A DNA stretch of 64,000 nt, taken from the NCBI RefSeq assembly GCF_002224265.1, contig NZ_CP012881.1, positions 496,001-560,000 on the forward strand, in the 5' to 3' direction. The position numbers and the translations under genes were made by a program. The notes beneath the pieces were generated by a model that searched no databases, was not told where the DNA came from, and saw only the letters and a list, made by a program, of their open reading frames with translations. The DNA is from Vibrio vulnificus NBRC 15645 = ATCC 27562. Lineage in GTDB: Bacteria; Pseudomonadota; Gammaproteobacteria; Enterobacterales; Vibrionaceae. Of this stretch, positions 1-64,000 are shown piece by piece (within the stretch, counting starts at the first letter, position 1; every line of letters starts with the position of its first letter).

Positions 1-590
1 ATTTTCGGTTGGCGGCAAACTCCGTCTACAACCGCTTGCTTTAAGCCATACTGGTAATCGCAGACTAGCATCCCTTCAGGGTCAGAATATTCTGCCATCA
101 CAATCGGCAGTCTGTCTGAACGCCAAGGAGTGCCTGACAATGCCAGCGTGTATCGTGCAAGCCCTTGTATCTTTGAGACTATCTCTACACCCCAAGAGTT
201 TGATCGACCATCTTCTTCAAACGAACAGTGATGAATTTCATCAAACACAACTAACACTCGATGTTTGCTGATAGTGTTCCAAAAGTTATCGTCAAAAAAA
301 CGGATAGATTGGTAAGTATAAGATCCTCCCAAAGAACCTAACCCTCCGTTGAATGAGCACTCTAATTTCCATGCAAACGTTTTTTGCATCCCTTCTGCTA
401 CAGACAAAGATGGCGAAAAACAGAGCACTAAGTCAATCATACCTTCTTCAAATAAGCGCCTTGCTACCTCGGCAGCCATAACGGTTTTACCTGCACCAGG
501 AGTCGCTTGGCAGAAGAAATGCGGTCGTCTATTGGATGCAAATTTATTGATAGCCAGCTCTGTACAGTCGGCTTGCCATACCCTTAGCAT
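1..590 (-). CDS. SF2 (DEAD/DEAH-type) helicase, 3' end outside the window
   Basis: The minus-strand frame opens with ATG at 590 and is still open at base 1, so about 196 N-terminal residues are visible. They hold a Walker A/motif I ATPGAGKT near residue 30, a motif II FDEIHH near residue 117 and a motif III-like SGTPWR near residue 152, the order of the first RecA-like domain of superfamily 2 helicases or translocases. The start lies 2 bp after the stop of the preceding gene (593-1129), so the two are probably co-transcribed. Position inside a Tn7-like element suggests cargo or an accessory function; a defence or DNA-processing role is inference. The second RecA domain and any nuclease domain are beyond the edge. 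Confidence 0.85.
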   Translation of the reverse strand, partial: MLRVWQADCTELAINKFASNRRPHFFCQATPGAGKTVMAAEVARRLFEEGMIDLVLCFSPSLSVAEGMQKTFAWKLECSFNGGLGSLGGSYTYQSIRFFDDNFWNTISKHRVLVVFDEIHHCSFEEDGRSNSWGVEIVSKIQGLARYTLALSGTPWRSDRLPIVMAEYSDPEGMLVCDYQYGLKQAVVDGVCRQPK

Positions 591-592
591 TG

Positions 593-1129
593 TTACACCT
601 TACCTTGTGCGACTTTCATCCAATTGGTTAGTGCATTGATTTTGCCCAATAGCTTTGCTGATCGTTCTCGCGCTGCGCTAAATAGAGGTTGCATCTTTTG
701 TCTGCTATGGGGGAAGCGCGTCAACAAAGACTGATATTCCTCTATCTCCCCAAGAGTAATCGCAAGCTCTCCTTCATATTGTTTTTTCTCCTGCTCCAAT
801 GCAGTTAGAGAGGTATCAGCAATTTGAATCGCTATTGGATCAACGTTAACTTTACTCTTTCTAGCCACTCGGGGCTCGACTGTGAGTGCTTTGAACTCGC
901 TAGTTTGATGGTAACGTTTCGCTCTGTGAGTCCCAACAACAGAAAGCCAACCTTTCTCCTCGAATGATAGAAGTTGCTTATAAATGTACTTTCGAGCGTC
1001 ATCCTTACTCGGGAAGGTCACATCACTGTTTAGTAGAGTATCCCTAGCATCTATGACTGAAAAGCCATCCATTCCTTTTTCAATCAATAGGTTAAACATG
1101 TGAGGGTTAATTCTGATCACTTTATTCAT
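593..1129 (-). CDS. unrecognised winged-helix-like / coiled-coil protein (178 aa)
   Basis: I do not recognise this protein. Residues about 10-80 read like a winged-helix domain: alternating helices, a KYIYKQLLSFEEKGWL recognition-like helix, then a short beta wing. Residues about 95-175 are charged and heptad-like (ALEQEKKQYEGEL) and probably form a coiled coil. It could be a DNA-binding adaptor for the helicase encoded 2 bp downstream. It is divergent from the Xre-type gene at 1231, and the two paired palindromes between them probably control both. Function is unknown; the helicase partnership is inferred only from spacing. Confidence 0.7.
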   Translation of the reverse strand: MNKVIRINPHMFNLLIEKGMDGFSVIDARDTLLNSDVTFPSKDDARKYIYKQLLSFEEKGWLSVVGTHRAKRYHQTSEFKALTVEPRVARKSKVNVDPIAIQIADTSLTALEQEKKQYEGELAITLGEIEEYQSLLTRFPHSRQKMQPLFSAARERSAKLLGKINALTNWMKVAQGKV

Positions 1130-1151
1130 ATCACTAGTACAAACAGCTAAA

Positions 1152-1202
1152 ACTTAGGATTGCTAAGTATACAAAAATCAGTAAAACTTAGACAATCTAA
1201 GT
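1152..1202. promoter_or_regulatory. two matching Xre-type operators in the divergent control region
   Basis: Two copies of ACTTAG-N5-CTAAGT lie at 1152-1168 and 1186-1202. Both half-sites are perfect in each copy while the 5-bp centres differ (GATTG and ACAAT). Centres are 34 bp apart, close to three helical turns, so bound dimers would face the same side. The sites sit between the start at 1129 (minus) and the GTG at 1231 (plus), as expected for an autoregulated phage-like repressor. That the 1231-1539 product is the binder is inference. Confidence 0.75.
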
Positions 1203-1230
1203 TACCTAGAGGTTGAAAAGAAATGTGTAA

Positions 1231-1539
1231 GTGCAAAAAAACAACCCAATCCCAGAAAGGCTCAAAGCTGCGCGTAAAAAAGCCAAAATCACCCAAAAAG
1301 ATTTAGGGGTGAAAATAGGCATGGAACCCAGCTCGGCGAGTGGGCGGATGAACCACTATGAGAAAGGTAGACATGTACCCGATCTTGGCACGCTCGAACG
1401 AATGGCTGAAGAGTTAAACGTACCACTAAACTACTTTTTCTGTAGAAACGAGTTAAGTGCTGAACTGGCTTGCGTGATTGACAAAATGAGTGACGAAGAG
1501 AAAGCAGCGCTGTTGGATAATCTAAGCCGTGAAAAGTAG
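1231..1539 (+). CDS. Xre-family helix-turn-helix repressor (102 aa)
   Basis: Residues about 8-70 form a Cro/CI-type HTH (PERLKAARKKAKITQKDLG, then an SSASGRMNHYEKGRHVPD stretch and a LERMAEELNVPLNYFF tail), followed by a short acidic C-terminal helix. The start is GTG at 1231; an ATG at 1223 is in another frame. Two identical-armed palindromes precede the gene and are its likely operators. It ends 3 bp from the convergent tnsC gene. Xre regulators are known accessory genes in type I-F3 CRISPR-associated Tn7-like elements, where they control the atypical guide and Cas genes. The same role here is possible but cannot be shown. Confidence 0.85.
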   Translation: MQKNNPIPERLKAARKKAKITQKDLGVKIGMEPSSASGRMNHYEKGRHVPDLGTLERMAEELNVPLNYFFCRNELSAELACVIDKMSDEEKAALLDNLSREK

Positions 1540-1542
1540 TCT

Positions 1543-2640
1543 CTAAACTTTAAGCCCATTTTTGCTCAATAGCATGCTCAACGGAATGGCGTCTGTAAAA
1601 CGAGGGGCTACTATTTTATCTTCAGTGGTAATTGCATTTAAGTGGTAAGCAGAACCAGAGTCAATTTGATGAAGACTAAGCTGCTCTAAAGGACGATCAA
1701 ACGGGTTATCTAGGTAGGGGAACTTAAATGCAAAAGTGCGTGACAATATTGCTCTGTCTATCGTATCCGCATCGTCTTTGAAGCTCGTAAGCAACGCGTC
1801 TTTCAAGAAGTGTTTTAACGCTCGGCATTCTCCTCGGCACATTGCAAACAGGGGATATAGCAGTTCATTCTTTGTAAGTACTGGTGGCTCATCAAAGCCC
1901 ATCCTTGAACTCAGACCCGCGACAAATCTGGCAAAATGTTTTTTTTGTTCTAAGTCAAACCCATAAGATACCGTTCTATTCGAATGACTCTTCGCTTTCA
2001 ACAATTTGAAATAATCTATCTTTCTCCTCCAGCTTAGCCGCGAGTTCCACTGTGGTTCTGTCGCTATCACATCAGCATAAGGCATACCCACTAGCACAAA
2101 CGAGACTCTTGCTTCTTCACTTATATATTTGAATGTGTTGGCAATAACTTGTCTCTGTTCTGCGGTTGAAAACTCAACCAGCTCTTGAATTTCATTAACA
2201 ATAATCAGCTCAACAGATTTACGTTTAAGTTGCTTTACAACCGCTTCGCCAAGCGCAATTTCATTACGGCGCCGAATACCTCTTCCTCCGGATTTACAAT
2301 CTAAATCAACCAAAAATTGGGTCAGCGTATTCTGTTCATTGATACGACTTGGCACTCTAGTGCTTAATACTGGCTGCTTTCCCCAAGTTGAACCCGATTG
2401 AAAGCGTGACAAGTAGTTGTTGATCAAAGCTGTCTTTCCACTTCCAGCCTCACCAGTTAACAAGAAAGACTCTGGTTCACCACCTAAAGAGTGATTGAAA
2501 CGAAGTTGATCAAAGATAGAGTAGATTTCAGTTATCGCGGGATACTCGATAAAGCTGGTTTCAAAGGACTTTAGCTGCTCAAGCTGCTTTGGCGTTAAAT
2601 TCAAATTAGTACCCTTCAATATCTTCAAAATCATCGTCAT
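1543..2640 (-). CDS. tnsC: TnsC, AAA+ transposition regulator
   Basis: This AAA+ ATPase links target recognition to the TnsA/TnsB transposase. Walker A is GEAGSGKT (residues 63-70) and the Walker B-like strand is ELIIVNEIQEL, with Asn149 where Asp is usual. A RQVIANTFKYISEEA helix and VLVGMPYAD sensor-1 strand follow. At 365 residues it is far shorter than Tn7 TnsC (about 555) and nearer the roughly 330-residue TnsC of Tn6677-like I-F3 elements. The ATG at 2640 overlaps tnsB by 35 bp; a TTG at 2604, just past the tnsB stop and behind a GAAGG, is an alternative start that would give a protein beginning near LNLTPKQ. It is the third gene of the tnsABC operon. No TniQ/TnsD gene follows it directly. 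Confidence 0.92.
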   Translation of the reverse strand: MTMILKILKGTNLNLTPKQLEQLKSFETSFIEYPAITEIYSIFDQLRFNHSLGGEPESFLLTGEAGSGKTALINNYLSRFQSGSTWGKQPVLSTRVPSRINEQNTLTQFLVDLDCKSGGRGIRRRNEIALGEAVVKQLKRKSVELIIVNEIQELVEFSTAEQRQVIANTFKYISEEARVSFVLVGMPYADVIATEPQWNSRLSWRRKIDYFKLLKAKSHSNRTVSYGFDLEQKKHFARFVAGLSSRMGFDEPPVLTKNELLYPLFAMCRGECRALKHFLKDALLTSFKDDADTIDRAILSRTFAFKFPYLDNPFDRPLEQLSLHQIDSGSAYHLNAITTEDKIVAPRFTDAIPLSMLLSKNGLKV

Positions 2641-4471
2641 CTAAGTACTCCGAGGCATCGGAAACAACCTCAGATTTGTGCCTAACAGGAATCACGTTGA
2701 TTGAGCTTGGTCCCTCAGATCCGACATCATTAAACTTTGCTAGTTTCGACGTGTTGCCTGTTTTAGGAAGGTTGGACTTGCTACTTTTAACACGGCGGAA
2801 TCTATCGGTTTCTTCCTGGATACGTTTTTTCATATATAGAAATGTATCCGCAAGAGCCTCATCATCAGCAAGATCCTTGGTGTTCAGTCTGCGTACTTTT
2901 TGTATGCGCTGGTGTTCAAAAAGTGAAAGGCCGTTTGTATATCCGCTGTTGTCTACCGCTGGAACTTTTATGTACTTCTTTTCTGATTCTAGATAAACAT
3001 GGATGTAGCTGATATCAGAAGGATCTGTTTTGGTTTTAACAAAGAGCTTTTTGCCATCATTAGGTGTGCAATATTTCCGGTATTCAATAAGCTCGGCGGA
3101 CTGATAGCGTAAATTATGCAGCCTGATCCCGGCCACTCCAATCGTCCTGTGTCTAAGCAATCCTAACTCTACTCTAAGTTGCTCCTTCTCAGCACCATCA
3201 TAGTAAGAAGGCGTCCATTTCGATTGGTGCCACTTGTGGTATGGGATCTCACGCTCTCTAGAATCTGGTGCCATGTGGTAATAGTCGACAATCCATTTAT
3301 GGAGTAATTCAAGAAATACCGATACCCTGACCACGGCATCCTTCTTTGGATTGTAATCTTGTAGTTGAGTAGGATTGGTGAAGGTTTTTCCAGGCAGAGC
3401 GTTAACTAACCCTTTATTCATTTGATCGAACAGCTTTTCGATCCCTGACTTTCGCCAAGGCTTCGCGGCTTGACTATATTGAATATCGGACACCAAAGGC
3501 CGTAACGAATCTTCCAAGCTTTGACTCCAAAACTCGGCACCGTTATCGACGACCAAGCAATCAATCTTACCGTGGCAAGGCCACTCATTCTCAATCGATG
3601 GATACTTTGCTTTAAGCCAGCTTTTATCCAAAAGTGAATTCAACAGAGCCTTTCTAACAGAGTCAAAGCTTGGCTCTCTAAAGTTGATACTGCAACCAAC
3701 AATGCACTTACTGAAACGGTCATAAAGCATCGTCAAATAAGGGCGGCCTAAAGGAATATCTAGCTCATCGTCAATCAAAATCACTGGAACTGGGGTGTGG
3801 TCTATTTCAACGAACTCCATAGGTTTAGTTGCAGCGACCTGCTGACCAACCGAGCGATACTCCCGATCTGCATATCGCTTACCAAATCTCGCAATCGCCA
3901 CTTCATAAGGGGGTAACTCATTTATTCGATTGTAAAAAGAACGTTCGGCAATTGGCTTGATTTTTCCTTCAACAATCCCTCGATTCATTTGAATCACTCG
4001 ACTCTTATAATATCGGTATGCTTCTGCAACGCTAAGTCGTTCACGTGTCAGGTATACGTTCTGAATTGCCTCATCAATCAAGGATTGCGAATCCATTTCT
4101 TTCTGGCGATTGCCCTTAAACGTATGCTTCGGAATAAGTGCCCATGGTTCTCTACCTGCTTCAGAGTAGGATTTTTTCCAAGTTGCTACAGTCCGCCAAC
4201 TAGGGGGAGTCAGCTGTAATTCTGACTCAACGAGACTTAAGATGGGGTTCAAGTTTTTCTCAGTCCACCCACCTTTCAAGCGCTTCTCCACAAAGGTAAT
4301 CACTTTTATGCGGCGAAGAACCTCTTCCTGAATTTTTGCTGGCAAACTATCTATGGTCGATGATATTTCAACGGGTTCTAGAATTAGTTCTTTTGGGAGC
4401 AACTGTGATTCTTCTTCTGACGCTTCAAACTCATCAAAGAACCCAAATATGTTATCAGAGTCAGGTGGCAT
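2606..4471 (-). CDS. tnsB: TnsB, DDE transposase of the Tn7-like element
   Basis: This retroviral-integrase-fold transposase would bind the element ends and join 3' ends to target DNA. Starting at ATG 4471 (2 bp after the tnsA stop) gives 621 residues; a TTG at 4483 overlapping tnsA is less likely. The catalytic triad is readable: Asp224 in EIDHTP, Asp309 in VVDNGAEF and Glu345 in SGIEKLFDQMN, with 35 residues between the last two. N-terminal HTH regions precede the catalytic core, and a basic, low-complexity C-terminal tail, used in the family to contact TnsC, follows. The frame is intact and likely functional. It sits between tnsA and tnsC in one operon. Confidence 0.93.
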   Translation of the reverse strand: MPPDSDNIFGFFDEFEASEEESQLLPKELILEPVEISSTIDSLPAKIQEEVLRRIKVITFVEKRLKGGWTEKNLNPILSLVESELQLTPPSWRTVATWKKSYSEAGREPWALIPKHTFKGNRQKEMDSQSLIDEAIQNVYLTRERLSVAEAYRYYKSRVIQMNRGIVEGKIKPIAERSFYNRINELPPYEVAIARFGKRYADREYRSVGQQVAATKPMEFVEIDHTPVPVILIDDELDIPLGRPYLTMLYDRFSKCIVGCSINFREPSFDSVRKALLNSLLDKSWLKAKYPSIENEWPCHGKIDCLVVDNGAEFWSQSLEDSLRPLVSDIQYSQAAKPWRKSGIEKLFDQMNKGLVNALPGKTFTNPTQLQDYNPKKDAVVRVSVFLELLHKWIVDYYHMAPDSREREIPYHKWHQSKWTPSYYDGAEKEQLRVELGLLRHRTIGVAGIRLHNLRYQSAELIEYRKYCTPNDGKKLFVKTKTDPSDISYIHVYLESEKKYIKVPAVDNSGYTNGLSLFEHQRIQKVRRLNTKDLADDEALADTFLYMKKRIQEETDRFRRVKSSKSNLPKTGNTSKLAKFNDVGSEGPSSINVIPVRHKSEVVSDASEYLDDDDFEDIEGY

Positions 4472-4473
4472 AG

Positions 4474-5097
4474 TTAGCACCAAACGCAGGTTTCTAGACC
4501 AAAGCCAATCGTGTTGAGGTCTGTTTTAACGTGCCCCGAAGAGATCCAAGGTAGAGTAGAGATAAGTGTGTCTTGCTCTGATAGACCAAAATACAAAGAC
4601 ACCTCTTGCAACTTGACCATTTGCTTGCGTTGAATAAAAGCCAAAACTCGCTTTTGAAACTCGGTCACTGTGCGCAATCCAGAGTAGCGGTGTAACAACT
4701 TAAAGTTATCTAGCGTTGGTCCCATCCTAATTTGCTTTTCAGTAACGAGAACTAACCGTCTGTTGAACTCACTCAACGCTACTCTCTGCTTCTCTTCAAA
4801 GCGCTCCCTAAAATCAGGTTTAAGAATCTGGCTAGAGTGTTTGACCTCGAAGAATGTTGATTGCTCATTATGATCTATTGCTAAAAAGTCTGGAGTATAT
4901 CGGCACTTGCGATTATTGAACTGATAGTGGAAGCCAAAAGGTTGAGAGGTAAAACTTTTGATGTTTGGGTTGTATTCGAGGTGAAAACAGAAATCGAATT
5001 CCAGAATAGAGAGAGTGCGAACAACAGCATCGTTCTTCAAGCTCATGAACTTACAGATGTTGTGTACGTGAGATGATTTCTTAGTTTGGTCAAACAT
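4474..5097 (-). CDS. tnsA: TnsA, endonuclease subunit of the Tn7-like transposase
   Basis: TnsA cuts the 5' ends of the element, allowing cut-and-paste rather than cointegrate transposition. Numbered from a TTG at 5103, the restriction-endonuclease-like core shows Glu35 (SILEFDFC), Asp72 (YTPDF) and Glu86-x-Lys88 (FEVKHS). A helical C-terminal domain (about 130-205) matches the winged-helix part that contacts TnsC. ATG at 5097 is the preferred start (207 aa), shorter than Tn7 TnsA (273) and similar to I-F3 element TnsA. It is the first gene of tnsABC, and only about 30 bp separate it from the candidate element end, so promoter and TnsB sites must be compact or overlap the coding start. Confidence 0.92.
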   Translation of the reverse strand: MFDQTKKSSHVHNICKFMSLKNDAVVRTLSILEFDFCFHLEYNPNIKSFTSQPFGFHYQFNNRKCRYTPDFLAIDHNEQSTFFEVKHSSQILKPDFRERFEEKQRVALSEFNRRLVLVTEKQIRMGPTLDNFKLLHRYSGLRTVTEFQKRVLAFIQRKQMVKLQEVSLYFGLSEQDTLISTLPWISSGHVKTDLNTIGFGLETCVWC

Positions 5098-5110
5098 AGC
5101 CAAGTCACTT

Positions 5111-5130
5111 TTGTTGTAAACCTACAACAA
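5111..5130. repeat. candidate terminal sequence of the Tn7-like element
   Basis: TTGTTGTA-AACC-TACAACAA is a perfect 8-bp inverted repeat. Read inward from 5129 it begins TGTTGTAGG and continues ACAACAAAAGTGA, which resembles the terminal TGTTG followed by an ACAACC-type TnsB repeat of Tn6677-like ends. The terminal ACA at 5127-5129 would be followed by a poly-A 5-bp target duplication (5130-5134). The other copy is outside the window, so this is a proposal. Confidence 0.4.
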
Positions 5131-5164
5131 AAAAATAGACTATGAAAACTTATGGTGCAAATAT

Positions 5165-5206
5165 GAAGAAAGCCTGCAATTTATGCGAACATATATTGCA
5201 GGCTTC
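5165..5206 (-). terminator. rho-independent terminator of ffs
   Basis: On the minus strand a 10-bp perfect stem (AGCCTGCAAT / ATTGCAGGCT, 5195-5204 with 5171-5180) closes a 14-nt loop and is followed by TTCTTCAT. It lies 8 nt past the mature 4.5S RNA 3' end and is left intact by the transposon. Confidence 0.8.
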
Positions 5207-5211
5207 ATAAT

Positions 5212-5317
5212 GGGTGGGACCCCAGCCACATCCCGGCACACAAGTCATTCGCTGCGGCTGCTTCCTTCCGGACCTGACCGAGTTCACGAACTATTGTTGC
5301 GAGAGGACCAGAGCCCC
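5212..5317 (-). ncRNA. ffs: 4.5S RNA of the signal recognition particle
   Basis: The minus strand reads GGGGCTCTGGTCC at the 5' end and ends GGGTCCCACCC. It contains the invariant GGTCAGGTCCGGAAGGAAG core with the GGAA tetraloop and asymmetric loop that bind Ffh, followed by CAGCCGCAG. The ends pair as in E. coli 4.5S RNA, and the length (about 106 nt) fits. It acts with Ffh to bring inner-membrane proteins to FtsY and SecYEG. The adjoining Tn7-like element suggests that this gene's 3' region served as the attachment site. Confidence 0.95.
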
Positions 5318-5466
5318 ATAGATTCGTTTATCAAGCATTTCGCTCAATGTGGGCACGATTATTAAGCATCCCCCCCAAGATTGCAACCCCAATTCGGCAA
5401 TAATCCATGATGAGGCGAGTGACTGCTTAACTCTTGTGCAAAACACCACTTTTCAAATGGGAGAGG

Positions 5467-7440
5467 TTAAGAATAACCCATCTCACGTTGTTCATTCTTG
5501 CTCTGGTACATGTCGACATCAGCCAGATGCAGCGCTTTTTGCAAGCTCATGGCCCGCTCCCGTCTCGCGGACAAGCCAATCGAAGAACTGATGATCAATG
5601 GTTTTCCGGCAATATGCTGCTCAAGTCGAATTCGGCTAAAGCGTTCAAACGCTTCTTCAACCTCTTGCTGAGACGCTTTGCCAATTAAAATAAACTCATC
5701 GCCACCCACGCGGAAACCTTTGCCACGCCAATGGCTTTTGATTTCTTGGGCGATGGCCTTGAGCACCATGTCGCCACAGTGATGACCATATGTGTCGTTA
5801 ATCGGCTTAAAATTGTTAACGTCGATATACAAAATCGCAAGATCACCTGCGATGCCATTACCGTATTTTCTCTGTAGTTGGCGTCGATTGCCTAACCCAG
5901 TTAAATTATCTGTATTCGATAAACGATGCAGATAATATGAGAGTGCAAACGCGAGCAATAACATCGCCGCAAATAGCGTTTGTGTTTTTGCAGCAAACTT
6001 TTGCTCCATGTCTAACGAGCTTCGCCAGTCAGGACGAACATCGTAACGTTCGATAATGCTATTGAGATCGAGCATTTCTATCGCCCGACTAAAATACGGA
6101 GCCAGCACTCTGCCTTTTTCCGTGTTAGCCAAACCGATAGAAATTTTCGACGCATCAAATACGCCAATCGCGTCATCTTGCTCAATAGCCAGCTTCAACT
6201 CATTTCGTAGTAAATAGTTGAGTGTTGCCGTGTCCATCGTGATGTAATCCACTCGGTTGGCGAGTAAAGCACTGACCATCGCATCGTGATCGGAAAAACG
6301 GCTCAGCTCTTTCAATGGCAACATTTGCGTCAACAACGCATCAAAGTAGTCATCCTCAACCACTCCTACTCTCTCTGCAATTAACTGGGAGACATGAGAA
6401 TAGACATTGGGCTTATACCCCAAACGTTTTACGATAACCGACTGAGGCGCATAGTGTGGGCTTGTGTAATAAGTAAACTGCTCTCTCGCTTTGGTCATAG
6501 CCAACGGAGCCAGTAGATCAAACTCTTGCTGAATGAAGCCTTGTAGCATTTCTCCCCAACGTTCATCTGAACGGCTCACCAGTTGACAGTTAAGAGTGAG
6601 AATATCGCAACTTTGCTGCAGAACTTCGGCAGTAATACCACTCACGTGGCCATCAGGATGGTAAATCACATAAGGGTAAATCGGCTCAAGTTTGATGGTC
6701 AATGGTTCATCTAGATCGAGGGGGGCCTGAGCAATAGCCTGCTGTAGCGCCTGTTTTCGAATGGCAAATTGGTATTGCGTAATTTCTTCACGAAGCCTTT
6801 TTTGCATCTGCTCGCTGTGAATGAACTGAGCAAATTGAGTCAACTCTTCTAAGTGTTGCCCTTTTTGACTGACGATAGAGACGGGTTTTATCGAAATTTC
6901 ATCGTTGAGAAGATGGGCATTGGTCCCTTTAAGCAACATAGGCTTAAGTTGATTGATAGCATCCACAATGCCATCCACTCGACCGTGACTGATCAACACA
7001 TATGCTTCTTCGTGGCCTTGGTACGAAACAAGCTGAATGTCTGGATGATTTACCGCAATCAGCTCCCCATAAATGGTGTCTTGAGGCACACCAATACGTG
7101 TCGCATCGCGCAACGAATTGGTCGTATTAGAATAGAGATAGGTATATTCAATATTGGTTGGGTGTGAATAACTGAATCTTTTTTCACGTTCATGTGTAAA
7201 CGTAATGTTCGCTGCGAAATCTGTTTCACCACGCGCAACTGAATCGAGAATAGCATCAAAACTCGGCATATTCACATAGGTGACATCCAGCGCAAACTGC
7301 TCGGCAATGGCATCAAACAGAACCCGCGTCACCACATCATCCGCTTCCGTTGCCACTGTGATCTCTTTACTCTTTGCCCAACAGTTGAACGATACCCAAA
7401 CGAATACGCAGGAAAGCAGCCAACCAAATTTTTTTATCAT
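5467..7440 (-). CDS. diguanylate cyclase with two periplasmic solute-binding-like domains
   Basis: A signal sequence (about 1-22) is followed by two tandem SBP_bac_3-type domains (about 25-235 and 255-480), one transmembrane helix near 485-505 and a C-terminal GGDEF domain. The active-site motif is intact (RVGGDEF, GGDEF at 579-583) and is preceded by DNLTGLGNRR. No RxxD inhibitory site is present at the usual place before GGDEF. The likely function is making cyclic di-GMP in response to a small periplasmic ligand, perhaps an amino acid. Ligand identity is unknown. It is transcribed toward ffs and stands alone. Confidence 0.9.
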   Translation of the reverse strand: MIKKFGWLLSCVFVWVSFNCWAKSKEITVATEADDVVTRVLFDAIAEQFALDVTYVNMPSFDAILDSVARGETDFAANITFTHEREKRFSYSHPTNIEYTYLYSNTTNSLRDATRIGVPQDTIYGELIAVNHPDIQLVSYQGHEEAYVLISHGRVDGIVDAINQLKPMLLKGTNAHLLNDEISIKPVSIVSQKGQHLEELTQFAQFIHSEQMQKRLREEITQYQFAIRKQALQQAIAQAPLDLDEPLTIKLEPIYPYVIYHPDGHVSGITAEVLQQSCDILTLNCQLVSRSDERWGEMLQGFIQQEFDLLAPLAMTKAREQFTYYTSPHYAPQSVIVKRLGYKPNVYSHVSQLIAERVGVVEDDYFDALLTQMLPLKELSRFSDHDAMVSALLANRVDYITMDTATLNYLLRNELKLAIEQDDAIGVFDASKISIGLANTEKGRVLAPYFSRAIEMLDLNSIIERYDVRPDWRSSLDMEQKFAAKTQTLFAAMLLLAFALSYYLHRLSNTDNLTGLGNRRQLQRKYGNGIAGDLAILYIDVNNFKPINDTYGHHCGDMVLKAIAQEIKSHWRGKGFRVGGDEFILIGKASQQEVEEAFERFSRIRLEQHIAGKPLIISSSIGLSARRERAMSLQKALHLADVDMYQSKNEQREMGYS

Positions 7441-7564
7441 GTCACTGACTTAATCTAGGTTTCACACAAGCGTCAAAATATGAAGCAGAAACCTTATATC
7501 AACTCATTGTCACGTGCATAAATATTTTTATTGATATGCAATACCGGTCACTGTTCTAGGCAAC

Positions 7565-8308
7565 TCAATCCTGCTCTTTCATCTCTTCTTCCGCATTTAA
7601 GATGTAGTCTGTCATCCAAGCGGTACCCAACAAGCAGATCCACACCACAAACACGGAATTGGGCACATCGACATTCGGCGTCACCACTAATGCGGCGAAC
7701 CCCACGGTCGGTAATGTCCAACACAGCAGTTTGTTCCATGAAAAAGTTTTAAGTGAGTTAAGACTTTCCATACACGCCATAATGCCGGTAATTGAGAGCG
7801 CCACTAATACCGCGTAAGGCAAACCTGCCATCCATAGTGGGATCAATAGTAGCAATGGCCACCAGCTATGTTTGCTCGAAGGTCGCCAGTGATTTGCCGC
7901 CCACCAAATGACCATTACCGATAGCACTTGTACCACGGTTACCCATGGAGAACCGGTCAACTTACCGGCCATTTGCGTCACCATAATGCCGACCATCAGA
8001 GCCAAGACGATCATCCCTGCCGTGAGCAATACGCCCAGGCTGCTTTTCTTGGAAAACACCACCATAAGGAGTGGAAACAAAATCCACACGCACACAGAGA
8101 GAGCTATCGGCTGCATGGGTAACGTGAGGCCATACACCGTCATCGCAGCGAGCAAGACGAGACCAGCAATACCACCTTGAGGTAGAATCCACAAAGCAGG
8201 AATCACTAAGGCAAGGACGGGGATATCACCAGCGCTCATGCTGATTGCTTTGGCACAGACCACCGCTAAAAGGCTTGTGATTGTGAATTGAAGAATTGAA
8301 AATATCAT
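7565..8308 (-). CDS. polytopic inner-membrane protein of unknown function
   Basis: The 247 residues are mostly hydrophobic, with about eight predicted membrane segments and few charged residues outside short loops and the acidic C-terminus (NAEEEMKEQD). A strong Shine-Dalgarno (AAAGGAGG, 6 bases before the ATG) supports the start at 8308. I do not recognise the family and see no motif giving a substrate. It is divergent from the alkyltransferase-like gene at 8459, sharing a 150-bp promoter region, but no functional link is evident. Confidence 0.75.
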   Translation of the reverse strand: MIFSILQFTITSLLAVVCAKAISMSAGDIPVLALVIPALWILPQGGIAGLVLLAAMTVYGLTLPMQPIALSVCVWILFPLLMVVFSKKSSLGVLLTAGMIVLALMVGIMVTQMAGKLTGSPWVTVVQVLSVMVIWWAANHWRPSSKHSWWPLLLLIPLWMAGLPYAVLVALSITGIMACMESLNSLKTFSWNKLLCWTLPTVGFAALVVTPNVDVPNSVFVVWICLLGTAWMTDYILNAEEEMKEQD

Positions 8309-8458
8309 AGCGCCTCCTTTAAGACCCGATTCTGTTTTTAATCAGACTCAGCGCAACGCAGAAACTTAAAACACAAAAGGTTGTACGCTAAGTGGGTTCA
8401 TTTCCAGCACACCTGGCTTACCAATCCTTGGTAAACGACGAACTAGGACAATTTGAGT

Positions 8459-8761
8459 ATGGACCATTTTTTGCCCCAAATCTTTGCTGTAATTCAACAA
8501 ATTCCCTTTGGTAAAGTGACCACGTACGGAGAAATTGCACGTATGGCTGGATTTCCTGGTTATGCAAGGCATGTCGGTAAAGCATTAGGGAACTTGCCAG
8601 AAGGCACAAAACTACCTTGGCATCGAGTGATCAACAGCCAGGGCAGAATTTCGTTGCAAGGTTCGAACCTCAATCGTCAACGCCAATTGTTGCAGGCTGA
8701 ACAGATTGAAGTGAGTGAGATAGGAAAAATAAGTTTAAAAAAATACCGATGGCAACCTTAG
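8459..8761 (+). CDS. alkyltransferase-like protein (ATL), base-damage sensor
   Basis: The protein has the C-terminal fold of O6-alkylguanine-DNA alkyltransferase (IPFGKVTTYGEIA, then GYARHVGKAL) but reads PWHRV where the active enzyme has PCHRV. The cysteine acceptor is thus replaced by tryptophan. ATL proteins of this type (E. coli YbaZ) bind O6-alkylguanine, flip the base and hand the lesion to nucleotide excision repair. The ATG at 8459 is preferred over a TTG at 8453 because AGGA lies 10 bases before the ATG. Length (about 100 aa) matches the family. Confidence 0.9.
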   Translation: MDHFLPQIFAVIQQIPFGKVTTYGEIARMAGFPGYARHVGKALGNLPEGTKLPWHRVINSQGRISLQGSNLNRQRQLLQAEQIEVSEIGKISLKKYRWQP

Positions 8762-8774
8762 TCACCATCGGTAT
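8743..8774. other. hairpin over the stop codon of the ATL gene
   Basis: ATACCGATGG (8743-8752) and CCATCGGTAT (8765-8774) are perfect 10-bp arms around a 12-nt loop that contains the stop codon. No T-tract follows, so it is more likely an mRNA 3'-end structure than a classical terminator. Confidence 0.5.
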
Positions 8775-8827
8775 CAACATTGGGGTATCAACAATCAATT
8801 GTTGTGGCGTTGAGCGCCTTGGCGTGA

Positions 8828-9253
8828 TTAACGAACGCCCACAACCATGATCTCAACATTATGCGTGTTCGCCTCGTCAGTGATGACAGGAACAATGGTG
8901 TCACTGATAAAACGTAAGCGACCATTCACTTCGATACGTGCACGTACGTTGTAACGGTGATTGGCAATGATCTTTTTGCTGTCATAAGCAAGATCGAACG
9001 ACAGTGGAACTTGCTTACCATTGGTAATAAATTTGTGCTTCGCGATCACTTTGGCAGGCGCATCAGCCAGTGAGACATCTTCCAAAACTAGGGTGACAGC
9101 CGCGTCTTCTGGTAAGGCAATACGCTCACGATAAAAAACCGTCCCACTGATGGTTTGGATACCTTGGTCTTTCACTAATGGCTCCGAAGTCTGGCAACCC
9201 GCTAACAAAGCACCAAAGAACACTGACATCATCACTAAGATTATTTTTTTCAT
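8828..9253 (-). CDS. YbaY-family outer-membrane lipoprotein
   Basis: A lipoprotein signal (MKKIILVMMSVFFGALLAGC) places the lipid-bearing cysteine at residue 20, with Gln-Thr after it, compatible with outer-membrane sorting. The mature part has the YbaY-type single beta-sandwich: GTVFYRERIALPEDAAVTL, a middle DLAYDSKKI strand and an RYNVRARIEVNGRLRF strand. The biochemical role of the family is not established. It is divergent from tesB, as in other gamma-proteobacteria where ybaY and tesB are neighbours. Confidence 0.85.
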   Translation of the reverse strand: MKKIILVMMSVFFGALLAGCQTSEPLVKDQGIQTISGTVFYRERIALPEDAAVTLVLEDVSLADAPAKVIAKHKFITNGKQVPLSFDLAYDSKKIIANHRYNVRARIEVNGRLRFISDTIVPVITDEANTHNVEIMVVGVR

Positions 9254-9443
9254 AGAGCCTCACTCATTAATAAATTCGCGAAGATTATAGTTTGAGCACG
9301 TCACTCTGTCTTGTGGATCAAATGTTTATTGACAATAGTTTGACTAAGTTAAAAATATTCACCGTTGTTAATTGCGTTATACTCAACGCAGTTGCTTGAA
9401 TCAAAGTGACAAACCCATGTGTTAAAGAGAGGAATCAACCAAC

Positions 9444-10310
9444 ATGAGTAAACCCTTAAACGAGTTACTAAGTTTACTGCAACTTGAAAAGCTGGAAGAA
9501 GGACTGTTCAGGGGTCAAAGTGAGAATCTTGGTTTACCACAAGTGTATGGAGGCCAAGTGTTGGGGCAGGCCTTATCGGCAGCTCGCTATACGGTCTCTG
9601 ACGACCGCACGGTGCATTCGTTTCACAGCTATTTTCTCTATCCTGGCGATCCAGAAAAAGCCATCATCTACGATGTCGAGAATTTAAGAGACGGTAAAAG
9701 TTTCAGCACTCGCCGTGTTAAAGCAATCCAAAATGGACGCCCAATATTCTATCTCACCGCTTCCTACCATGGTGAAGCACCGGGGTTTGAACACCAAAAT
9801 ACCATGCCCGATATTCCAGGGCCGGAAAATTTCATGTCTGAATCGGAGCTCGCCAGTCATATTGCTGAGTTTCTTCCCGCTAAGCTGAGACAAACCTTTT
9901 GTGGAGAGAAACCGATCGAGACCAGACCTGTCACCGTCATCAACCCGCTTAATCCTAAAAAGGCCGAGCCAAAACAGTATCTCTGGATACGCGCCAACGG
10001 TGAGATGCCCGACAGTCAATTGATCCACCAGTATCTGTTAGCCTACGCCTCTGATTGGGGATTTTTAGTCACGGCATTACATCCACACGAAGTTTCGCTC
10101 ATGACGCCGAAGTTCCAAGTAGCGACCATCGATCACTCCATCTGGTTCCACCGACCATTTAAGATGGATGAATGGCTGCTCTATGTCATCGAAAGCCCAA
10201 CAGCCTCTAATACCCGAGGACTGGTTCGTGGCGAGATCTACAATCAGCAAGGCCACTTAGTGGCTACAGCGGTGCAAGAAGGGGTGATGCGCTTTATTGA
10301 TAAAAAGTAA
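9444..10310 (+). CDS. tesB: acyl-CoA thioesterase II
   Basis: TesB hydrolyses medium- and long-chain acyl-CoA to free fatty acid and CoA. The 288 residues form a double hotdog, and the three active-site regions known from the E. coli enzyme are present: the Asp in YASDWGFL, the segment around [11 protein letters not shown], and the Gln in [10 protein letters not shown]. Length is essentially that of E. coli TesB (286). The AGAGAGGAA ahead of ATG 9444 gives a good ribosome site. A strong hairpin terminator follows at 10339. Confidence 0.95.
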
Positions 10311-10338
10311 CAGCGCAGGTTATTTTCCCCTTGAACAA

Positions 10339-10364
10339 AGAAGGAGCGCATCGGCGCTCCTTCT
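10339..10364. terminator. bidirectional terminator between tesB and the convergent lipoprotein gene
   Basis: An 11-bp perfect stem (AGAAGGAGCGC / GCGCTCCTTCT) around ATCG lies between two converging genes. Flanking A/T is modest on both sides. Confidence 0.75.
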
Positions 10365-10366
10365 AA

Positions 10367-13300
10367 TTATTGTCGTTGGTAGTTTAACTGCAATATTCCC
10401 CACTCATACAAGGTTCTTGGGTCACCATAGGTGAGGCTAGATACCACCTCTCCCTCTCTTGGGTAACGGCCACCATCGCGCTCTGGTAAAAATCGGCGCT
10501 CGCCTTTACGGTAATAGATCATTGGACGGACAAACTCATACGGGCCTTCCAGCAGCGGGGAATCATCCACCACCGTAACTCGCGTCATCCGCAACGTACG
10601 AGACCCATCTTCGCAGTATCCTGGTGTATCAAATGCAATCGCTTTGAATGGTTCAATATTGTCGGGGTCTAACTTGGTGGCGCAATCATCAAAACGGGCA
10701 ATATGCAGCATCAATTGACGTCGTTCAGTGAGCACATCGGAGCCAATAGGTTTCACTCTCACGATGGCAATCATACCTTCACCGTACTCTTTGAACTGTT
10801 CATCGGTTGGTCGCAACACACGATCAACACCCATCAGCCCAAATTGAGACTCTTGCAGGCTAGCAAATTCAGAACCACTCAGTTTGCTGATAATGACCGT
10901 CTGCTTCTCTGTCAGGGTGTGATTTGCATCCGCTTGTTCCGCTTTCGGTGCGTTCAACGTAAAGTTCAGAGACGCTTGGCTCAGCGCAAGGTAGTCTCTT
11001 GTCTCATCTTCACTCACGACGATGGAGGCCGCTTGATCTTGGTTATCACCTCGATAGTCCTTGAGCGTTATCACGCCGCTGATAGGATCAACGGAGATGG
11101 TGCTATCAGACAGAATCGTTTTGTAGCTGCGCGTACCAATCGGTGAGCGCATCGCCAAACTAACCTGCTTGAAGGGCACAAAATCAACGCTCTGCGGCTT
11201 GTAATCAAGCGCTTTGGCCATGGCCTTGCTAATCGTCCCCGTTACTCGCTTGGTCACTGTTTGATAGTTGCGAGCTGAAACCGTGGCTTCAATCTCAAAG
11301 CTCCCAGCGTGAAGCATACTTAACGCCCCCTCAGTACCAGAAGTGAGTTTTACTGTTGGATCGGCTTGATTGATCAAGCGATAACTGTGCTTATCCATTG
11401 CGATCGAAAGAGACGGCATAATCGTTTGGTTCTCTTCAAAGATCGTATTTGGATAATGAATCTCAACCGGGTTATCGGCGGGTAAAACGCGAGCAGTAAA
11501 ACTGGTTTCACCTGCATTCACACCACTACTGCCCGTGTCTTTAACGATGACTCGAACAGAACCCGCATTGAGCATCTTCATAAAACCAGAGTCTTTATCC
11601 AATTCGATAACGTCGGTTGGTTCCCCTTCGGCGAGATAGTAGTTCAGTTTACCCTCAGCACCAGAGATTGCCGGTGCTGCAATCGAGCCGAATACAGAAG
11701 TCCAAGTGCCCTCAACAAGCGATTGCTCCACTCTTAACTGACTATCAGCGCTATTGATACGAACATTGACGTACTGTACTGGACCTGCCAAATAGTTGTT
11801 TGTTTCTGCTCTTTGAATCGTCAAACGAGTTTCACCCGCTTTCAAGACGTGCAAAATACCGCCTTCAAGCACTTTGACAACACTAGGATCACTGTTATCG
11901 AGAACCAGCAAGTCATTGGTGCGAGGGTTTAAGTCTCGCTGAAGATTGATCTGAAGATCTTTGTAATAGGTTTCTTGATAATCTTGCGTTTGATAGGGTT
12001 CAGCCGTCGCCTTGGCCACATCAATAGAAAGAGTAAACTGCGTTGATTGATACAACTCACCGCCATCATCCTCAATTTGCAGCGCGTATTGCCCTGCTTG
12101 CTTAATGAATAATGTTTTATCCACAAGGGCCAGTTGAGAAGATGAACCACTCACTAATGTTAAACGACCTTTTTGGCCCGAGAATTCAAACGGAATACGC
12201 AGATCTTCTTGATAGGTTAAAGAGATAGGATCTTGCTTGATGCCTTGGTGTGGTGCTTTATCAATTTGGATGGTAAAACGCGCACTGGAGACTTGATAGT
12301 TACGCAGATTTTGCTCTGTCACTTCCACTTCCGCCAGCCCTACACCATCAATAACGGGCAAGTTAGCAAGGGGATCAATGTGGAGCACATCCGCACCACT
12401 CAATAATCGATACTGAAGCTCGCCTTTCGCATTGCTCACAATAGGTTGCAGACGAGCATTAGCTTGATATTCCGTCACCATATTGGCGACCGACAGCGGC
12501 TGGCGAGCAGCCTTATCAATCGTCACGTCGTATTCGCTGGTTTGCTGAGCCGTTTTGTAAGTCTCTGGATAATATGCCGTAGCTCGGACCGTTACTTTAC
12601 CGCTGTTTTTGATCGCCAGCATGCCTTGGCTTTGCTGTGAAAACTCCGCGACTTCCCAATCCGGTTCACTTTTAACGATCTGATATACGATGCGTTCTGT
12701 TGGCGTCGTATCTAAGCGTTTTGGCGCTAACACTAACCCTGGCTGATATGATCGCGAAAGTGCGGCAAAGCTAAGAGATTCCGCGTCGACCGCTCTGACA
12801 ATTACGTCGGTTTCCATACTTCGTTCAGAATAGAACTCATCACCCAAATCGCTCACTTGGATACGCGCAATACCAGGGCGACCTCGACTTTGCACCTCTC
12901 CTTGTGCAGAGAGATCAATAATAGCGTCAGGATCGGAGAGAACACGATAACGCAACTCACCTTTTGCGCCACGGACAGTAAGCGAACTTGGCGTAGTTTG
13001 CGTGGTGGTTAAATAAAGCGGACTGATGGAGAGCGCATCATTCCAACCCTTTTGAATGGTAATCGTAAAATTCGACTCCGAGGTTTGAAAGGTATCGCTG
13101 GTGTCAATCGCCTTCACATGGGCAACACCTGGCTTTAATACTTTGATGCGGCCTTGGCTATCGAGCAACACCACTTGTGCACTTTCGTCATCAATGAGCT
13201 CAAACGCGACGTCACCTTTCACTTGGAAAAGTTGTGGTTGAACAATCTGGCCTATTTGTACATAGGTGGTGGTCAGGTCCAAAGACTCAAGAGGCGCACG

Positions 13301-13414
13301 ATATTGCTTGCTTGGTTTCACAACCGCAGGGGCCGAACTGCCGCCACCTCCGCCGCCACACCCCACCAACACATTGGCAGTGAGCAATAAAATTAACCCA
13401 TGTTCTATTCGCAT
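10367..13414 (-). CDS. large lipoprotein with repeated Ig-like domains (1015 aa)
   Basis: A lipoprotein signal ends LVGC at Cys19 and runs into a poly-glycine linker. The rest is a series of roughly 90-110-residue units with a shared plan: a GELRYRVLS-like strand, a hydrophobic-D-G turn, an AG..RI.V.D turn and a closing F.I.I strand (for instance near 50-120, 130-205, 310-380 and 390-460). This is typical of bacterial Ig-like or cadherin-like surface proteins. The C-terminal 150 residues (about 865-1015) differ, carrying two cysteines (FDDCATK, PGYCEDGS) and probably forming a separate cap. Function is unknown; adhesion or envelope scaffolding is a guess. It is monocistronic. Confidence 0.85.
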   Translation of the reverse strand: MRIEHGLILLLTANVLVGCGGGGGGSSAPAVVKPSKQYRAPLESLDLTTTYVQIGQIVQPQLFQVKGDVAFELIDDESAQVVLLDSQGRIKVLKPGVAHVKAIDTSDTFQTSESNFTITIQKGWNDALSISPLYLTTTQTTPSSLTVRGAKGELRYRVLSDPDAIIDLSAQGEVQSRGRPGIARIQVSDLGDEFYSERSMETDVIVRAVDAESLSFAALSRSYQPGLVLAPKRLDTTPTERIVYQIVKSEPDWEVAEFSQQSQGMLAIKNSGKVTVRATAYYPETYKTAQQTSEYDVTIDKAARQPLSVANMVTEYQANARLQPIVSNAKGELQYRLLSGADVLHIDPLANLPVIDGVGLAEVEVTEQNLRNYQVSSARFTIQIDKAPHQGIKQDPISLTYQEDLRIPFEFSGQKGRLTLVSGSSSQLALVDKTLFIKQAGQYALQIEDDGGELYQSTQFTLSIDVAKATAEPYQTQDYQETYYKDLQINLQRDLNPRTNDLLVLDNSDPSVVKVLEGGILHVLKAGETRLTIQRAETNNYLAGPVQYVNVRINSADSQLRVEQSLVEGTWTSVFGSIAAPAISGAEGKLNYYLAEGEPTDVIELDKDSGFMKMLNAGSVRVIVKDTGSSGVNAGETSFTARVLPADNPVEIHYPNTIFEENQTIMPSLSIAMDKHSYRLINQADPTVKLTSGTEGALSMLHAGSFEIEATVSARNYQTVTKRVTGTISKAMAKALDYKPQSVDFVPFKQVSLAMRSPIGTRSYKTILSDSTISVDPISGVITLKDYRGDNQDQAASIVVSEDETRDYLALSQASLNFTLNAPKAEQADANHTLTEKQTVIISKLSGSEFASLQESQFGLMGVDRVLRPTDEQFKEYGEGMIAIVRVKPIGSDVLTERRQLMLHIARFDDCATKLDPDNIEPFKAIAFDTPGYCEDGSRTLRMTRVTVVDDSPLLEGPYEFVRPMIYYRKGERRFLPERDGGRYPREGEVVSSLTYGDPRTLYEWGILQLNYQRQ

Positions 13415-13744
13415 TCTTACGCCTCAACTGAATATTTACTCAACAGGCGCGGACCTTATCACAAGGCAGAAAATTAAATCAGGCAAAGAAACCGGCAGAT
13501 TTTGCGCGATTTATTACATGCAAATAGGAATGAATCACATTGCTAAAAAATGCGTTACTAAACTCAAAAATAAACAATAAAAAACATACAGTTATATCAA
13601 TTCAGATTTAGCTTACACTGTTATAAGAAATTAGAGAAAGCTGATATTGTGAACATTGTTCATTTAAGATTCTTATCTTTGATACAGATAGATTCAATTG
13701 GTAACACCCATTTGTGTACCAAATAATCTTATGCATCTATTCCA
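13415..13744. other. AT-rich intergenic region, no gene seen
   Basis: This 330-bp gap between the lipoprotein and Lrp genes is clearly A/T-rich (runs such as AAAAATAAACAATAAAAAAC). It holds no credible coding frame, tRNA or strong terminator. It must contain the promoter of the lipoprotein gene, but I could not single out convincing -10/-35 boxes. An H-NS-type binding region is possible. Confidence 0.5.
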
Positions 13745-14206
13745 TCACTGACCAAGCGGTAGCGCGGTGGTGTATTTGAGAGGCTCCATCGCAAACGTTG
13801 AGGTGACGTTGGATATCCCTTCAACACTATTGACCAACTTCTTATAAAAAGTATCGAAGTTTTTCATATCTTTAACCAACACTTTCATCATGTAGTCGTA
13901 CTCACCCGCCATGCGATAGAACTCCATCACTTCAGGAAAATCGTTCACTGTTGCAACGAAACGGTCATACCACGCATAAGAGTGATCACAGGTTTTAATT
14001 TGCACAAAGGCAATAAATGAGAGATCCAATTTCTCTGCATTCAGCAAAGCCACTTTCTTTTCAATAAAGCCTTCATCTTCTAAACGCTTTAGGCGCTTCC
14101 AGCACGGTGTCGTGGTGAGATTCACTTGCTCAGCCAAATCGCTCAGGGACAAGGTGCCATCCTGCTGCAGTAGTGAAAGTAGCTTCAGATCAACTTTATC
14201 CAGCAT
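13745..14206 (-). CDS. Lrp/AsnC-family regulator beside a cysteine desulfhydrase gene
   Basis: The protein has an N-terminal HTH ([30 protein letters not shown]) and a C-terminal RAM domain ending near [10 protein letters not shown]. The frame extends up to 14275, but family alignment favours ATG 14206 ([10 protein letters not shown], 153 aa). Divergence from the Cds1-like gene across 129 bp suggests that it controls that gene. Lrp-type cysteine sensors (DecR/CyuR) activating cysteine catabolism are known in enterobacteria, so a cysteine-responsive role is a reasonable inference. Confidence 0.88.
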
Positions 14207-14335
14207 ACAATTATCAATCCGCTCAATTAGAGAAAATTTTTCTACAATATAGAGACATCGCCACATAAAAAGCAAAGCTTTTCTCTACAAAGGTAGGTAC
14301 TTTGTTACTGTAAATAAGAATTAAGAGAGGCCCCC

Positions 14336-15421
14336 ATGTGTACGGACCACAACTGGATTAATAACGCGATTCGCAAGATTGAAGCTGACTTCCAACGCTC
14401 TGCTGATACCCATTTATTTAAGCTCGATCTTCCGTCTCTCGATGGCATTGATATTTATCTCAAAGACGAAAGCACCCATCCAACCGGTTCGCTAAAGCAT
14501 CGCTTAGCGCGTTCGTTGTTTCTCTACGCGATTTGTAATGGCTGGATTGGCCCAGAAACCACCGTCATTGAGTCATCTTCAGGCAGTACTGCCGTGTCAG
14601 AGGCGTACTTCGCACGCTTGCTAGGCTTACCTTTTATCGCAGTGATGCCAAAATGCACCGCTAGAAAGAAAATCGAGCAAATTGAGTTTTATGGCGGTAA
14701 AGCCCATTTGGTGGATCGCTCCGATCAAATTTACGCAGAATCTCACCGCTTAGCCAAAGAGTTGAATGGTCACTATATGGATCAGTTCACGTACGCGGAG
14801 CGCGCAACGGACTGGCGTGGCAACAACAACATCGCGAACTCTATCTTCAGCCAAATGAAACTCGAAGAGCACCCAGAACCAAGCTGGATCGTGATGAGCC
14901 CAGGAACAGGCGGCACGTCGGCCACCATCGGTCGCTTTATCCGTTACCAAAAGCTGGACACCAAGTTGTGCGTGGTTGACCCAGAAAACTCGGTGTTCTT
15001 TGACTACTTCCAAAGCGGTGACAACACAATAACGGGCAATACTGGCAGTAAGATCGAGGGCATCGGTCGTCCACGTGTTGAACCAAGCTTTATCGCTGGC
15101 GTTGTCGATGAAATGCGAAAAATCCCTGATGCCGCGTCTGTTGCTTGTACTCACTGGGTATCTAAGCTGATTGGCCGCAACGTTGGTGCCTCAACGGGCA
15201 CAAACCTGTATGGGGTGTTGCAATTGGCATGCGAAATGAAACAGCGTGGCGAGCGCGGCTCTATCGTGACTCTGTTGTGTGACAGCGGAGATCGCTACTT
15301 AGACACCTACTTTAATGAAGAGTGGGTAAAAACCAACATTGGTGACATTCAACCCTACTTAGAGCAGCTTGAAATCATTGAGCGCGATGGCTGCGTGGCC
15401 CCCATCTGCTGCCCTGCGTAA
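14336..15421 (+). CDS. PLP-dependent cysteine desulfhydrase, Cds1-like
   Basis: This fold-type II PLP enzyme has Lys54 in [12 protein letters not shown] as the likely Schiff-base lysine, a phosphate-binding [12 protein letters not shown] loop, and an [21 protein letters not shown] substrate loop. Overall wording ([37 protein letters not shown]) is that of the mycobacterial Cds1 cysteine desulfhydrase group rather than CysK/CysM. The expected reaction is L-cysteine to pyruvate, ammonia and hydrogen sulfide. C-terminal cysteines ([10 protein letters not shown]) are unusual. The divergent Lrp-type gene is its likely regulator. Automated annotation often calls such genes cysteine synthase, so direction of the reaction remains to be proved. 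Confidence 0.82.
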
Positions 15422-15446
15422 CGCAGAAACAAAACCACTCGCGATA

Positions 15447-15482
15447 AAAAATGCCCACGTGATTCAGTGGGCATTTTGTTTT
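15447..15482 (+). terminator. terminator after the cysteine desulfhydrase gene
   Basis: AAAATGCCCAC and GTGGGCATTTT form an 11-bp perfect stem with an 8-nt loop, followed by GTTTT. Confidence 0.85.
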
Positions 15483-15523
15483 AAACAGTGCTGCGAATTG
15501 AGCTTAGTGAGGCGCTGCGTGCG

Positions 15524-15841
15524 TTATTTCTTCTGTTTTGCCTCAAAAGCCGCCAATTGCTCTGGCGTGGCTTCAGGTTGATGATTGGTTTTCCACTCTT
15601 CATAAGTCATGCCGTAAACACGCTCACGAGCATCATCCAAATCAAGATCTAACCCTAAAACATCCGCTTCGGCTTTGTACCATTTGCTAAAGCAGTTACG
15701 ACAAAAACCCGCCAAAATCATCAAATCAATATTTTGCACCTCTTTGTTGGCATCAAGGTGAGCCAGCAGACGGCGAAATGCGGCAGCATCGAGTTTGTCT
15801 TGCTGCTCTTGAGTCAACTCTTGGTATTTAAACTGTGTCAC
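15524..15841 (-). CDS. DUF1244 family small protein
   Basis: The protein matches the DUF1244 pattern: FRRLLAHL, then NIDLMILAGFCRNCFSKWY with paired cysteines and a YGMTYEEWK motif. Function of the family is unknown. A GTG at 15841 is preferred to an ATG at 15862, because AAAGGAAAG lies just before it and related proteins begin with TQFKYQ-like sequence; this gives 105 aa. Confidence 0.85.
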   Translation of the reverse strand: MTQFKYQELTQEQQDKLDAAAFRRLLAHLDANKEVQNIDLMILAGFCRNCFSKWYKAEADVLGLDLDLDDARERVYGMTYEEWKTNHQPEATPEQLAAFEAKQKK

Positions 15842-16005
15842 TTTACTTTCCTTTCTTCTCATTTTGCCGTCTTAATCACGGGCGGATGACCAGCATAGTA
15901 CAAAATCCACTAATAAAACCAAGCTCTTCGCCGAGGAATTGTGTACTATCTCAGCCAACACTCTCTTATGCATCTTATTGAATCACTCTTAGGTGGCGAA
16001 CGATT

Positions 16006-16587
16006 ATGAAAAAAATTATGCTGGCGTGTTCAACATTATTACTTTCCCAGCCGGTTTTCGCGGAGAAAATGGGAGAGTTGCCGAACTACTTTTACCTTGG
16101 CGCAGGCACGATCGCTTTTGATGTTTCTGCTTACGGTGACAACAGTGGCAGTGAGCTTTCAACCCCAAACTTTACGATCGGCTTTGGTAAAAACTTCAAT
16201 GAACATGTTGCTGTCGAAGGTCTGTTTCGCTACACGCAAAATGAAGTCACCAACAGCACGGCAGGAACCAGCCTTAACTTAGACTATTATCAAGCAGGCG
16301 TTTCCGCTCTGCTCTCCACAGGCAACTTGGGGGATTCCCCGATTTCACTTTTCGGCCGCTTGTCGGGTTTGATCACCCAAGCAAACATGTATGACGTGAC
16401 AAACAACGCCGTGAAAATCTCGGAAGAAGCGGGGATGATTTTCAACGTCGGGGGCGGATTAGGCTGGGATATGGGGCAAAATTTCTGGCTGAAAGCCGAA
16501 TATGTCTATAGCTTTGCTGACGCAGGCTTTAACGATTTCTACGATAAGTATTCTGGTTTCCAACTCTCTATCGGTAAGCAGTTCTAG
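16006..16587 (+). CDS. outer-membrane beta-barrel (OmpA-like/porin-family) protein
   Basis: A cleavable signal (about 1-19, ending VFA) precedes a mature domain of alternating amphipathic strands with aromatic girdles and a C-terminal phenylalanine (LSIGKQF), the usual BamA signal. FYLGAGTIAF, FTIGFGKNF and WLKAEYVYSF are typical of eight-stranded barrels. There is no OmpA peptidoglycan domain. The precise role is unknown. It ends at a shared terminator with the RND pump gene. Confidence 0.88.
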   Translation: MKKIMLACSTLLLSQPVFAEKMGELPNYFYLGAGTIAFDVSAYGDNSGSELSTPNFTIGFGKNFNEHVAVEGLFRYTQNEVTNSTAGTSLNLDYYQAGVSALLSTGNLGDSPISLFGRLSGLITQANMYDVTNNAVKISEEAGMIFNVGGGLGWDMGQNFWLKAEYVYSFADAGFNDFYDKYSGFQLSIGKQF

Positions 16588-16600
16588 ACAAGCCGAGATA

Positions 16601-16635
16601 AAAGAGCCGAGGTTTTGTTCCTCGGCTCTTTGGGT
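16601..16635. terminator. bidirectional terminator
   Basis: A 12-bp perfect stem (AAAGAGCCGAGG / CCTCGGCTCTTT) with a 7-nt loop lies between the converging barrel-protein and RND genes. Confidence 0.85.
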
Positions 16636-16647
16636 TTTAGGATTGGT

Positions 16648-19600
16648 TTAACCGTGGCTTACTCGGCCTTTCGTATCATGGCTAAGGGCTTGATTTAGTT
16701 CCGTTTCTACATGCCCTGGTGCTTCTGTGTATCGAGATATCAAACGATACATCGCAGGGATAACGAACAAGGTGACTAGAGTGGCAAACCCCATACCGAA
16801 GAAAATAACGGTCCCAACCGCCACGCGGCTTTCGTAGCCCGCCCCATCCGACAAAATAAGTGGAATCGCGCCCGCTAGAGTCGTGAAGGCGGTCATTAAA
16901 ATCGGTCGCAACCGTCGTGCCGAGGCATCAATAATCGCTTGTTCAAACTCAAAACCTCGGTCACGCAGTTGGTTAGCAAACTCCACAATCAAGATACCGT
17001 TTTTGGTCACCATGCCGATCAGCATGATCATACCAATCTGACTGTAGATGTTCATGCCTTGCTGCATGATGAGCAAACCTAAGAAACCACCAAACACCCC
17101 CATAGGCACGGTAAACATCACCACCAGAGGGTTGATGAAGCTTTCAAATTGCGCAGCAAGAACGAGGTAGGCCACCAGCAAAGCCAAAGCAAACACAATG
17201 GCAACGCTCGACTGGTTTTCTTTGAAGTCCTTCGATTCACCGGAATAGCTGATGGTAATATCGCCCGGCAAGGTCTCGATCGCTTGCTGATCAAGAAAAT
17301 CCAAAGCATCACCCAGCGTGTAACCATCCGACAAGTTGGCGGTAATCGTGATCGCTTTCTGCTTGTTGTAGTGCGATAAGCGAATCGACGACGCAATTTC
17401 CTCAACGTTGGTCACGGTATCTAAGGTAACCAGATCGCCACTTTGCGTGCGCAGATAAATTTGGCTCAGATCCGCTGCGTTATTAAAGCGATTTTCATCA
17501 CCACGAAGATAAACATCGTACTCTTCACCACGTTCTACAAAGGTGGTTTCTTTACGCCCACCCAGCATGATTTCTAAGGTATCGGAAATCTCTTTGATGC
17601 TGATGCCCAGTTCCGCGGCACGGCGTTTATCCACCGACACCACCAATTCTGGCGTTTTCTCTGAATAGTTGATCTCCGCCCCTTCCATAATTGGGGATTC
17701 TTCTGCTTTGTTCTTCAGCACCTCGGCCCAATCGCGCAGTTCGTTGTAATCCGAGCCGCCAAGCACAAACTGCACAGGCTCGCTCGAACCGCCACGGAAT
17801 CCGGGCATAAACGGGAAAACACGGACATCTGGAATACCCGCCAGCGCTTTACGCACTTCACCTAACGCTTGCTGCGCTGTCACCGAACGTTCATTCCAAT
17901 CATCCAAGATCATAATAACGAATCCGGTTTGGTCACCCGCTTGGCCGCCAAACGCCGGTGACTGGATGCTGAATGACTTAAGGAACCCTTGCCCCAACAA
18001 CGGCATTAAACGCGCTTCCACTAAGTCCATATTGGCAGACATGCGGTTATAACTGGTGGCATCGGCACCACGGACGAAGGCAAAAATCACCCCTCGATCT
18101 TCTTGTGGTGTTAATTGTGCTGGCACTTGATTCATTAGCGCGTAGCTGCCACCCATACAAGCAAGGATGATCAGGGGCGCAAGCCATCGCCACGCGAGTG
18201 CTCGCTTTAGCACCGCGCGATAACCGGACTCTAACTTGCCAAACAACAGGTCCACTACGTCATTAAAACGGTTTTTCTTAACATTGGCTTTAAGAATTTT
18301 GCTGCCCAGAACTGGCGTGAGCGTGAGCGCTATCAATGATGAAAAAATCACGGACATTGCCAACAACACCGAGAACTCGGTAAAGAGTAGGCCCACCATG
18401 CCGTCCATGAAGGAGATCGGTAAAAACACCATCACCAACACTAAGGTGGTGGCAATGACCGCAAAACCCACCTCTCGCGTGCCTTTATAGGCTGCAAGCA
18501 ACGGCGATTCGCCTTTCTCGATATGATGGAAAATGTTCTCAACGACCACAATCGCATCGTCGACCACCAAGCCGATAGAGAGAATCAAGGCCATTAAGGT
18601 GATGAGGTTAATCGAGAAACCAAAGTAGTACGCGGCAATAAAAGAGGAAATCAGCGACACAGGCACGGTCACCGCGGGAATCAAGGTGGCGCGAGCTTGA
18701 CCGATGAAGATATACAGCACGAGAATCACCAGCCCGCCAGTGATAAACAAGGTGCTGTACACCTCCGAAATAGAGCGGTCAATAAACACGGTTGAATCGT
18801 AGTCGATAGCGAGACGCGTCCCTTCTGGCAAAAACTTCTGCACTTTATCGACTTCTTCATGCACTCTTTTTGCCACCTCAAGCGGGTTAGCGTCCGACTG
18901 AGGGACAATCCCCATGCTGACGTTGACTACCCCGTCACTTTTAAACGTCGAGTTCTCATTCTCAGCACCGATAAAGACATCCGCCACGTCTTTGAGATAA
19001 ATCGGCGTGTTGTCACTGGCACGCTTGACCACCAGATACTGGAAGTCTTCTACTGAGTTATAGCTGCGCGCGGTACGAACAGACATCACCGTTTGATCGT
19101 TACGCACTTCACCCCCAGGACTTTCAAGGTTCTCACTGCGTAGCGCCGCGGTAATGTCCGTGGCGGTCACGCCTCGCCCAGCCATAAGCTCAGGACTTAG
19201 CTTCACGTACATAACTTTGTACAAGCCACCCGAGATATCAACGGAACTCACTCCGGTAATAAGGCTAAAGCGATCCATGAGTACACGCTCGATGTAATCG
19301 GTGAGCTGAGTACGATCCATCTCTGAAGAGCTGAGGTTGATGTAAAGGGACGCCTCACCACTACCGTTGTTTTTAAACACGATTGGATCGTCGGCTTCCT
19401 CGGGTAGCGAACGCTGTGCGCGCGCCACGGCATCACGAACATCACTCACCCCTGTATTGAGGTCATAACCCAGTTCAAAGGTTATGGTGATACGAGACAT
19501 GCTGTTACGCGTGGTCGACGAAATCTCATCAATACCACTGATGCCTGAGAGTTGATCTTCAAGCACTGACGTGATCTGGCTTTCGATGATCGTCGCCGAT

Positions 19601-19761
19601 GCTCCGTCGTAACGTGTGCTAATGGAGACAACCGGGCTTTCTATATCCGGCATCTCACGTACCGCCAATTTGCTGAACGAGACAAAACCAAACACACACA
19701 ACAACAAACTCAATACCAGCGCAGCAACTGGTCTTTTTACTGACACATCAGAGAGTAACAT
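16648..19761 (-). CDS. RND-family efflux pump inner-membrane transporter
   Basis: At 1037 residues with 12 expected membrane helices and two large periplasmic loops, this is an HAE1-like proton/drug antiporter. The conserved TM4 segment GLVVDDAIVVVEN carries the two proton-relay aspartates, and the start VKRPVAALVLSLLL and the RPILMTAFTT segment are typical. It overlaps the stop of the membrane-fusion gene by one base, so they form an operon. No outer-membrane factor gene is adjacent; a TolC-like channel elsewhere would be needed. Substrates cannot be inferred. Vibrio genomes carry several Vex/Vme-type pumps, and I do not assign which one this is. Confidence 0.93.
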   Translation of the reverse strand: MLLSDVSVKRPVAALVLSLLLCVFGFVSFSKLAVREMPDIESPVVSISTRYDGASATIIESQITSVLEDQLSGISGIDEISSTTRNSMSRITITFELGYDLNTGVSDVRDAVARAQRSLPEEADDPIVFKNNGSGEASLYINLSSSEMDRTQLTDYIERVLMDRFSLITGVSSVDISGGLYKVMYVKLSPELMAGRGVTATDITAALRSENLESPGGEVRNDQTVMSVRTARSYNSVEDFQYLVVKRASDNTPIYLKDVADVFIGAENENSTFKSDGVVNVSMGIVPQSDANPLEVAKRVHEEVDKVQKFLPEGTRLAIDYDSTVFIDRSISEVYSTLFITGGLVILVLYIFIGQARATLIPAVTVPVSLISSFIAAYYFGFSINLITLMALILSIGLVVDDAIVVVENIFHHIEKGESPLLAAYKGTREVGFAVIATTLVLVMVFLPISFMDGMVGLLFTEFSVLLAMSVIFSSLIALTLTPVLGSKILKANVKKNRFNDVVDLLFGKLESGYRAVLKRALAWRWLAPLIILACMGGSYALMNQVPAQLTPQEDRGVIFAFVRGADATSYNRMSANMDLVEARLMPLLGQGFLKSFSIQSPAFGGQAGDQTGFVIMILDDWNERSVTAQQALGEVRKALAGIPDVRVFPFMPGFRGGSSEPVQFVLGGSDYNELRDWAEVLKNKAEESPIMEGAEINYSEKTPELVVSVDKRRAAELGISIKEISDTLEIMLGGRKETTFVERGEEYDVYLRGDENRFNNAADLSQIYLRTQSGDLVTLDTVTNVEEIASSIRLSHYNKQKAITITANLSDGYTLGDALDFLDQQAIETLPGDITISYSGESKDFKENQSSVAIVFALALLVAYLVLAAQFESFINPLVVMFTVPMGVFGGFLGLLIMQQGMNIYSQIGMIMLIGMVTKNGILIVEFANQLRDRGFEFEQAIIDASARRLRPILMTAFTTLAGAIPLILSDGAGYESRVAVGTVIFFGMGFATLVTLFVIPAMYRLISRYTEAPGHVETELNQALSHDTKGRVSHG

Positions 19762-20828
19762 TATTGCGCATCCTTCTTCGCTACGGTCTCTTGCCCTGCT
19801 GCTGCGCCGCCAATTTCTTTGACTAACACACCGTCACGCATGTTCACGATACCTTGCACGACGATTTTATCGCCGATGCTGACACCCGACTCGATCACCA
19901 CTTGGTTCTCGACTCGCGCACCAAGCAGAACTTCTGTGCGTTTCGCTTTATTGTCGCTGCCGATGACATAGACGTAACGTTTGGTCCCGGAATACTCTAA
20001 TGCCTGCACCGGAATGATCGGCGCTTCAATCGCCGGGAACGCTAAGGCGGTATTGAGCAACATCCCTGGTTTCAACTGATTTTCCGGATTTTCAAACTGA
20101 ATGCGCACTCGTAGGTTCAACGTTTCGGCGTTAATCCGTGAGTCAATGCCCACCACCTTGCCAGTGAACACTTGTTTACCCCAAGCGCTGGATGTGGCTG
20201 TCACAGGCATACCTATCGACAACATAGACAGATAACGCTCCGGAATTCTCAGATCCAGTTGCATTAATGACAGATCGTCGAGAGTCAGTAACTCAGTGCC
20301 TGAGTTCACCAACTTGCCGCGACTAAAATCGACGAAACCCACCGTTCCGGCAAAGGGTGCGGTGATATGAAGATCATTCAAGTTGGCATTGGCCGCTGTC
20401 AAACGCGCTTGTGCAATCTCGACACTCGCTTTTTGCGCGTCAATTTCTGTTTGCGTAATCGCATTGCGACTGACCAATCGCTCAAATTCTTTAAGTTTTC
20501 TCTGCTCATCTTTCAAATAAGCTTTTGCTTCAGAAACGGCCGCTAAGGCTTTATCGTCCTCAAGCTTGACCAGCAATTGCCCTTTAGTGACATTCTGGTT
20601 CGCTTTCACTTGAATGCTTTCGACTTTGCCGGACACTTCGGACGCAATCACCACTGACTGCACCGCTTCCAATTTGCCGACCAGCGCTAAAGATTGGCTA
20701 ATTTGGTGTGTTTGCACTTTTTCTGCAACCACAGTAACAGCAGATGGCCCTCTTGGAGCAGCATGGGATAGAGAGGAAGTCCCCATAAGAGCCAGAGTAA
20801 TAAATGAGATAAGAATGCGTTTTTTCAT
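19761..20828 (-). CDS. RND efflux periplasmic adaptor (membrane-fusion protein)
   Basis: The signal peptide (ending SHA, about residue 23) is followed by a split biotinyl-lipoyl domain (VASEVSGKVESIQVKANQNVTKGQLL and ITAPFAGTVGFV), a helical hairpin between them (about 95-165), then beta-barrel and membrane-proximal domains. There is no lipobox, so it is anchored by its partner. It bridges the RND pump encoded immediately downstream to an outer-membrane channel. Confidence 0.93.
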   Translation of the reverse strand: MKKRILISFITLALMGTSSLSHAAPRGPSAVTVVAEKVQTHQISQSLALVGKLEAVQSVVIASEVSGKVESIQVKANQNVTKGQLLVKLEDDKALAAVSEAKAYLKDEQRKLKEFERLVSRNAITQTEIDAQKASVEIAQARLTAANANLNDLHITAPFAGTVGFVDFSRGKLVNSGTELLTLDDLSLMQLDLRIPERYLSMLSIGMPVTATSSAWGKQVFTGKVVGIDSRINAETLNLRVRIQFENPENQLKPGMLLNTALAFPAIEAPIIPVQALEYSGTKRYVYVIGSDNKAKRTEVLLGARVENQVVIESGVSIGDKIVVQGIVNMRDGVLVKEIGGAAAGQETVAKKDAQ

Positions 20829-21016
20829 GTTCCGTCAATCAATAAAGCCATAGTTGAGATTATGAGTGTATCAGCTCTAGCGTACTGTAACGTCAAGTTG
20901 TGTAAATTATGGTGAGAAGTGAAGGATTTAGCGGCCTAAGTTGTCACCAAAATGTGTACTTTCTGGCATCTTTGCCCAAAAAGGCAGCATTCAACATGTA
21001 AAGCACAGAAAAAGGC

Positions 21017-21044
21017 TTTACACACTGAACTGGTTTGCTATGAT
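21017..21044 (+). promoter_or_regulatory. promoter of the tRNA-Tyr operon
   Basis: TTTACA (21017-21022) and TATGAT (21039-21044) are 16 bp apart and followed by a GC-rich discriminator (GCGCTCCGC), the usual mark of stringently controlled stable-RNA promoters. The first tRNA begins 75 bp further on. Confidence 0.75.
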
Positions 21045-21118
21045 GCGCTCCGCACTTGAGCGATGTGTTGGGAAAACACCGCTTAAGCCTAATCCATAAG
21101 AGATTAGGAAAATACCCT

Positions 21119-21203
<85 letters not shown>

Positions 21204-21293
21204 TATTTCTTCTTGTGATTATCCTCTGGATTAATTGTGAGAAACACTTGGATAGTGTGTTGGGAAAACACGTTCTAAGTATAAAAACACCCT

Positions 21294-21378
<85 letters not shown>

Positions 21379-21468
21379 TATTCTTCTTGTGATTATCCTC
21401 TGGATTAATTGTGAGAAACACTTGGATAGTGTGTTGGGAAAACACGTTCTAAGTATAAAAAACACCCT

Positions 21469-21553
<85 letters not shown>

Positions 21554-21643
21554 TATTTCTTCTTGTGATTATCCTCTGGATTAATTGTGAGAAACACTTG
21601 GATAGTGTGTTGGGAAAACACGTTCTAAGTATAAAAACACCCT

Positions 21644-21728
<85 letters not shown>

Positions 21729-21818
21729 TATTTCTTCTTGTGATTATCCTCTGGATTGATTGTGAGAAACACTTGGATAGTGTGTTGGGAAAACGCGTTC
21801 TAAGTATAAAAACACCCT

Positions 21819-21903
<85 letters not shown>

Positions 21904-21921
21904 TTTTCTTCGTAAGAATCG

Positions 21922-21940
21922 AAAGCCAGCTCAATGAGCT
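21922..21940 (+). terminator. terminator of the tRNA-Tyr operon, split by the IS element
   Basis: Joining the base at 21940 to 23383, with one copy of the target duplication removed, restores AGCCAGCTC-AAT-GAGCTGGCT followed by TTTTT: a 9-bp perfect stem with a 3-nt loop. In the present sequence the T-tract is displaced by 1442 bp (to 23386-23391), and the left part can form only a 5-bp AGCTC-AAT-GAGCT stem. Termination of the tRNA transcript should be impaired at this point. Confidence 0.85.
21929..21940. repeat. left target-site duplication of the IS (12 bp)
   Basis: GCTCAATGAGCT directly precedes the left IS end and is repeated exactly at 23371-23382. Confidence 0.9.
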
Positions 21941-21949
21941 CAATGTAGT

Positions 21950-23287
21950 TCACTTAAGAGGAGCTGCCTTGCGATTAACAGGATATCGGGTCTTTGATAT
22001 TTTTACCGCCCTAGGCCGATTTGGCTTAGGGCGTTTGTCTATAAAAAGGATGGATAAGTCTCCGCGCAGACTTTTTAGACGCTTCGGTGTGTTACCTGGA
22101 GATACCGCTTTGCTCATTACTTTCAGTTGACTAGCGATGAACTGACAAGCGTATTTAAAACTGATTTCATTGGCCATTCGACCATGTTCTACGGCCGCTT
22201 GACTAGCTTCTCGTCTTACCAAGTTATAGCCAAGCAATAGCCCCCATAACTCTTGATAAACAAGCTCGACCGTCTTACTCCTCAGCACTAACGCGTTGTG
22301 CTGCATCGAACTTTTTATATCTCTGTACCCTAACTCAATTTCCCATCTCTCATGGTAAAGCTCGGCTACTGATTCCGCATCGTACTCTTCCCTAGGCAAA
22401 GACGTAAACACTGTTTTGTGCTTACCTTGCACTTGATAAGTAACGGCTCTGACTTGCCATTTTTCAGGTAGGTTAGGATTTTTCTTGCGAGCCTGTGGAG
22501 AGACTTTCATTTCTACCAACATGTCGTCGCTCTCTTCATTGTCCACAAGTCTGAATTTCACCCCTTTCTTCGCTGGTAACAACCAATGCCTGTTGGAGCC
22601 ACTATTTTGGAGAGAAAGAAGTAAGTCTGCGCCATAAAACCCCTTATCTAGTAAAGTCACTGAGTTATCAGGTAGAGAGTCAATAAAGGGCATTGCAAGC
22701 GGTATTTCACCACGACGATAGGGGCTTATAGCTGCGTCTACAATGACATGTGAGCGAACATTCATCATGGTCACCACCCTGAGTACTGGATGAGGCGTCT
22801 GCCTCTCGCTGGATGTATTACCTGACCCAAAATGTTCTCTTAGCTCTGGTGTATCAGCGGTTCGAAAAAGAGCCCCATCAATAGCGAAGACTTGTAAGCC
22901 TTGCCAAGTATCCTCGGGGTAACGCTCTAGACCCCATGTGTGACTGCATTGTCTAAACAACCATTCTGGAGCCGCTTTACCAAGGCGTTGCCTTGCTTGC
23001 GTTAAAGCACTTTTAGCTAGCAGTTCCTCATCGGCTAAGCCCTCGGCACAGACATTCATTCGCCGTGCGACTTCTGCAATAGACTCATTGCGGAAAAACG
23101 CCATTCCAACAATAAGCCAAAGAACCATATCACTAGGTAAACGACGTCGACGAATTGTCGCTTTATCGGAAAGTGTTGCTGCTTTAGCAACCCACTCATC
23201 AGGAATATGCTCGGAGAAGGTGGTTAGCTGAGCGACATCAACAGGACTCTCTTCAAGAAAGTCAGCAAAATAGTTTTGGATAGACAT
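21950..23287 (-). CDS. IS4-family transposase
   Basis: The 445-residue protein has an N-terminal IS4-type domain (residues about 15-115, RRRRLPSDMVLWLIVGMAFF) and a DDE domain with Asp in VFAIDGALF, Asp in LLDKGFYGADLL and Glu in the YREK signature (YHERWEIELGYRDIK). The frame is intact, and the stop lies 9 bp from the left IS end. It is antisense to the tRNA operon, whose transcript can now run through it. Confidence 0.95.
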   Translation of the reverse strand: MSIQNYFADFLEESPVDVAQLTTFSEHIPDEWVAKAATLSDKATIRRRRLPSDMVLWLIVGMAFFRNESIAEVARRMNVCAEGLADEELLAKSALTQARQRLGKAAPEWLFRQCSHTWGLERYPEDTWQGLQVFAIDGALFRTADTPELREHFGSGNTSSERQTPHPVLRVVTMMNVRSHVIVDAAISPYRRGEIPLAMPFIDSLPDNSVTLLDKGFYGADLLLSLQNSGSNRHWLLPAKKGVKFRLVDNEESDDMLVEMKVSPQARKKNPNLPEKWQVRAVTYQVQGKHKTVFTSLPREEYDAESVAELYHERWEIELGYRDIKSSMQHNALVLRSKTVELVYQELWGLLLGYNLVRREASQAAVEHGRMANEISFKYACQFIASQLKVMSKAVSPGNTPKRLKSLRGDLSILFIDKRPKPNRPRAVKISKTRYPVNRKAAPLK

Positions 23288-23360
23288 AAAAAATCGGAAA
23301 CCTATAAACAGGTTTCCGATTGTCTCTCATCAGAAGGATCGGTCAACCGATCCTTATCTG
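23288..23360. other. hairpins upstream of the transposase, inside the IS
   Basis: Two strong palindromes, TCGGAAACCT..AGGTTTCCGA (about 23295-23320) and AAGGATCGGT..ACCGATCCTT (about 23333-23354), lie between the right IS end and the transposase start. Many insertion sequences use such structures to block transposase translation from read-through RNA. Confidence 0.6.
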
Positions 23361-23370
23361 ATCTACATTG

Positions 23371-23382
23371 GCTCAATGAGCT
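23371..23382. repeat. right target-site duplication of the IS (12 bp)
   Basis: GCTCAATGAGCT follows the right IS end and matches 21929-21940 exactly; it runs on into GGCTTTTTT, the displaced T-tract of the tRNA terminator. Confidence 0.9.
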
Positions 23383-23601
23383 GGCTTTTTTCGTATTGAA
23401 TTTAGCTCATCGATTCGCCTCTCCCAGCGTATGAATAATGATGGCGCAAATAACGCTTTTCACTCCGATCATCGTGACAATGGCGACTCGAAAGGCATCC
23501 CTCTTACGGACTGGCTCCAATGAAAAAACATTCCAAACCATCAGTAATGACTTGACCTATAGAACAGCAGCAATATCCAATGACTCTGCCAGTCCAAGAG
23601 A

Positions 23602-23634
23602 TAAAAAAATCCCGCTCATCGAAATGAACGGGAC
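23602..23634 (-). terminator. terminator of the Tim44-domain gene
   Basis: On the minus strand CCCGTTCAT-TTCG-ATGAGCGGG (one G-U pair) is followed by ATTTTTTTAT. The 200 bp between this and the IS flank show no gene. Confidence 0.8.
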
Positions 23635-23664
23635 TTGTGATGACTAAGTTGAACGAGGTTAGGC

Positions 23665-24534
23665 CTAGCCTTGGATACCCACGATCATCCACGGCGCATT
23701 TGGCGCAGTCAGATCTCGCTCAAGGTGCCAGATATCTGTGATATCTTCTTCAATGCCCTCCACCGCGTCACGGTAACGACCACTGAACTGTAAGCTCAAG
23801 TGCGCAGTTGACGCATCGTAATCAGCACGAACGATTTGTGCATCCACATACATGACATCCGTATGCTGCTCACCATCGAGTTTCGCTCGCTCCGCTTTTA
23901 GGTCTTCAAACAAGCTTGGAGAAACATACTCTTCAATCGTTTCCAGTTGATTATGGTTCCAAGCGCCTTGCAGGATACGGTAGTGTTCACGTGCGCCATT
24001 GACAAATGCAACTTGGTCGAAACCTGGAGGATAGTTGTGTGGTACATCAGATTGCGCGCCAAAACCAAAACCACCTGTTGGAGTGTTCGGTGACTGCTCG
24101 AAGTTATGAACATTTGATTGTTCAAACTTAGGTGCTTGGCCGCCAAATGCTGGCTGCTGGCGATGCTGATTCATACTGCCTTGCTTAGAAGCCAGTAGAC
24201 CACGCATTAATTTAAAGATCACGAAAGCAATTAAGCCGATGATGAGGATATCCATAAACTGAATACCTTCAAACGCGCCCCCAAAGAACGCAGCAAGCAA
24301 ACCGCCCGCCAACAAGCCACCAAGAATACCGCCCATCAGGCCTTTCTTGGAGCTCTGTTTTGCCGTCTGCTCTTTACCAATATTGTTCGTATTTTGCTGC
24401 TGTTGTTTAGGAGCTGGAGCCGTTTTATAGCTTTTGCCAAACGACTTACCGCCACCCATTTTTTTCGCTTCAGCAATTGGCGTTGCAATCACAGAAACCA
24501 TCAGCAGGGCAACAATCGATAATAAACGTTTCAT
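23665..24534 (-). CDS. Tim44-like domain membrane protein
   Basis: After a signal-like helix (1-23, ending AEA) comes a Gly/Lys/Gln-rich linker (about 24-70), two membrane segments near 68-90 and 92-112, a second Gln/Gly-rich linker and a C-terminal Tim44/NTF2-like domain (about 165-289, with VAFVNGAREHYRILQGAWNHNQ and IEEDITDIWHLERDL). The bacterial family is common in proteobacteria but poorly characterised; membrane association is likely. It stands alone on the minus strand. Confidence 0.85.
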   Translation of the reverse strand: MKRLLSIVALLMVSVIATPIAEAKKMGGGKSFGKSYKTAPAPKQQQQNTNNIGKEQTAKQSSKKGLMGGILGGLLAGGLLAAFFGGAFEGIQFMDILIIGLIAFVIFKLMRGLLASKQGSMNQHRQQPAFGGQAPKFEQSNVHNFEQSPNTPTGGFGFGAQSDVPHNYPPGFDQVAFVNGAREHYRILQGAWNHNQLETIEEYVSPSLFEDLKAERAKLDGEQHTDVMYVDAQIVRADYDASTAHLSLQFSGRYRDAVEGIEEDITDIWHLERDLTAPNAPWMIVGIQG

Positions 24535-24714
24535 CTTTATCCTTTTGTAGTCTGATTGAAACTTTACGCACTAGTCCCCTTCTTGATACAAACCGCTTTG
24601 AAGAAAACCAGCTAACATGAATCATACAAGTATCCGCTGAGCATTGAAACGGAAACAATAGTTAGACATGTATCAGAATATTGCCGCTGTTCTATTCTAT
24701 TTTAGGATGTTTAG

Positions 24715-24757
24715 TTGACGGATATATCCGACAAATTTAGAATATCGAACGTTGTTC
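24715..24757 (+). promoter_or_regulatory. promoter and palindromes before the TetR-type gene
   Basis: TTGACG (24715-24720) and TAGAAT (24738-24743) are 17 bp apart. A perfect palindrome CGGATATATCCG (24719-24730) overlaps the -35 region, and GAAC-GTT-GTTC (24747-24757) covers the likely start of transcription. Either could be the operator of the TetR-type product. The leader would be only about 25 nt, and no clear Shine-Dalgarno precedes the ATG. Confidence 0.6.
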
Positions 24758-24775
24758 AATTTGTAGTATATAGAA

Positions 24776-25366
24776 ATGGCCCGTAGAAACGATCACACCA
24801 GAGAAGAACTTATCGCATTAACGCTTGAAACAGTGAAAGAGTTTCTTGCTGAACACTCGTATCATGAACTGAGTTTGCGAAAGTTGGCCAATATGATCGG
24901 CTACGTTCCTAGCACCTTGGTTAATGTGTTTGGTAGCTACAATTTGCTGCTGCTGCATGCTGTAGCGCAAACTCTAGATGAGCTATCAGTGGAAGCAATG
25001 AAAGTTGTTCAAGACTCCAATGACAAAAAACAGGCTCTTGCCGAGCTTGCCTATTGCTACCATGACTTTGCCTTGCAACACCCTCATCGCTGGCGCTTAA
25101 TTTTTGAGCACAACATGAATGGCGCTGAATTGCCTGAGTGGCAAGCTAAGCGCATTGATAATATGACCGGTATGCTAGAGGCGCTATTGCAACAACTTGC
25201 CCCATCTCGCACACCAACCGAAGTGTTGCAAGCGAGCCGCGTGTTGTGGTCTGGCGTTCATGGTATTACGCTACTGAGTGTGGATGACAAATTTTTCTCC
25301 AGTGAGCCAATTGATGGTAAAGAGTTGATAGACAGTCTTTTGACCAACTATCTAACCAACTGGTAA
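24776..25366 (+). CDS. TetR-family regulator
   Basis: The N-terminal HTH is readable (TREELIALTLETVKEFL, then HELSLRKLANMIGYVPSTLVNVFGSYNLLL), and the C-terminal part is a TetR_C-type helical ligand domain (about 80-190). It starts 14 bp before the end-to-end neighbour at 25381 and is almost certainly co-transcribed with it, so it probably responds to lipid or membrane state. That link is inference from the operon. Confidence 0.88.
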   Translation: MARRNDHTREELIALTLETVKEFLAEHSYHELSLRKLANMIGYVPSTLVNVFGSYNLLLLHAVAQTLDELSVEAMKVVQDSNDKKQALAELAYCYHDFALQHPHRWRLIFEHNMNGAELPEWQAKRIDNMTGMLEALLQQLAPSRTPTEVLQASRVLWSGVHGITLLSVDDKFFSSEPIDGKELIDSLLTNYLTNW

Positions 25367-25380
25367 TACAAGGAACTTTC

Positions 25381-27255
25381 ATGGCCGCGAATAGCCAAAG
25401 CTCGCTGTTAACACAGCGTAAGTTTCTGCCGTACTTCATTACTCAATTTTTCGGTGCCTTTAACGACAACATATTCAAAAATGTGTTGTTGTTGCTTGTC
25501 GCGTTTGCAGGTACTGGCGCACTGTCCATCTCCAGTGATCTTTTCATCAACCTTGCCGCTGGTTTATTCATTCTGCCGTTTTTCCTTTTTTCAGCGTCAG
25601 CAGGTGTGCTGGCAGACAAATACGAAAAGTCTTGGTTTATTCGCAAAGTCAAATTGTTTGAAATCGCCATTATGTTGCTCGGCGCTATCGGTTTTATTAC
25701 CGAGAGCTACGCCATCTTATTGCTGCTGTTGTTTTTGATGGGCACACAGTCGGCATTTTTTGGCCCGGTCAAATATGCGCTACTGCCACAGCAACTAAAA
25801 CAAGAAGAGCTCGTCCCCGGTAACGCTTTGGTTGAAGCGGGTACTTTTATTGCTATTCTCGTCGGTACATTAGGCGCGGGTATTATTGCCTCACACGAGC
25901 AAGCAAAATACGTTGCCGCTTTTTGTGTCGTTATCTTTGCTGTATTCGGCTATCTCGCCAGCAGAGCAATTCCCGTTGCACACGCATGCGCGCCAGAGTT
26001 GAAATTTCGCTGGCAGCCTTATCGTCAAACGAGACACACAATTGCCATCGCAAAATCGGATCGTGTTGTATATCAATGTATTATGGCGATCAGTTGGTTT
26101 TGGTTCCTTGGTGCCGCGTACCTCACTCAATTTCCTAACTTCACCAAGATTTATCTCAATGGCACAGAAAGTGCGGTCTCTTTCTTGTTGGCGCTCTTTT
26201 CTGTGGGCATCGCGCTAGGTTCACTCGCGTGCAACAAACTGTCTAAAGGCCGCATTGATGTCGGCATCGTCCCGATTGGTGCTTTTGGTATTACGGTATT
26301 TGGCTACTTGATGGCCACGTCGATACCCAGCGAGCTACCTCGATTTCATACCTTCGCACAGTTTGTGCAGTATCAGCCATTTTGGTCACTGTTTAGCTAC
26401 TTGCTCATGATCGGCGTTTCTGGTGGATTGTTCATCGTCCCACTCTATGCCCTGATGCAACATCGTGCCAAGGAAAGTGAACGTGCGCAGGTCATTGCGG
26501 GCCTCAATATTTACAACTCACTATTTATGGTGGCCAGTGCAGTATTAGGCATCGTGTGTCTTGCCGCGATCGGCATATCGATTCCACAATTTTTTGTGCT
26601 ACTTTCGTTACTCAACTTTTTAGTGGCTGCGTATCTCTTTTTGCAAGCACCAATGTTTGTGGTGCGTTTCCTCGTGTGGGTGCTTACTCACACACTCTAT
26701 CGCGTGACACATAAGAATCTACACCACTTACCGAAAGACGGTGGCGCGCTTATTGTTTGCAATCACGTGAGTTACATGGACGCTTTGCTGCTGAGTGCCG
26801 TCTGCCCTCGATTGATTCGTTTTGTCATGGAAGAAGAATACGCAAGGCTGCCGATTTTGCGTCGCTTCTTACGCACTGCCGGGGTAATTCCTATCTCCGC
26901 CAGCAACAGAACCTCTATTCGACGTGCATTTAACGATGTCGAACAAGCTTTGAGTGAAGGGCATATTGTCTGTATTTTCCCAGAGGGCAGATTAACGGAA
27001 AATGGCGACATGAATCCATTTATGCGTGGCATTGACATCATCCTTCGTCGCAGCCCTGTGCCCGTTATCCCAATGGCGTTAAAAGGCTTGTGGGGTAGCT
27101 ATTTCAGCCGCCACAAGGGCCGAGCCTGTAAAGGGCTCCCTAGCCGTTTCTGGTCTCGACTAGAAATTGAAGCAGGGTTGCCTATTGAGCCTAAAGCCGC
27201 CTCTGCGGAAGTTATGCAGCAAAAAGTGGCAGAGTTACGAGGCGATTGGCGCTAA
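25381..27255 (+). CDS. LplT-like MFS transporter fused to a PlsC-type acyltransferase
   Basis: Residues about 8-420 form a 12-helix major-facilitator domain resembling the lysophospholipid flippase LplT (FFGAFNDNIFKN and DKYEKSWFIRKVKLFEI). Residues about 430-624 form a 1-acyl-glycerophosphate acyltransferase domain with the NHVSYMD (NHx4D) catalytic motif and the FPEGRLTENG motif. In E. coli these activities are on LplT and on Aas, which also has an acyl-ACP synthetase domain. Here the synthetase is absent. The likely role is import and re-acylation of lysophospholipids at the inner membrane. AAGGAA before ATG supports the start. It lies directly downstream of the TetR-type gene. Confidence 0.9.
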   Translation: MAANSQSSLLTQRKFLPYFITQFFGAFNDNIFKNVLLLLVAFAGTGALSISSDLFINLAAGLFILPFFLFSASAGVLADKYEKSWFIRKVKLFEIAIMLLGAIGFITESYAILLLLLFLMGTQSAFFGPVKYALLPQQLKQEELVPGNALVEAGTFIAILVGTLGAGIIASHEQAKYVAAFCVVIFAVFGYLASRAIPVAHACAPELKFRWQPYRQTRHTIAIAKSDRVVYQCIMAISWFWFLGAAYLTQFPNFTKIYLNGTESAVSFLLALFSVGIALGSLACNKLSKGRIDVGIVPIGAFGITVFGYLMATSIPSELPRFHTFAQFVQYQPFWSLFSYLLMIGVSGGLFIVPLYALMQHRAKESERAQVIAGLNIYNSLFMVASAVLGIVCLAAIGISIPQFFVLLSLLNFLVAAYLFLQAPMFVVRFLVWVLTHTLYRVTHKNLHHLPKDGGALIVCNHVSYMDALLLSAVCPRLIRFVMEEEYARLPILRRFLRTAGVIPISASNRTSIRRAFNDVEQALSEGHIVCIFPEGRLTENGDMNPFMRGIDIILRRSPVPVIPMALKGLWGSYFSRHKGRACKGLPSRFWSRLEIEAGLPIEPKAASAEVMQQKVAELRGDWR

Positions 27256-27278
27256 GCGTTCAGTTTATCTGAACGCTT
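27254..27278 (+). terminator. hairpin after the LplT-PlsC gene
   Basis: AAGCGTTCAG-TTTAT-CTGAACGCTT is a 10-bp perfect stem that includes the stop codon; the following tract (GTTC) is weak in T. Confidence 0.6.
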
Positions 27279-27353
27279 GTTCAAATCATTAAGACTTTCT
27301 GATCTCATCGACTCAGCTATACTCGCGCTTTCACTTAATAAAACGCAATCACT

Positions 27354-28289
27354 TTGAATCGTAAGCATCTTCCTTTTATTTTCTCGTTGCTACTCTGCTT
27401 GAGTCCTTGGGTCTCTTCGCCTACAGCATTGGTGCTAGGTTTTCTGCTCGCAAGCACGGGTTTGGTTCCATCCCAACTGCCCATTTCGACCTACACCAAA
27501 AAGCTTTTGTCTTACTCCATTGTTGGCTTGGGGTTTGGTATCCAATTTCAGCAAGCCATTGCCGTAACCTCTGATGGTATCGGCCTAATTGTGGTCACCA
27601 TTGTCGGTACCCTGCTGCTCGGTTATTTAGTGGCTAAAGTGATTAAGCTCGAAACCACGACCGCATACCTTATTTCAGCAGGCACTGCGATTTGTGGGGG
27701 GAGTGCGATTGCGGCAGTTGCGCCAGCGATCAAAGCCAAAGATCAGCAGATTGCCCTCGCACTGGCGACCGTCTTCGTTCTTAACTCCCTTGCATTGTTT
27801 ATTTTTCCGGTGATTGGACATGCATTAGCATTGGATCAACAAACTTTTGGGACTTGGGCAGCAATCGCCATTCACGACACCTCCTCTGTCGTTGGAGCTG
27901 CATCCGCGTACGGTAAGCAAGCACTTACCACCGCGACGACATTAAAACTCGCCCGAGCATTATGGATTATTCCCGTTGCTCTGCTCAGTGCAATGCTCTT
28001 TGCTCGCGGAAATGGCGCGGAAGGTAAGCGCAAGTTAGTGCTTCCATACTTCATTTTTTGGTATTGCGGTGCCATCGCCTTTAGCGATCTCTTCCCTCAA
28101 TTTGAGACCGCCTATCAGGGCATTTTCTCGGTCGCGAAGCAGGCACTAGTGGTGTGTTTATTTTTGATTGGTTGCAGTATTTCTGTTGAGAAGCTGAAAA
28201 GTGCGGGTGCAAAACCTCTGATCTTTGGTTTGAGCCTATGGGTGGTTATCTCAACCACTTCGCTCAGTTGGTTGTTGCTCACACGTTAA
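27354..28289 (+). CDS. YeiH-family putative anion (sulfate/sulfite) exporter
   Basis: The UPF0324/YeiH family membrane protein has about ten helices and the conserved [20 protein letters not shown] stretch, then [18 protein letters not shown] at 27354 is the only start that keeps the first helix. The function is assigned only by family; the name as a sulfate exporter rests on weak evidence. It is monocistronic. Confidence 0.85.
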
Positions 28290-28299
28290 ACTTACTCAA

Positions 28300-28476
28300 T
28301 TAAGCTGAGTGATGGGAATGAGGCAAGGTGGTGGTTGATTGACGTCGATAGTCAAAAACGATGGCGACAACAATCAAAAAGGCCGTCAATTCCGCCAAAG
28401 AGCGATAGAGGCCATCACTCAGCAAAGCAATGCCGAGCTGCAAAACTGCCGTTGCTATTAAGATCCCTCTTACCAT
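28300..28476 (-). CDS. small inner-membrane protein, 58 aa
   Basis: Two hydrophobic helices (about 3-19 and 28-42) are separated by a short SDGLYRS loop and followed by a basic and His-containing tail (YRRQ, HSHHSA). ATAAGG lies 6 bases before ATG 28476; a TTG at 28482 is possible. It is placed just before the men operon's end, on the same strand. The family is not recognised. Confidence 0.55.
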   Translation of the reverse strand: MVRGILIATAVLQLGIALLSDGLYRSLAELTAFLIVVAIVFDYRRQSTTTLPHSHHSA

Positions 28477-28572
28477 CTTCAACCTTATGCCTTTTCTTTG
28501 TCATATGATGCACAATTATGATTGAGGGTTATAAGGTTGAGAAATTCCCTTTTTGACTAAATCATGCCGAAA

Positions 28573-30003
28573 TCAACTAAGTTGATTTCCCAGCCACACT
28601 TTAACGGCTTGCCGCGAGACTTTAATCCCTTCCTTCAGTAACGTCTCAGGCATTAAGTAATAGGCGACTGGCCACTTAAACTTTTGCAGTTTCTCTTTTA
28701 AGTGTTGCTCATAACTCGCTCTGTTTGCTAGCGATGGCGATTGGATGACAGCAACGGGTCGATAGCCAAATTCCGCATCGGGCATGGGAACCACGATACT
28801 CTGTTCCACGCCGTCAATCTCGTTTAGCACCGCTTCAATCTCTTCACAATGGATGTTTTCCCCGCCAGAGATAAACTGATTGTCCGCACGGCCGATGATC
28901 TTAAGCTCCTCACCTTGCCACACGCCTAAATCTTTACTGTCAAACCACCCCTGTTCATCCACCAGCGTCGTTAGGTTTCCCTGAAAAAAATAGCCTTCTG
29001 CCAAGGTTTCACCACCAATATAGATGCGCTGACCAATCAGTTGCAGTGCCCGATGTTTTAATAGATGCCCTGCGTTGCTCACACTGTCGATCTGCTTGGC
29101 GGTCACCGTTGAAGCGGCTTCTGTCATGCCGTAGCCTAGCCAGGTCTCTATCCCTTTACGCTGCGCCGCTTGAGCCAAGGTATGCTCCACATGGCTCCCT
29201 CCGAGCAAAACATGGCTCAGTTGCAAAGGCGTATTGTCATCAAGTAGGCGCTTCAATTGAGTCGCAACGAGAGACACGTGTGTCACTCCTTGAATCTCTT
29301 CAGCCAGAGCGCCATGCCCCACTTTCAAACATGCGCCAGCGAACAACCAGCGATAAACAATAGCCATGCCAGAAACATGATACAGCGGTAGGGAGAGCAA
29401 CCATGTATCCTGCTGAGTAAAAAAGAATTCTTCCAACAATCCTTGTGCTGACGCGAAATGCTGCCGATGGGTATGGGCCACGGCTTTGGGATTGCCCGTG
29501 GAACCAGAGGTAAAAATAATAGTAGCAAGTTGATCAGCGCGATAATCGCAAACGTGCTTGTCAGGCAGCGAGTTGAGATGATTCGAGGCGAGTGAGATTT
29601 CTAGCAGCACATTACGATGATCGTGAGAGCAAGCCGAGCGGGTCTGCCCATCAACATTAGGATCAAGCCAAATAAAACGCGTTTGCTGCTCACGGTAAAG
29701 CGTCTCAAGCTTTGCTGAGAACATCGGGACCGATTGTGGCATGGTGATGGCCACCACAGCGCCCAGTTGATGCGCTGCCAGCAAGATAAGCACCATATCA
29801 ACATGGTTTTTACCCAGCAGAGTGATGACATCTCCAAGAGCCACCCCTTGCGCACCAAGAACCGCCGCTAAACGTTCAATCTCGTCGTTCAATTGTTGCC
29901 AATTGAATTGATAACGTGATGAGGTCAGCGCCATAGAAAATGGGCTCTGCTGAGCCCAATATTTCCACAATGGCTGTTCACTGACGAATGCCGTTTCAAC
30001 CAT
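28573..30003 (-). CDS. menE: o-succinylbenzoate-CoA ligase
   Basis: This adenylate-forming enzyme activates o-succinylbenzoate with ATP and CoA in menaquinone synthesis. The P-loop IIFTSGSTGNPKAVAHTH, a GYGMTEAASTV motif and a C-terminal GGENIHCEEIE hinge are present. The start is ATG 30003, giving 476 residues and overlapping the menC stop as TAATG; an upstream in-frame ATG lies inside menC. It is the last gene of the men operon. Confidence 0.95.
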   Translation of the reverse strand: MVETAFVSEQPLWKYWAQQSPFSMALTSSRYQFNWQQLNDEIERLAAVLGAQGVALGDVITLLGKNHVDMVLILLAAHQLGAVVAITMPQSVPMFSAKLETLYREQQTRFIWLDPNVDGQTRSACSHDHRNVLLEISLASNHLNSLPDKHVCDYRADQLATIIFTSGSTGNPKAVAHTHRQHFASAQGLLEEFFFTQQDTWLLSLPLYHVSGMAIVYRWLFAGACLKVGHGALAEEIQGVTHVSLVATQLKRLLDDNTPLQLSHVLLGGSHVEHTLAQAAQRKGIETWLGYGMTEAASTVTAKQIDSVSNAGHLLKHRALQLIGQRIYIGGETLAEGYFFQGNLTTLVDEQGWFDSKDLGVWQGEELKIIGRADNQFISGGENIHCEEIEAVLNEIDGVEQSIVVPMPDAEFGYRPVAVIQSPSLANRASYEQHLKEKLQKFKWPVAYYLMPETLLKEGIKVSRQAVKVWLGNQLS

Positions 30004-30992
30004 TATGAATGCCACACCAATTGCTGTTCTTCTAACGAGGCGATCGGCAGTGCGCATTTCGGCCATCCCACCATTAACTGAGATTGGAACAAACTTATGG
30101 TGTCCAAGCCCGGCGTCACATCAGGCAATTGCCATTTGGCAAAACGCGCTAGCTGGGTAAGCCCCAAACTTGATTCAATGCTCGAACTGATGACCGCTTT
30201 GATGCCCAAAGAATGCGCTTTTTTGATCAGCGCAATACATCGAGGCAATGAACCGATCAGCGTTGGTTTGATGACGATCGCTTTCACGCCCGTGAGATCG
30301 TCAAGCGCAAAGTCAGGTTGTTGCAGAGCATTCTGTAAGGTTTCATCCCATGCAATCGCAATCCCAGTGTTGATAGCAAAAGAGAGGCTGTCTCCGGGCT
30401 TTTGACAAGGTTCTTCGATAAACACGATCCGCTGGCGCAAAGATGGACTGATGTACTTGGCAAATTGCTGCGCCTTTTCTGGCGTCCAAGCACGATTGGC
30501 ATCTAATCGCAGTGTGAGATCTGGAATGCTTTCCAAGAATAAGTTGACCAACATGCCATCGCGAATGGGTTCGTACAAACCTACTTTGACTTTGGCGACT
30601 TTCTCACCTTGCATCGCATTCAATACCGGAATGAGTTCATCGGGATCGCCGGTACAAAGTGGCGCGGGCAAATAGTTCCCATCGCGAGGTAACTTCCCTT
30701 CCAACTCATACATCGCGGTGGAAAGACCAAACGCAACGGAAGGCAGCAAGGCGTCGTAATCGATGGGATGATCGGTGTTCATCCACAACTCAAGCTGTGC
30801 TTGCGCTTCAATACCCGCTTCTTCTATGGTCTCTAAGCTAAATCCTGGTAATGGTGCAACTTCGCCATACCCTTTTTGACCGTTCACGTTCAGCTCAATA
30901 ATATAGCCAACACGCTCCGTCAGTTTCTCTTCTCTTAGCACAACACCGCTGTCCATTGGCAAGGTGTAGCGGTACAGTTTGGCTGATTTCAT
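30003..30992 (-). CDS. menC: o-succinylbenzoate synthase
   Basis: An enolase-superfamily enzyme that dehydrates SHCHC to o-succinylbenzoate. The catalytic KVKVGL lysine region, metal ligands in LRLDANRAW and IVFIEEP, and an AWDETLQ motif followed by VIKPTLIGS are all present. AAGGGA precedes the ATG at 30992. Coupled with menE through the overlapping stop/start. Confidence 0.95.
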   Translation of the reverse strand: MKSAKLYRYTLPMDSGVVLREEKLTERVGYIIELNVNGQKGYGEVAPLPGFSLETIEEAGIEAQAQLELWMNTDHPIDYDALLPSVAFGLSTAMYELEGKLPRDGNYLPAPLCTGDPDELIPVLNAMQGEKVAKVKVGLYEPIRDGMLVNLFLESIPDLTLRLDANRAWTPEKAQQFAKYISPSLRQRIVFIEEPCQKPGDSLSFAINTGIAIAWDETLQNALQQPDFALDDLTGVKAIVIKPTLIGSLPRCIALIKKAHSLGIKAVISSSIESSLGLTQLARFAKWQLPDVTPGLDTISLFQSQLMVGWPKCALPIASLEEQQLVWHS

Positions 30993-31084
30993 AGCTGTCC
31001 CTTAATACTTCATCGACAAATTGCTTTACTGAAAGTCAGGCTCTTTATGAATGAGACCGTCAATCGCAAAGAAAAGTCCCTAAA

Positions 31085-31111
31085 CGATGCAGATTCTGTG
31101 CCTCTGCATCG
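31085..31111 (-). other. intercistronic hairpin between menB and menC
   Basis: On the transcribed strand CGATGCAGA and TCTGCATCG form a perfect 9-bp stem with a 9-nt loop, followed by TTTAGGGAC. It may attenuate or stabilise the men transcript at the 139-bp gap; a complete stop is unlikely given the short T-run. Confidence 0.55.
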
Positions 31112-31131
31112 CTCTCACATTGGGAAGAAAA

Positions 31132-31998
31132 TTAAGGGTTACGTGGAAACTTATTGAAATCTGGACGACGTTTCTCGTTGAACGCATTACGCCCTTCTTG
31201 TCCTTCATCGGTCATATAGAACATCATTGTGGCGTTGCCCGCCAACTCTTGAAGACCCGCTTGACCATCGCAATCGGCGTTCAATGCTGCTTTAAGGCAA
31301 CGCAGTGCCATCGGGCTGTGCTGAAGTACTTCACGGCACCAACGTACGGTTTCTTTCTCTAATTCTTCTACAGGGACGACCGTGTTCACTAGCCCCATAT
31401 CCAACGCTTCTTGTGCATTATAGAAACGGCAGAGGAACCAGATCTCGCGCGCTTTCTTTTGGCCTACGATGCGTGCCATGTAAGAAGCACCCCAGCCACC
31501 ATCAAACGAGCCCACTTTTGGTCCAGTTTGGCCAAATTGCGCATTTTCGGCCGCAATGGTCAAATCACACATCATGTGTAAAACGTGACCACCACCAACC
31601 GCCCAGCCTGCTACAGAAGCGATGACCGGTTTTGGACAGGTACGAATATCACGTTGGAAATCAAGAACATTCAGATGGTGAACACCAGAATCATCTTTAT
31701 AGCCGCCGTAATCGCCGCGGATCTTTTGGTCCCCACCAGAGCAGAACGCATCTTCACCGAGACCGGTCAAAATGATCACGCCAACGTTAGAGTCATAGCG
31801 AGCATCCGCCAGAGCTTGGATCATTTCTTTGACGGTTTGCGGGCGAAATGCATTACGCACTTGAGGGCGTGCAATGGTGATTTTTGCAATGCCGTCTTCC
31901 GACTTGTGGTACTGAATATCTTCATAGGGCGCACTACAGTCATTCCAATTAACTGGTGCGTAAAGTTCTGCTTCAGTGATGCCTACTGTTTTAGCCAT
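31132..31998 (-). CDS. menB: 1,4-dihydroxy-2-naphthoyl-CoA synthase
   Basis: This crotonase-fold enzyme closes the second ring in menaquinone synthesis. The oxyanion-hole segments [14 protein letters not shown] and [17 protein letters not shown] and the [12 protein letters not shown] loop are characteristic. Starting at ATG 31998 (MAKTVGI, 288 aa) fits the family; the open frame continues to 32115, overlapping menH. Confidence 0.96.
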
Positions 31999-32023
31999 GG
32001 TGATTCCCATTGTTCTAATGTGT

Positions 32024-32815
32024 TTATCGTTGATAAACGGAATGAATAAAAGCACGGACGATGTCAGCAAAAGCGCTAGGTTGCTCTTGATGAACATTGT
32101 GGCCCGCATTGTCAACTATCGAGCAGGACAAGCCACTCTGTCTCGCTAGTTCTTGAAATTTTGTGTCTTTTTCGCCGCATACATAGTGCAAAGGTACGCT
32201 AGAGCGTTGCAACTGAGGCAATAGATTCGGTTGCTTCGCCAAAGAGGTTGCTAATAACATCTCCGCGACTGACGCACCAAGATTAGCACTTCGTTTTGCT
32301 ATCAAGGTTTGTTTTTGCGCATGGTTTAGTGAAGAAAATACCCCTTGCTGATACCAATCGGCTAATACCTGTTCAATGGGTTCTTCACGAAATCGCTTCG
32401 CCCAATGGCTATCACTGATCCAGCGTTGCTGCTTTTCTTGCTCGCTGACTAAACCAAAATTGCCGCCTTCAATCAAAGCTCCACGCAGATTCAGTGCGGC
32501 AAAGGCGTGCTCAACAAGCCCCTGCATGGCAATTCGGCCTCCCATTGAATAACCAATCAGAATACATGGGCGTTGGGCCAATTGCAGCTCGATCACCGTC
32601 GCCACTTGCTGTGCACTCTCCGCAGCACTACTTGTGGCAATGCCAACACTTTGGCCGTGCCCTGCAAGGTCAATCGTTAGAGTTGGATATTCTTTGAGTG
32701 AACATTGCGTGGCACGCCAATCTTCTGCACTACCCAATAAACCGTGCAGAAACACCAACACGGGCGAACGGCCATCACCATTGCCTTGCTGATAATTAAA
32801 CGAGAGCCCGGACAT
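32024..32815 (-). CDS. menH: SHCHC synthase (alpha/beta hydrolase)
   Basis: MenH eliminates pyruvate from SEPHCHC. The nucleophile elbow IGYSMGGR carries the serine, [10 protein letters not shown] is the oxyanion region, and [12 protein letters not shown] holds the histidine. ATG at 32815, 20 bp inside the menD end, gives 263 aa, the usual size; the longer frame to 33049 lies inside menD. Confidence 0.93.
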
Positions 32816-34490
32816 GATCAGCCAATTGCTTAATGTGCTGTGACGCTTGGTTTGGCGGCGTGTTGACTTCCACCACCAAGGCGCCACACCCGTGTGCCAA
32901 ATGGTCAACAATTCGTTCTGTGAGTTCCGCCAACGATGTTGGACACACGTAATCGAGGCCAAATTGTTTGGCGGCAAATTCGAAACGGTAGCCATGAGGC
33001 ATTTGGTATAACGCTTGTTTTTGCTGCGGTGGTACCGGTAATAAATCAAAAATCGCGCCGCCGTCGTTGTTGGTCACCACGATCACCACCGGAGTTTCTT
33101 GATGGCTATACAGCGCCAGCGAATTCAAGTCATACAACGCGGACGTGTCACCAATCATCAATAACATTGGGTTGGCTCTTGCTCTTTGCACGCCACTTGC
33201 CGTGGCAAAGAGGCCATCAATCCCCGATGCGCCACGATTGGTAAATGTTTCGACACCATGCAATTGACCAACCATATCGACCATACGCACAAACAAGCTA
33301 TTGCCCAAAAACAGATCGGCACTGCCCACGAGCGAGGATAATTGCAGAGCAATCATCATTTCACACAGGCTGCTTTGGGCGATCGCTCTGGCTTGCTTGT
33401 TCACCTCCGCACTATAACGCGGCAGTTCATTCGCCCACGCGACGGGCTGCACTTCGCGGCTGGTCACCACGTTCAACCACGCTGCGATTGAGCAGACAAA
33501 ATGATGTTGAGGCAGGTGGCTTTGGTTATCTCGCTCAAAATCCGGTGAAACGTACCAATAATCGCAACCAACTTGCACTTGCTGCTCTAACCATTGTTGT
33601 AAACGCTTCGAGACCAAACGACGGCCAAACTGGATGATCAAATCACATTGAGACAACTGCGCACGAGCTGCGGGATTTTGCAACCAGATATCATAGCCAC
33701 TCCAATCAGAAGTGGTTCCGGATTGTGGGTCACACAACACTGGCCATCCCATCTGCGCCGCAAATTGATGGGCCTGTTTGGCTTCTTGCAGCGTTATATT
33801 GCCGATCACCACCACCCCTTTACGTTGTTCCATTTCTGCAATAGAAGGCGGCATGGGGAGCGGTATTTGCTTGTTGCTGTAGATGCCACCCTCTGATCGC
33901 CACACAGCCACCGTGTCTAAATAACTCTGGTAAATTGACTTTGGTGTATTGGAATACAGCGGTTCAGGAAAGGGACAGTTGATGTGCACCGCATGGCCAC
34001 TGACTGCCTGTTGATGAAGCACTTGATCCACAGATGTCAGTAACCAGTTTAATGATGTCTGTGTGTTTGGACTGGGCAAATTTAATGAAGCACAAACATG
34101 ATTTGAGAAGATGCCTTGCTGTGCGATCGCTTGATTGGCCCCGCACCCCACCAGCTCAATCGGTCGATCTGCCGTGAGTAGTACCAGTTTCTCTCCGGTT
34201 AAGCCTGCCTCTGCCACTGCAGGCAAAAGATTGGCCACCGCAGTGCCCGATGTCACCACCACCGCCACCGGACGTTGGCTGGCTTTGGCTAAACCAAGGG
34301 CGAGAAAACCCAACCCACGCTCATCAAAGTGTGTATGCAACTTCAAACGGGTATGGGCATTCGCTTCGAGGGCGAGCGGGGTTGAACGTGAGCCAGGTGC
34401 AACACAAACATCTCGAACCCCAAAGCGGTACAATTCTTCAAACAGCGTTTCACACCAAATCCGATTCAATACGGCTTGATCGTGGTTCAT
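32796..34490 (-). CDS. menD: SEPHCHC synthase
   Basis: A thiamine-diphosphate enzyme joining isochorismate and 2-oxoglutarate. The N-terminal [15 protein letters not shown] and [19 protein letters not shown] motifs and the cofactor motif [16 protein letters not shown] with [15 protein letters not shown] are clear. At 564 residues it is full-length. It overlaps the menF end by 4 bp (ATGA). Confidence 0.96.
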
Positions 34491-35809
34491 GATGCCACTC
34501 CAAGCGGTGGATGCTCAGAGATCAGTGACAATAAGGTCGACATTTTTTTATCCAGTTCACTCCATTCATGCTCTGCGATTGAACCAGGAACAATGCCGGC
34601 TCCTGCGAACAAATGCAGTGAATCATCCACAATCAACGCGCTGCGTATTGCAACACAAAACTCCGCTTGTTCATGACTAATGTAGCCGACAGAGCCCGCA
34701 TACCAGCCACGGGCGAAAGGTTCATTTTCAACAATAAACTGCATAGACTCTTGACGAGGCAACCCTGCAACCGCCGCAGTTGGCTGTAAAGCCGAGAGCA
34801 ATTGTACTCCATTGACTCCCGCCTTCAATTGCACATGGATATTGCGCTTCAGATGCTGAACTTTACGCAGGCGCACTAAACGCGCTTCCGACTCGACCTC
34901 TACACTCTCAGCATGAGGTGTAAGGCGATCAACGATATCGTCAACCACATACTGGTTTTCATTCAGATTTTTGACATCCTGAGAAAGCCAACTGGCCAGT
35001 TCCATATCTTGCGTGGCGTTGTGGCCACGACCAATAGTGCCCGCCAATGCTTCGGTATACAGCTCTTGCCTTTGGCGCAAGTAAAGTCTCTCTGGTGTTG
35101 AACCGATGAAACTGTGTTTACTGTCGAGACTCAGCATAAAGTGAAAACTGTGGTGATTCTGCAGGTAACTCGCTTTAAGCAACTGCGCAGCGCACAATGC
35201 TGAATCTAAATGCACCGTGGTTTTGCGTGCCAGAACTACCTTCTTAAACGCCTTAGCTTGTATGCCTTTCAGTACTTTACTCACCAAGTCACACCACCCC
35301 TCGCGCTCAGGTAAGTGTTCCACGCTCTGGATGTGCGCAGTGAGAGGTGCTAACGGTTTCGCCTCAGTCGTGAGTTTGCTCAACGTGTGCAGAATTCGGC
35401 TCTTATCACCATTTAGATTGACCGCCAACGACCACTTGTCGTCCAAACGGATCAGTTCAATCTGAGGTAGAAAGAAAAAAGAAGGCATGCAACGACGATT
35501 TTTCTCGCTGCTGCCATCGAATGATCGTCCTCCCCAAACACGTTGTCCGGGAGACAGTATGGTATAGGCCGGGCCTGGTTCGACAAAGGTGTGCAATTGT
35601 CCTAACGCAACCACCTCTTCACGAGTATCTCGTGACTGCCAATAAAATTTCGGAAAAACCGGCTGGGCTTCAAGCCAGTCAATGAACGTTAATGTAGGTT
35701 TTGTTATTAAAAGCTCGACCAGACGAGTCTCGTCATCCTTGGCATTTTTGACACGTTCAATGAGATTAGTAATGGCTTGATGAAAATGTGACAAAACAAC
35801 CTCGTACAT
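34487..35809 (-). CDS. menF: menaquinone-specific isochorismate synthase
   Basis: A chorismate-binding enzyme converting chorismate to isochorismate. Family motifs are present: IGSTPERLYLRQ, ALAGTIGRG, LQPTAAVAGLPRQ, and a C-terminal FCVAIRSALI with FAGAGIVPGS. It is the first gene of menF-D-H-B-C-E, in the usual order; menA and the methyltransferase are elsewhere. The 230 bp before it hold the operon promoter, not resolved here. Confidence 0.95.
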   Translation of the reverse strand: MYEVVLSHFHQAITNLIERVKNAKDDETRLVELLITKPTLTFIDWLEAQPVFPKFYWQSRDTREEVVALGQLHTFVEPGPAYTILSPGQRVWGGRSFDGSSEKNRRCMPSFFFLPQIELIRLDDKWSLAVNLNGDKSRILHTLSKLTTEAKPLAPLTAHIQSVEHLPEREGWCDLVSKVLKGIQAKAFKKVVLARKTTVHLDSALCAAQLLKASYLQNHHSFHFMLSLDSKHSFIGSTPERLYLRQRQELYTEALAGTIGRGHNATQDMELASWLSQDVKNLNENQYVVDDIVDRLTPHAESVEVESEARLVRLRKVQHLKRNIHVQLKAGVNGVQLLSALQPTAAVAGLPRQESMQFIVENEPFARGWYAGSVGYISHEQAEFCVAIRSALIVDDSLHLFAGAGIVPGSIAEHEWSELDKKMSTLLSLISEHPPLGVAS

Positions 35810-36040
35810 TAGAGGATAAAGAATTACTGTCGCTACTCTATTGATAGACCCTGATCAAATCAAGGTTGTGTGCGATCTTTTGCAGAATCCTGTGATAACT
35901 GACGCCTCCCAACGAAGAGGAGTCCTTCATCGAGATAGCGACACTGATCAAAATTCGACTTTTCTATAGATTTTTATTCTAAAAAATGTCAGTTTAGTAT
36001 CCTTTAATAAAGAATTTTACGAATTTTCAGGAATTACACA

Positions 36041-37255
36041 ATGCAAAATATCGGGATGTCGTCAAAACTCGACAATGTCTGCTATGACATCAGGGGTCCT
36101 GTGCTCAAACATGCTAAGCGCATGGAAGAAGAAGGGCATAAAATCCTTAAGCTAAATATTGGAAACCCCGCCCCATTTGGCTTTGACGCCCCTGATGAAA
36201 TTCTGGTCGATGTGATTCGTAACTTGCCTACGTCGCAAGGTTACTGTGATTCAAAAGGCATTTACTCAGCGCGTAAGGCCGTTGTTCAGCATTATCAACG
36301 CAAAGGCATTCGCTCTCTCGATGTGGAAGATGTTTACATTGGTAACGGCGTTTCCGAACTGATCGTAATGGCCATGCAAGCGCTACTCAATAATGGGGAC
36401 GAAATGCTGGTGCCTGCACCTGACTACCCATTATGGACCGCAGCCGTGGCACTTTCGGGCGGTAAAGCGGTGCATTACCTCTGTGATGAGCAAGCAGACT
36501 GGTACCCTGATCTGGATGATATGCGCAAAAAAATCACGCCTAAGACTCGTGGTATTGTACTCATCAACCCCAATAACCCGACGGGTGCCGTCTACAGTCG
36601 CGATTTTCTACTGGAAGTGATCGAAATCGCACGTCAACACAAGCTGATGATTTTCGCCGATGAAATCTACGACAAGGTGTTGTATGACGGCGCGGTTCAC
36701 ACCTCAGTCGCGACCTTAACTGACGATGTGCTGGTGATGACGTTTAACGGCCTATCAAAAGCCTATCGTGTATGTGGTTTCCGTGGTGGTTGGATGTTTA
36801 TGACCGGGCCAAAGCATTTAGCGCAAGGCTATGTGAACGGTTTGGACATGCTAGCCTCGATGCGCCTGTGCGCCAACGTGCCAATGCAACACGCGATTCA
36901 AACTGCGTTGGGGGGCTATCAGAGCATCAATGAATTGATCTTACCTGGCGGTCGTTTATTGGAGCAACGTGATCGCGCATGGGAGTTAATCAACCAAATC
37001 CCTGGTGTTTCATGTGTGAAACCGAAAGGCGCAATGTATCTATTCCCTAAGATTGATACAAAAAAATACAGCATCAAAGATGACCAAAAGATGGTTTTTG
37101 ATTTTCTCGTTCAAGAAAAAGTGTTGTTAGTGCAGGGTTCTGGTTTCAACTGGCCAAAACCAGACCACTTCCGCATTGTCACTCTACCGCACATCGAAGA
37201 TCTCGAAACCGCCATTGGCCGCTTTGAACGTTTCTTACATGGCTATAGCCAGTAG
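36041..37255 (+). CDS. alaA: glutamate-pyruvate aminotransferase AlaA
   Basis: A class I PLP aminotransferase making alanine from pyruvate and glutamate. The Schiff-base lysine lies in FNGLSKAYRVCGFRGGW, with INPNNPTGAVYS, ADEIYDKVLYD and the C-terminal FRIVTLPH. At 404 residues it matches E. coli AlaA (405), which is also adjacent to yfbR. An excellent terminator follows. Confidence 0.93.
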   Translation: MQNIGMSSKLDNVCYDIRGPVLKHAKRMEEEGHKILKLNIGNPAPFGFDAPDEILVDVIRNLPTSQGYCDSKGIYSARKAVVQHYQRKGIRSLDVEDVYIGNGVSELIVMAMQALLNNGDEMLVPAPDYPLWTAAVALSGGKAVHYLCDEQADWYPDLDDMRKKITPKTRGIVLINPNNPTGAVYSRDFLLEVIEIARQHKLMIFADEIYDKVLYDGAVHTSVATLTDDVLVMTFNGLSKAYRVCGFRGGWMFMTGPKHLAQGYVNGLDMLASMRLCANVPMQHAIQTALGGYQSINELILPGGRLLEQRDRAWELINQIPGVSCVKPKGAMYLFPKIDTKKYSIKDDQKMVFDFLVQEKVLLVQGSGFNWPKPDHFRIVTLPHIEDLETAIGRFERFLHGYSQ

Positions 37256-37282
37256 TATTTATTGTTAAACTTTCATATGCTT

Positions 37283-37311
37283 AAAGGTGTTCCATAGGAA
37301 CACCTTTTTTA
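37283..37311 (+). terminator. rho-independent terminator of alaA
   Basis: AAAGGTGTTCC-ATA-GGAACACCTTT, an 11-bp perfect stem with a TTTTTT tail. Confidence 0.92.
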
Positions 37312-37335
37312 TAACTGCGTTTTGAGGTAACTATC

Positions 37336-37920
37336 GTGCAAGAAAGCCATTTTTTCGCTCATTTGGCTCGTATGAAGCTAATTCAACGCTGGCCATTAAT
37401 GCGCTCTGTCTCCAGTGAGAATGTCTCTGAGCACAGTTTGCAGGTCGCCTTTGTTGCCCATGCTTTAGCGCTGATCAAAAACAAAAAGTTTGGTGGTCAC
37501 ATCAATGCAGAGCGGGTGGCCGTGCTGGCCATGTATCACGATAGTAGTGAGGTTTTGACGGGGGATTTGCCCACACCCGTAAAATACTACAATCCTGACA
37601 TCGCGAAGGAGTATAAGAAAATCGAAGCGGCTGCAGAGCAAAAACTGCTCTCCATGCTGCCAGAAGAATTTCAGGAAGACTTTCGTCCATTTGTCATCTC
37701 ACAACAAACTTCAGAAGAAGAAGCTCAAATCGTCAAACAGGCTGATTCCATTTGTGCCTATCTCAAATGTCTAGAAGAACTCAGTGCAGGTAATCACGAG
37801 TTTGCTTTGGCGAAAAAGCGCTTAGACATCACGTTAGCGGAAAGAAAAACACCTGAAATGGATTATTTCCTCAATACGTTTGCGCCAAGCTTTGAGCTAT
37901 CCCTAGACGAAATCAGTTAA
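37336..37920 (+). CDS. yfbR: 5'-deoxynucleotidase YfbR
   Basis: An HD-domain enzyme that dephosphorylates deoxynucleoside 5'-monophosphates. Metal-binding residues are readable in [27 protein letters not shown] and the late QADS. GTG at 37336 has GAGGT eight bases upstream. It is followed 5 bp later by a second HD-domain gene, giving a small nucleotide-pool operon. Confidence 0.93.
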
Positions 37921-37925
37921 CAAAT

Positions 37926-39257
37926 ATGGAGTCCACTTTGTCATTGACTATTCGCTCACAATGGCTGGAACGCCATGATGATGAACATAAAATTCGTCGT
38001 GATGATCATCGCAGCCCTTTTCAACGCGATCGAGCACGAATTCTTCATTCGGCCGCTTTTCGTCGCCTGCAGGCCAAAACCCAAGTGCATGGCAACAGCC
38101 TCGAAGATTTTCATCGCACCCGATTAACTCATTCGCTCGAAGCGGCGCAATTGGGTACCGGAATTGTCGCACAAATTAAGAAGAAACAACCTGAGTATCG
38201 AGATCTGCTGCCCACAGACAGCTTAATTGATGCCTTGTGCTTAGCACACGACATCGGACACCCACCGTATGGACACGGCGGTGAGGTGGCTCTGAACTAT
38301 ATGATGCGAGATCATGGCGGCTTTGAAGGTAACGCGCAAACTTTCCGTATCGTCACCCAACTCGAGCCCTACACCGAACACTTCGGCATGAATTTGTCTC
38401 GGCGCACACTGCTCGGGTTAATTAAATACCCAGCTTTTATCAGCCAGACTCGCGCGGCTTCACAGCCTGCACCTGTGAACCACCAACGTCAAATCAAAGC
38501 CAAGCAGTGGAGTCCAGCAAAAGGCATTTATGATTGCGATAAACCCCTGTTTGACTGGGTACTCGCTCCATTAAGTGAAACCGATAAACAACAGCTGAAC
38601 GCAATGCGGGATTGCTCCCACGACGTCTTATCTCATCGGAAAACGCGTTATAAATCGATCGATTGTTCGATTATGGAGCTGGCCGATGATATTGCTTATG
38701 GCGTGCATGACCTTGAAGATGCCATCGTGCTTGGACTCGTCACACGTAGCCAATGGCAAGAAGGTGCGGCGAGTCAGTTGGCAGATTGTGGTGACCCATG
38801 GTTTGAAAAACACATTAGTTCCATTGGCGAGATGTTATTTAGTGGCCAGCATCATCAACGCAAAGATGCCATTGGCGGCATGGTTAACGCACTGCTCACC
38901 AGCATCGAGGTGAAGCCCGTCGACGGTGAATTTGAAAGTCCACTGTTGGCCTTTAATGCCTATCTTGATATCGGCATGGAGAAAGCACTGTCGATTTTGA
39001 AGCACTTTGTCAGCCAGTATGTAATTCAAATTCCTCAGGTTCAAATTGTCGAGTATAAAGGACAACAGATCATCATGGATTTATTTGAAGCGCTTAGTGC
39101 CGATCCTCAACGCTTGCTGCCTTTGCCCACTCGACATCGTTGGGAGCTGGCAGAAACAGACACCAGCAAAATGCGAGTGATAGCGGACTACATTTCTTCG
39201 ATGACCGATGGCCATGCGCGGCGACTGCACCAGCAGTTGTTTTCATCACATCATTAA
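37926..39257 (+). CDS. dGTPase-like HD-domain protein
   Basis: The 443-residue protein has the HD motif of deoxyguanosine triphosphate triphosphohydrolases: FRRLQAKTQVHG, LTHSLEAAQLGTGI, then LAHDIGHPPYGHGGEVALN and a DDIAYGVHDLEDA segment. It is shorter than E. coli Dgt (505) and belongs to the dGTPase-like subgroup that may act on several dNTPs. Pairing with yfbR supports a role in dNTP breakdown. Depletion of dNTPs against phage by such enzymes is known in some strains, but nothing here shows that use. Confidence 0.9.
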   Translation: MESTLSLTIRSQWLERHDDEHKIRRDDHRSPFQRDRARILHSAAFRRLQAKTQVHGNSLEDFHRTRLTHSLEAAQLGTGIVAQIKKKQPEYRDLLPTDSLIDALCLAHDIGHPPYGHGGEVALNYMMRDHGGFEGNAQTFRIVTQLEPYTEHFGMNLSRRTLLGLIKYPAFISQTRAASQPAPVNHQRQIKAKQWSPAKGIYDCDKPLFDWVLAPLSETDKQQLNAMRDCSHDVLSHRKTRYKSIDCSIMELADDIAYGVHDLEDAIVLGLVTRSQWQEGAASQLADCGDPWFEKHISSIGEMLFSGQHHQRKDAIGGMVNALLTSIEVKPVDGEFESPLLAFNAYLDIGMEKALSILKHFVSQYVIQIPQVQIVEYKGQQIIMDLFEALSADPQRLLPLPTRHRWELAETDTSKMRVIADYISSMTDGHARRLHQQLFSSHH

Positions 39258-39278
39258 CAACGCTCTATCTGGCTGTCG

Positions 39279-39887
39279 CTAACGATAGTTTCGTTCAAAC
39301 ACACCCGGCGGCATTTGCGCAATTTGAAACTCAATCATTTTGTCAAATGCCGTTATTAAGGGTGTAAAATCGTTTTCAGGCTGAAAATAACTAAGAATGT
39401 GAAAACCGGCCTCGACAGTGGAAAGCGCATTATCACTAGGTGATTTTCGGATACGGTAGTTTCCAGTGAGATTGTCGGGTAATTGTACACACGGCAGCGC
39501 TTGCAAGTTGCTTGAAAGCTGCCAGATTTTAAACGCTTTCTTCCACGTACCATCGAGTAGAATAAAGCGCAGACGACGCATTTTACTGCCATCAGATTGA
39601 CTGACTTGTTCCACCGTGACGGCTTGTTCATTCGGAAACAACACCCAATGGAGATAGGATTCATCGCCTAGCAACTGATTAAGTTCAGCGTGTTGTGAAA
39701 AGTCTTCTCCAATGAACAAACGACAGCTAGCCAAAGACAAATCGAGAATTCGAGCCGTGCCAAGTGGGCGGTGCTCTTCACTCGGATGCTGTAGAATGAT
39801 AAGTTCCACATCTGAGGCAAGAGATTCTATCCACTGGCAAATACACGCTTTTTTCGCTTTACCACATTGAGAACAATACCGAGACAT
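39279..39887 (-). CDS. tapT: tRNA-uridine aminocarboxypropyltransferase (DTW domain)
   Basis: A DTW-domain enzyme that makes acp3U in tRNA from S-adenosylmethionine. The N-terminal zinc-ribbon-like CSQCGKAKKACICQW, the LILQHPSEEHRPLGTARIL segment, and the LLDGTWKKAFK motif with a RKSPSDNALSTVEA segment match TapT. Its ATG (39887) is 3 bp from the divergent rrtA GTG, so each gene's control region must overlap the other's coding sequence. Confidence 0.9.
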   Translation of the reverse strand: MSRYCSQCGKAKKACICQWIESLASDVELIILQHPSEEHRPLGTARILDLSLASCRLFIGEDFSQHAELNQLLGDESYLHWVLFPNEQAVTVEQVSQSDGSKMRRLRFILLDGTWKKAFKIWQLSSNLQALPCVQLPDNLTGNYRIRKSPSDNALSTVEAGFHILSYFQPENDFTPLITAFDKMIEFQIAQMPPGVFERNYR

Positions 39888-39890
39888 ACT

Positions 39891-40451
39891 GTGAACCTTA
39901 CTATTTTTCTGACGATAACCAGCGTGCTTTGTCTATTGCTGCAGCAGCCACTCTTGTCTGATTGGACGGAGTGGCATCGCCAAGCGATAAATCATGGTGA
40001 ATGGTGGCGAATCCTATCAGGAAATTTCACTCACACCAACTACCCTCACCTTGTGATGAATCTGGCTGGACTTTGGGTAATTGCTCACCTTTTCAAACCC
40101 AATTGGAAAACGTTGGCTTTGCTGCTAGTGATGATCAGCGTCATGGTCGGACTCGCTAACCTCTTAACCTCAATGCAAATATACGTTGGTCTTTCTGGAA
40201 CGTTGCACGGCCTGTTTGCCTATTTTGCGCTAAGAGAAAGCTTGGAGGGAAGAAAAAGCAGTTGGCTGCTGGTGCTTGGTGTCGTGGTGAAAGTCGCTTG
40301 GGAGCATTGGATGGGCGCATCTGCAAGCACAAGCGAGCTCATTGGTGCTAGGGTCGCCATTGAGGCGCATCTTGCTGGTATGAGCAGCGGTTTCCTCTTA
40401 GCCTCGCTACAACCCTTTTACCAGCGTTACCTTAACGCCAAAGCGCAATAA
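39891..40451 (+). CDS. rrtA: rhombosortase (GlyGly-CTERM protease)
   Basis: A rhomboid-family intramembrane serine protease with about six helices. The catalytic serine is in GLSGTLHG and the partner histidine in EAHLAGMSSG. NFTHTNYPHLVMNLAGLW is the helix-2 signature. It removes C-terminal GlyGly-CTERM anchors from secreted proteins. GTG at 39891 (186 aa) is preferred; an in-frame TTG at 39867 overlaps tapT. Confidence 0.9.
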   Translation: MNLTIFLTITSVLCLLLQQPLLSDWTEWHRQAINHGEWWRILSGNFTHTNYPHLVMNLAGLWVIAHLFKPNWKTLALLLVMISVMVGLANLLTSMQIYVGLSGTLHGLFAYFALRESLEGRKSSWLLVLGVVVKVAWEHWMGASASTSELIGARVAIEAHLAGMSSGFLLASLQPFYQRYLNAKAQ

Positions 40452-40454
40452 AGA

Positions 40455-40491
40455 GACAAAGCAAGCTGACAGAACGTCAACTTGCTTTGTC
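40455..40491. terminator. bidirectional terminator between rrtA and the ComEA-like gene
   Basis: GACAAAGCAAG and CTTGCTTTGTC are perfect 11-bp arms, with a further TGAC/GTCA pair in the loop, between two converging genes. Confidence 0.8.
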
Positions 40492-40497
40492 ATCCAA

Positions 40498-40800
40498 TTA
40501 CAACTTAATCCGTGACTGATTTTTCTCAATCGTTGATTTACCGATTCCTTTCACTTGAGCTAACTCATCAACCGTTTTAAACGGTCCATGAGCTTCTCTA
40601 AAGTCAACAATTTGCTGAGCTTTTTTAATGCCAACGCCTTTTAACATCATGGCAATTTCTTCTGCTGTCGCCGTGTTGATGTTGACGGAAATCTCAATGC
40701 CTTCATATTTATCGGCCGCTTTCGTTGCAGAGTCTGCAAAAGAAACGGAAGGAAAAGAAAATGCCATTAGCATGGCTAAAAGGGTAAATACCTGTTTCAT
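40498..40800 (-). CDS. ComEA-family helix-hairpin-helix protein
   Basis: A signal peptide (about 1-22, ending SFA) and a short linker lead to two HhH motifs (VNINTATAEEIAMMLKGVGIKKAQQIVDFRE and FKTVDELAQVKGIGKSTIEKN). ComEA binds incoming DNA in the periplasm during natural transformation in Vibrio; at 100 residues this fits. GAGGAC precedes the ATG. Confidence 0.9.
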   Translation of the reverse strand: MKQVFTLLAMLMAFSFPSVSFADSATKAADKYEGIEISVNINTATAEEIAMMLKGVGIKKAQQIVDFREAHGPFKTVDELAQVKGIGKSTIEKNQSRIKL

Positions 40801-40876
40801 TGTCGTGTCCTCATATTGGGTGAAAGGTGTTATACCTAACCCAGCGAGAGCAAAAAACAGACAAGAGACAAAAATG

Positions 40877-40903
40877 AAACAGGCCGCGAAAGCGACCTGT
40901 TTT
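40877..40903 (-). terminator. terminator of ppiD
   Basis: On the minus strand AAACAGGTCGC-TTTC-GCGGCCTGTTT (one G-U pair) is followed by CATTTTTG. Confidence 0.75.
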
Positions 40904-40932
40904 TAGTTACATATCAGTTGCACACCGAACGA

Positions 40933-42792
40933 TTAGTTGCTCACAACAAAGTATTCAATATCAGTGTTCGCACGAAGAATCGCGACGATAGAGCTCAAGT
41001 CACGCTGTGCAGAGACGCGTTGTAGTTGCACTGAAATTTGCTGTGCTAGTACAGGCTCTAAGCTCTCTTCTACTTTTTCAAGCGCCACGACGACAACATT
41101 GCCTTCCATATCTTTACTTTGGCCGTATACCGCATTACCTGCTGCTGGTTTTGTCATAGCAAACACGGTCTGTGCTAAAGGAGAACGACGATCAATCTTC
41201 TCTAACTCACCAAATGATAAGTCTTTCTCTTGCAAAATAGCGGTATTGCCTGCTTTCAGCGCCGTCACGACTTCGCTTCCTAGCTCAAGTGCTTGTTGCT
41301 CACCTTTCACTTGAGAAAGCTCTGCTGCTACTTGGTCTTGCACCTCAGTCAAAGGTAGTACCGTCTCATCGCGAGCATCATCAACACGAACAACGATGAT
41401 GTGTTCAGGAGCAATTTCAATCGCTTCTGAGTTCAAACCATCCAGCTTAACTTCTGGACTGGTAATCGCTTGAGTCACCGCAGGTGTACGAAGAATTTCA
41501 GGTGCATCAACTTGAGAGATAAAGTCAGTGTGTTTCACTTCTTGACCCACCGCTTTTGATGCTTCTTCTAAAGAATCTGGGTATTCGAATGCCACTTTCT
41601 CTAGCTCACTTTGCAACTCATAGAATTGGTCGACGGCTTTCTGGTCGATCATTTCTTGTTTGATTTGCGCAGCTACATCGCTAAATGGCTTCACAACAGG
41701 TTCTTTTAGCTCTTCGAGTTTGATGATGTGGTAGCCGAAGTCAGACTTCACCAAGCCAGTGACATCACCCACATTTTTTAGCGCAAACGCCGCTTCTTCA
41801 AACGCTGGATCCATCACATCACGTTCAATCCAACCCAGTTCACCGCCATTATCAGCACTGCCAAAATCGTCTGATTTCTCTTGAGCTAGTGCCGCAAAAT
41901 CCGCGCCAGCGTTCAATTCGTCTAAAATTGCTTGTGCTTTAGCTTGGTCATCACCCTCAATGAGGATATGAGCCACTCGACGCTGCTCCTCAGAGGAATA
42001 CTTATCAAGGTGCTCTTGATAGTACTGTTTCACTTCGTCATCAGAAATGGTGATTTGCTGCTTGAGTGAATCCGCCGCTAACTCGATGTAAGACACCTTC
42101 ACCTGCTCAGGGCGAGTAAAGCGTGATTTGTTTTCATCGTAGTACTTTTGGATATCTTCTTCTGTCAGCGTCACTTTATCCGCAAAGTCGCGAATATTTA
42201 GCGTCACCGTGCGAACATCACGTGTTTGAGTAAACAATTTACCTTCTGCATCCACTTCACCTGGTAGGGTAAATTCACTGGTTTGTAGTGCATCAAGCAA
42301 TTGAGAACGAATCAACTCACGACGCATGTACTCTGCAAAAGAATCTGCTGAATAGCCCGCGCGACGCAGAGTCGCTTGGTAGACGTCTTGGTTGAACTTA
42401 CCGTCTTGCTGGAATTCTGGCATTGCTAGAATCATGCTTCTTACTTGAGCATCACTGATGCGTAAACCTAATGATTCTGCATGCTGATCAAGCAAAACGT
42501 CGTTAATCATGCGGTCTAATACCGATTTACGGAAAGACTCTACGTAAGCAGGGTCAGCAAGGAGTTGAGAAAAGTAATCTCCTAGTTGCGACTGCATACG
42601 ATTACGCTCATTTTGGTAAGCCATTTCAAACTCACCACGACCGATTTCGACATTGCCAACTTTTGCTGCAGAGTTACTACTACCACTCACAAGGTAGCTA
42701 CCGACACCTGCAAAGACAAACGATAGGATGATCAATCCTAGGATAATTTTAACCGCGATGCTATTCACGCCTTCGCGCAATCGATCCATCAT
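40933..42792 (-). CDS. ppiD: periplasmic chaperone/PPIase PpiD
   Basis: An N-terminal membrane anchor (IILGLIILSFVFAGVGSYLV) holds SurA-like chaperone domains and a parvulin domain (about 260-365; RVAHILIEGD and SDDFGSADNGGELGWIERD). It helps newly secreted proteins leave SecYEG. Starting at ATG 42792 (MMDRLREGVNS) gives 619 aa; the open frame reaches 42810. It follows hupB, the same order as in enterobacteria. Confidence 0.94.
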   Translation of the reverse strand: MMDRLREGVNSIAVKIILGLIILSFVFAGVGSYLVSGSSNSAAKVGNVEIGRGEFEMAYQNERNRMQSQLGDYFSQLLADPAYVESFRKSVLDRMINDVLLDQHAESLGLRISDAQVRSMILAMPEFQQDGKFNQDVYQATLRRAGYSADSFAEYMRRELIRSQLLDALQTSEFTLPGEVDAEGKLFTQTRDVRTVTLNIRDFADKVTLTEEDIQKYYDENKSRFTRPEQVKVSYIELAADSLKQQITISDDEVKQYYQEHLDKYSSEEQRRVAHILIEGDDQAKAQAILDELNAGADFAALAQEKSDDFGSADNGGELGWIERDVMDPAFEEAAFALKNVGDVTGLVKSDFGYHIIKLEELKEPVVKPFSDVAAQIKQEMIDQKAVDQFYELQSELEKVAFEYPDSLEEASKAVGQEVKHTDFISQVDAPEILRTPAVTQAITSPEVKLDGLNSEAIEIAPEHIIVVRVDDARDETVLPLTEVQDQVAAELSQVKGEQQALELGSEVVTALKAGNTAILQEKDLSFGELEKIDRRSPLAQTVFAMTKPAAGNAVYGQSKDMEGNVVVVALEKVEESLEPVLAQQISVQLQRVSAQRDLSSIVAILRANTDIEYFVVSN

Positions 42793-42861
42793 AACTAAAC
42801 TGCTCTCCACTCACGAAGCCAACGCTTCTCTTGAAATGTAATCACGCGATAATACCAGAAA

Positions 42862-42890
42862 AAAGAAATGCGCATCAGTAGGATGCGCAT
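42862..42890 (-). terminator. terminator of hupB
   Basis: ATGCGCAT and ATGCGCAT, each self-complementary, flank a 7-nt loop and are followed on the minus strand by TTCTTTTTTC. Confidence 0.75.
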
Positions 42891-42968
42891 AATTTAAAAA
42901 AGTTCGGCTTTCACATCGCAAAATCGTGTTCAAACGGGTTTGATTGAACAAAATTCACACTATCGCGA

Positions 42969-43241
42969 TTAGTTACAAGCGTCTTTAAGAGCTTTACCTG
43001 CTTTGAAAGATGGTACTTTCGCTTCTGCGATTTGGATCTCTTCACCAGTCTTAGGGTTACGGCCTGTACGAGCTGCGCGAGTACGCACGCTGAAAGTACC
43101 GAAACCAACTAGAGCTACTTGATCACCAGACTGAAGAGTACCGCTTACTGCTTCAATGAATGCATCTAGAGCACGACCTGCTGACGCTTTAGAGATATCT
43201 GCGTTTGCAGCGATTGATTCTACTAGTTGAGTTTTGTTCAC
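42969..43241 (-). CDS. hupB: nucleoid protein HU-beta
   Basis: The full 90-residue HU protein ([20 protein letters not shown]) with the [27 protein letters not shown]-binding arm. GTG at 43241 is preceded by AAAGGGGA and matches the family N-terminus; the ATG at 43262 adds seven foreign residues. It lies between lon and ppiD. Confidence 0.96.
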
Positions 43242-43366
43242 TGTGATTCCCCTTTGTGCCATCTGTGATTATTTTTTTAGATGACTTTCGTTCCATTAAT
43301 ACTAAAAATTAGCGCCAAGCCTTATCTTAAAAGGGCTGGCAGCCATCGAGCTCTAACTTAGCTCCC

Positions 43367-43405
43367 AAAAAAAACGCTGACAAGCCTTTTCGAGCCTATC
43401 AGCGT
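43367..43405 (-). terminator. terminator of lon
   Basis: ACGCTGA and TCAGCGT close a stem that also pairs GGCT-like inner arms, followed by eight Ts on the minus strand. Confidence 0.85.
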
Positions 43406-43434
43406 AAACTTTTACTTATTTTTGCTGCACATCA

Positions 43435-45786
43435 CTATTTTTTAGCGTCGAACTCCACCCCAGTTGGGTCTCGCTCAAGTGCAACTTTAAGAACTTCATC
43501 AATCCATTGAACTGGAATGACTTTCAAATCAGCGATAACGTTGTCTGGAATTTCTTCCAAATCACGCTCATTGTCCTTCGGAATAAGTACCGTTGTGATG
43601 CCACCACGATGTGCAGCCAACAACTTCTCTTTTAGACCACCGATTGGTAACACTTCACCACGCAGAGTAATTTCCCCTGTCATGGCGACTTCTGCTTTAA
43701 CAGGGTTACCCGTTAGGCTAGAGACTAACGCCGTGCACATCGCAATACCGGCACTTGGGCCATCTTTTGGTGTTGCGCCTTCTGGAACGTGCACATGGAT
43801 GTCTTTCTTCTCGTAAAAATCGGAGTTAATACCCAATTTCTCCGCACGAGAGCGCACAACAGTCATGGCCGCTTGAATCGACTCCTGCATCACATCACCC
43901 AGTGAGCCAGTTTGGGTCAGTTTACCTTTGCCCGGCATCGCCTCAGTTTCAATCGTCAGCAAATCGCCACCGACTTCCGTCCACGCAAGCCCTGTCACTT
44001 GACCCACTCTGTTGCTGTCATCCGCTTTACCATAGTCAAAGCGTTGAACACCCAAGTACTCTTTCAAGTTATCGATATTGACCGTTACTGACTTCAACTC
44101 TGGCTTCAGCAGAATGTTCTTCACTGCTTTACGACAGATTTTCGAAATCTCACGCTCTAAACTACGCACACCCGCTTCACGCGTATAGAAGCGGATAATA
44201 CCAATAATGGCAGAGTCCTCGATATTGATTTCATGAGGCTTCAAGCCATTGCGCTCGACCTGCTTCGCAACCAAGTGGCGCTTCGCAATGTTGAGTTTTT
44301 CATCTTCTGTGTAACCAGACAAGCGAATCACTTCCATACGGTCAAGCAAAGGACCTGGAATATTCATTGAGTTCGAGGTTGCAACAAACATCACGTCAGA
44401 CAGATCGTAATCCACTTCTAAGTAGTGATCGTTGAACGAGTTGTTCTGTTCTGGGTCCAGCACTTCAAGTAATGCAGACGCAGGATCACCACGCATGTCA
44501 GATGACATTTTGTCGATCTCATCCAACAAGAAGAGTGGATTCTTCACGCCAACTTTGGCCATTTTTTGAATCAGTTTGCCCGGAAGCGAACCAATATACG
44601 TACGGCGATGGCCACGGATCTCTGCTTCATCTCGAACGCCACCGAGCGCCATACGAACGTATTGACGACCTGTTGCTGCGGCAATTGAACGACCTAACGA
44701 AGTCTTACCCACACCAGGAGGCCCCACAAGGCAAAGAATCGGGCCTTTGAGCTTATTGATACGGTTTTGAACCGCCAAATACTCTAGAATGCGGTCTTTT
44801 ACGCGCTCAAGTCCGTAATGGTCCTCATTGAGCACTTCTTCCGCTTTCGCCAAGTCTTTCTTCACTTTAGAACGTTTGTTCCAAGGAACGTTGACCATCC
44901 AATCAATGTAGCTGCGCACAACCGTCGCTTCCGCTGACATCGGCGACATCATCTTAAGCTTTTGCAGTTCTTGTTCGGTCTTTTCGCGTGCTTCTTTCGG
45001 CATTTTAGCCGAATCAATCTTTTGCTGGAGCGCTTCAAACTCATCAACGCCATCTTCAGATTCGCCAAGCTCTTTCTGAATGGCTTTCATTTGCTCATTC
45101 AGATAGTACTCGCGCTGGGATTTCTCCATCTGTTTCTTGACGCGGTTACGGATGCGCTTTTCAACTTGCAGAATGTCGATTTCCGATTCCATTTGCCCCA
45201 TCAGGAACTCAAGACGCTCGGTGATATCTACGGTTTCTAGTACTTGCTGCTTATCCGCTAATTTCAGTGGCATATGGGCAGCAATGGTATCTGCAAGGCG
45301 GGCAGCTTCATCAATGCCACCAAGGGAAGTCAGGACTTCTGGTGGAATCTTCTTATTCAGTTTAATGAAGCCTTCAAATTGGCTAATGGCGCTGCGAACA
45401 ATCACTTCTTGCTCACGCTCATCCAATTCAGGAGTGATGATAAATTCCGCTTCTGCTAAGAAGAAATCACTTTCCTTGAACTGATTGATTTTAGCGCGCT
45501 GCTGGCCTTCAACCAGTACTTTTACCGTACCGTCTGGCAGTTTAAGCAGTTGCAGGATCGTGGCTACCGTGCCCACCTCGAACAAGTCATCAACGGTTGG
45601 TTCATCTGTGTCTGCTTGCTTTTGTGCGACAAGCAAAACTTGTTTATTGGCTTCCATTGCCGATTCTAAGCAACTGATCGACTTTTCACGGCCAACAAAC
45701 AAAGGGATAACCATGTGTGGATAAACCACCACATCTCGTAGAGGTAGTACAGGGATCTCGATACGCTCGGAACGTTCCAAGTTCAT
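43435..45786 (-). CDS. lon: ATP-dependent protease Lon
   Basis: The N-terminal LonA substrate domain ([21 protein letters not shown]) leads to AAA+ Walker [10 protein letters not shown] and Walker B FLLDEIDK, and to a C-terminal Ser-Lys protease (Ser in [10 protein letters not shown], Lys in [13 protein letters not shown]). At 783 residues it is full-length. A sigma-32-type promoter precedes it, separate from clpX by a terminator. Confidence 0.97.
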
Positions 45787-45820
45787 ATAATTCTCTCTTC
45801 CACTTACTATTATGAGCAGT

Positions 45821-45848
45821 ATATGGGGGCTAATTATTTGGATTCAAT
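45821..45848 (-). promoter_or_regulatory. heat-shock (sigma-32) promoter of lon
   Basis: On the minus strand ATTGAAT (45842-45848), a 13-bp spacer and CCCCATAT (45821-45828) match the RpoH consensus CTTGAAA-N13-15-CCCCATNT well. It lies 35 bp before lon ATG, downstream of the clpX terminator. Confidence 0.8.
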
Positions 45849-45851
45849 AAA

Positions 45852-45888
45852 AGAAAATAAAAAAGGAGGTAATTCCTTACCTCCTTTT
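45852..45888 (-). terminator. terminator of clpX
   Basis: AAAGGAGGTAA-GGAA-TTACCTCCTTT, an 11-bp perfect stem followed on the minus strand by TTTATTTTC. Confidence 0.9.
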
Positions 45889-45904
45889 TCTACATCGATT
45901 AAAT

Positions 45905-47185
45905 TTACTCAGCGCCAGCGGCTTGGCTCTCACTGTTGGTGTAAATCAAAAGCGGCTCTGATTCACCATTAATCACCGATTCATCAATAACAACTTTGCT
46001 CACGTCGTCCATCGATGGCAGTTCATACATGGTTTCTAGCAACACGCCTTCCAAAATTGAACGCAAACCACGAGCGCCTGTTTTACGCTCCATCGCTTTT
46101 TTCGCGATCGCTTTTAGCGCATCTTCTCTGAACTCAAGATCCGCACCTTCCAGTTCAAACAGTGCTGCATATTGCTTTGTTAGCGCATTTTTTGGTTGGC
46201 AAAGAATCTGAATTAATGCTTCTTCGTCCAACTCGGTCAACGAAGCGGTCACTGGAAGACGACCAATAAACTCAGGAATCAAACCATATTTCACAAGATC
46301 TTCTGGCTCTACCTGAGTGAACAATTCGCCCACTGTTTTGCTTTCGTCTTTAGAGCGGACTTCCGCACCAAAACCAATGCCGGTACCTGTTGCAACTCGT
46401 TGTTCGATCACTTTATCTAGACCGGCAAATGCACCACCACAGATAAAGAGGATCTTTGACGTATCCACTTGCAAAAACTCTTGCTGAGGATGCTTACGAC
46501 CACCTTGAGGTGGTACAGAAGCAATCGTACCTTCAACCAGTTTAAGCAGCGCTTGTTGAACGCCTTCACCAGAAACGTCACGAGTAATCGATGGGTTTTC
46601 TGCTTTACGAGAAATCTTGTCGATCTCGTCAATATACACAATACCACGCTCTGCTTTCGCTACGTCGTAATCACATTTCTGAAGCAACTTTTGAATGATG
46701 TTTTCAACATCTTCGCCCACGTAACCCGCTTCTGTTAGCGTCGTGGCATCTGCCATAGTGAACGGTACATCGAGGAAACGCGCAAGCGTCTCAGCAAGCA
46801 ACGTCTTACCGCTACCTGTTGGGCCAATCAGCAAGATGTTACTCTTACCTAGCTCCACGCCATCACTCGTTGTGTCACCATTACGTAAACGCTTGTAGTG
46901 GTTATATACCGCAACCGCGAGCACTTTTTTCGCATGGTCCTGACCGATTACATAGTCATCAAGGTGTGCACGGATTTCACGAGGCGTTGGTAACGCTTCA
47001 GATTCACGTTTTGGAAGCACATCTTTGATCTCTTCACGGATGATGTCGTTACATAAATCGACACATTCGTCACAGATGTAAACGGATGGACCAGCGATTA
47101 GCTTGCGAACTTCGTGCTGGCTTTTGCCGCAGAAAGAGCAGTAAAGCAACTTACCACTACCACTCTCTTTGCTTTTGTCTGTCAT
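45905..47185 (-). CDS. clpX: ClpX unfoldase subunit
   Basis: The zinc-binding domain ([11 protein letters not shown] ... CDECVDLC), Walker A GPTGSGKT, Walker [10 protein letters not shown] and the ClpP-binding loop GIGFGAEV are all present in a full-length 426-residue protein. AGAGG precedes the ATG. It lies 70 bp downstream of clpP, normally one operon. Confidence 0.97.
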
Positions 47186-47255
47186 TCGCTAACCTCTTAG
47201 CCTTTACTCTTTATGTTTGAGTGTATAACAATTTGAATCAGTTTGCGCAGGCAAA

Positions 47256-47882
47256 TTATGCACTACGATGAGTCAATACTGCGTCCACCAAACCGTATTC
47301 TACTGCCTGATCTGCCGACATAAAATTATCTCGATCAGTATCACGCTCAATCACTTCCAAAGGTTGGCCAGTGTGTTCTGCCAACAGCTTGTTCAGTTTA
47401 GTCTTAATTGTAAGAATTTCCTGAGCATGAATTTGGATGTCTGACGCTTGACCTTGGAAACCACCGAGTGGCTGGTGAATCATCACACGTGAGTTAGGTA
47501 GCACATAACGCTTACCTGGTGCACCACCAGCAAGCAAAAATGCACCCATTGAACATGCTTGACCCATACATACTGTGCTCACATTTGGCTTGATGAACTG
47601 CATTGTGTCGTAAATCGACATACCTGCTGTCACGCTGCCACCTGGAGAGTTAATGTAAAGGAAGATATCTTTGTCTGGGTTCTCAGACTCTAGGAAAAGT
47701 AGCTGAGCCACGACAAGGTTTGCCATGTGGTCTTCAACTTGTCCAGTGAGGAAAATCACTCGCTCTTTTAGCAAACGCGAATAAATATCGTAAGAACGTT
47801 CACCACGGGAAGTTTGTTCAACCACCATTGGTACTAGTGCGTCGATGATTGGCGACATTGCATTTTTTTCTTGGTAGCTCAT
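47256..47882 (-). CDS. clpP: ClpP protease subunit
   Basis: The serine protease subunit of ClpXP and ClpAP. The catalytic Ser lies in [12 protein letters not shown], His in MIHQPLGG and Asp in [10 protein letters not shown]. The 208-residue frame includes a short propeptide. AGGGA precedes the ATG. Confidence 0.97.
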
Positions 47883-47896
47883 ATTCTTATGTCCCT

Positions 47897-47936
47897 AAAA
47901 TAAATGGCCCGGATGATAATTATCATACGGACCATT
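47897..47936 (-). terminator. long hairpin between tig and clpP
   Basis: On the minus strand AATGGTCCG and CGGGCCATT (one G-U pair) enclose a self-complementary ATGATAATTATCAT, and TTATTTTA follows. It may terminate tig or act as an attenuator into clpP. Confidence 0.6.
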
Positions 47937-47987
47937 GTTAGCAGAATAGTTAACGTTTAGTCAACCTTCTACGCAAGATATTGCTTA

Positions 47988-49286
47988 TTAAGCTGGTTGG
48001 TTCATTAGCTCGTTGAAGCTAACTTCTTTTTCAGAAACCTGAGCTTTAGCAATGATCGCGTCGATAGCTTGTTCTTCTAGAGCAACGTTACGCATGTTGT
48101 TCATCATCTGTTCGTTTTGCTCGTAGTAAGTCACAACTTCAGTTGGATCTTCGTAAGCAGTCGCCATTTCAGTGATGATAGCTTTCACTTTCTCTTCATC
48201 AACTTTTAGCTCGTGAGCTTTGATCACTTCACCTAGAAGTAGACCCACGACAACACGACGTTTCGCTTGCTCTTCAAACAGTTCACGAGGAAGCTGCATT
48301 GCTGCTTCAACGTTACCGCCAAAGCGTTGTGCTGCTTGCTGGCGTAGAACATTGATTTCTTGGTCGATAAGCGCAGCTGGCACGTCGATTTCGTTCTCTT
48401 TTACAAGACCGTCAATCGCTTGCTCTTTGATACGGTTTTTAACCGCTTGCTTAAGCTCACGCTCCATGTTCTTGCGAACTTCTGCTTTCAGTGCGTCGAT
48501 GCCGCCTTCTGCTACGCCAAACTTAGCAACGAACTCGTCGTTTAGTTCTGGTAGTTGACGTGCTTCAACTTTGTTCACTTTGATAGCGAATTTCGCTGCT
48601 TTACCTTTTAGGTTTTCAGCGTGGTAATCTTCTGGGAAGGTTACGTCGATTTCGAATTCCATGCCCTTAGTTTTGCCTTCGATACCATCTTCGAAGCCAG
48701 GGATCATACGGCCTGCGCCCATTTCTAGTGGGAAGTTCTCAGCTTTACCGCCTTCAAACTCTTCACCGTCGATAGAGCCAACGAAATCGATGCTTACGCG
48801 CTTACCCGCTTCAGCTGCTTCTTCAACTTCAGTCCAAGTCGCTTGTTGCTTACGTAGAGTTTCGATCATCTCTTCAACGTCAGCGTCTTTCACTTCAACT
48901 GCTGGTTTTTCAACAGTGATGTTTTCTAGACCTTTAAGCTCAACTTCTGGGTAAACTTCAAAAGTTGCGTTGAATACGAGATCTGAGCCTTCTTTGTTTT
49001 CAACTGGAGCGAAAGTTGGTGCACCCGCTGGGTTGATCTTTTCTTTGATGATCGCTTCGATGAAGTGGCGTTGCATTACTTCACCTAGGATGTCTTGACG
49101 TACTGCTTTGCCGTACATTTTCGCAACCATCTTCATTGGCACTTTGCCTTTACGGAAACCATCGAAACGACGGTTTTTAGCGATGTTGCGTAGTTCAGCT
49201 GTAACTGCATCTTCGATGTTAGCAGCAGGAACAGTAATATTCAGACGGCGCTCTAGGCCCTCTAGCGTTTCAACAGTAACTTGCAT
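47988..49286 (-). CDS. tig: trigger factor
   Basis: The ribosome-bound chaperone. The ribosome-binding domain contains the signature [12 protein letters not shown], the FKBP-type domain (about 150-245) includes [21 protein letters not shown], and a helical C-terminal arm domain completes 432 residues. TGAGG lies before the ATG. First gene of the tig-clpP-clpX-lon series. Confidence 0.96.
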
Positions 49287-49300
49287 TATATATAAACCTC

Positions 49301-49324
49301 AAAAATGGCTCAGTTTGACTGAGC
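49301..49324 (-). promoter_or_regulatory. hairpin in the tig leader
   Basis: GCTCAGT-CAA-ACTGAGC on the minus strand is followed by CATTTTT just upstream of the ribosome site and 15 bases before ATG 49286. It looks like a terminator, and may attenuate or protect tig mRNA. Confidence 0.55.
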
Positions 49325-49846
49325 ATATGAGCCTAACGAATGCCAGAGCAAACGAATACGGCTGCATCCTTGTCTGTGTTCTTTACGAACACCTATTTTA
49401 AAATCGAGTATCGGTTTCGCCATGAAACCAAACTAATCAGTGATATCTTCGGCTGCACCAAAGGTATCTCCCATTAGTCTCAGGACAAAATTTCAGACGC
49501 GACATTCTAACGATCTGATCTAACCCTGTCGAGCCAATCGCCACTATGTGCGCAATGTCTGTCCTAAAATCTCGAATTCATGTCGCAATTTGGCGGTTAG
49601 CAACTAAGATTGGGACAATAACGAGTTTTTCAAGAGAATCGACTGCTTTTTTTATCGAAAAGCGTAAAAAGAGATCTTGCTCTTGTTTTGCTCCACAGAG
49701 TTGAGATCTTTTTCGCCACTATTTTCTACAAACCGATAACATCTGACTATCCACCCCAATTGGACTGTTTTGTGGCAAGTTAAACAGAATGCGTTACCTG
49801 TCTTAGCTGTCATTGCTTGCTGCGATTTTGTTTTCGGAGAATCAGG
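49325..49846. other. intergenic region between tig and dctB, no gene seen
   Basis: About 520 bp between divergent genes. No credible coding frame or tRNA is visible. A small hairpin GTGTTC-GTAAA-GAACAC (minus strand, about 49376-49392) lies in the possible tig leader. Promoters for both genes must lie here. Confidence 0.5.
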
Positions 49847-51634
49847 ATGTCTCAACGCACACCTATCGTGCTTATGTTCTTCGTCATTTATCTGCTCTGC
49901 ATGTTGATCAGCGGCCGCTACATTTGGCTAACTAGCTACCAAGCGTTAACGCAGCAGCATCATTCTCAATTAGAGCGATTCGCCGGACACATCCAAAACA
50001 AACTGGACAAATTCGCACACATTCCACAATTGCTCGCTAAAGATGAACCTCTCATCGATGCTCTGCAACAGCCAAACAACAGTGCTCAGATTGATCTGAC
50101 CAACCGCTATCTCGAAGAAGTGAACGCGGTGATTCAAGCGGCGGATACCTATTTAATTGACGAATACGGCAATACTATTGCCGCAAGTAACTGGAATATT
50201 GACCGCTCTTTTGTGGGACGTAACTTTGCATTCCGCCCTTATTTTAAACAGGCTATCGTAGGTCAACGAAGCCAATATTTCGCGCTCGGTTCCACCTCGG
50301 GCCAACGGGGCTACTATTACTCCTACCCTGTCACCTATGCAGGGTCGATCATCGGGGTTGTGGTGGTGAAGATGGAACTTCTTTCCATAGAGGACAATTG
50401 GCGAGAAAAGCGCAGCGTGTTTGTTGCAGACGATGAAAACCAGATCGTGTTTATGTCCAGTGACCCTGCTTGGTTATTTAAAAGCCTGACACCGAAGACA
50501 GAGAGCGAACTTCAACGTATTCGTGATTCACGACAATATTTGGATAAAAGCATTGAATCACTGGATTTCGTCGGTGATTTAAACGCTAAGCAAAGTGAAA
50601 TCAAGCAAGGCGAGCCTTACAGTTCAGGCACCATGATTGTCTCTTCACTGCCTTTACCTGACTTAGCACTGACGATTCGGGTACTCTCTTCAAAACATAA
50701 CTTGGTAATAACCACCTTTGGCTTGCTTTTGGTCGAAACCTTGGTATTTGCGATTCTTTTCTTACTTGGTCAACTCTACTACCACCGACAGCAGAAGCAT
50801 CGCCAGATCGAAAGGGTGCAACAAGAAGCGAAACAAAAGCTGGAGTTCCTTTTGATGGAACGCACCGCCGAGTTGCAAGCAGAAATCGCACAGCGCACTA
50901 AGACCGAACAAGCCTTGCGACTTACTCAAGACGAACTCATTCAAGCCGCCAAACTCGCAGTTATTGGACAGATGTCCGCCAGTATTAGCCACGAACTCAA
51001 CAACCCATTGGCCGCTATTCGCAGTTTTGCCGATAACGGCAGACTCTTTTTAGAAAAAGAGAAGTATCCTCGTGTCGATGAGAATCTCAGTCGCATTTCC
51101 GCATTGACGGAGCGGATGGCCAAAATCAGCCAACAATTGCGTTCTTTCGCACGAAAATCCGCGGGTGATGAGCTTGTCGAAGCGCGCTTGATGCCCGTAC
51201 TACTCTCAGCTAACGAGCTAATGAAACCCTCCCTCAAATCCGCGCGTGTGCAACTCGAAACCGATTTCCCAGAACACGATATCCACTTGGTGATCAATAC
51301 CATTCAACTGGAGCAAGTTCTGATCAATCTTATTACCAATGCGATTGAAGCGATGGAGAACACAGAGGAGAAGCAACTGCGTATCACCGTGGACAGGGCG
51401 CTTGAGCAGCAAATCCGTGTCCATATCGATGATAACGGCCCAGGCATCGATCCTGCGAAGTTCGCTCAACTTTGCGAACCTTTCCATACCACAAAGAAAA
51501 ACGGCTTAGGCCTCGGCCTATCGATTTCACAACAGATATTGGCGGGTATGAACGGCAAGCTTCAAGTGTCACACAGCCCGCTCGGCGGAGCTCGCTTCAC
51601 CATTACACTCCCCACTATCAATACAGAGGTTTAA
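49847..51634 (+). CDS. dctB: C4-dicarboxylate sensor kinase DctB
   Basis: A transmembrane helix near 5-25, a periplasmic double-PAS-type sensor (about 30-280, with YLEEVNAVIQAADTYLID and GRNFAFRPYFKQA), a second helix, a coiled segment and a HisKA/HATPase core. Phospho-acceptor His lies in ASISHELNNPLAAIRSF; N and G boxes are in LINLITNAIEAM and NGLGLGLSI. ATG at 49847 has GGAG upstream. It is translationally close to dctD (1 bp between). Confidence 0.93.
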   Translation: MSQRTPIVLMFFVIYLLCMLISGRYIWLTSYQALTQQHHSQLERFAGHIQNKLDKFAHIPQLLAKDEPLIDALQQPNNSAQIDLTNRYLEEVNAVIQAADTYLIDEYGNTIAASNWNIDRSFVGRNFAFRPYFKQAIVGQRSQYFALGSTSGQRGYYYSYPVTYAGSIIGVVVVKMELLSIEDNWREKRSVFVADDENQIVFMSSDPAWLFKSLTPKTESELQRIRDSRQYLDKSIESLDFVGDLNAKQSEIKQGEPYSSGTMIVSSLPLPDLALTIRVLSSKHNLVITTFGLLLVETLVFAILFLLGQLYYHRQQKHRQIERVQQEAKQKLEFLLMERTAELQAEIAQRTKTEQALRLTQDELIQAAKLAVIGQMSASISHELNNPLAAIRSFADNGRLFLEKEKYPRVDENLSRISALTERMAKISQQLRSFARKSAGDELVEARLMPVLLSANELMKPSLKSARVQLETDFPEHDIHLVINTIQLEQVLINLITNAIEAMENTEEKQLRITVDRALEQQIRVHIDDNGPGIDPAKFAQLCEPFHTTKKNGLGLGLSISQQILAGMNGKLQVSHSPLGGARFTITLPTINTEV

Positions 51635-51635
51635 T

Positions 51636-52976
51636 ATGAGCTTGGTTTATTTTATTGATGACGAATCCGATCTCAGACTCGCCGTGGAACAGAGTTTTGA
51701 GCTGGCCGAGATTGAAGCAAACTTTTTCGCCGATGCAGAAAGTGCCTTGTTGGCCATGAAAGCGCAAACACAACCTGCGGTGGTCATCACCGATATTTGC
51801 CTACCCGGCATCTCGGGTATGGACTTGCTCAACACCTTAATTCATCGTGACCCCGATCTGCCCGTCATTATGATCACCGGTCACGGGGACATCTCAATGG
51901 CGGTGAAAGCCCTTCACAACGGTGCTTATGATTTTATCGAGAAGCCCTTTGCCTCTGAACATCTGGTGGAAACCGTTAAACGAGCGATTGAAAAACGTCA
52001 GTTAACCAATGAAAACCAGCTTCTGAGACAATCGCTTAAAGCAAGCAAAACCCTTGGGCCTAGAATCATTGGTGAAACGCCGTCCATCCAAGAATTAAGA
52101 GAAACCATCAGTCACATCGCTGACACCCAAGCCGATATTCTGCTGTTTGGCGAAACTGGCACTGGCAAAGAGTTGATTGCCCGTTCTATTCATGAGCAAA
52201 GTCCTCGTCGTGAGAAAAATTTTGTCGCCCTCAATTGCGGGGCGATCCCTGAGAACCTAATCGAAAGTGAACTCTATGGCCACGAAAAAGGCGCGTTCAC
52301 TGGCGCAGACAGTCAACGCATTGGGAAATTCGAATTTGCTCAGGGGGGAACGCTGTTTCTCGATGAAATTGAATCGATGCCAATGCAAGCTCAAATCCGC
52401 TTGTTGCGAGTGTTGCAAGAGCGCGTGATTGAACGCGTCGGGTCAAACCAGTTGCTGCCTTTGGATGTGCGCATTATTGCCGCCACTAAGGTTGACCTCA
52501 AACAAGCGGCAGCCAGCAGCGAGTTTCGTCAGGATCTCTACTATCGTCTTAATGTGGTGACTCTCAACCTACCGCCCCTAAGAGAACGAAAAGAAGACAT
52601 TGCAGCCCTCTTTCACCACTTTTTACTGGTGGCTGCCGCTCGTTACGCAAAAACCGTCCCAGCGCTCTCTGCCAGCGATTTACAGCAGCTGTTAGCTCAC
52701 AATTGGCCAGGCAATGTGCGAGAACTGCGCAATGCGGCAGAGCGATACATCTTGCTTGGCAAGTTAGCGCAGCTCGGCGAGACACCTGCAAGCACGACCG
52801 TGCATTATGCACTCTCCGATCAAGTGGCCGAGTTTGAAAAAAGCGTCATCGAGCAAACGCTGATGGAATGTGGTGGCAGCATCAAAGAGACCATGGACAA
52901 ACTGCAAGTGGCGAGAAAAACCCTGTATGACAAAATGCAGCGCTATGGTTTAGATAAAGAAAACTACAAACAATAA
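51636..52976 (+). CDS. dctD: C4-dicarboxylate response regulator DctD, sigma-54 activator
   Basis: A receiver domain with Asp in VVITDICLPG, a AAA+ domain with Walker A GETGTGKE and the sigma-54-contacting GAFTGA loop (HEKGAFTGADS), and a C-terminal Fis-type HTH (GGSIKETMDKLQVARKTLYDKM). It should activate the dctPQM promoter at 58374-58389. Confidence 0.95.
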   Translation: MSLVYFIDDESDLRLAVEQSFELAEIEANFFADAESALLAMKAQTQPAVVITDICLPGISGMDLLNTLIHRDPDLPVIMITGHGDISMAVKALHNGAYDFIEKPFASEHLVETVKRAIEKRQLTNENQLLRQSLKASKTLGPRIIGETPSIQELRETISHIADTQADILLFGETGTGKELIARSIHEQSPRREKNFVALNCGAIPENLIESELYGHEKGAFTGADSQRIGKFEFAQGGTLFLDEIESMPMQAQIRLLRVLQERVIERVGSNQLLPLDVRIIAATKVDLKQAAASSEFRQDLYYRLNVVTLNLPPLRERKEDIAALFHHFLLVAAARYAKTVPALSASDLQQLLAHNWPGNVRELRNAAERYILLGKLAQLGETPASTTVHYALSDQVAEFEKSVIEQTLMECGGSIKETMDKLQVARKTLYDKMQRYGLDKENYKQ

Positions 52977-53001
52977 AGGCCACAAAATGATTGGTGGCCT
53001 T
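52976..53001 (+). terminator. hairpin after dctD
   Basis: AAGGCCAC and GTGGCCTT, an 8-bp perfect stem with a 10-nt loop right after the stop codon; the tail is not T-rich. Confidence 0.6.
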
Positions 53002-53069
53002 ATGTCGTTTGTCCCTTGCTCTCCTCTCACATGCACTCAACAGGCAAGCATGAGGGAGCTTAGTTATTT

Positions 53070-55034
53070 TTATTTTCCTTTGGCATAGCTGAAGTAGTAG
53101 GTCATGTACTCATTCGCTTGTTTTGTCTCTTTGATGTACTTCGGTAGCTCATCCACCGAGACCGAGGAGGCTTTTCTTTGGTAACGGTAGTTCATGTTGA
53201 TTTTTTTATAAACTTGCGCCAATACCTGTAACAGCCCTTCTTCATCCCCCTTAATCGAAACATCCAGCGAGTAGGTGTCACTCTCAACTGAAAACTCTTC
53301 CTCTTCGAGCTGCAGTCTATCTGGCAAATTCACCACGATATTCTGCTCTATCGTCAAAGGCGCACCAACGTAGTACGGCGTTTTACGATTTTGAGTTTCT
53401 GGCGCATAGAGCGAGTTGTTGATGATATCCGCCGTCACTTCCACTCTCACAGTATTCTCTTCACCTTCCGTCCACGGGTTCTCGAGAACGTAAGTTTCCA
53501 CCATGGTCACAACATTGCTCTGAGGGTCGTCTTGATACTCAAACTCTTCCGCCGCATAAACGCTTTGATAGAAGCGACTATAGTAGTCTTCATACTCACC
53601 CATCACCGTTTCCATCGAGTTTGCCGTTAGGTAGCGACGCATACGCTCAGCTTGGTGCCCTTCGTAAAGGGTCGTGATCTTCATCGTGCTGTCACCCTCT
53701 TTTTGGTGCTTGAAGTGGTATTCAACACTTGAGGTGATCTGATTGGTATTGTTGGCATTCATCTCACTCAACCAAATAGATTCGGGCTTAATCACCAGCG
53801 CGTAACCAAGCTCAGACTGTACAATCGAATCTAAAGCATCACCCTGTTCTGTTACTGTTGGATCAATCCAATACTCAAGACCTTGATGAAAGAAATTCAC
53901 AATAACATGGTCGAATGCACTATGACCCGGCAGTTGTTCGTTGAGTTTCTCGCGATGAACGGTACTCACTAATGCAGGATAAGCTTCAACGCCAAGTTGG
54001 TTTAACAAGGTCGCCAGAAGCAAAGATTTGTCTTTGCAATCACCATAACCTTGCTCCAAGATTTGCTCAGGCAAACGAGGAGCGTGTGAGCCGATACCAT
54101 TCTCAATGCCCAAATAACGGATTTTTTGCTGCGAAAGTTTAATCGCCGCCATGATCTGCTCTTCTTTTGAAGGCAAAGCTTTCAACTGCTCTAGCGCTTT
54201 AGCGAACAAACGGCCAGAGGTAGAATTTGGGTAAAGAGGAAGCGCCCACTGAGCCACCTCTTGCCAGTTATCGTAGTTCGACACATTGATATAAGGGTAC
54301 GGGATAAACCAGCTTGGCTGATCCTTTTCATCAAAATCGTACGTTCTTCTACCATCTTCAAAAACATACTCTTCCATCGCGCCAACTTGGCGATGCGTCA
54401 ATGAGCCAAACTCTGAGTTCCCAACGCGTGTGATGGTAAAACCTTTGTCTACAGGAACCAAGCTGCGTGCGTACACTTTAGCCACTGGCACTGACCAACC
54501 CAATCTAATCCATGTATCAAACTTATCACCAAAAACGGGGTTAGCGCCTTCAATGCTAAAGCTGTAGTCAATAATGTCGCCAACTTGGACATTCTTCAAA
54601 ACCAAGTAATACGTTTCAGTGCCGTTATACAACAGTTTTTCTAAGTCGGATTCTTGCTTAAAACGCTTTAACTCCACCTCTTGCGACTTATCAATACGCT
54701 GGCCATCGCGCCATACATCAACGTGGTGAAATAGCACTTTTTCATAATGAGGATCAAACGAAATGGAGATCTGAGAGTTGTCTTCAACCCCTTTAGAATT
54801 AACGGATTTGGTTGCATAGTGGGTGTACATCGTCGGCTTAGGCAACGTAAAGTTGTACTGTTTGTCCACTAACAGGAAAATGCTGCCATCCACTCGATCC
54901 CGTCGATTCTCTTTGTCAAAAGTTTGCTTCACAACCCATTCTGGTGTGGGGGTTAACACAAGCGATTCACCCGCAAACAGAGAAAAGCTCGCGGTAAGTA
55001 AAAGCCACACTGACCATACAAATTTCATATTCAT
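53070..55034 (-). CDS. DUF3857 / transglutaminase-like periplasmic protein
   Basis: A signal peptide (about 1-21, ending FAG) is followed by DUF3857 (about 50-230) and a transglutaminase-like core (about 260-390). The catalytic-type triad is readable: Cys in GYGDCKDKS, His in GHSAFDHVIVNF, Asp in YWIDPTV. The function of such proteins is not known; peptide or envelope processing is guessed. It is placed between dctBD and dctPQM on the same strand as the latter, but a terminator separates it from dctM. Confidence 0.88.
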   Translation of the reverse strand: MNMKFVWSVWLLLTASFSLFAGESLVLTPTPEWVVKQTFDKENRRDRVDGSIFLLVDKQYNFTLPKPTMYTHYATKSVNSKGVEDNSQISISFDPHYEKVLFHHVDVWRDGQRIDKSQEVELKRFKQESDLEKLLYNGTETYYLVLKNVQVGDIIDYSFSIEGANPVFGDKFDTWIRLGWSVPVAKVYARSLVPVDKGFTITRVGNSEFGSLTHRQVGAMEEYVFEDGRRTYDFDEKDQPSWFIPYPYINVSNYDNWQEVAQWALPLYPNSTSGRLFAKALEQLKALPSKEEQIMAAIKLSQQKIRYLGIENGIGSHAPRLPEQILEQGYGDCKDKSLLLATLLNQLGVEAYPALVSTVHREKLNEQLPGHSAFDHVIVNFFHQGLEYWIDPTVTEQGDALDSIVQSELGYALVIKPESIWLSEMNANNTNQITSSVEYHFKHQKEGDSTMKITTLYEGHQAERMRRYLTANSMETVMGEYEDYYSRFYQSVYAAEEFEYQDDPQSNVVTMVETYVLENPWTEGEENTVRVEVTADIINNSLYAPETQNRKTPYYVGAPLTIEQNIVVNLPDRLQLEEEEFSVESDTYSLDVSIKGDEEGLLQVLAQVYKKINMNYRYQRKASSVSVDELPKYIKETKQANEYMTYYFSYAKGK

Positions 55035-55116
55035 CCAACGCTATATTTTAATTTCATTTAATTAATCGAATGAATACTAACGAGTTGAGAGGCAAATAGT
55101 AAGCCCTTTACAAAGA

Positions 55117-55143
55117 AACCCGCCAAATGGGCTTTGGCGGGTT
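55117..55143 (-). terminator. terminator of dctM
   Basis: AACCCGCCAAA-GCCCA-TTTGGCGGGTT on the minus strand is an 11-bp perfect stem, followed by TCTTTG. Confidence 0.8.
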
Positions 55144-55222
55144 ACGTTTAACGAATTTCGTACTTATTACAGAGACTTACCACTTGAGCTTATCGCATTG
55201 AATCTGCGGTAAGGCGACGCTG

Positions 55223-56584
55223 TTACTTGGTAATGATCTCCGGCCCCATCAGTGTGGTTGGTAGCCAAGTCGATACCCAAGGAACGTACGTGACAATAAT
55301 GAGGAAGAGGAACATCACCGCCACCCATGGTAATGCGGCTTTGACCACGTTCATCATCGACATTTTTGCCACCCCTGCGGTGACGAACAAGTTGAGCCCG
55401 ACAGGCGGAGTGATCATGCCTATCTCCATGTTCACCACCATGATGATGCCTAGATGAATTGGGTCGATACCTAACGCAATGGCGATGGGAAAAACTAACG
55501 GAGCGACGATGATCAATAGACCTGACGGTTCCATAAACTGACCACCAATCAGCAGCAATACGTTAACCACAATCAAGAAGGTGATAGGGCCAAGACCCGC
55601 TGACAACATTGATTCCGTGATCATTTGTGGAATGCGTTCTTCCGTCAATACGTGCTTAAGAATCAATGCGTTGGCAATGATAAACAACAACATGATGGTC
55701 AGCTTACCCGCTTCAAAAAGCGTATGCTGGGTATCTTTATGGAAGAAGGCTTCAAACACTTTCACGAGCGCAGAACGTTGGTTTTGCTTATCGGCAAACG
55801 GTCCCATGTCTTTATAAACGAAGTTGGCAATCAAAAACGAGTAGACTGCAGCTACCGCCGCCGCTTCGGTTGGGGTAAAAATGCCCCCATAGATACCACC
55901 AAGGATGATCACCACCAGCAGTAAACCCCAACTCGCTTCTTTGGCTGAGTTGATGGCTTCTGACCAGCCGACAAAAGGCTGTTTTGGCAGATTTTTTATG
56001 CGCGCCGCAATGTAGATCGCCACAATCAACATCAAGCCTGCAAGTAGCCCCGGGATCACGCCGCCTAGGAACATACGACCGACCGAAACATCGGTTGCCG
56101 CAGAGTAAACGACCATCACGATCGAAGGTGGGATCAAAATACCCAGTGTCCCAGCATTACAAATCACCCCAGCGGCGAACTCTTTCGAGTAACCGTTTTT
56201 GATCATCCCAGCGATAACGATGCTACCAATCGCCACCACGGTAGCCGGAGAAGAACCGGACAGCGCGGCAAACATCATACATGCCACCACCGAGGCCATG
56301 GCTAGGCCACCGCGAAACCAACCCACCATGGCAATCGCAAAGCGGATGATGCGCTTAGCCACCCCACCCGTCGACATAAAACTGGATGCCAAGATAAAGA
56401 ACGGAATCGCCAACAAGGTGTAGTGACCTTCAAAGGCGTTAAATAAGGTCTGCGCCACCGACGCCAAAGACGCATCGGAGTGCCACATCAAAAACAGAAT
56501 GCTCGATAAGCCGAGAGAAACCGCGATAGGCACGCCAATCAGCATAAAGCCGATGACGAACAAAAATAAAAATAGAATATCCAT
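55223..56584 (-). CDS. dctM: TRAP transporter large membrane subunit DctM
   Basis: A 453-residue, about 12-helix DctM subunit (GVPIAVSLGLSS, MMFAALSGSSPATVVAIGSI and IGMITPPVGLNLFV). It carries the sodium-coupled transport path for C4-dicarboxylates. It starts 3 bp after the dctQ stop. Confidence 0.94.
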   Translation of the reverse strand: MDILFLFLFVIGFMLIGVPIAVSLGLSSILFLMWHSDASLASVAQTLFNAFEGHYTLLAIPFFILASSFMSTGGVAKRIIRFAIAMVGWFRGGLAMASVVACMMFAALSGSSPATVVAIGSIVIAGMIKNGYSKEFAAGVICNAGTLGILIPPSIVMVVYSAATDVSVGRMFLGGVIPGLLAGLMLIVAIYIAARIKNLPKQPFVGWSEAINSAKEASWGLLLVVIILGGIYGGIFTPTEAAAVAAVYSFLIANFVYKDMGPFADKQNQRSALVKVFEAFFHKDTQHTLFEAGKLTIMLLFIIANALILKHVLTEERIPQMITESMLSAGLGPITFLIVVNVLLLIGGQFMEPSGLLIIVAPLVFPIAIALGIDPIHLGIIMVVNMEIGMITPPVGLNLFVTAGVAKMSMMNVVKAALPWVAVMFLFLIIVTYVPWVSTWLPTTLMGPEIITK

Positions 56585-56587
56585 CGC

Positions 56588-57268
56588 TTACTGCTCCTTA
56601 CCATCGCGACGTGAACCACCCATCAAATCGGCGGCATCACCCATCTCCGCTTTCAATGCTTCGAGATCTTCTTCTGCCTCATGGCCCGCGATCATGCGAT
56701 CTTGTTGATCGGTCAGAATTCGCCATGCGACCTGCAAAAAACGAAACGTCAGCAACGCCATTCCAACGGGAAGTGCCATATAGGGAATAAAGCGGGGGAT
56801 CTTCTCGTACGCTTCGCCTTCATTGAACCAATCCGACATAAACTGAAACATCTCAGGCATCGGGATGTCGTCGGTTTCATACCAAGCACGCTCAGTCGCA
56901 AAGGGGTACCAGTAATTCCAAGAGCCAATCAAAAGTAAGATAGAAAAGGTGAGGCAACAACTGACGGCCACCAAGGCCAGCACTTTACGTAACGGTGGTG
57001 GGGCTTTATCAATCACCACATCCACACCGATGTGGAAGTGTTTCTTCACACCATAAGACGCGCCGACCAACACCATCCATGCAAACATAAATACCGTCAG
57101 TTCAAGGGCCCAGAGAATGTTGTCGTTAAAGAGATAGCGCATCACAACATTGACGAAAGTCAGCAGTGTCATGGCACCAAGGAAAAATGCAATCAGCCCT
57201 TCTTCTACCCGATCGGTGAAGTGACCAATTTTTGCCAAAAGTGATTGTTCCATAATCGATTCGCTCAT
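56588..57268 (-). CDS. dctQ: TRAP transporter small membrane subunit DctQ
   Basis: Four membrane helices over 226 residues, with the FVNVVMRYLFN and WALELTVFMFAWMVLVGASYGVK segments typical of DctQ. It pairs with DctM in the inner membrane. The acidic C-terminal tail is typical of Vibrio DctQ. Confidence 0.92.
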   Translation of the reverse strand: MSESIMEQSLLAKIGHFTDRVEEGLIAFFLGAMTLLTFVNVVMRYLFNDNILWALELTVFMFAWMVLVGASYGVKKHFHIGVDVVIDKAPPPLRKVLALVAVSCCLTFSILLLIGSWNYWYPFATERAWYETDDIPMPEMFQFMSDWFNEGEAYEKIPRFIPYMALPVGMALLTFRFLQVAWRILTDQQDRMIAGHEAEEDLEALKAEMGDAADLMGGSRRDGKEQ

Positions 57269-57318
57269 TATTGTGCTAAAAACTGGGCTCTGACTCGACC
57301 GTCAGAGCCCGTTCTTAT

Positions 57319-58317
57319 TTATTGCTTGTTTGACGCCAATGCCGCATCAATCAGATCTGAACCGATGTCTTTCTCAAATTTCTTCCAAACAGGTTTCAAC
57401 GCGCTTACCCACGCTTCACGCTGCTCTGGCGTCAAGGTGCGCACCACACCACCTGCTTCAATCACGTACTGCTTGTTGGCTAACTCAACCTTGTTGGACT
57501 CAGCGTTACGTTGCTCTGTCACTTCTTTTAGGATGGTCGCGAACTGATCACGTACATCCGCAGGCAGGCCATCCCACCACTTGCTTGAGGTCACAACTAA
57601 GTAATCCAAAATGCCGTGGTTGGTTTCAGTAATACCATCCTGCACTTCAAAGAATTTCTTACCGTAGATGTTAGACCAAGTGTTTTCCTGACCATCAATA
57701 ACCTTGGTTTGCAGGCCGCCGTACACTTCAGCAAACGACATTTTTTGTGGGTTCGCACCCAGTTGTTCAAACTGAGCTACTAACACGTCAGAGGCTTGCA
57801 CGCGGAATTTCAATCCTTTGGCGTCCTCAGGCGAAATCAGTGGCTTGCTGGCTGAAATTTGCTTCATGCCGTTGTGCCAGAACTCTAGCCCGCGTACACC
57901 ACGACGATTCATGGCATTTTTCAACTTCACGCCCGCGTCTGAGTTTTGGAAACGGTCAACAGCGTCGACGTCTTCAAACAGGAATGGCAGGTCAAAGATG
58001 CGATATTTCTTGGTGAATTTTTCAAACTTGGAAAGAGAAGGGGCGGCCAATTGCACATCGCCGTTTAGCATGGCTTCTAACACTTTGTCGTCATCGTACA
58101 GTGTTGAGTTTGGGTAAACCTGCATACACGCTTTGCCGTTCATCTCTTCGTTCACGCGTTTTTCCAGTAGTGATGCAGCGATCCCTTTCGGGTGCTTATC
58201 GGTATTGGTAACGTGGCTGAACTTGATGACGATCTCGCCTGGGTCACAGTTGGCCGCCGCATTGAAACTGGTGACAGCAAGTACGGAAGCAGCAAGTAGG
58301 GTTAGAGGCTTTAACAT
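57319..58317 (-). CDS. dctP: C4-dicarboxylate-binding protein DctP
   Basis: The periplasmic receptor of the TRAP transporter. A signal peptide (ending AAA, about residue 23) precedes a 300-residue DctP fold with KFSHVTNTDKHPKG, the conserved LKFRVQASDVL substrate-Arg region and DGQENTWSNI. ATG 58317 has AAGGAG before it and gives 332 aa; the frame continues to 58635 but has no start signal and crosses the promoter. Confidence 0.94.
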   Translation of the reverse strand: MLKPLTLLAASVLAVTSFNAAANCDPGEIVIKFSHVTNTDKHPKGIAASLLEKRVNEEMNGKACMQVYPNSTLYDDDKVLEAMLNGDVQLAAPSLSKFEKFTKKYRIFDLPFLFEDVDAVDRFQNSDAGVKLKNAMNRRGVRGLEFWHNGMKQISASKPLISPEDAKGLKFRVQASDVLVAQFEQLGANPQKMSFAEVYGGLQTKVIDGQENTWSNIYGKKFFEVQDGITETNHGILDYLVVTSSKWWDGLPADVRDQFATILKEVTEQRNAESNKVELANKQYVIEAGGVVRTLTPEQREAWVSALKPVWKKFEKDIGSDLIDAALASNKQ

Positions 58318-58373
58318 TATTCTTCTCCTTGTTAATCGAACCGCCCCATCTTTGGGTGCGATACTTCTGTTAG

Positions 58374-58389
58374 AGCAATAACCAGACCA
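58374..58389 (-). promoter_or_regulatory. sigma-54 promoter of dctPQM
   Basis: TGGTCTGGTTATTGCT on the minus strand has the GG and GC exactly 10 bp apart, as in the consensus TGGCAC-N5-TTGCW. It lies 57 bp before dctP ATG, in reach of DctD. Confidence 0.85.
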
Positions 58390-58463
58390 AAAATAAAAAC
58401 AACTAAAATTCAGATAGATAAGATAAAAACCCATGAAGACCACCCCGTTGCAGCGTTTAAAAT

Positions 58464-58514
58464 GGGTGGGAAATGACACATCAATCAAGAACAAAAGGGT
58501 GGAAAGTGACACAT
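58464..58514. promoter_or_regulatory. upstream repeated site, candidate DctD binding sites
   Basis: GGGTGGGAAATGACACAT (58464-58481) and GGGTGGAAAGTGACACAT (58497-58514) match at 16 of 18 positions and start 33 bp apart, about three helical turns. They lie 75-140 bp upstream of the sigma-54 promoter, the normal place for activator sites. The binder is inferred. Confidence 0.6.
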
Positions 58515-58576
58515 GGGGACTAAACGCTATGGGTATGTTCCTTGTCTTTAGAGCTCGAATGGCAGGCAAGATAAAC

Positions 58577-58606
58577 GGATTGTCGAAAAATGGATTGTCG
58601 AAAAAC
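58577..58606. repeat. two tandem 15-bp repeats
   Basis: GGATTGTCGAAAAAT is followed at once by GGATTGTCGAAAAAC. The surrounding 270 bp up to the gtsD gene show no other clear feature apart from the hairpin at 58858. Confidence 0.6.
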
Positions 58607-58857
58607 GGAATACTGGAAAGCTGATAGTAGGACAACCGATAGTAGAAACACCAATTACAAGAAAGCGTATCTGACAGAAGGATAGGAGCTTCAAGACCGA
58701 TGAGTGCAGAAAGGAAGGCGTGTCCTCACATCAAACCGCAAGCTTAGTTTGATCATTCTCCCCCGATCATGCCATAGCGACACCGTGATAATGTGCATCG
58801 CCACGATAGAGGACACGCAAATAATAGGCTAACGCGCCCTACACGCTTCGCCCTTGT

Positions 58858-58887
58858 GAGTTTCACCCAACCTCATCAGTGAAACTC
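58858..58887 (-). other. hairpin overlapping the gtsD stop codon
   Basis: GAGTTTCAC and GTGAAACTC are perfect 9-bp arms around a 12-nt loop that contains the TGA stop. No T-run follows, so it probably protects the 3' end of the transcript rather than stopping it. Confidence 0.5.
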
Positions 58888-59991
58888 TATTCGTTGTTGT
58901 GATTCGGCATCAAAATAGACCGCTTTGGAGAGATCAAAATAGAGCGAGGCACTCTCCCCGGCTTTTGCTTGTAGCTCCGGCGAAAGACGACACGCCACTT
59001 CCTGCTGGTTCACTTTAATCATCGCAATCGTATCTGGCCCTGTCGGCTCCAACACTTCCAGTTTCAGATCTAAGCACGTCGACGCACTCTGATCATCGCT
59101 CGGCTTGTCGGAAATGTGCTCAGGACGCAAACCAATCACCACGCGTTTGCCATCTTGCTCACGCATGGAAGCAGGCAATTTGATGTGATGCTCCTGGCCA
59201 CACTCTCCGGTCACTTTAATCACTGGGTGATCTTCATTGTTGAGATCGACCATGGTGGAAATAAAGTTCATCGACGGTGAACCCATGAAGCCCGCCACAA
59301 ACATATTCGCCGGTTGGTTGTAGATCTCCTGTGGTGTCCCGAGCTGTTGTAGGATGCCGTCTTTCATCACTGCGATGCGGTCTGCCAGCGTCATCGCCTC
59401 GATCTGATCGTGGGTCACGTAAACGATGGTGGTATTGAGCTTTTGATGCAACCGTTTGATTTGGTGGCGCATTTCCACACGCAGTTTGGCATCCAGGTTT
59501 GAAAGCGGCTCATCAAACAGATAGAGCTTAGGACGACGCGCTAACGCACGCCCCATCGCCACACGCTGGCGCTGCCCGCCAGATAGCTGAGACGGTTTGC
59601 GATCCAAAAGGTGGTCAATTTGCAGCATTTCGGCCACACGTTGCACTTCCGCATCGATCTCGCTTTGCGCCATTTTGCGGATCTTCAAACCAAATTCGAT
59701 GTTGCCGCGCACCGTCATATTGGGATACAGCGCGTAAGACTGAAACACCATCGCGATGTCGCGATCTTTCGGTTCCACTTGCGCCACATCGACACCATCA
59801 ATCACAATTTCGCCGGAAGAAATGTTTTCTAACCCCGCTATGGTGTTCATCAAGGTGGATTTACCACACCCTGACGGGCCAACCAAGATGAGAAACTCAC
59901 CAGAGTCGATACTGATATCAATGCCTTTTAAGGTTTCTTGGTCCGCTTTTGGGTAGGTTTTGCGGATCTGTTTGAGTTCTAGAGTTGCCAT
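58876..59991 (-). CDS. gtsD: sugar ABC transporter ATPase (MalK/UgpC type)
   Basis: Walker A GPSGCGKST, signature LSGGQRQRVAMGRAL, Walker B LYLFDEPLSNLDA and the switch His (VTHDQIEA) are intact, with a C-terminal TOBE/OB regulatory domain (about 240-371). It energises the two permeases encoded just upstream. The sugar is not certain; context suggests glucose or a related hexose. Confidence 0.9.
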   Translation of the reverse strand: MATLELKQIRKTYPKADQETLKGIDISIDSGEFLILVGPSGCGKSTLMNTIAGLENISSGEIVIDGVDVAQVEPKDRDIAMVFQSYALYPNMTVRGNIEFGLKIRKMAQSEIDAEVQRVAEMLQIDHLLDRKPSQLSGGQRQRVAMGRALARRPKLYLFDEPLSNLDAKLRVEMRHQIKRLHQKLNTTIVYVTHDQIEAMTLADRIAVMKDGILQQLGTPQEIYNQPANMFVAGFMGSPSMNFISTMVDLNNEDHPVIKVTGECGQEHHIKLPASMREQDGKRVVIGLRPEHISDKPSDDQSASTCLDLKLEVLEPTGPDTIAMIKVNQQEVACRLSPELQAKAGESASLYFDLSKAVYFDAESQQRIEFH

Positions 59992-59996
59992 GTTAC

Positions 59997-60854
59997 TTAT
60001 CCTTTTACTGATCCCGCAGTTAACCCGCGTACAAAATATTTACCCGCCAACACATACACCAGCAGCGTGGGTAGCGCCGCGATGATCGCCGCCGCCATGT
60101 CCACGTTGTACTCTTTCACTCCAGTACTGGTGTTGACCAAGTTATTCAGCGCCACCGTAATCGGTTGGGTTTCTGAGCCGGAATACACCACACCAAACAG
60201 GAAGTCATTCCAAATCGCAGTAAACTGCCAAATCACCGTGACCATAATGATGGGCGTTGAAATAGGCAGAAGGATTTTGAAGAAGATGGTAAAAAATCCT
60301 GCGCCATCGAGCTTGGCGGCTTTGATTAGCTCATCCGGTACGCTGATGTAAAAGTTACGGAAAAACAGTGTGGTAAACGCCATGCCGTAGATAACATGCA
60401 CCAGTACCAACCCGGTGGTGGTATTGGCCAAACCCAGCTTGCCAAGCACCGCGGCCATCGGCAGCAAGATCACTTGGAAAGGAATGAAGCAGCCAAACAG
60501 CAACAAGCTGAAAAACAGATTAGAGCCACGAAATTGCCATTTGGTCACCACGTAACCGTTAAACGCCCCAAGCAGAGTCGAAATGGCCACGGCAGGGATC
60601 ACCATTTGAAACGAGTTCCAAAAGTAGCCCTTTACCCCCTCACATTTCACCCCAGTACAAGCGCCATTCCACGCTTTGTACCAAGCATCAAACACCCACT
60701 CTTGTGGCAAGCTCATTAAGTTACCGGCCTTAATGTCCGGCAAGGTTTTAAACGAGGTGATCACCATGACAAACAGTGGCATCAAATAGACTAGGCAGAA
60801 AAAGACCAATGCGCTGTAAATAAACCATCGAGCCATGTTCACTGAAGAGTTCAT
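59997..60854 (-). CDS. gtsC: sugar ABC transporter permease (MalG type)
   Basis: Six helices over 285 residues and an EAA-type loop (AAKLDGAGFFTIFFKILLP) for contact with the ATPase. It ends 5 bp before gtsD and overlaps gtsB by 4 bp (ATGA). Confidence 0.9.
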   Translation of the reverse strand: MNSSVNMARWFIYSALVFFCLVYLMPLFVMVITSFKTLPDIKAGNLMSLPQEWVFDAWYKAWNGACTGVKCEGVKGYFWNSFQMVIPAVAISTLLGAFNGYVVTKWQFRGSNLFFSLLLFGCFIPFQVILLPMAAVLGKLGLANTTTGLVLVHVIYGMAFTTLFFRNFYISVPDELIKAAKLDGAGFFTIFFKILLPISTPIIMVTVIWQFTAIWNDFLFGVVYSGSETQPITVALNNLVNTSTGVKEYNVDMAAAIIAALPTLLVYVLAGKYFVRGLTAGSVKG

Positions 60855-61774
60855 GCGCGCTTCTCCCTAAGCTCGGAATAAAGATACGGCACCAAGATGG
60901 CCAGAATGCCTCCCAACATCATCATCGCACTGGCGGCACCTAAGCCGATTTGCCCGCGAGTGAACGAGTGAGCGTACATAAAGAGTGCAGGTAAATCCGA
61001 TGAATAGCCCGGTCCACCAGCAGTCATAGCGGTAACCAAGTCGAAGCTCTTAATCGCGATGTGCGAGGTGATGATCACCGCGCTAAAGAACACCGGACGC
61101 AAACACGGCAGTATGATTTTCCAATAGATGGTCGGTAGGCTCGCGCCATCAATTTGCGCCGCTTTGATGATCGAGGAATCAATACCACGCAAACCCGCGA
61201 GAAACATCGCCATGACAAAACCGGACGATTGCCACACCGCGGCAATCACTAAGGTGTAAACCGACATCTCCGAGTTCACCAACCAGTCAAATTTAAAGGT
61301 GGTCCATCCCCAATCGTTCAACAGTTTTTCTATCCCCAATCCTGGGTTCAAAATCCACTTCCACGCCGTACCAGTCACAATGAAGGACAGCGCCATGGGA
61401 TAAAGGTAAATGGTGCGAATTGCCCCTTCCTGACGGATGTTTTGATCCAACAAAATGGCCAGACCGACACCCAAGACGATGGCAATCGCAATGAAAAGAA
61501 CGCCAAAAATACCTAGGTTAGTAATCGACGTTACCCAGCGGTCGTTTTCCATCAATTTGGCATATTGGTCGAAACCAACAAACTTAAAACTGGGTAGAAA
61601 ACGGGAGTTAGTCATGGAAAGCGCCGCTGTCCAAAAAATAAATCCGTAGATACACACCACCGTCACTAGCATGGTCGGCGCTAACACCAGTTTCGGTAAC
61701 CAGTGTTGCAAGCGATCAGCTAGCGAAGGTTTCGGTGCGATTTTGCTCGTTGGCCCACTCAAAATATGCTCCAT
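60851..61774 (-). CDS. gtsB: sugar ABC transporter permease (MalF type)
   Basis: Six or so helices and the EAA-like loop AAQIDGASLPTIYWKIILP. ATG 61774 has AAGGAA upstream and gives 307 aa (MEHILSGPTSK); the frame extends to 61813 with no start signal. Confidence 0.9.
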   Translation of the reverse strand: MEHILSGPTSKIAPKPSLADRLQHWLPKLVLAPTMLVTVVCIYGFIFWTAALSMTNSRFLPSFKFVGFDQYAKLMENDRWVTSITNLGIFGVLFIAIAIVLGVGLAILLDQNIRQEGAIRTIYLYPMALSFIVTGTAWKWILNPGLGIEKLLNDWGWTTFKFDWLVNSEMSVYTLVIAAVWQSSGFVMAMFLAGLRGIDSSIIKAAQIDGASLPTIYWKIILPCLRPVFFSAVIITSHIAIKSFDLVTAMTAGGPGYSSDLPALFMYAHSFTRGQIGLGAASAMMMLGGILAILVPYLYSELREKRA

Positions 61775-61843
61775 AACGATTCCTTGTAGCGAAAAACACT
61801 TCCTACCGAGCAAACGCTCAGATTGAGAAGATCAGCTGAGATA

Positions 61844-61872
61844 GGCAGACAGGCAAAGAGCACCTGCCCGCC
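61844..61872 (-). other. intercistronic hairpin between gtsA and gtsB
   Basis: The transcript can fold GGCGGGCAGG with CCUGUCUGCC as a 10-bp stem (two G-U pairs) around a 9-nt loop, right after the gtsA stop. Such hairpins often keep the binding-protein mRNA more stable than the permease part. Confidence 0.6.
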
Positions 61873-61879
61873 TAGGGGG

Positions 61880-63127
61880 TTAGATCGCTGCTTTCACGGC
61901 TTTCGCCAGTTTCTGTGCAGCTTCTTTTGGATCAGCCTTGCTGTCGTTAAAGAAGTTGGTCACCACATCGTAGATCGCACCTTGTGCGTAACTGGTGGTA
62001 GAGAGGCCATGCGCCATACTTGGCACGAGATCACCCGACTTCGCGCTGGCTTTGAAGGTCGCCATCGAGTCAAGCGCACATTGATCAAACTTACTCATAT
62101 CCATGTCCAAGCGAACTGGAATCGAGCCTTTGTTGAGGTTGAATACCTCTTGGAACTCTTTGGTCAAGATGGTACGAGCCAAATCTTGTTGGGCTTTTTG
62201 ATTGGCTTTGTCACTCAGTTCAAAGAAAGCAAAGCTGTCGATGTTGAAGGTAAACTGGCCAGCTGTCCCCGGCGCTGGCGCACAGATGTAGTCTTTGCCC
62301 GGTACTTTGCCCGCAGCGCTAAACTCACCTTTTGCCCAGTCACCCATGATTTGCATCGCCGCTTCGCCATTGATGACCATGGAGGTCGCCACGTTCCAAT
62401 CACGTCCCGGCGCATTGCTGTCGATGTAATCACGCATTTTTTTGAACTTAGTGAACACTTCCACCATCTTGTCACCAGACAAGACGTTCATGTCCAGATC
62501 GACAAACGCTTTGTTGTAGTCATCGCTGCCTAACACATCCAGCGCGACCGCTTCAAACACGGTCGCGTCTTGCCAAGGTTGGCCACCATGGGCAAGCGGA
62601 ACAAAGCCCGCCGCTTTGATTTTATCCGCTGCGACAAAGAACTCATCCAAGGTGGTTGGTAAGCTCACGCCCGATTTTTTCAATACATCTGGGTTTGCCC
62701 ATAGCCAGTTAACACGGTGAACGTTGACAGGCACCGCCACGTATTCACCATCAAATTTCATCACCTTAGTGACAACGGAAGGCAAGATGCCATCCCAGTT
62801 TTCTTGTTTCGCTGTCGCATCGAGAGAAGTGAGGAAACCTAACCCACCCCATTCCTGAATATCGTGTCCTTTAATTTGAGCCGCAGACGGAGGGTTGCCT
62901 GAAACCGCACGGGTTTTCAGTACCGTCATGGCTGATTCGCCACCACCGCCGGCAACCGCAAAATCCTTCCAAGTGTGACCTTGCTGTTCAAGCATTTGTT
63001 TGAGCACGGCAGCGGATTTCGCCTCGCCACCAGCCGTCCACCAGTGCAGCACTTCTACTTCGCCAGCTTGTGCAAAAGAGGCAGCAGAAATAAGAGAGAG
63101 GGTAAGTAGGGTTTTCTTCATTTTCAT
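61880..63127 (-). CDS. gtsA: sugar-binding protein of the ABC transporter, GtsA-like
   Basis: A signal peptide (about 1-21, ending AQA) precedes a cluster-type sugar-binding protein. [46 protein letters not shown] and [15 protein letters not shown] closely follow the glucose-binding GtsA of Pseudomonas putida. First gene of gtsABCD, transcribed after a sensor kinase gene. Mannose or another hexose remains possible. Confidence 0.9.
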
Positions 63128-63156
63128 TGTTATCTTCCATGTATCGGATTAGACAG

Positions 63157-63173
63157 ATCAGGTCATGCCTGAT
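63157..63173. promoter_or_regulatory. palindrome ahead of gtsA
   Basis: ATCAGG-TCATG-CCTGAT, perfect 6-bp arms, lies 30 bp before gtsA ATG; candidate operator. Confidence 0.5.
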
Positions 63174-63229
63174 ATTGAGCAGTCTATCCATAACTGGAAA
63201 TAAGCACTGCAACAAACCGTAACCATAAA

Positions 63230-63245
63230 GTAACACCATTGTTAC
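63230..63245. promoter_or_regulatory. palindrome between the kinase stop and gtsA
   Basis: GTAAC-ACCATT-GTTAC, 5-bp arms, 1 bp from the kinase stop codon; candidate binding site for the response regulator of the linked two-component system. Confidence 0.45.
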
Positions 63246-63246
63246 A

Positions 63247-64000
63247 TTACACTTCCAGCCCTTTAGGAATCAGCACTTGCGCACGTAAACCACCCTGCGG
63301 CAGATTGCTAATAATGAGATCTCCACCATGTCCGTGCAAAATGTTGCGGCAGATACCTAAGCCTAATCCATGCCCCTCGCTGTCCTTTGCTAAGCGGAAA
63401 TAGGGTTCAAACACGGCCTCTAATTGCGCTTCCGCAATTCCCGGGCCTTGGTCATCAATGGTGATGTAAATCCACTCCTCACTGTGCGCGAGTGTCACCA
63501 CCGCTTGTTCACCATATTTCACCGCGTTGTCGATCAAATTGGTGAGCACTCGCTTTATCGCTAGAGGCTTGGCCACCATAGGCTCCATGATGATGGGACG
63601 AAAATGGACCTGAGTGTGGTGCTGATTATAGGTATCAATCACATGCTCGATCATCGCATTGAGATCGATGTAGTCGTTGTTCTCATGCAAATCGGTATCG
63701 CGCACACACTGCAGCGCCCCTTTGACCATCATCTCTAAATCATCGAGATCGCGATTGAACTTGCTGCGTTTGGTGTCATCTTCGAGCAACTCGGCTCGGA
63801 TGCGCAAACGGGTGATCGGCGTTTTGAGATCGTGAGAAATGGCGGAAAAAAGATGCTCTCGGTCTGCCACATAACGGCGAATACGCTGCTGCATGCGATT
63901 AAACGCGCGCGTGGCTGTCACCAGCTCACTCGCCCCTTCCTCTTTCAGCGGTGGCTGCTCGATATTGATGCTCATTTCATTGGCCGCTTTGGCTAAGCGC
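63247..64000 (-). CDS. two-component sensor histidine kinase, 5' part outside the window
   Basis: The frame is open at base 64000, so only the C-terminal part is seen: a HAMP segment (LAKAANEMS, then LVTATRAFNRMQQRI), HisKA with the phospho-acceptor in SAISHDLKTPITRLR, and HATPase_c with NLIDNAVKYG, DDQGPGIA and GHGLGLGICRNIL. The sensor domain and partner regulator lie off the right edge. Placement before gtsABCD resembles the GtrS/GltR control of glucose uptake in Pseudomonas. Confidence 0.9.
   Translation of the reverse strand, partial: RLAKAANEMSINIEQPPLKEEGASELVTATRAFNRMQQRIRRYVADREHLFSAISHDLKTPITRLRIRAELLEDDTKRSKFNRDLDDLEMMVKGALQCVRDTDLHENNDYIDLNAMIEHVIDTYNQHHTQVHFRPIIMEPMVAKPLAIKRVLTNLIDNAVKYGEQAVVTLAHSEEWIYITIDDQGPGIAEAQLEAVFEPYFRLAKDSEGHGLGLGICRNILHGHGGDLIISNLPQGGLRAQVLIPKGLEV

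Follow-up and report, generated by a model that had tools for sequence, protein, structure and literature searches.

The Element and Its Attachment Site

The window, which is the whole 64,000-nucleotide stretch that was analysed (C1:496001–560000 of a 5.0-Mb Vibrio vulnificus genome in two contigs, labelled G000), opens inside a Tn7-like transposon whose right end faces the gene for the 4.5S RNA. In the comparison set, G-numbers denote genomes and L-numbers denote loci of relatives. The following features lie at this end of the window.

1–5207, no strand: right 5.2 kb of the element, assigned to type I-F3b; target-site duplication (TSD) at both ends, absent from genome G038
3–590, minus strand: hel461, N-terminal part of a helicase-like gene (PF04851), continuing left to genome 495205
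593–1129, minus strand: hyp178, conserved neighbour of xre, no Pfam, NCBIfam or PADLOC match
1231–1539, plus strand: xre, gene of an Xre-family regulator (PF01381, HTH_3)
1543–2640, minus strand: tnsC, 365 aa (PF05621, TniB/AAA)
2606–4483, minus strand: tnsB, 625 aa (PF09299, Mu-transpos_C)
4474–5103, minus strand: tnsA, 209 aa (PF08722, TnsA N-terminal)
5169–5206, minus strand: terminal hairpin of the right end, a candidate terminator, from the fold of the terminal sequence
5208–5212, no strand: 5-bp TSD TAATG, also at genome 460144–460148, flanking both element ends
5217–5313, minus strand: ffs (4.5S/SRP RNA), attachment site (Rfam RF00169, 73.6 bits, gathering score 40)

The genes tnsA, tnsB, tnsC and xre are open reading frames, and hel461 spans genome 495205–496590 in full. 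The initial annotation had described a tnsABC operon next to the SRP-RNA gene together with an Xre regulator, and both are confirmed by the open frames and by the Pfam and Rfam matches. Transcription of ffs runs toward tnsA, a gene of the same orientation whose start is some 110 bp downstream. The ffs match starts 9 bp past the right end, TSD counted in, and the insertion is located 3′ of the gene. The element border had been drawn at 5129 and must be moved to 5207 on the evidence of the TSD and of an empty site in G038. An inner TGTTG...CAACA repeat near 5107–5130 was considered as the right end and rejected, since the TSD-bearing end is at 5207. The whole element occupies genome C1:460149–501207 (41,059 bp; 41.1 kb) between the termini TGATGCTTGCA (left) and TGAAGCCTGCA (right). 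The expected distal end does exist: the left end is found at 460149, preceded by TAATG. Elsewhere in the window, five tRNA genes with identical Rfam scores are arranged with a 175-bp period at 21119–21900.

According to its nearest solved relatives, its site and its ends, the element is a type I-F3b CRISPR-associated transposon (CAST). The tnsB and tnsC core is closest to I-F3 chains in a search of solved chains, and tnsA was placed by Pfam only. TnsB matches PseTnsAB at E 5.6e-128, the TnsB of Tn6677 at 7.3e-67 and that of Tn7 at 4.6e-15. At E 1e-3, TnsC has three solved matches, namely 30ga_K (1.4e-55) and two Tn6677 VchTnsC chains (1.6e-15 and 1.7e-15). The TnsC of Tn7 is absent among these three, and the suggestion that this TnsC resembles Tn6677-like I-F3 proteins more than Tn7 thus holds at the level of sequence. 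The closest solved chains to TniQ, which is encoded further left, are 7u5d, which we take to be AsCAST (E 8.5e-86), and 30ga (2.4e-69), taken as PseCAST from the numbering it has in common with 30jv, whose chain is named PseTnsAB; V. cholerae chains follow at 2.5e-36 and weaker. Cas8/5 is likewise closest to 30ga and 7u5d, with V. cholerae chains farther away. The element has the 5-bp TSD, the paired left and right ends and the ffs attachment site of the I-F3b type. In the accessible text of PMC11406308, I-F3b attachment sites include ffs or rsmJ, and an ffs site together with an Xre regulator fits the I-F3b description given there. The xre gene is presumably RtbC, as the I-F3b regulator is named in that text. 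Among the 26 loci that hold tnsC, own locus counted, xre is found in 25, hyp178 in 24 and hel461 in 19. The latter two genes are possibly a conserved accessory or defence pair.

Cargo and the Truncated cas8/5 Gene

The remainder of the element is located left of the window, where the following features were recognized (genome coordinates).

492625–495081: type I restriction R
489574–491064: type I restriction M
487829–489574: type I restriction S
481796–483007: tniQ, 403 aa (PF06527)
480083–481802: truncated cas8/5 (PADLOC Cas85f positions 1–558 of 681)
478826–480084: IS3-family insertion sequence (IS), transposase 317 bits against an IS3 cut-off of 160
477669–478837: remnants of a further pair of transposase genes

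TniQ and most of Cas8/5 are encoded 13–16 kb left of the window, in agreement with the earlier proposal of a CRISPR-associated (I-F3) element at ffs. TniQ is full-length; Cas8/5 breaks off at residue ~574 of ~698, and the intact protein of the relative G071 has 698 aa. The likeness of Cas8/5 to its relatives stops exactly at the right end of the IS, abutting it to the base, and a second IS copy on C2 (1,259 bp, 95%) shows the same terminus. Insertions of the IS3 family are described in the accessible part of PMC8649781 as common in Tn7-like transposons, being present in about 30% of them.

A MatE-like gene sits between restriction R and M, and DUF3800 and other defence-candidate genes also belong to the cargo. 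Further left there is a type I secretion block with two ABC transporters (the second judged by eye) and an HlyD protein, followed by a 3352-aa protein with 36 RTX-repeat stretches and then by the left end. The secretion and RTX genes span C1:460385–477395, with a separate 123-aa frame at the C-terminal end of the RTX protein. When the first 500 residues of this protein were used as the query, no relative was found in the 71 other genomes searched.

Probable Loss of the Guide Half, and Arrays in Relatives

The initial annotation had proposed that tniQ, the cas genes and an I-F repeat be sought left of base 1. This was borne out for tniQ and, in truncated form, for cas8/5; cas7, cas6 and the repeat were not found in the genome. 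The Csy3 and Csy4 family models, which score the Cas7 and Cas6 of G071 above their cut-offs, found neither protein in this finished genome, and the G071 proteins themselves had no match in it when used as queries. Each of the two matches 16 of the 20 genomes searched, and both miss G000, G055, G024 and G038. The I-F repeat pattern, with up to 3 mismatches allowed, is also without a match in the genome. Since Cas7, Cas6 and the array were not found genome-wide, the element should be regarded as a decayed derivative and not as a working I-F3b member. G055, a draft of about 220 contigs with a close tnsABC start, may be a second guide-less case.

The possibility had been raised that an element devoid of cas genes would require another targeting route to ffs. 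Such a route need not be assumed, since an ffs-like guide spacer is present in all six relatives whose array was read (G057, G048, G027, G071, G003 and G042). The terminal spacer in each array starts with AGG(C/T)C(A/T)GGAAG, like ffs after TC, and by eye differs from ffs at about every sixth base. The PAM given for guides against ffs in the accessible text of PMC12774636 is TC. The TC-AGG target is found in the genome's own ffs in 5/6 of these relatives; the line for G057 is a chance match, as is one for G019. A TnsD-like protein, whose presence would have spoken against the I-F3 assignment, was also looked for, and the genome gave a single match to the TniQ domain, the TniQ of the CAST itself.

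Several further observations concern the arrays and their relatives. The ffs guide looks only about 18–20 nt long (other spacers read: 32–34) and stands before an atypical repeat hairpin. In G038, the insertion point is 63 nt from the first protospacer base, and a short guide therefore fits better than one of 32 nt. G003 has a second ffs-like sequence with a terminator inside the element, left of the array. In G031, G034, G004 and G047, the best Cas7 is 95, 87, 77 and 67% identical to that of G071, respectively, and the best TnsB is merely 37–38% identical to the TnsB described here, with tnsABC also at ffs. The CRISPR half at ffs appears to have been swapped among tnsABC cores that differ greatly from one another.

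An Empty Site and an Older Copy

The right flank was used as a query against 119 relatives. G038 shows 95% identity across almost the entire query and no match to TnsB, which identifies it as an empty site. Its chromosome is continuous from the equivalent of genome 454481 to that of 501208, and genome 454482–501207 is therefore foreign to this site. The order in G038 is the native ffs terminator (GCCGCC...GGCGGC), a T-run, AATG and ffs. The foreign stretch consists of the 41-kb element and a 5.7-kb remainder of an older element, which holds NhaA, HflK, an HflC-like gene (by eye) and a DUF1611 gene.

Beyond the left end of the newer copy, the older one has left a 39-bp piece of tnsB followed by a 318-bp remnant, which comprises the start of tnsA and the right end and is 97% identical to the newer copy. 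The same base was thus used twice by two copies. The left end of the older element was not found, and the native terminator is partly missing at the left edge of the remainder. Comparison of the left flanks of G027, G071, G057 and G003 with the chromosome studied here gave no useful synteny. Judging from their flanks, L102, L127 and G071 (at 15252 and 27297) carry additional stacked copies or additional left ends at this site.

A Hairpin at the ffs-Facing End

The right end can fold into a hairpin with a 12-bp outer stem, one A-A mismatch, a 4-bp inner stem and a UUCG loop, and few U residues follow it. The first 50 nt of this end fold at -20.8 kcal/mol (z -5.7), with 0 of 300 shuffles as low. 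As regards the features of rho-independent terminators, the stem is strong and the U-tract is weak, and a simple terminator scan of window 4400–5700 returned 0 sites.

For comparison, 39 sequences were collected: 34 named loci, four elements (from G000, G003, G027 and G071) and the remnant of the older copy. A recognisable right end was present in 36; L119 (plain by eye), L128 and L130 were dropped. The arms AGCCTGCA...GCAGGCTT occur in 21 of the 36 right ends, which are not independent, as they include several close relatives and two ends from the genome itself (own element and remnant counted), and these hairpins fold at -20.8 to -24.5 kcal/mol. The right end from V. rhodolitus forms another strong hairpin (-17.7), and 14 of the 36 are plain, with folds of -8.3 to -13.4. 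A further hairpin end, outside the 36, is carried by G024. Elements at ffs with a different tnsABC core have plain ends in 5/5 cases. In shuffling tests, four hairpin ends, V. rhodolitus included, gave z values of -4.4 to -7.0, four plain ends gave 0.2 to -2.6 and six left ends gave -0.1 to 1.0.

Covariation was assessed in 12 distinct 50-nt ends, a hand-chosen set in which kinship inflates such counts. Changes on both sides were found in 5 of 16 pairs (9 of 500 shuffles as high) and in 14 cells (0/500), with a covariation score of 0.205 (0/500). The number of further pair types (nine; 350/500) was no better than chance. With the partner slid by +1, the covariation score was 0.203 with 11 cells, and 51% of cells were paired versus 82%. 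The ends of V. mytili and Vibrio sp. J1-1 have a run of six Ts after GCAGGC.

The native terminator of ffs has been displaced and a hairpin stands in its place, so that the hairpin is most simply understood as a substitute terminator, a reading to which we give slightly less than an even chance. Since 14/36 ends are plain, as are 5/5 with the different core, such a replacement would not be obligatory. No terminator role of CAST ends was found in the literature searched, which is weak evidence of absence because few subscription papers were covered; the word "terminator" does not occur in the accessible parts of PMC6360697, PMC13370975 and PMC10293859. Nor was a hairpin end structure described in the literature searched, including the accessible parts of these three papers and of PMC11406308, PMC12774636 and PMC8649781. 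In the accessible part of PMC6360697, both types of end are represented by their opening letters, in 35-letter stretches that do not extend to the second arm.

Exchange of Ends between Transposase Lineages

The type of the end does not track the transposase tree. The tns genes of the element match those of V. metoecus, which has a plain end, and its last 100 bp are 98–99% those of other lineages. In 100-bp steps from the end, identity to V. metoecus is 81% and then 93–100%, and identity to V. sinaloensis is 99% and then 64–90%. This switch between steps places a crossover no more than about 100 bp from the end. Between V. sinaloensis and the SWAT-3 strain, identity is 94% in the end and 39–83% beyond it. 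In a tree of 31 TnsA rows (17 with a hairpin end and 14 with a plain one, V. rhodolitus being put among the latter), at least three changes of end type are required, two of them forced by branches with good support; G000 and V. metoecus are sisters with a support of 93/90, which is under the starred level. A reading of the ffs-facing end as both a replacement terminator and a portable module that recombines between lineages as distant as 54% (TnsB) and 61% (TnsA) identity, probably in tandem stacks at their common site, comes close to an even chance without reaching it.

Proposed Origin of the Element and Alternative Explanations

The best explanation overall, which we hold with high confidence, is a guided I-F3b insertion followed by loss of the guide through an IS, with the hairpin as the probable terminator substitute. 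An ffs-specific crRNA with TniQ-Cascade would have led the element or its ancestor to a fixed point 3′ of ffs, where TnsABC would have inserted it with the right end toward the gene. An earlier copy had taken the same base and now persists as the remnant beyond the left end. Subsequently, an IS3-family element and a deletion would have eliminated cas7, cas6, the CRISPR array and the final part of cas8/5. The element probably arrived by RNA guidance and lost its guide afterwards; with an ffs-like guide in 6/6 array-read relatives, loss is most simply placed after insertion. Since no intact counterpart of this particular element came to light, insertion before loss is simply the most economical order. 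TnsABC, TniQ, both ends and the cargo remain, and homing would depend on Cascade and a guide supplied in trans. Judging from its gene content, the element should not home alone, and RNA-guided transposition in cis is predicted to be negative. The insertion also separated ffs from its native terminator, which the right-end hairpin probably replaces while shielding tnsA.

Guide-free targeting, in which TniQ or another protein acts like TnsD and the missing CRISPR half is not a sign of decay, is very improbable. TnsABC and TniQ are indeed open over their full length beside those of relatives despite the absent Cas7 and Cas6, but this TniQ is nearest to TniQ chains solved with Cas8, no second TniQ-domain match was found in the genome, and a truncated cas8/5 that abuts an IS looks like damage. 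It is also unlikely, though less so, that the element arrived without a guide and owed its insertion to the older tandem copy, whose guide system acted in trans before that copy decayed. The same base did once hold an older member of this family, and flanks suggest stacked copies in other genomes; however, no remains of its cas genes were seen, and this scenario needs one coincidence more than loss after insertion.

A weightier alternative, to which we give somewhat less than an even chance, concerns the hairpin, which might be nothing more than the palindromic form of the terminal TnsB-binding site and play no part in ffs termination. Plain ends already carry the core TGCAA...TTGCA at the same place, the terminator scan was negative and many ffs elements have no hairpin. 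On the other hand, the six left ends tested have no such fold, in contrast to the four hairpin ends, and no shuffle reached the 14 cells with changes on both sides, while few reached the five pairs so changed. The six Ts in V. mytili and Vibrio sp. J1-1 and the movement of the end between transposase lineages also argue against a simple palindrome.

More generally, the case suggests an idea open to testing: a homing element at an essential RNA gene must handle the terminator it displaces, and part of the family seems to bring its own. If this is true, the essential RNA gene stays well terminated and tnsABC stays quiet; attachment-site choice, host fitness and transposase expression become linked, and the ends of a transposon can be swapped without its transposase being exchanged as well.

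Comparison with Known Systems

As a decayed I-F3b CAST, the element is ordinary in kind and informative in state. It provides a case in a finished genome of an RNA-guided transposon without its guide, with both ends complete and two insertions at one base. PseCAST (30ga, 30jv) is the best or second-best solved relative of its TnsB, TnsC, TniQ and Cas8, and the PseCAST chains come from a complete system, unlike the element described here. Tn6677/VchCAST, labelled IF3A in a solved entry and presumably identical to the element of V. cholerae HE-45, has the same overall gene set and is farther from these four proteins than the nearest chains are. In the accessible part of PMC6360697, the HE-45 element is located at IMPDH/guaC and has a TGT end. 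According to the same part, V. cholerae TP and V. parahaemolyticus UCM-V493 resemble the present case in having tnsABC at ffs together with tniQ and cas genes, and TP also carries a restriction-modification system, as this element does. The right end printed there for UCM-V493 starts with the same letters as the end described here, whereas that of TP is of the plain type. AsCAST is said to use ffs in the accessible text of PMC12774636. Compared with TP, UCM-V493 and AsCAST, the present element is without cas7, cas6 and an array, carries instead an IS together with the type I secretion/RTX block, and has a decayed older copy behind it.
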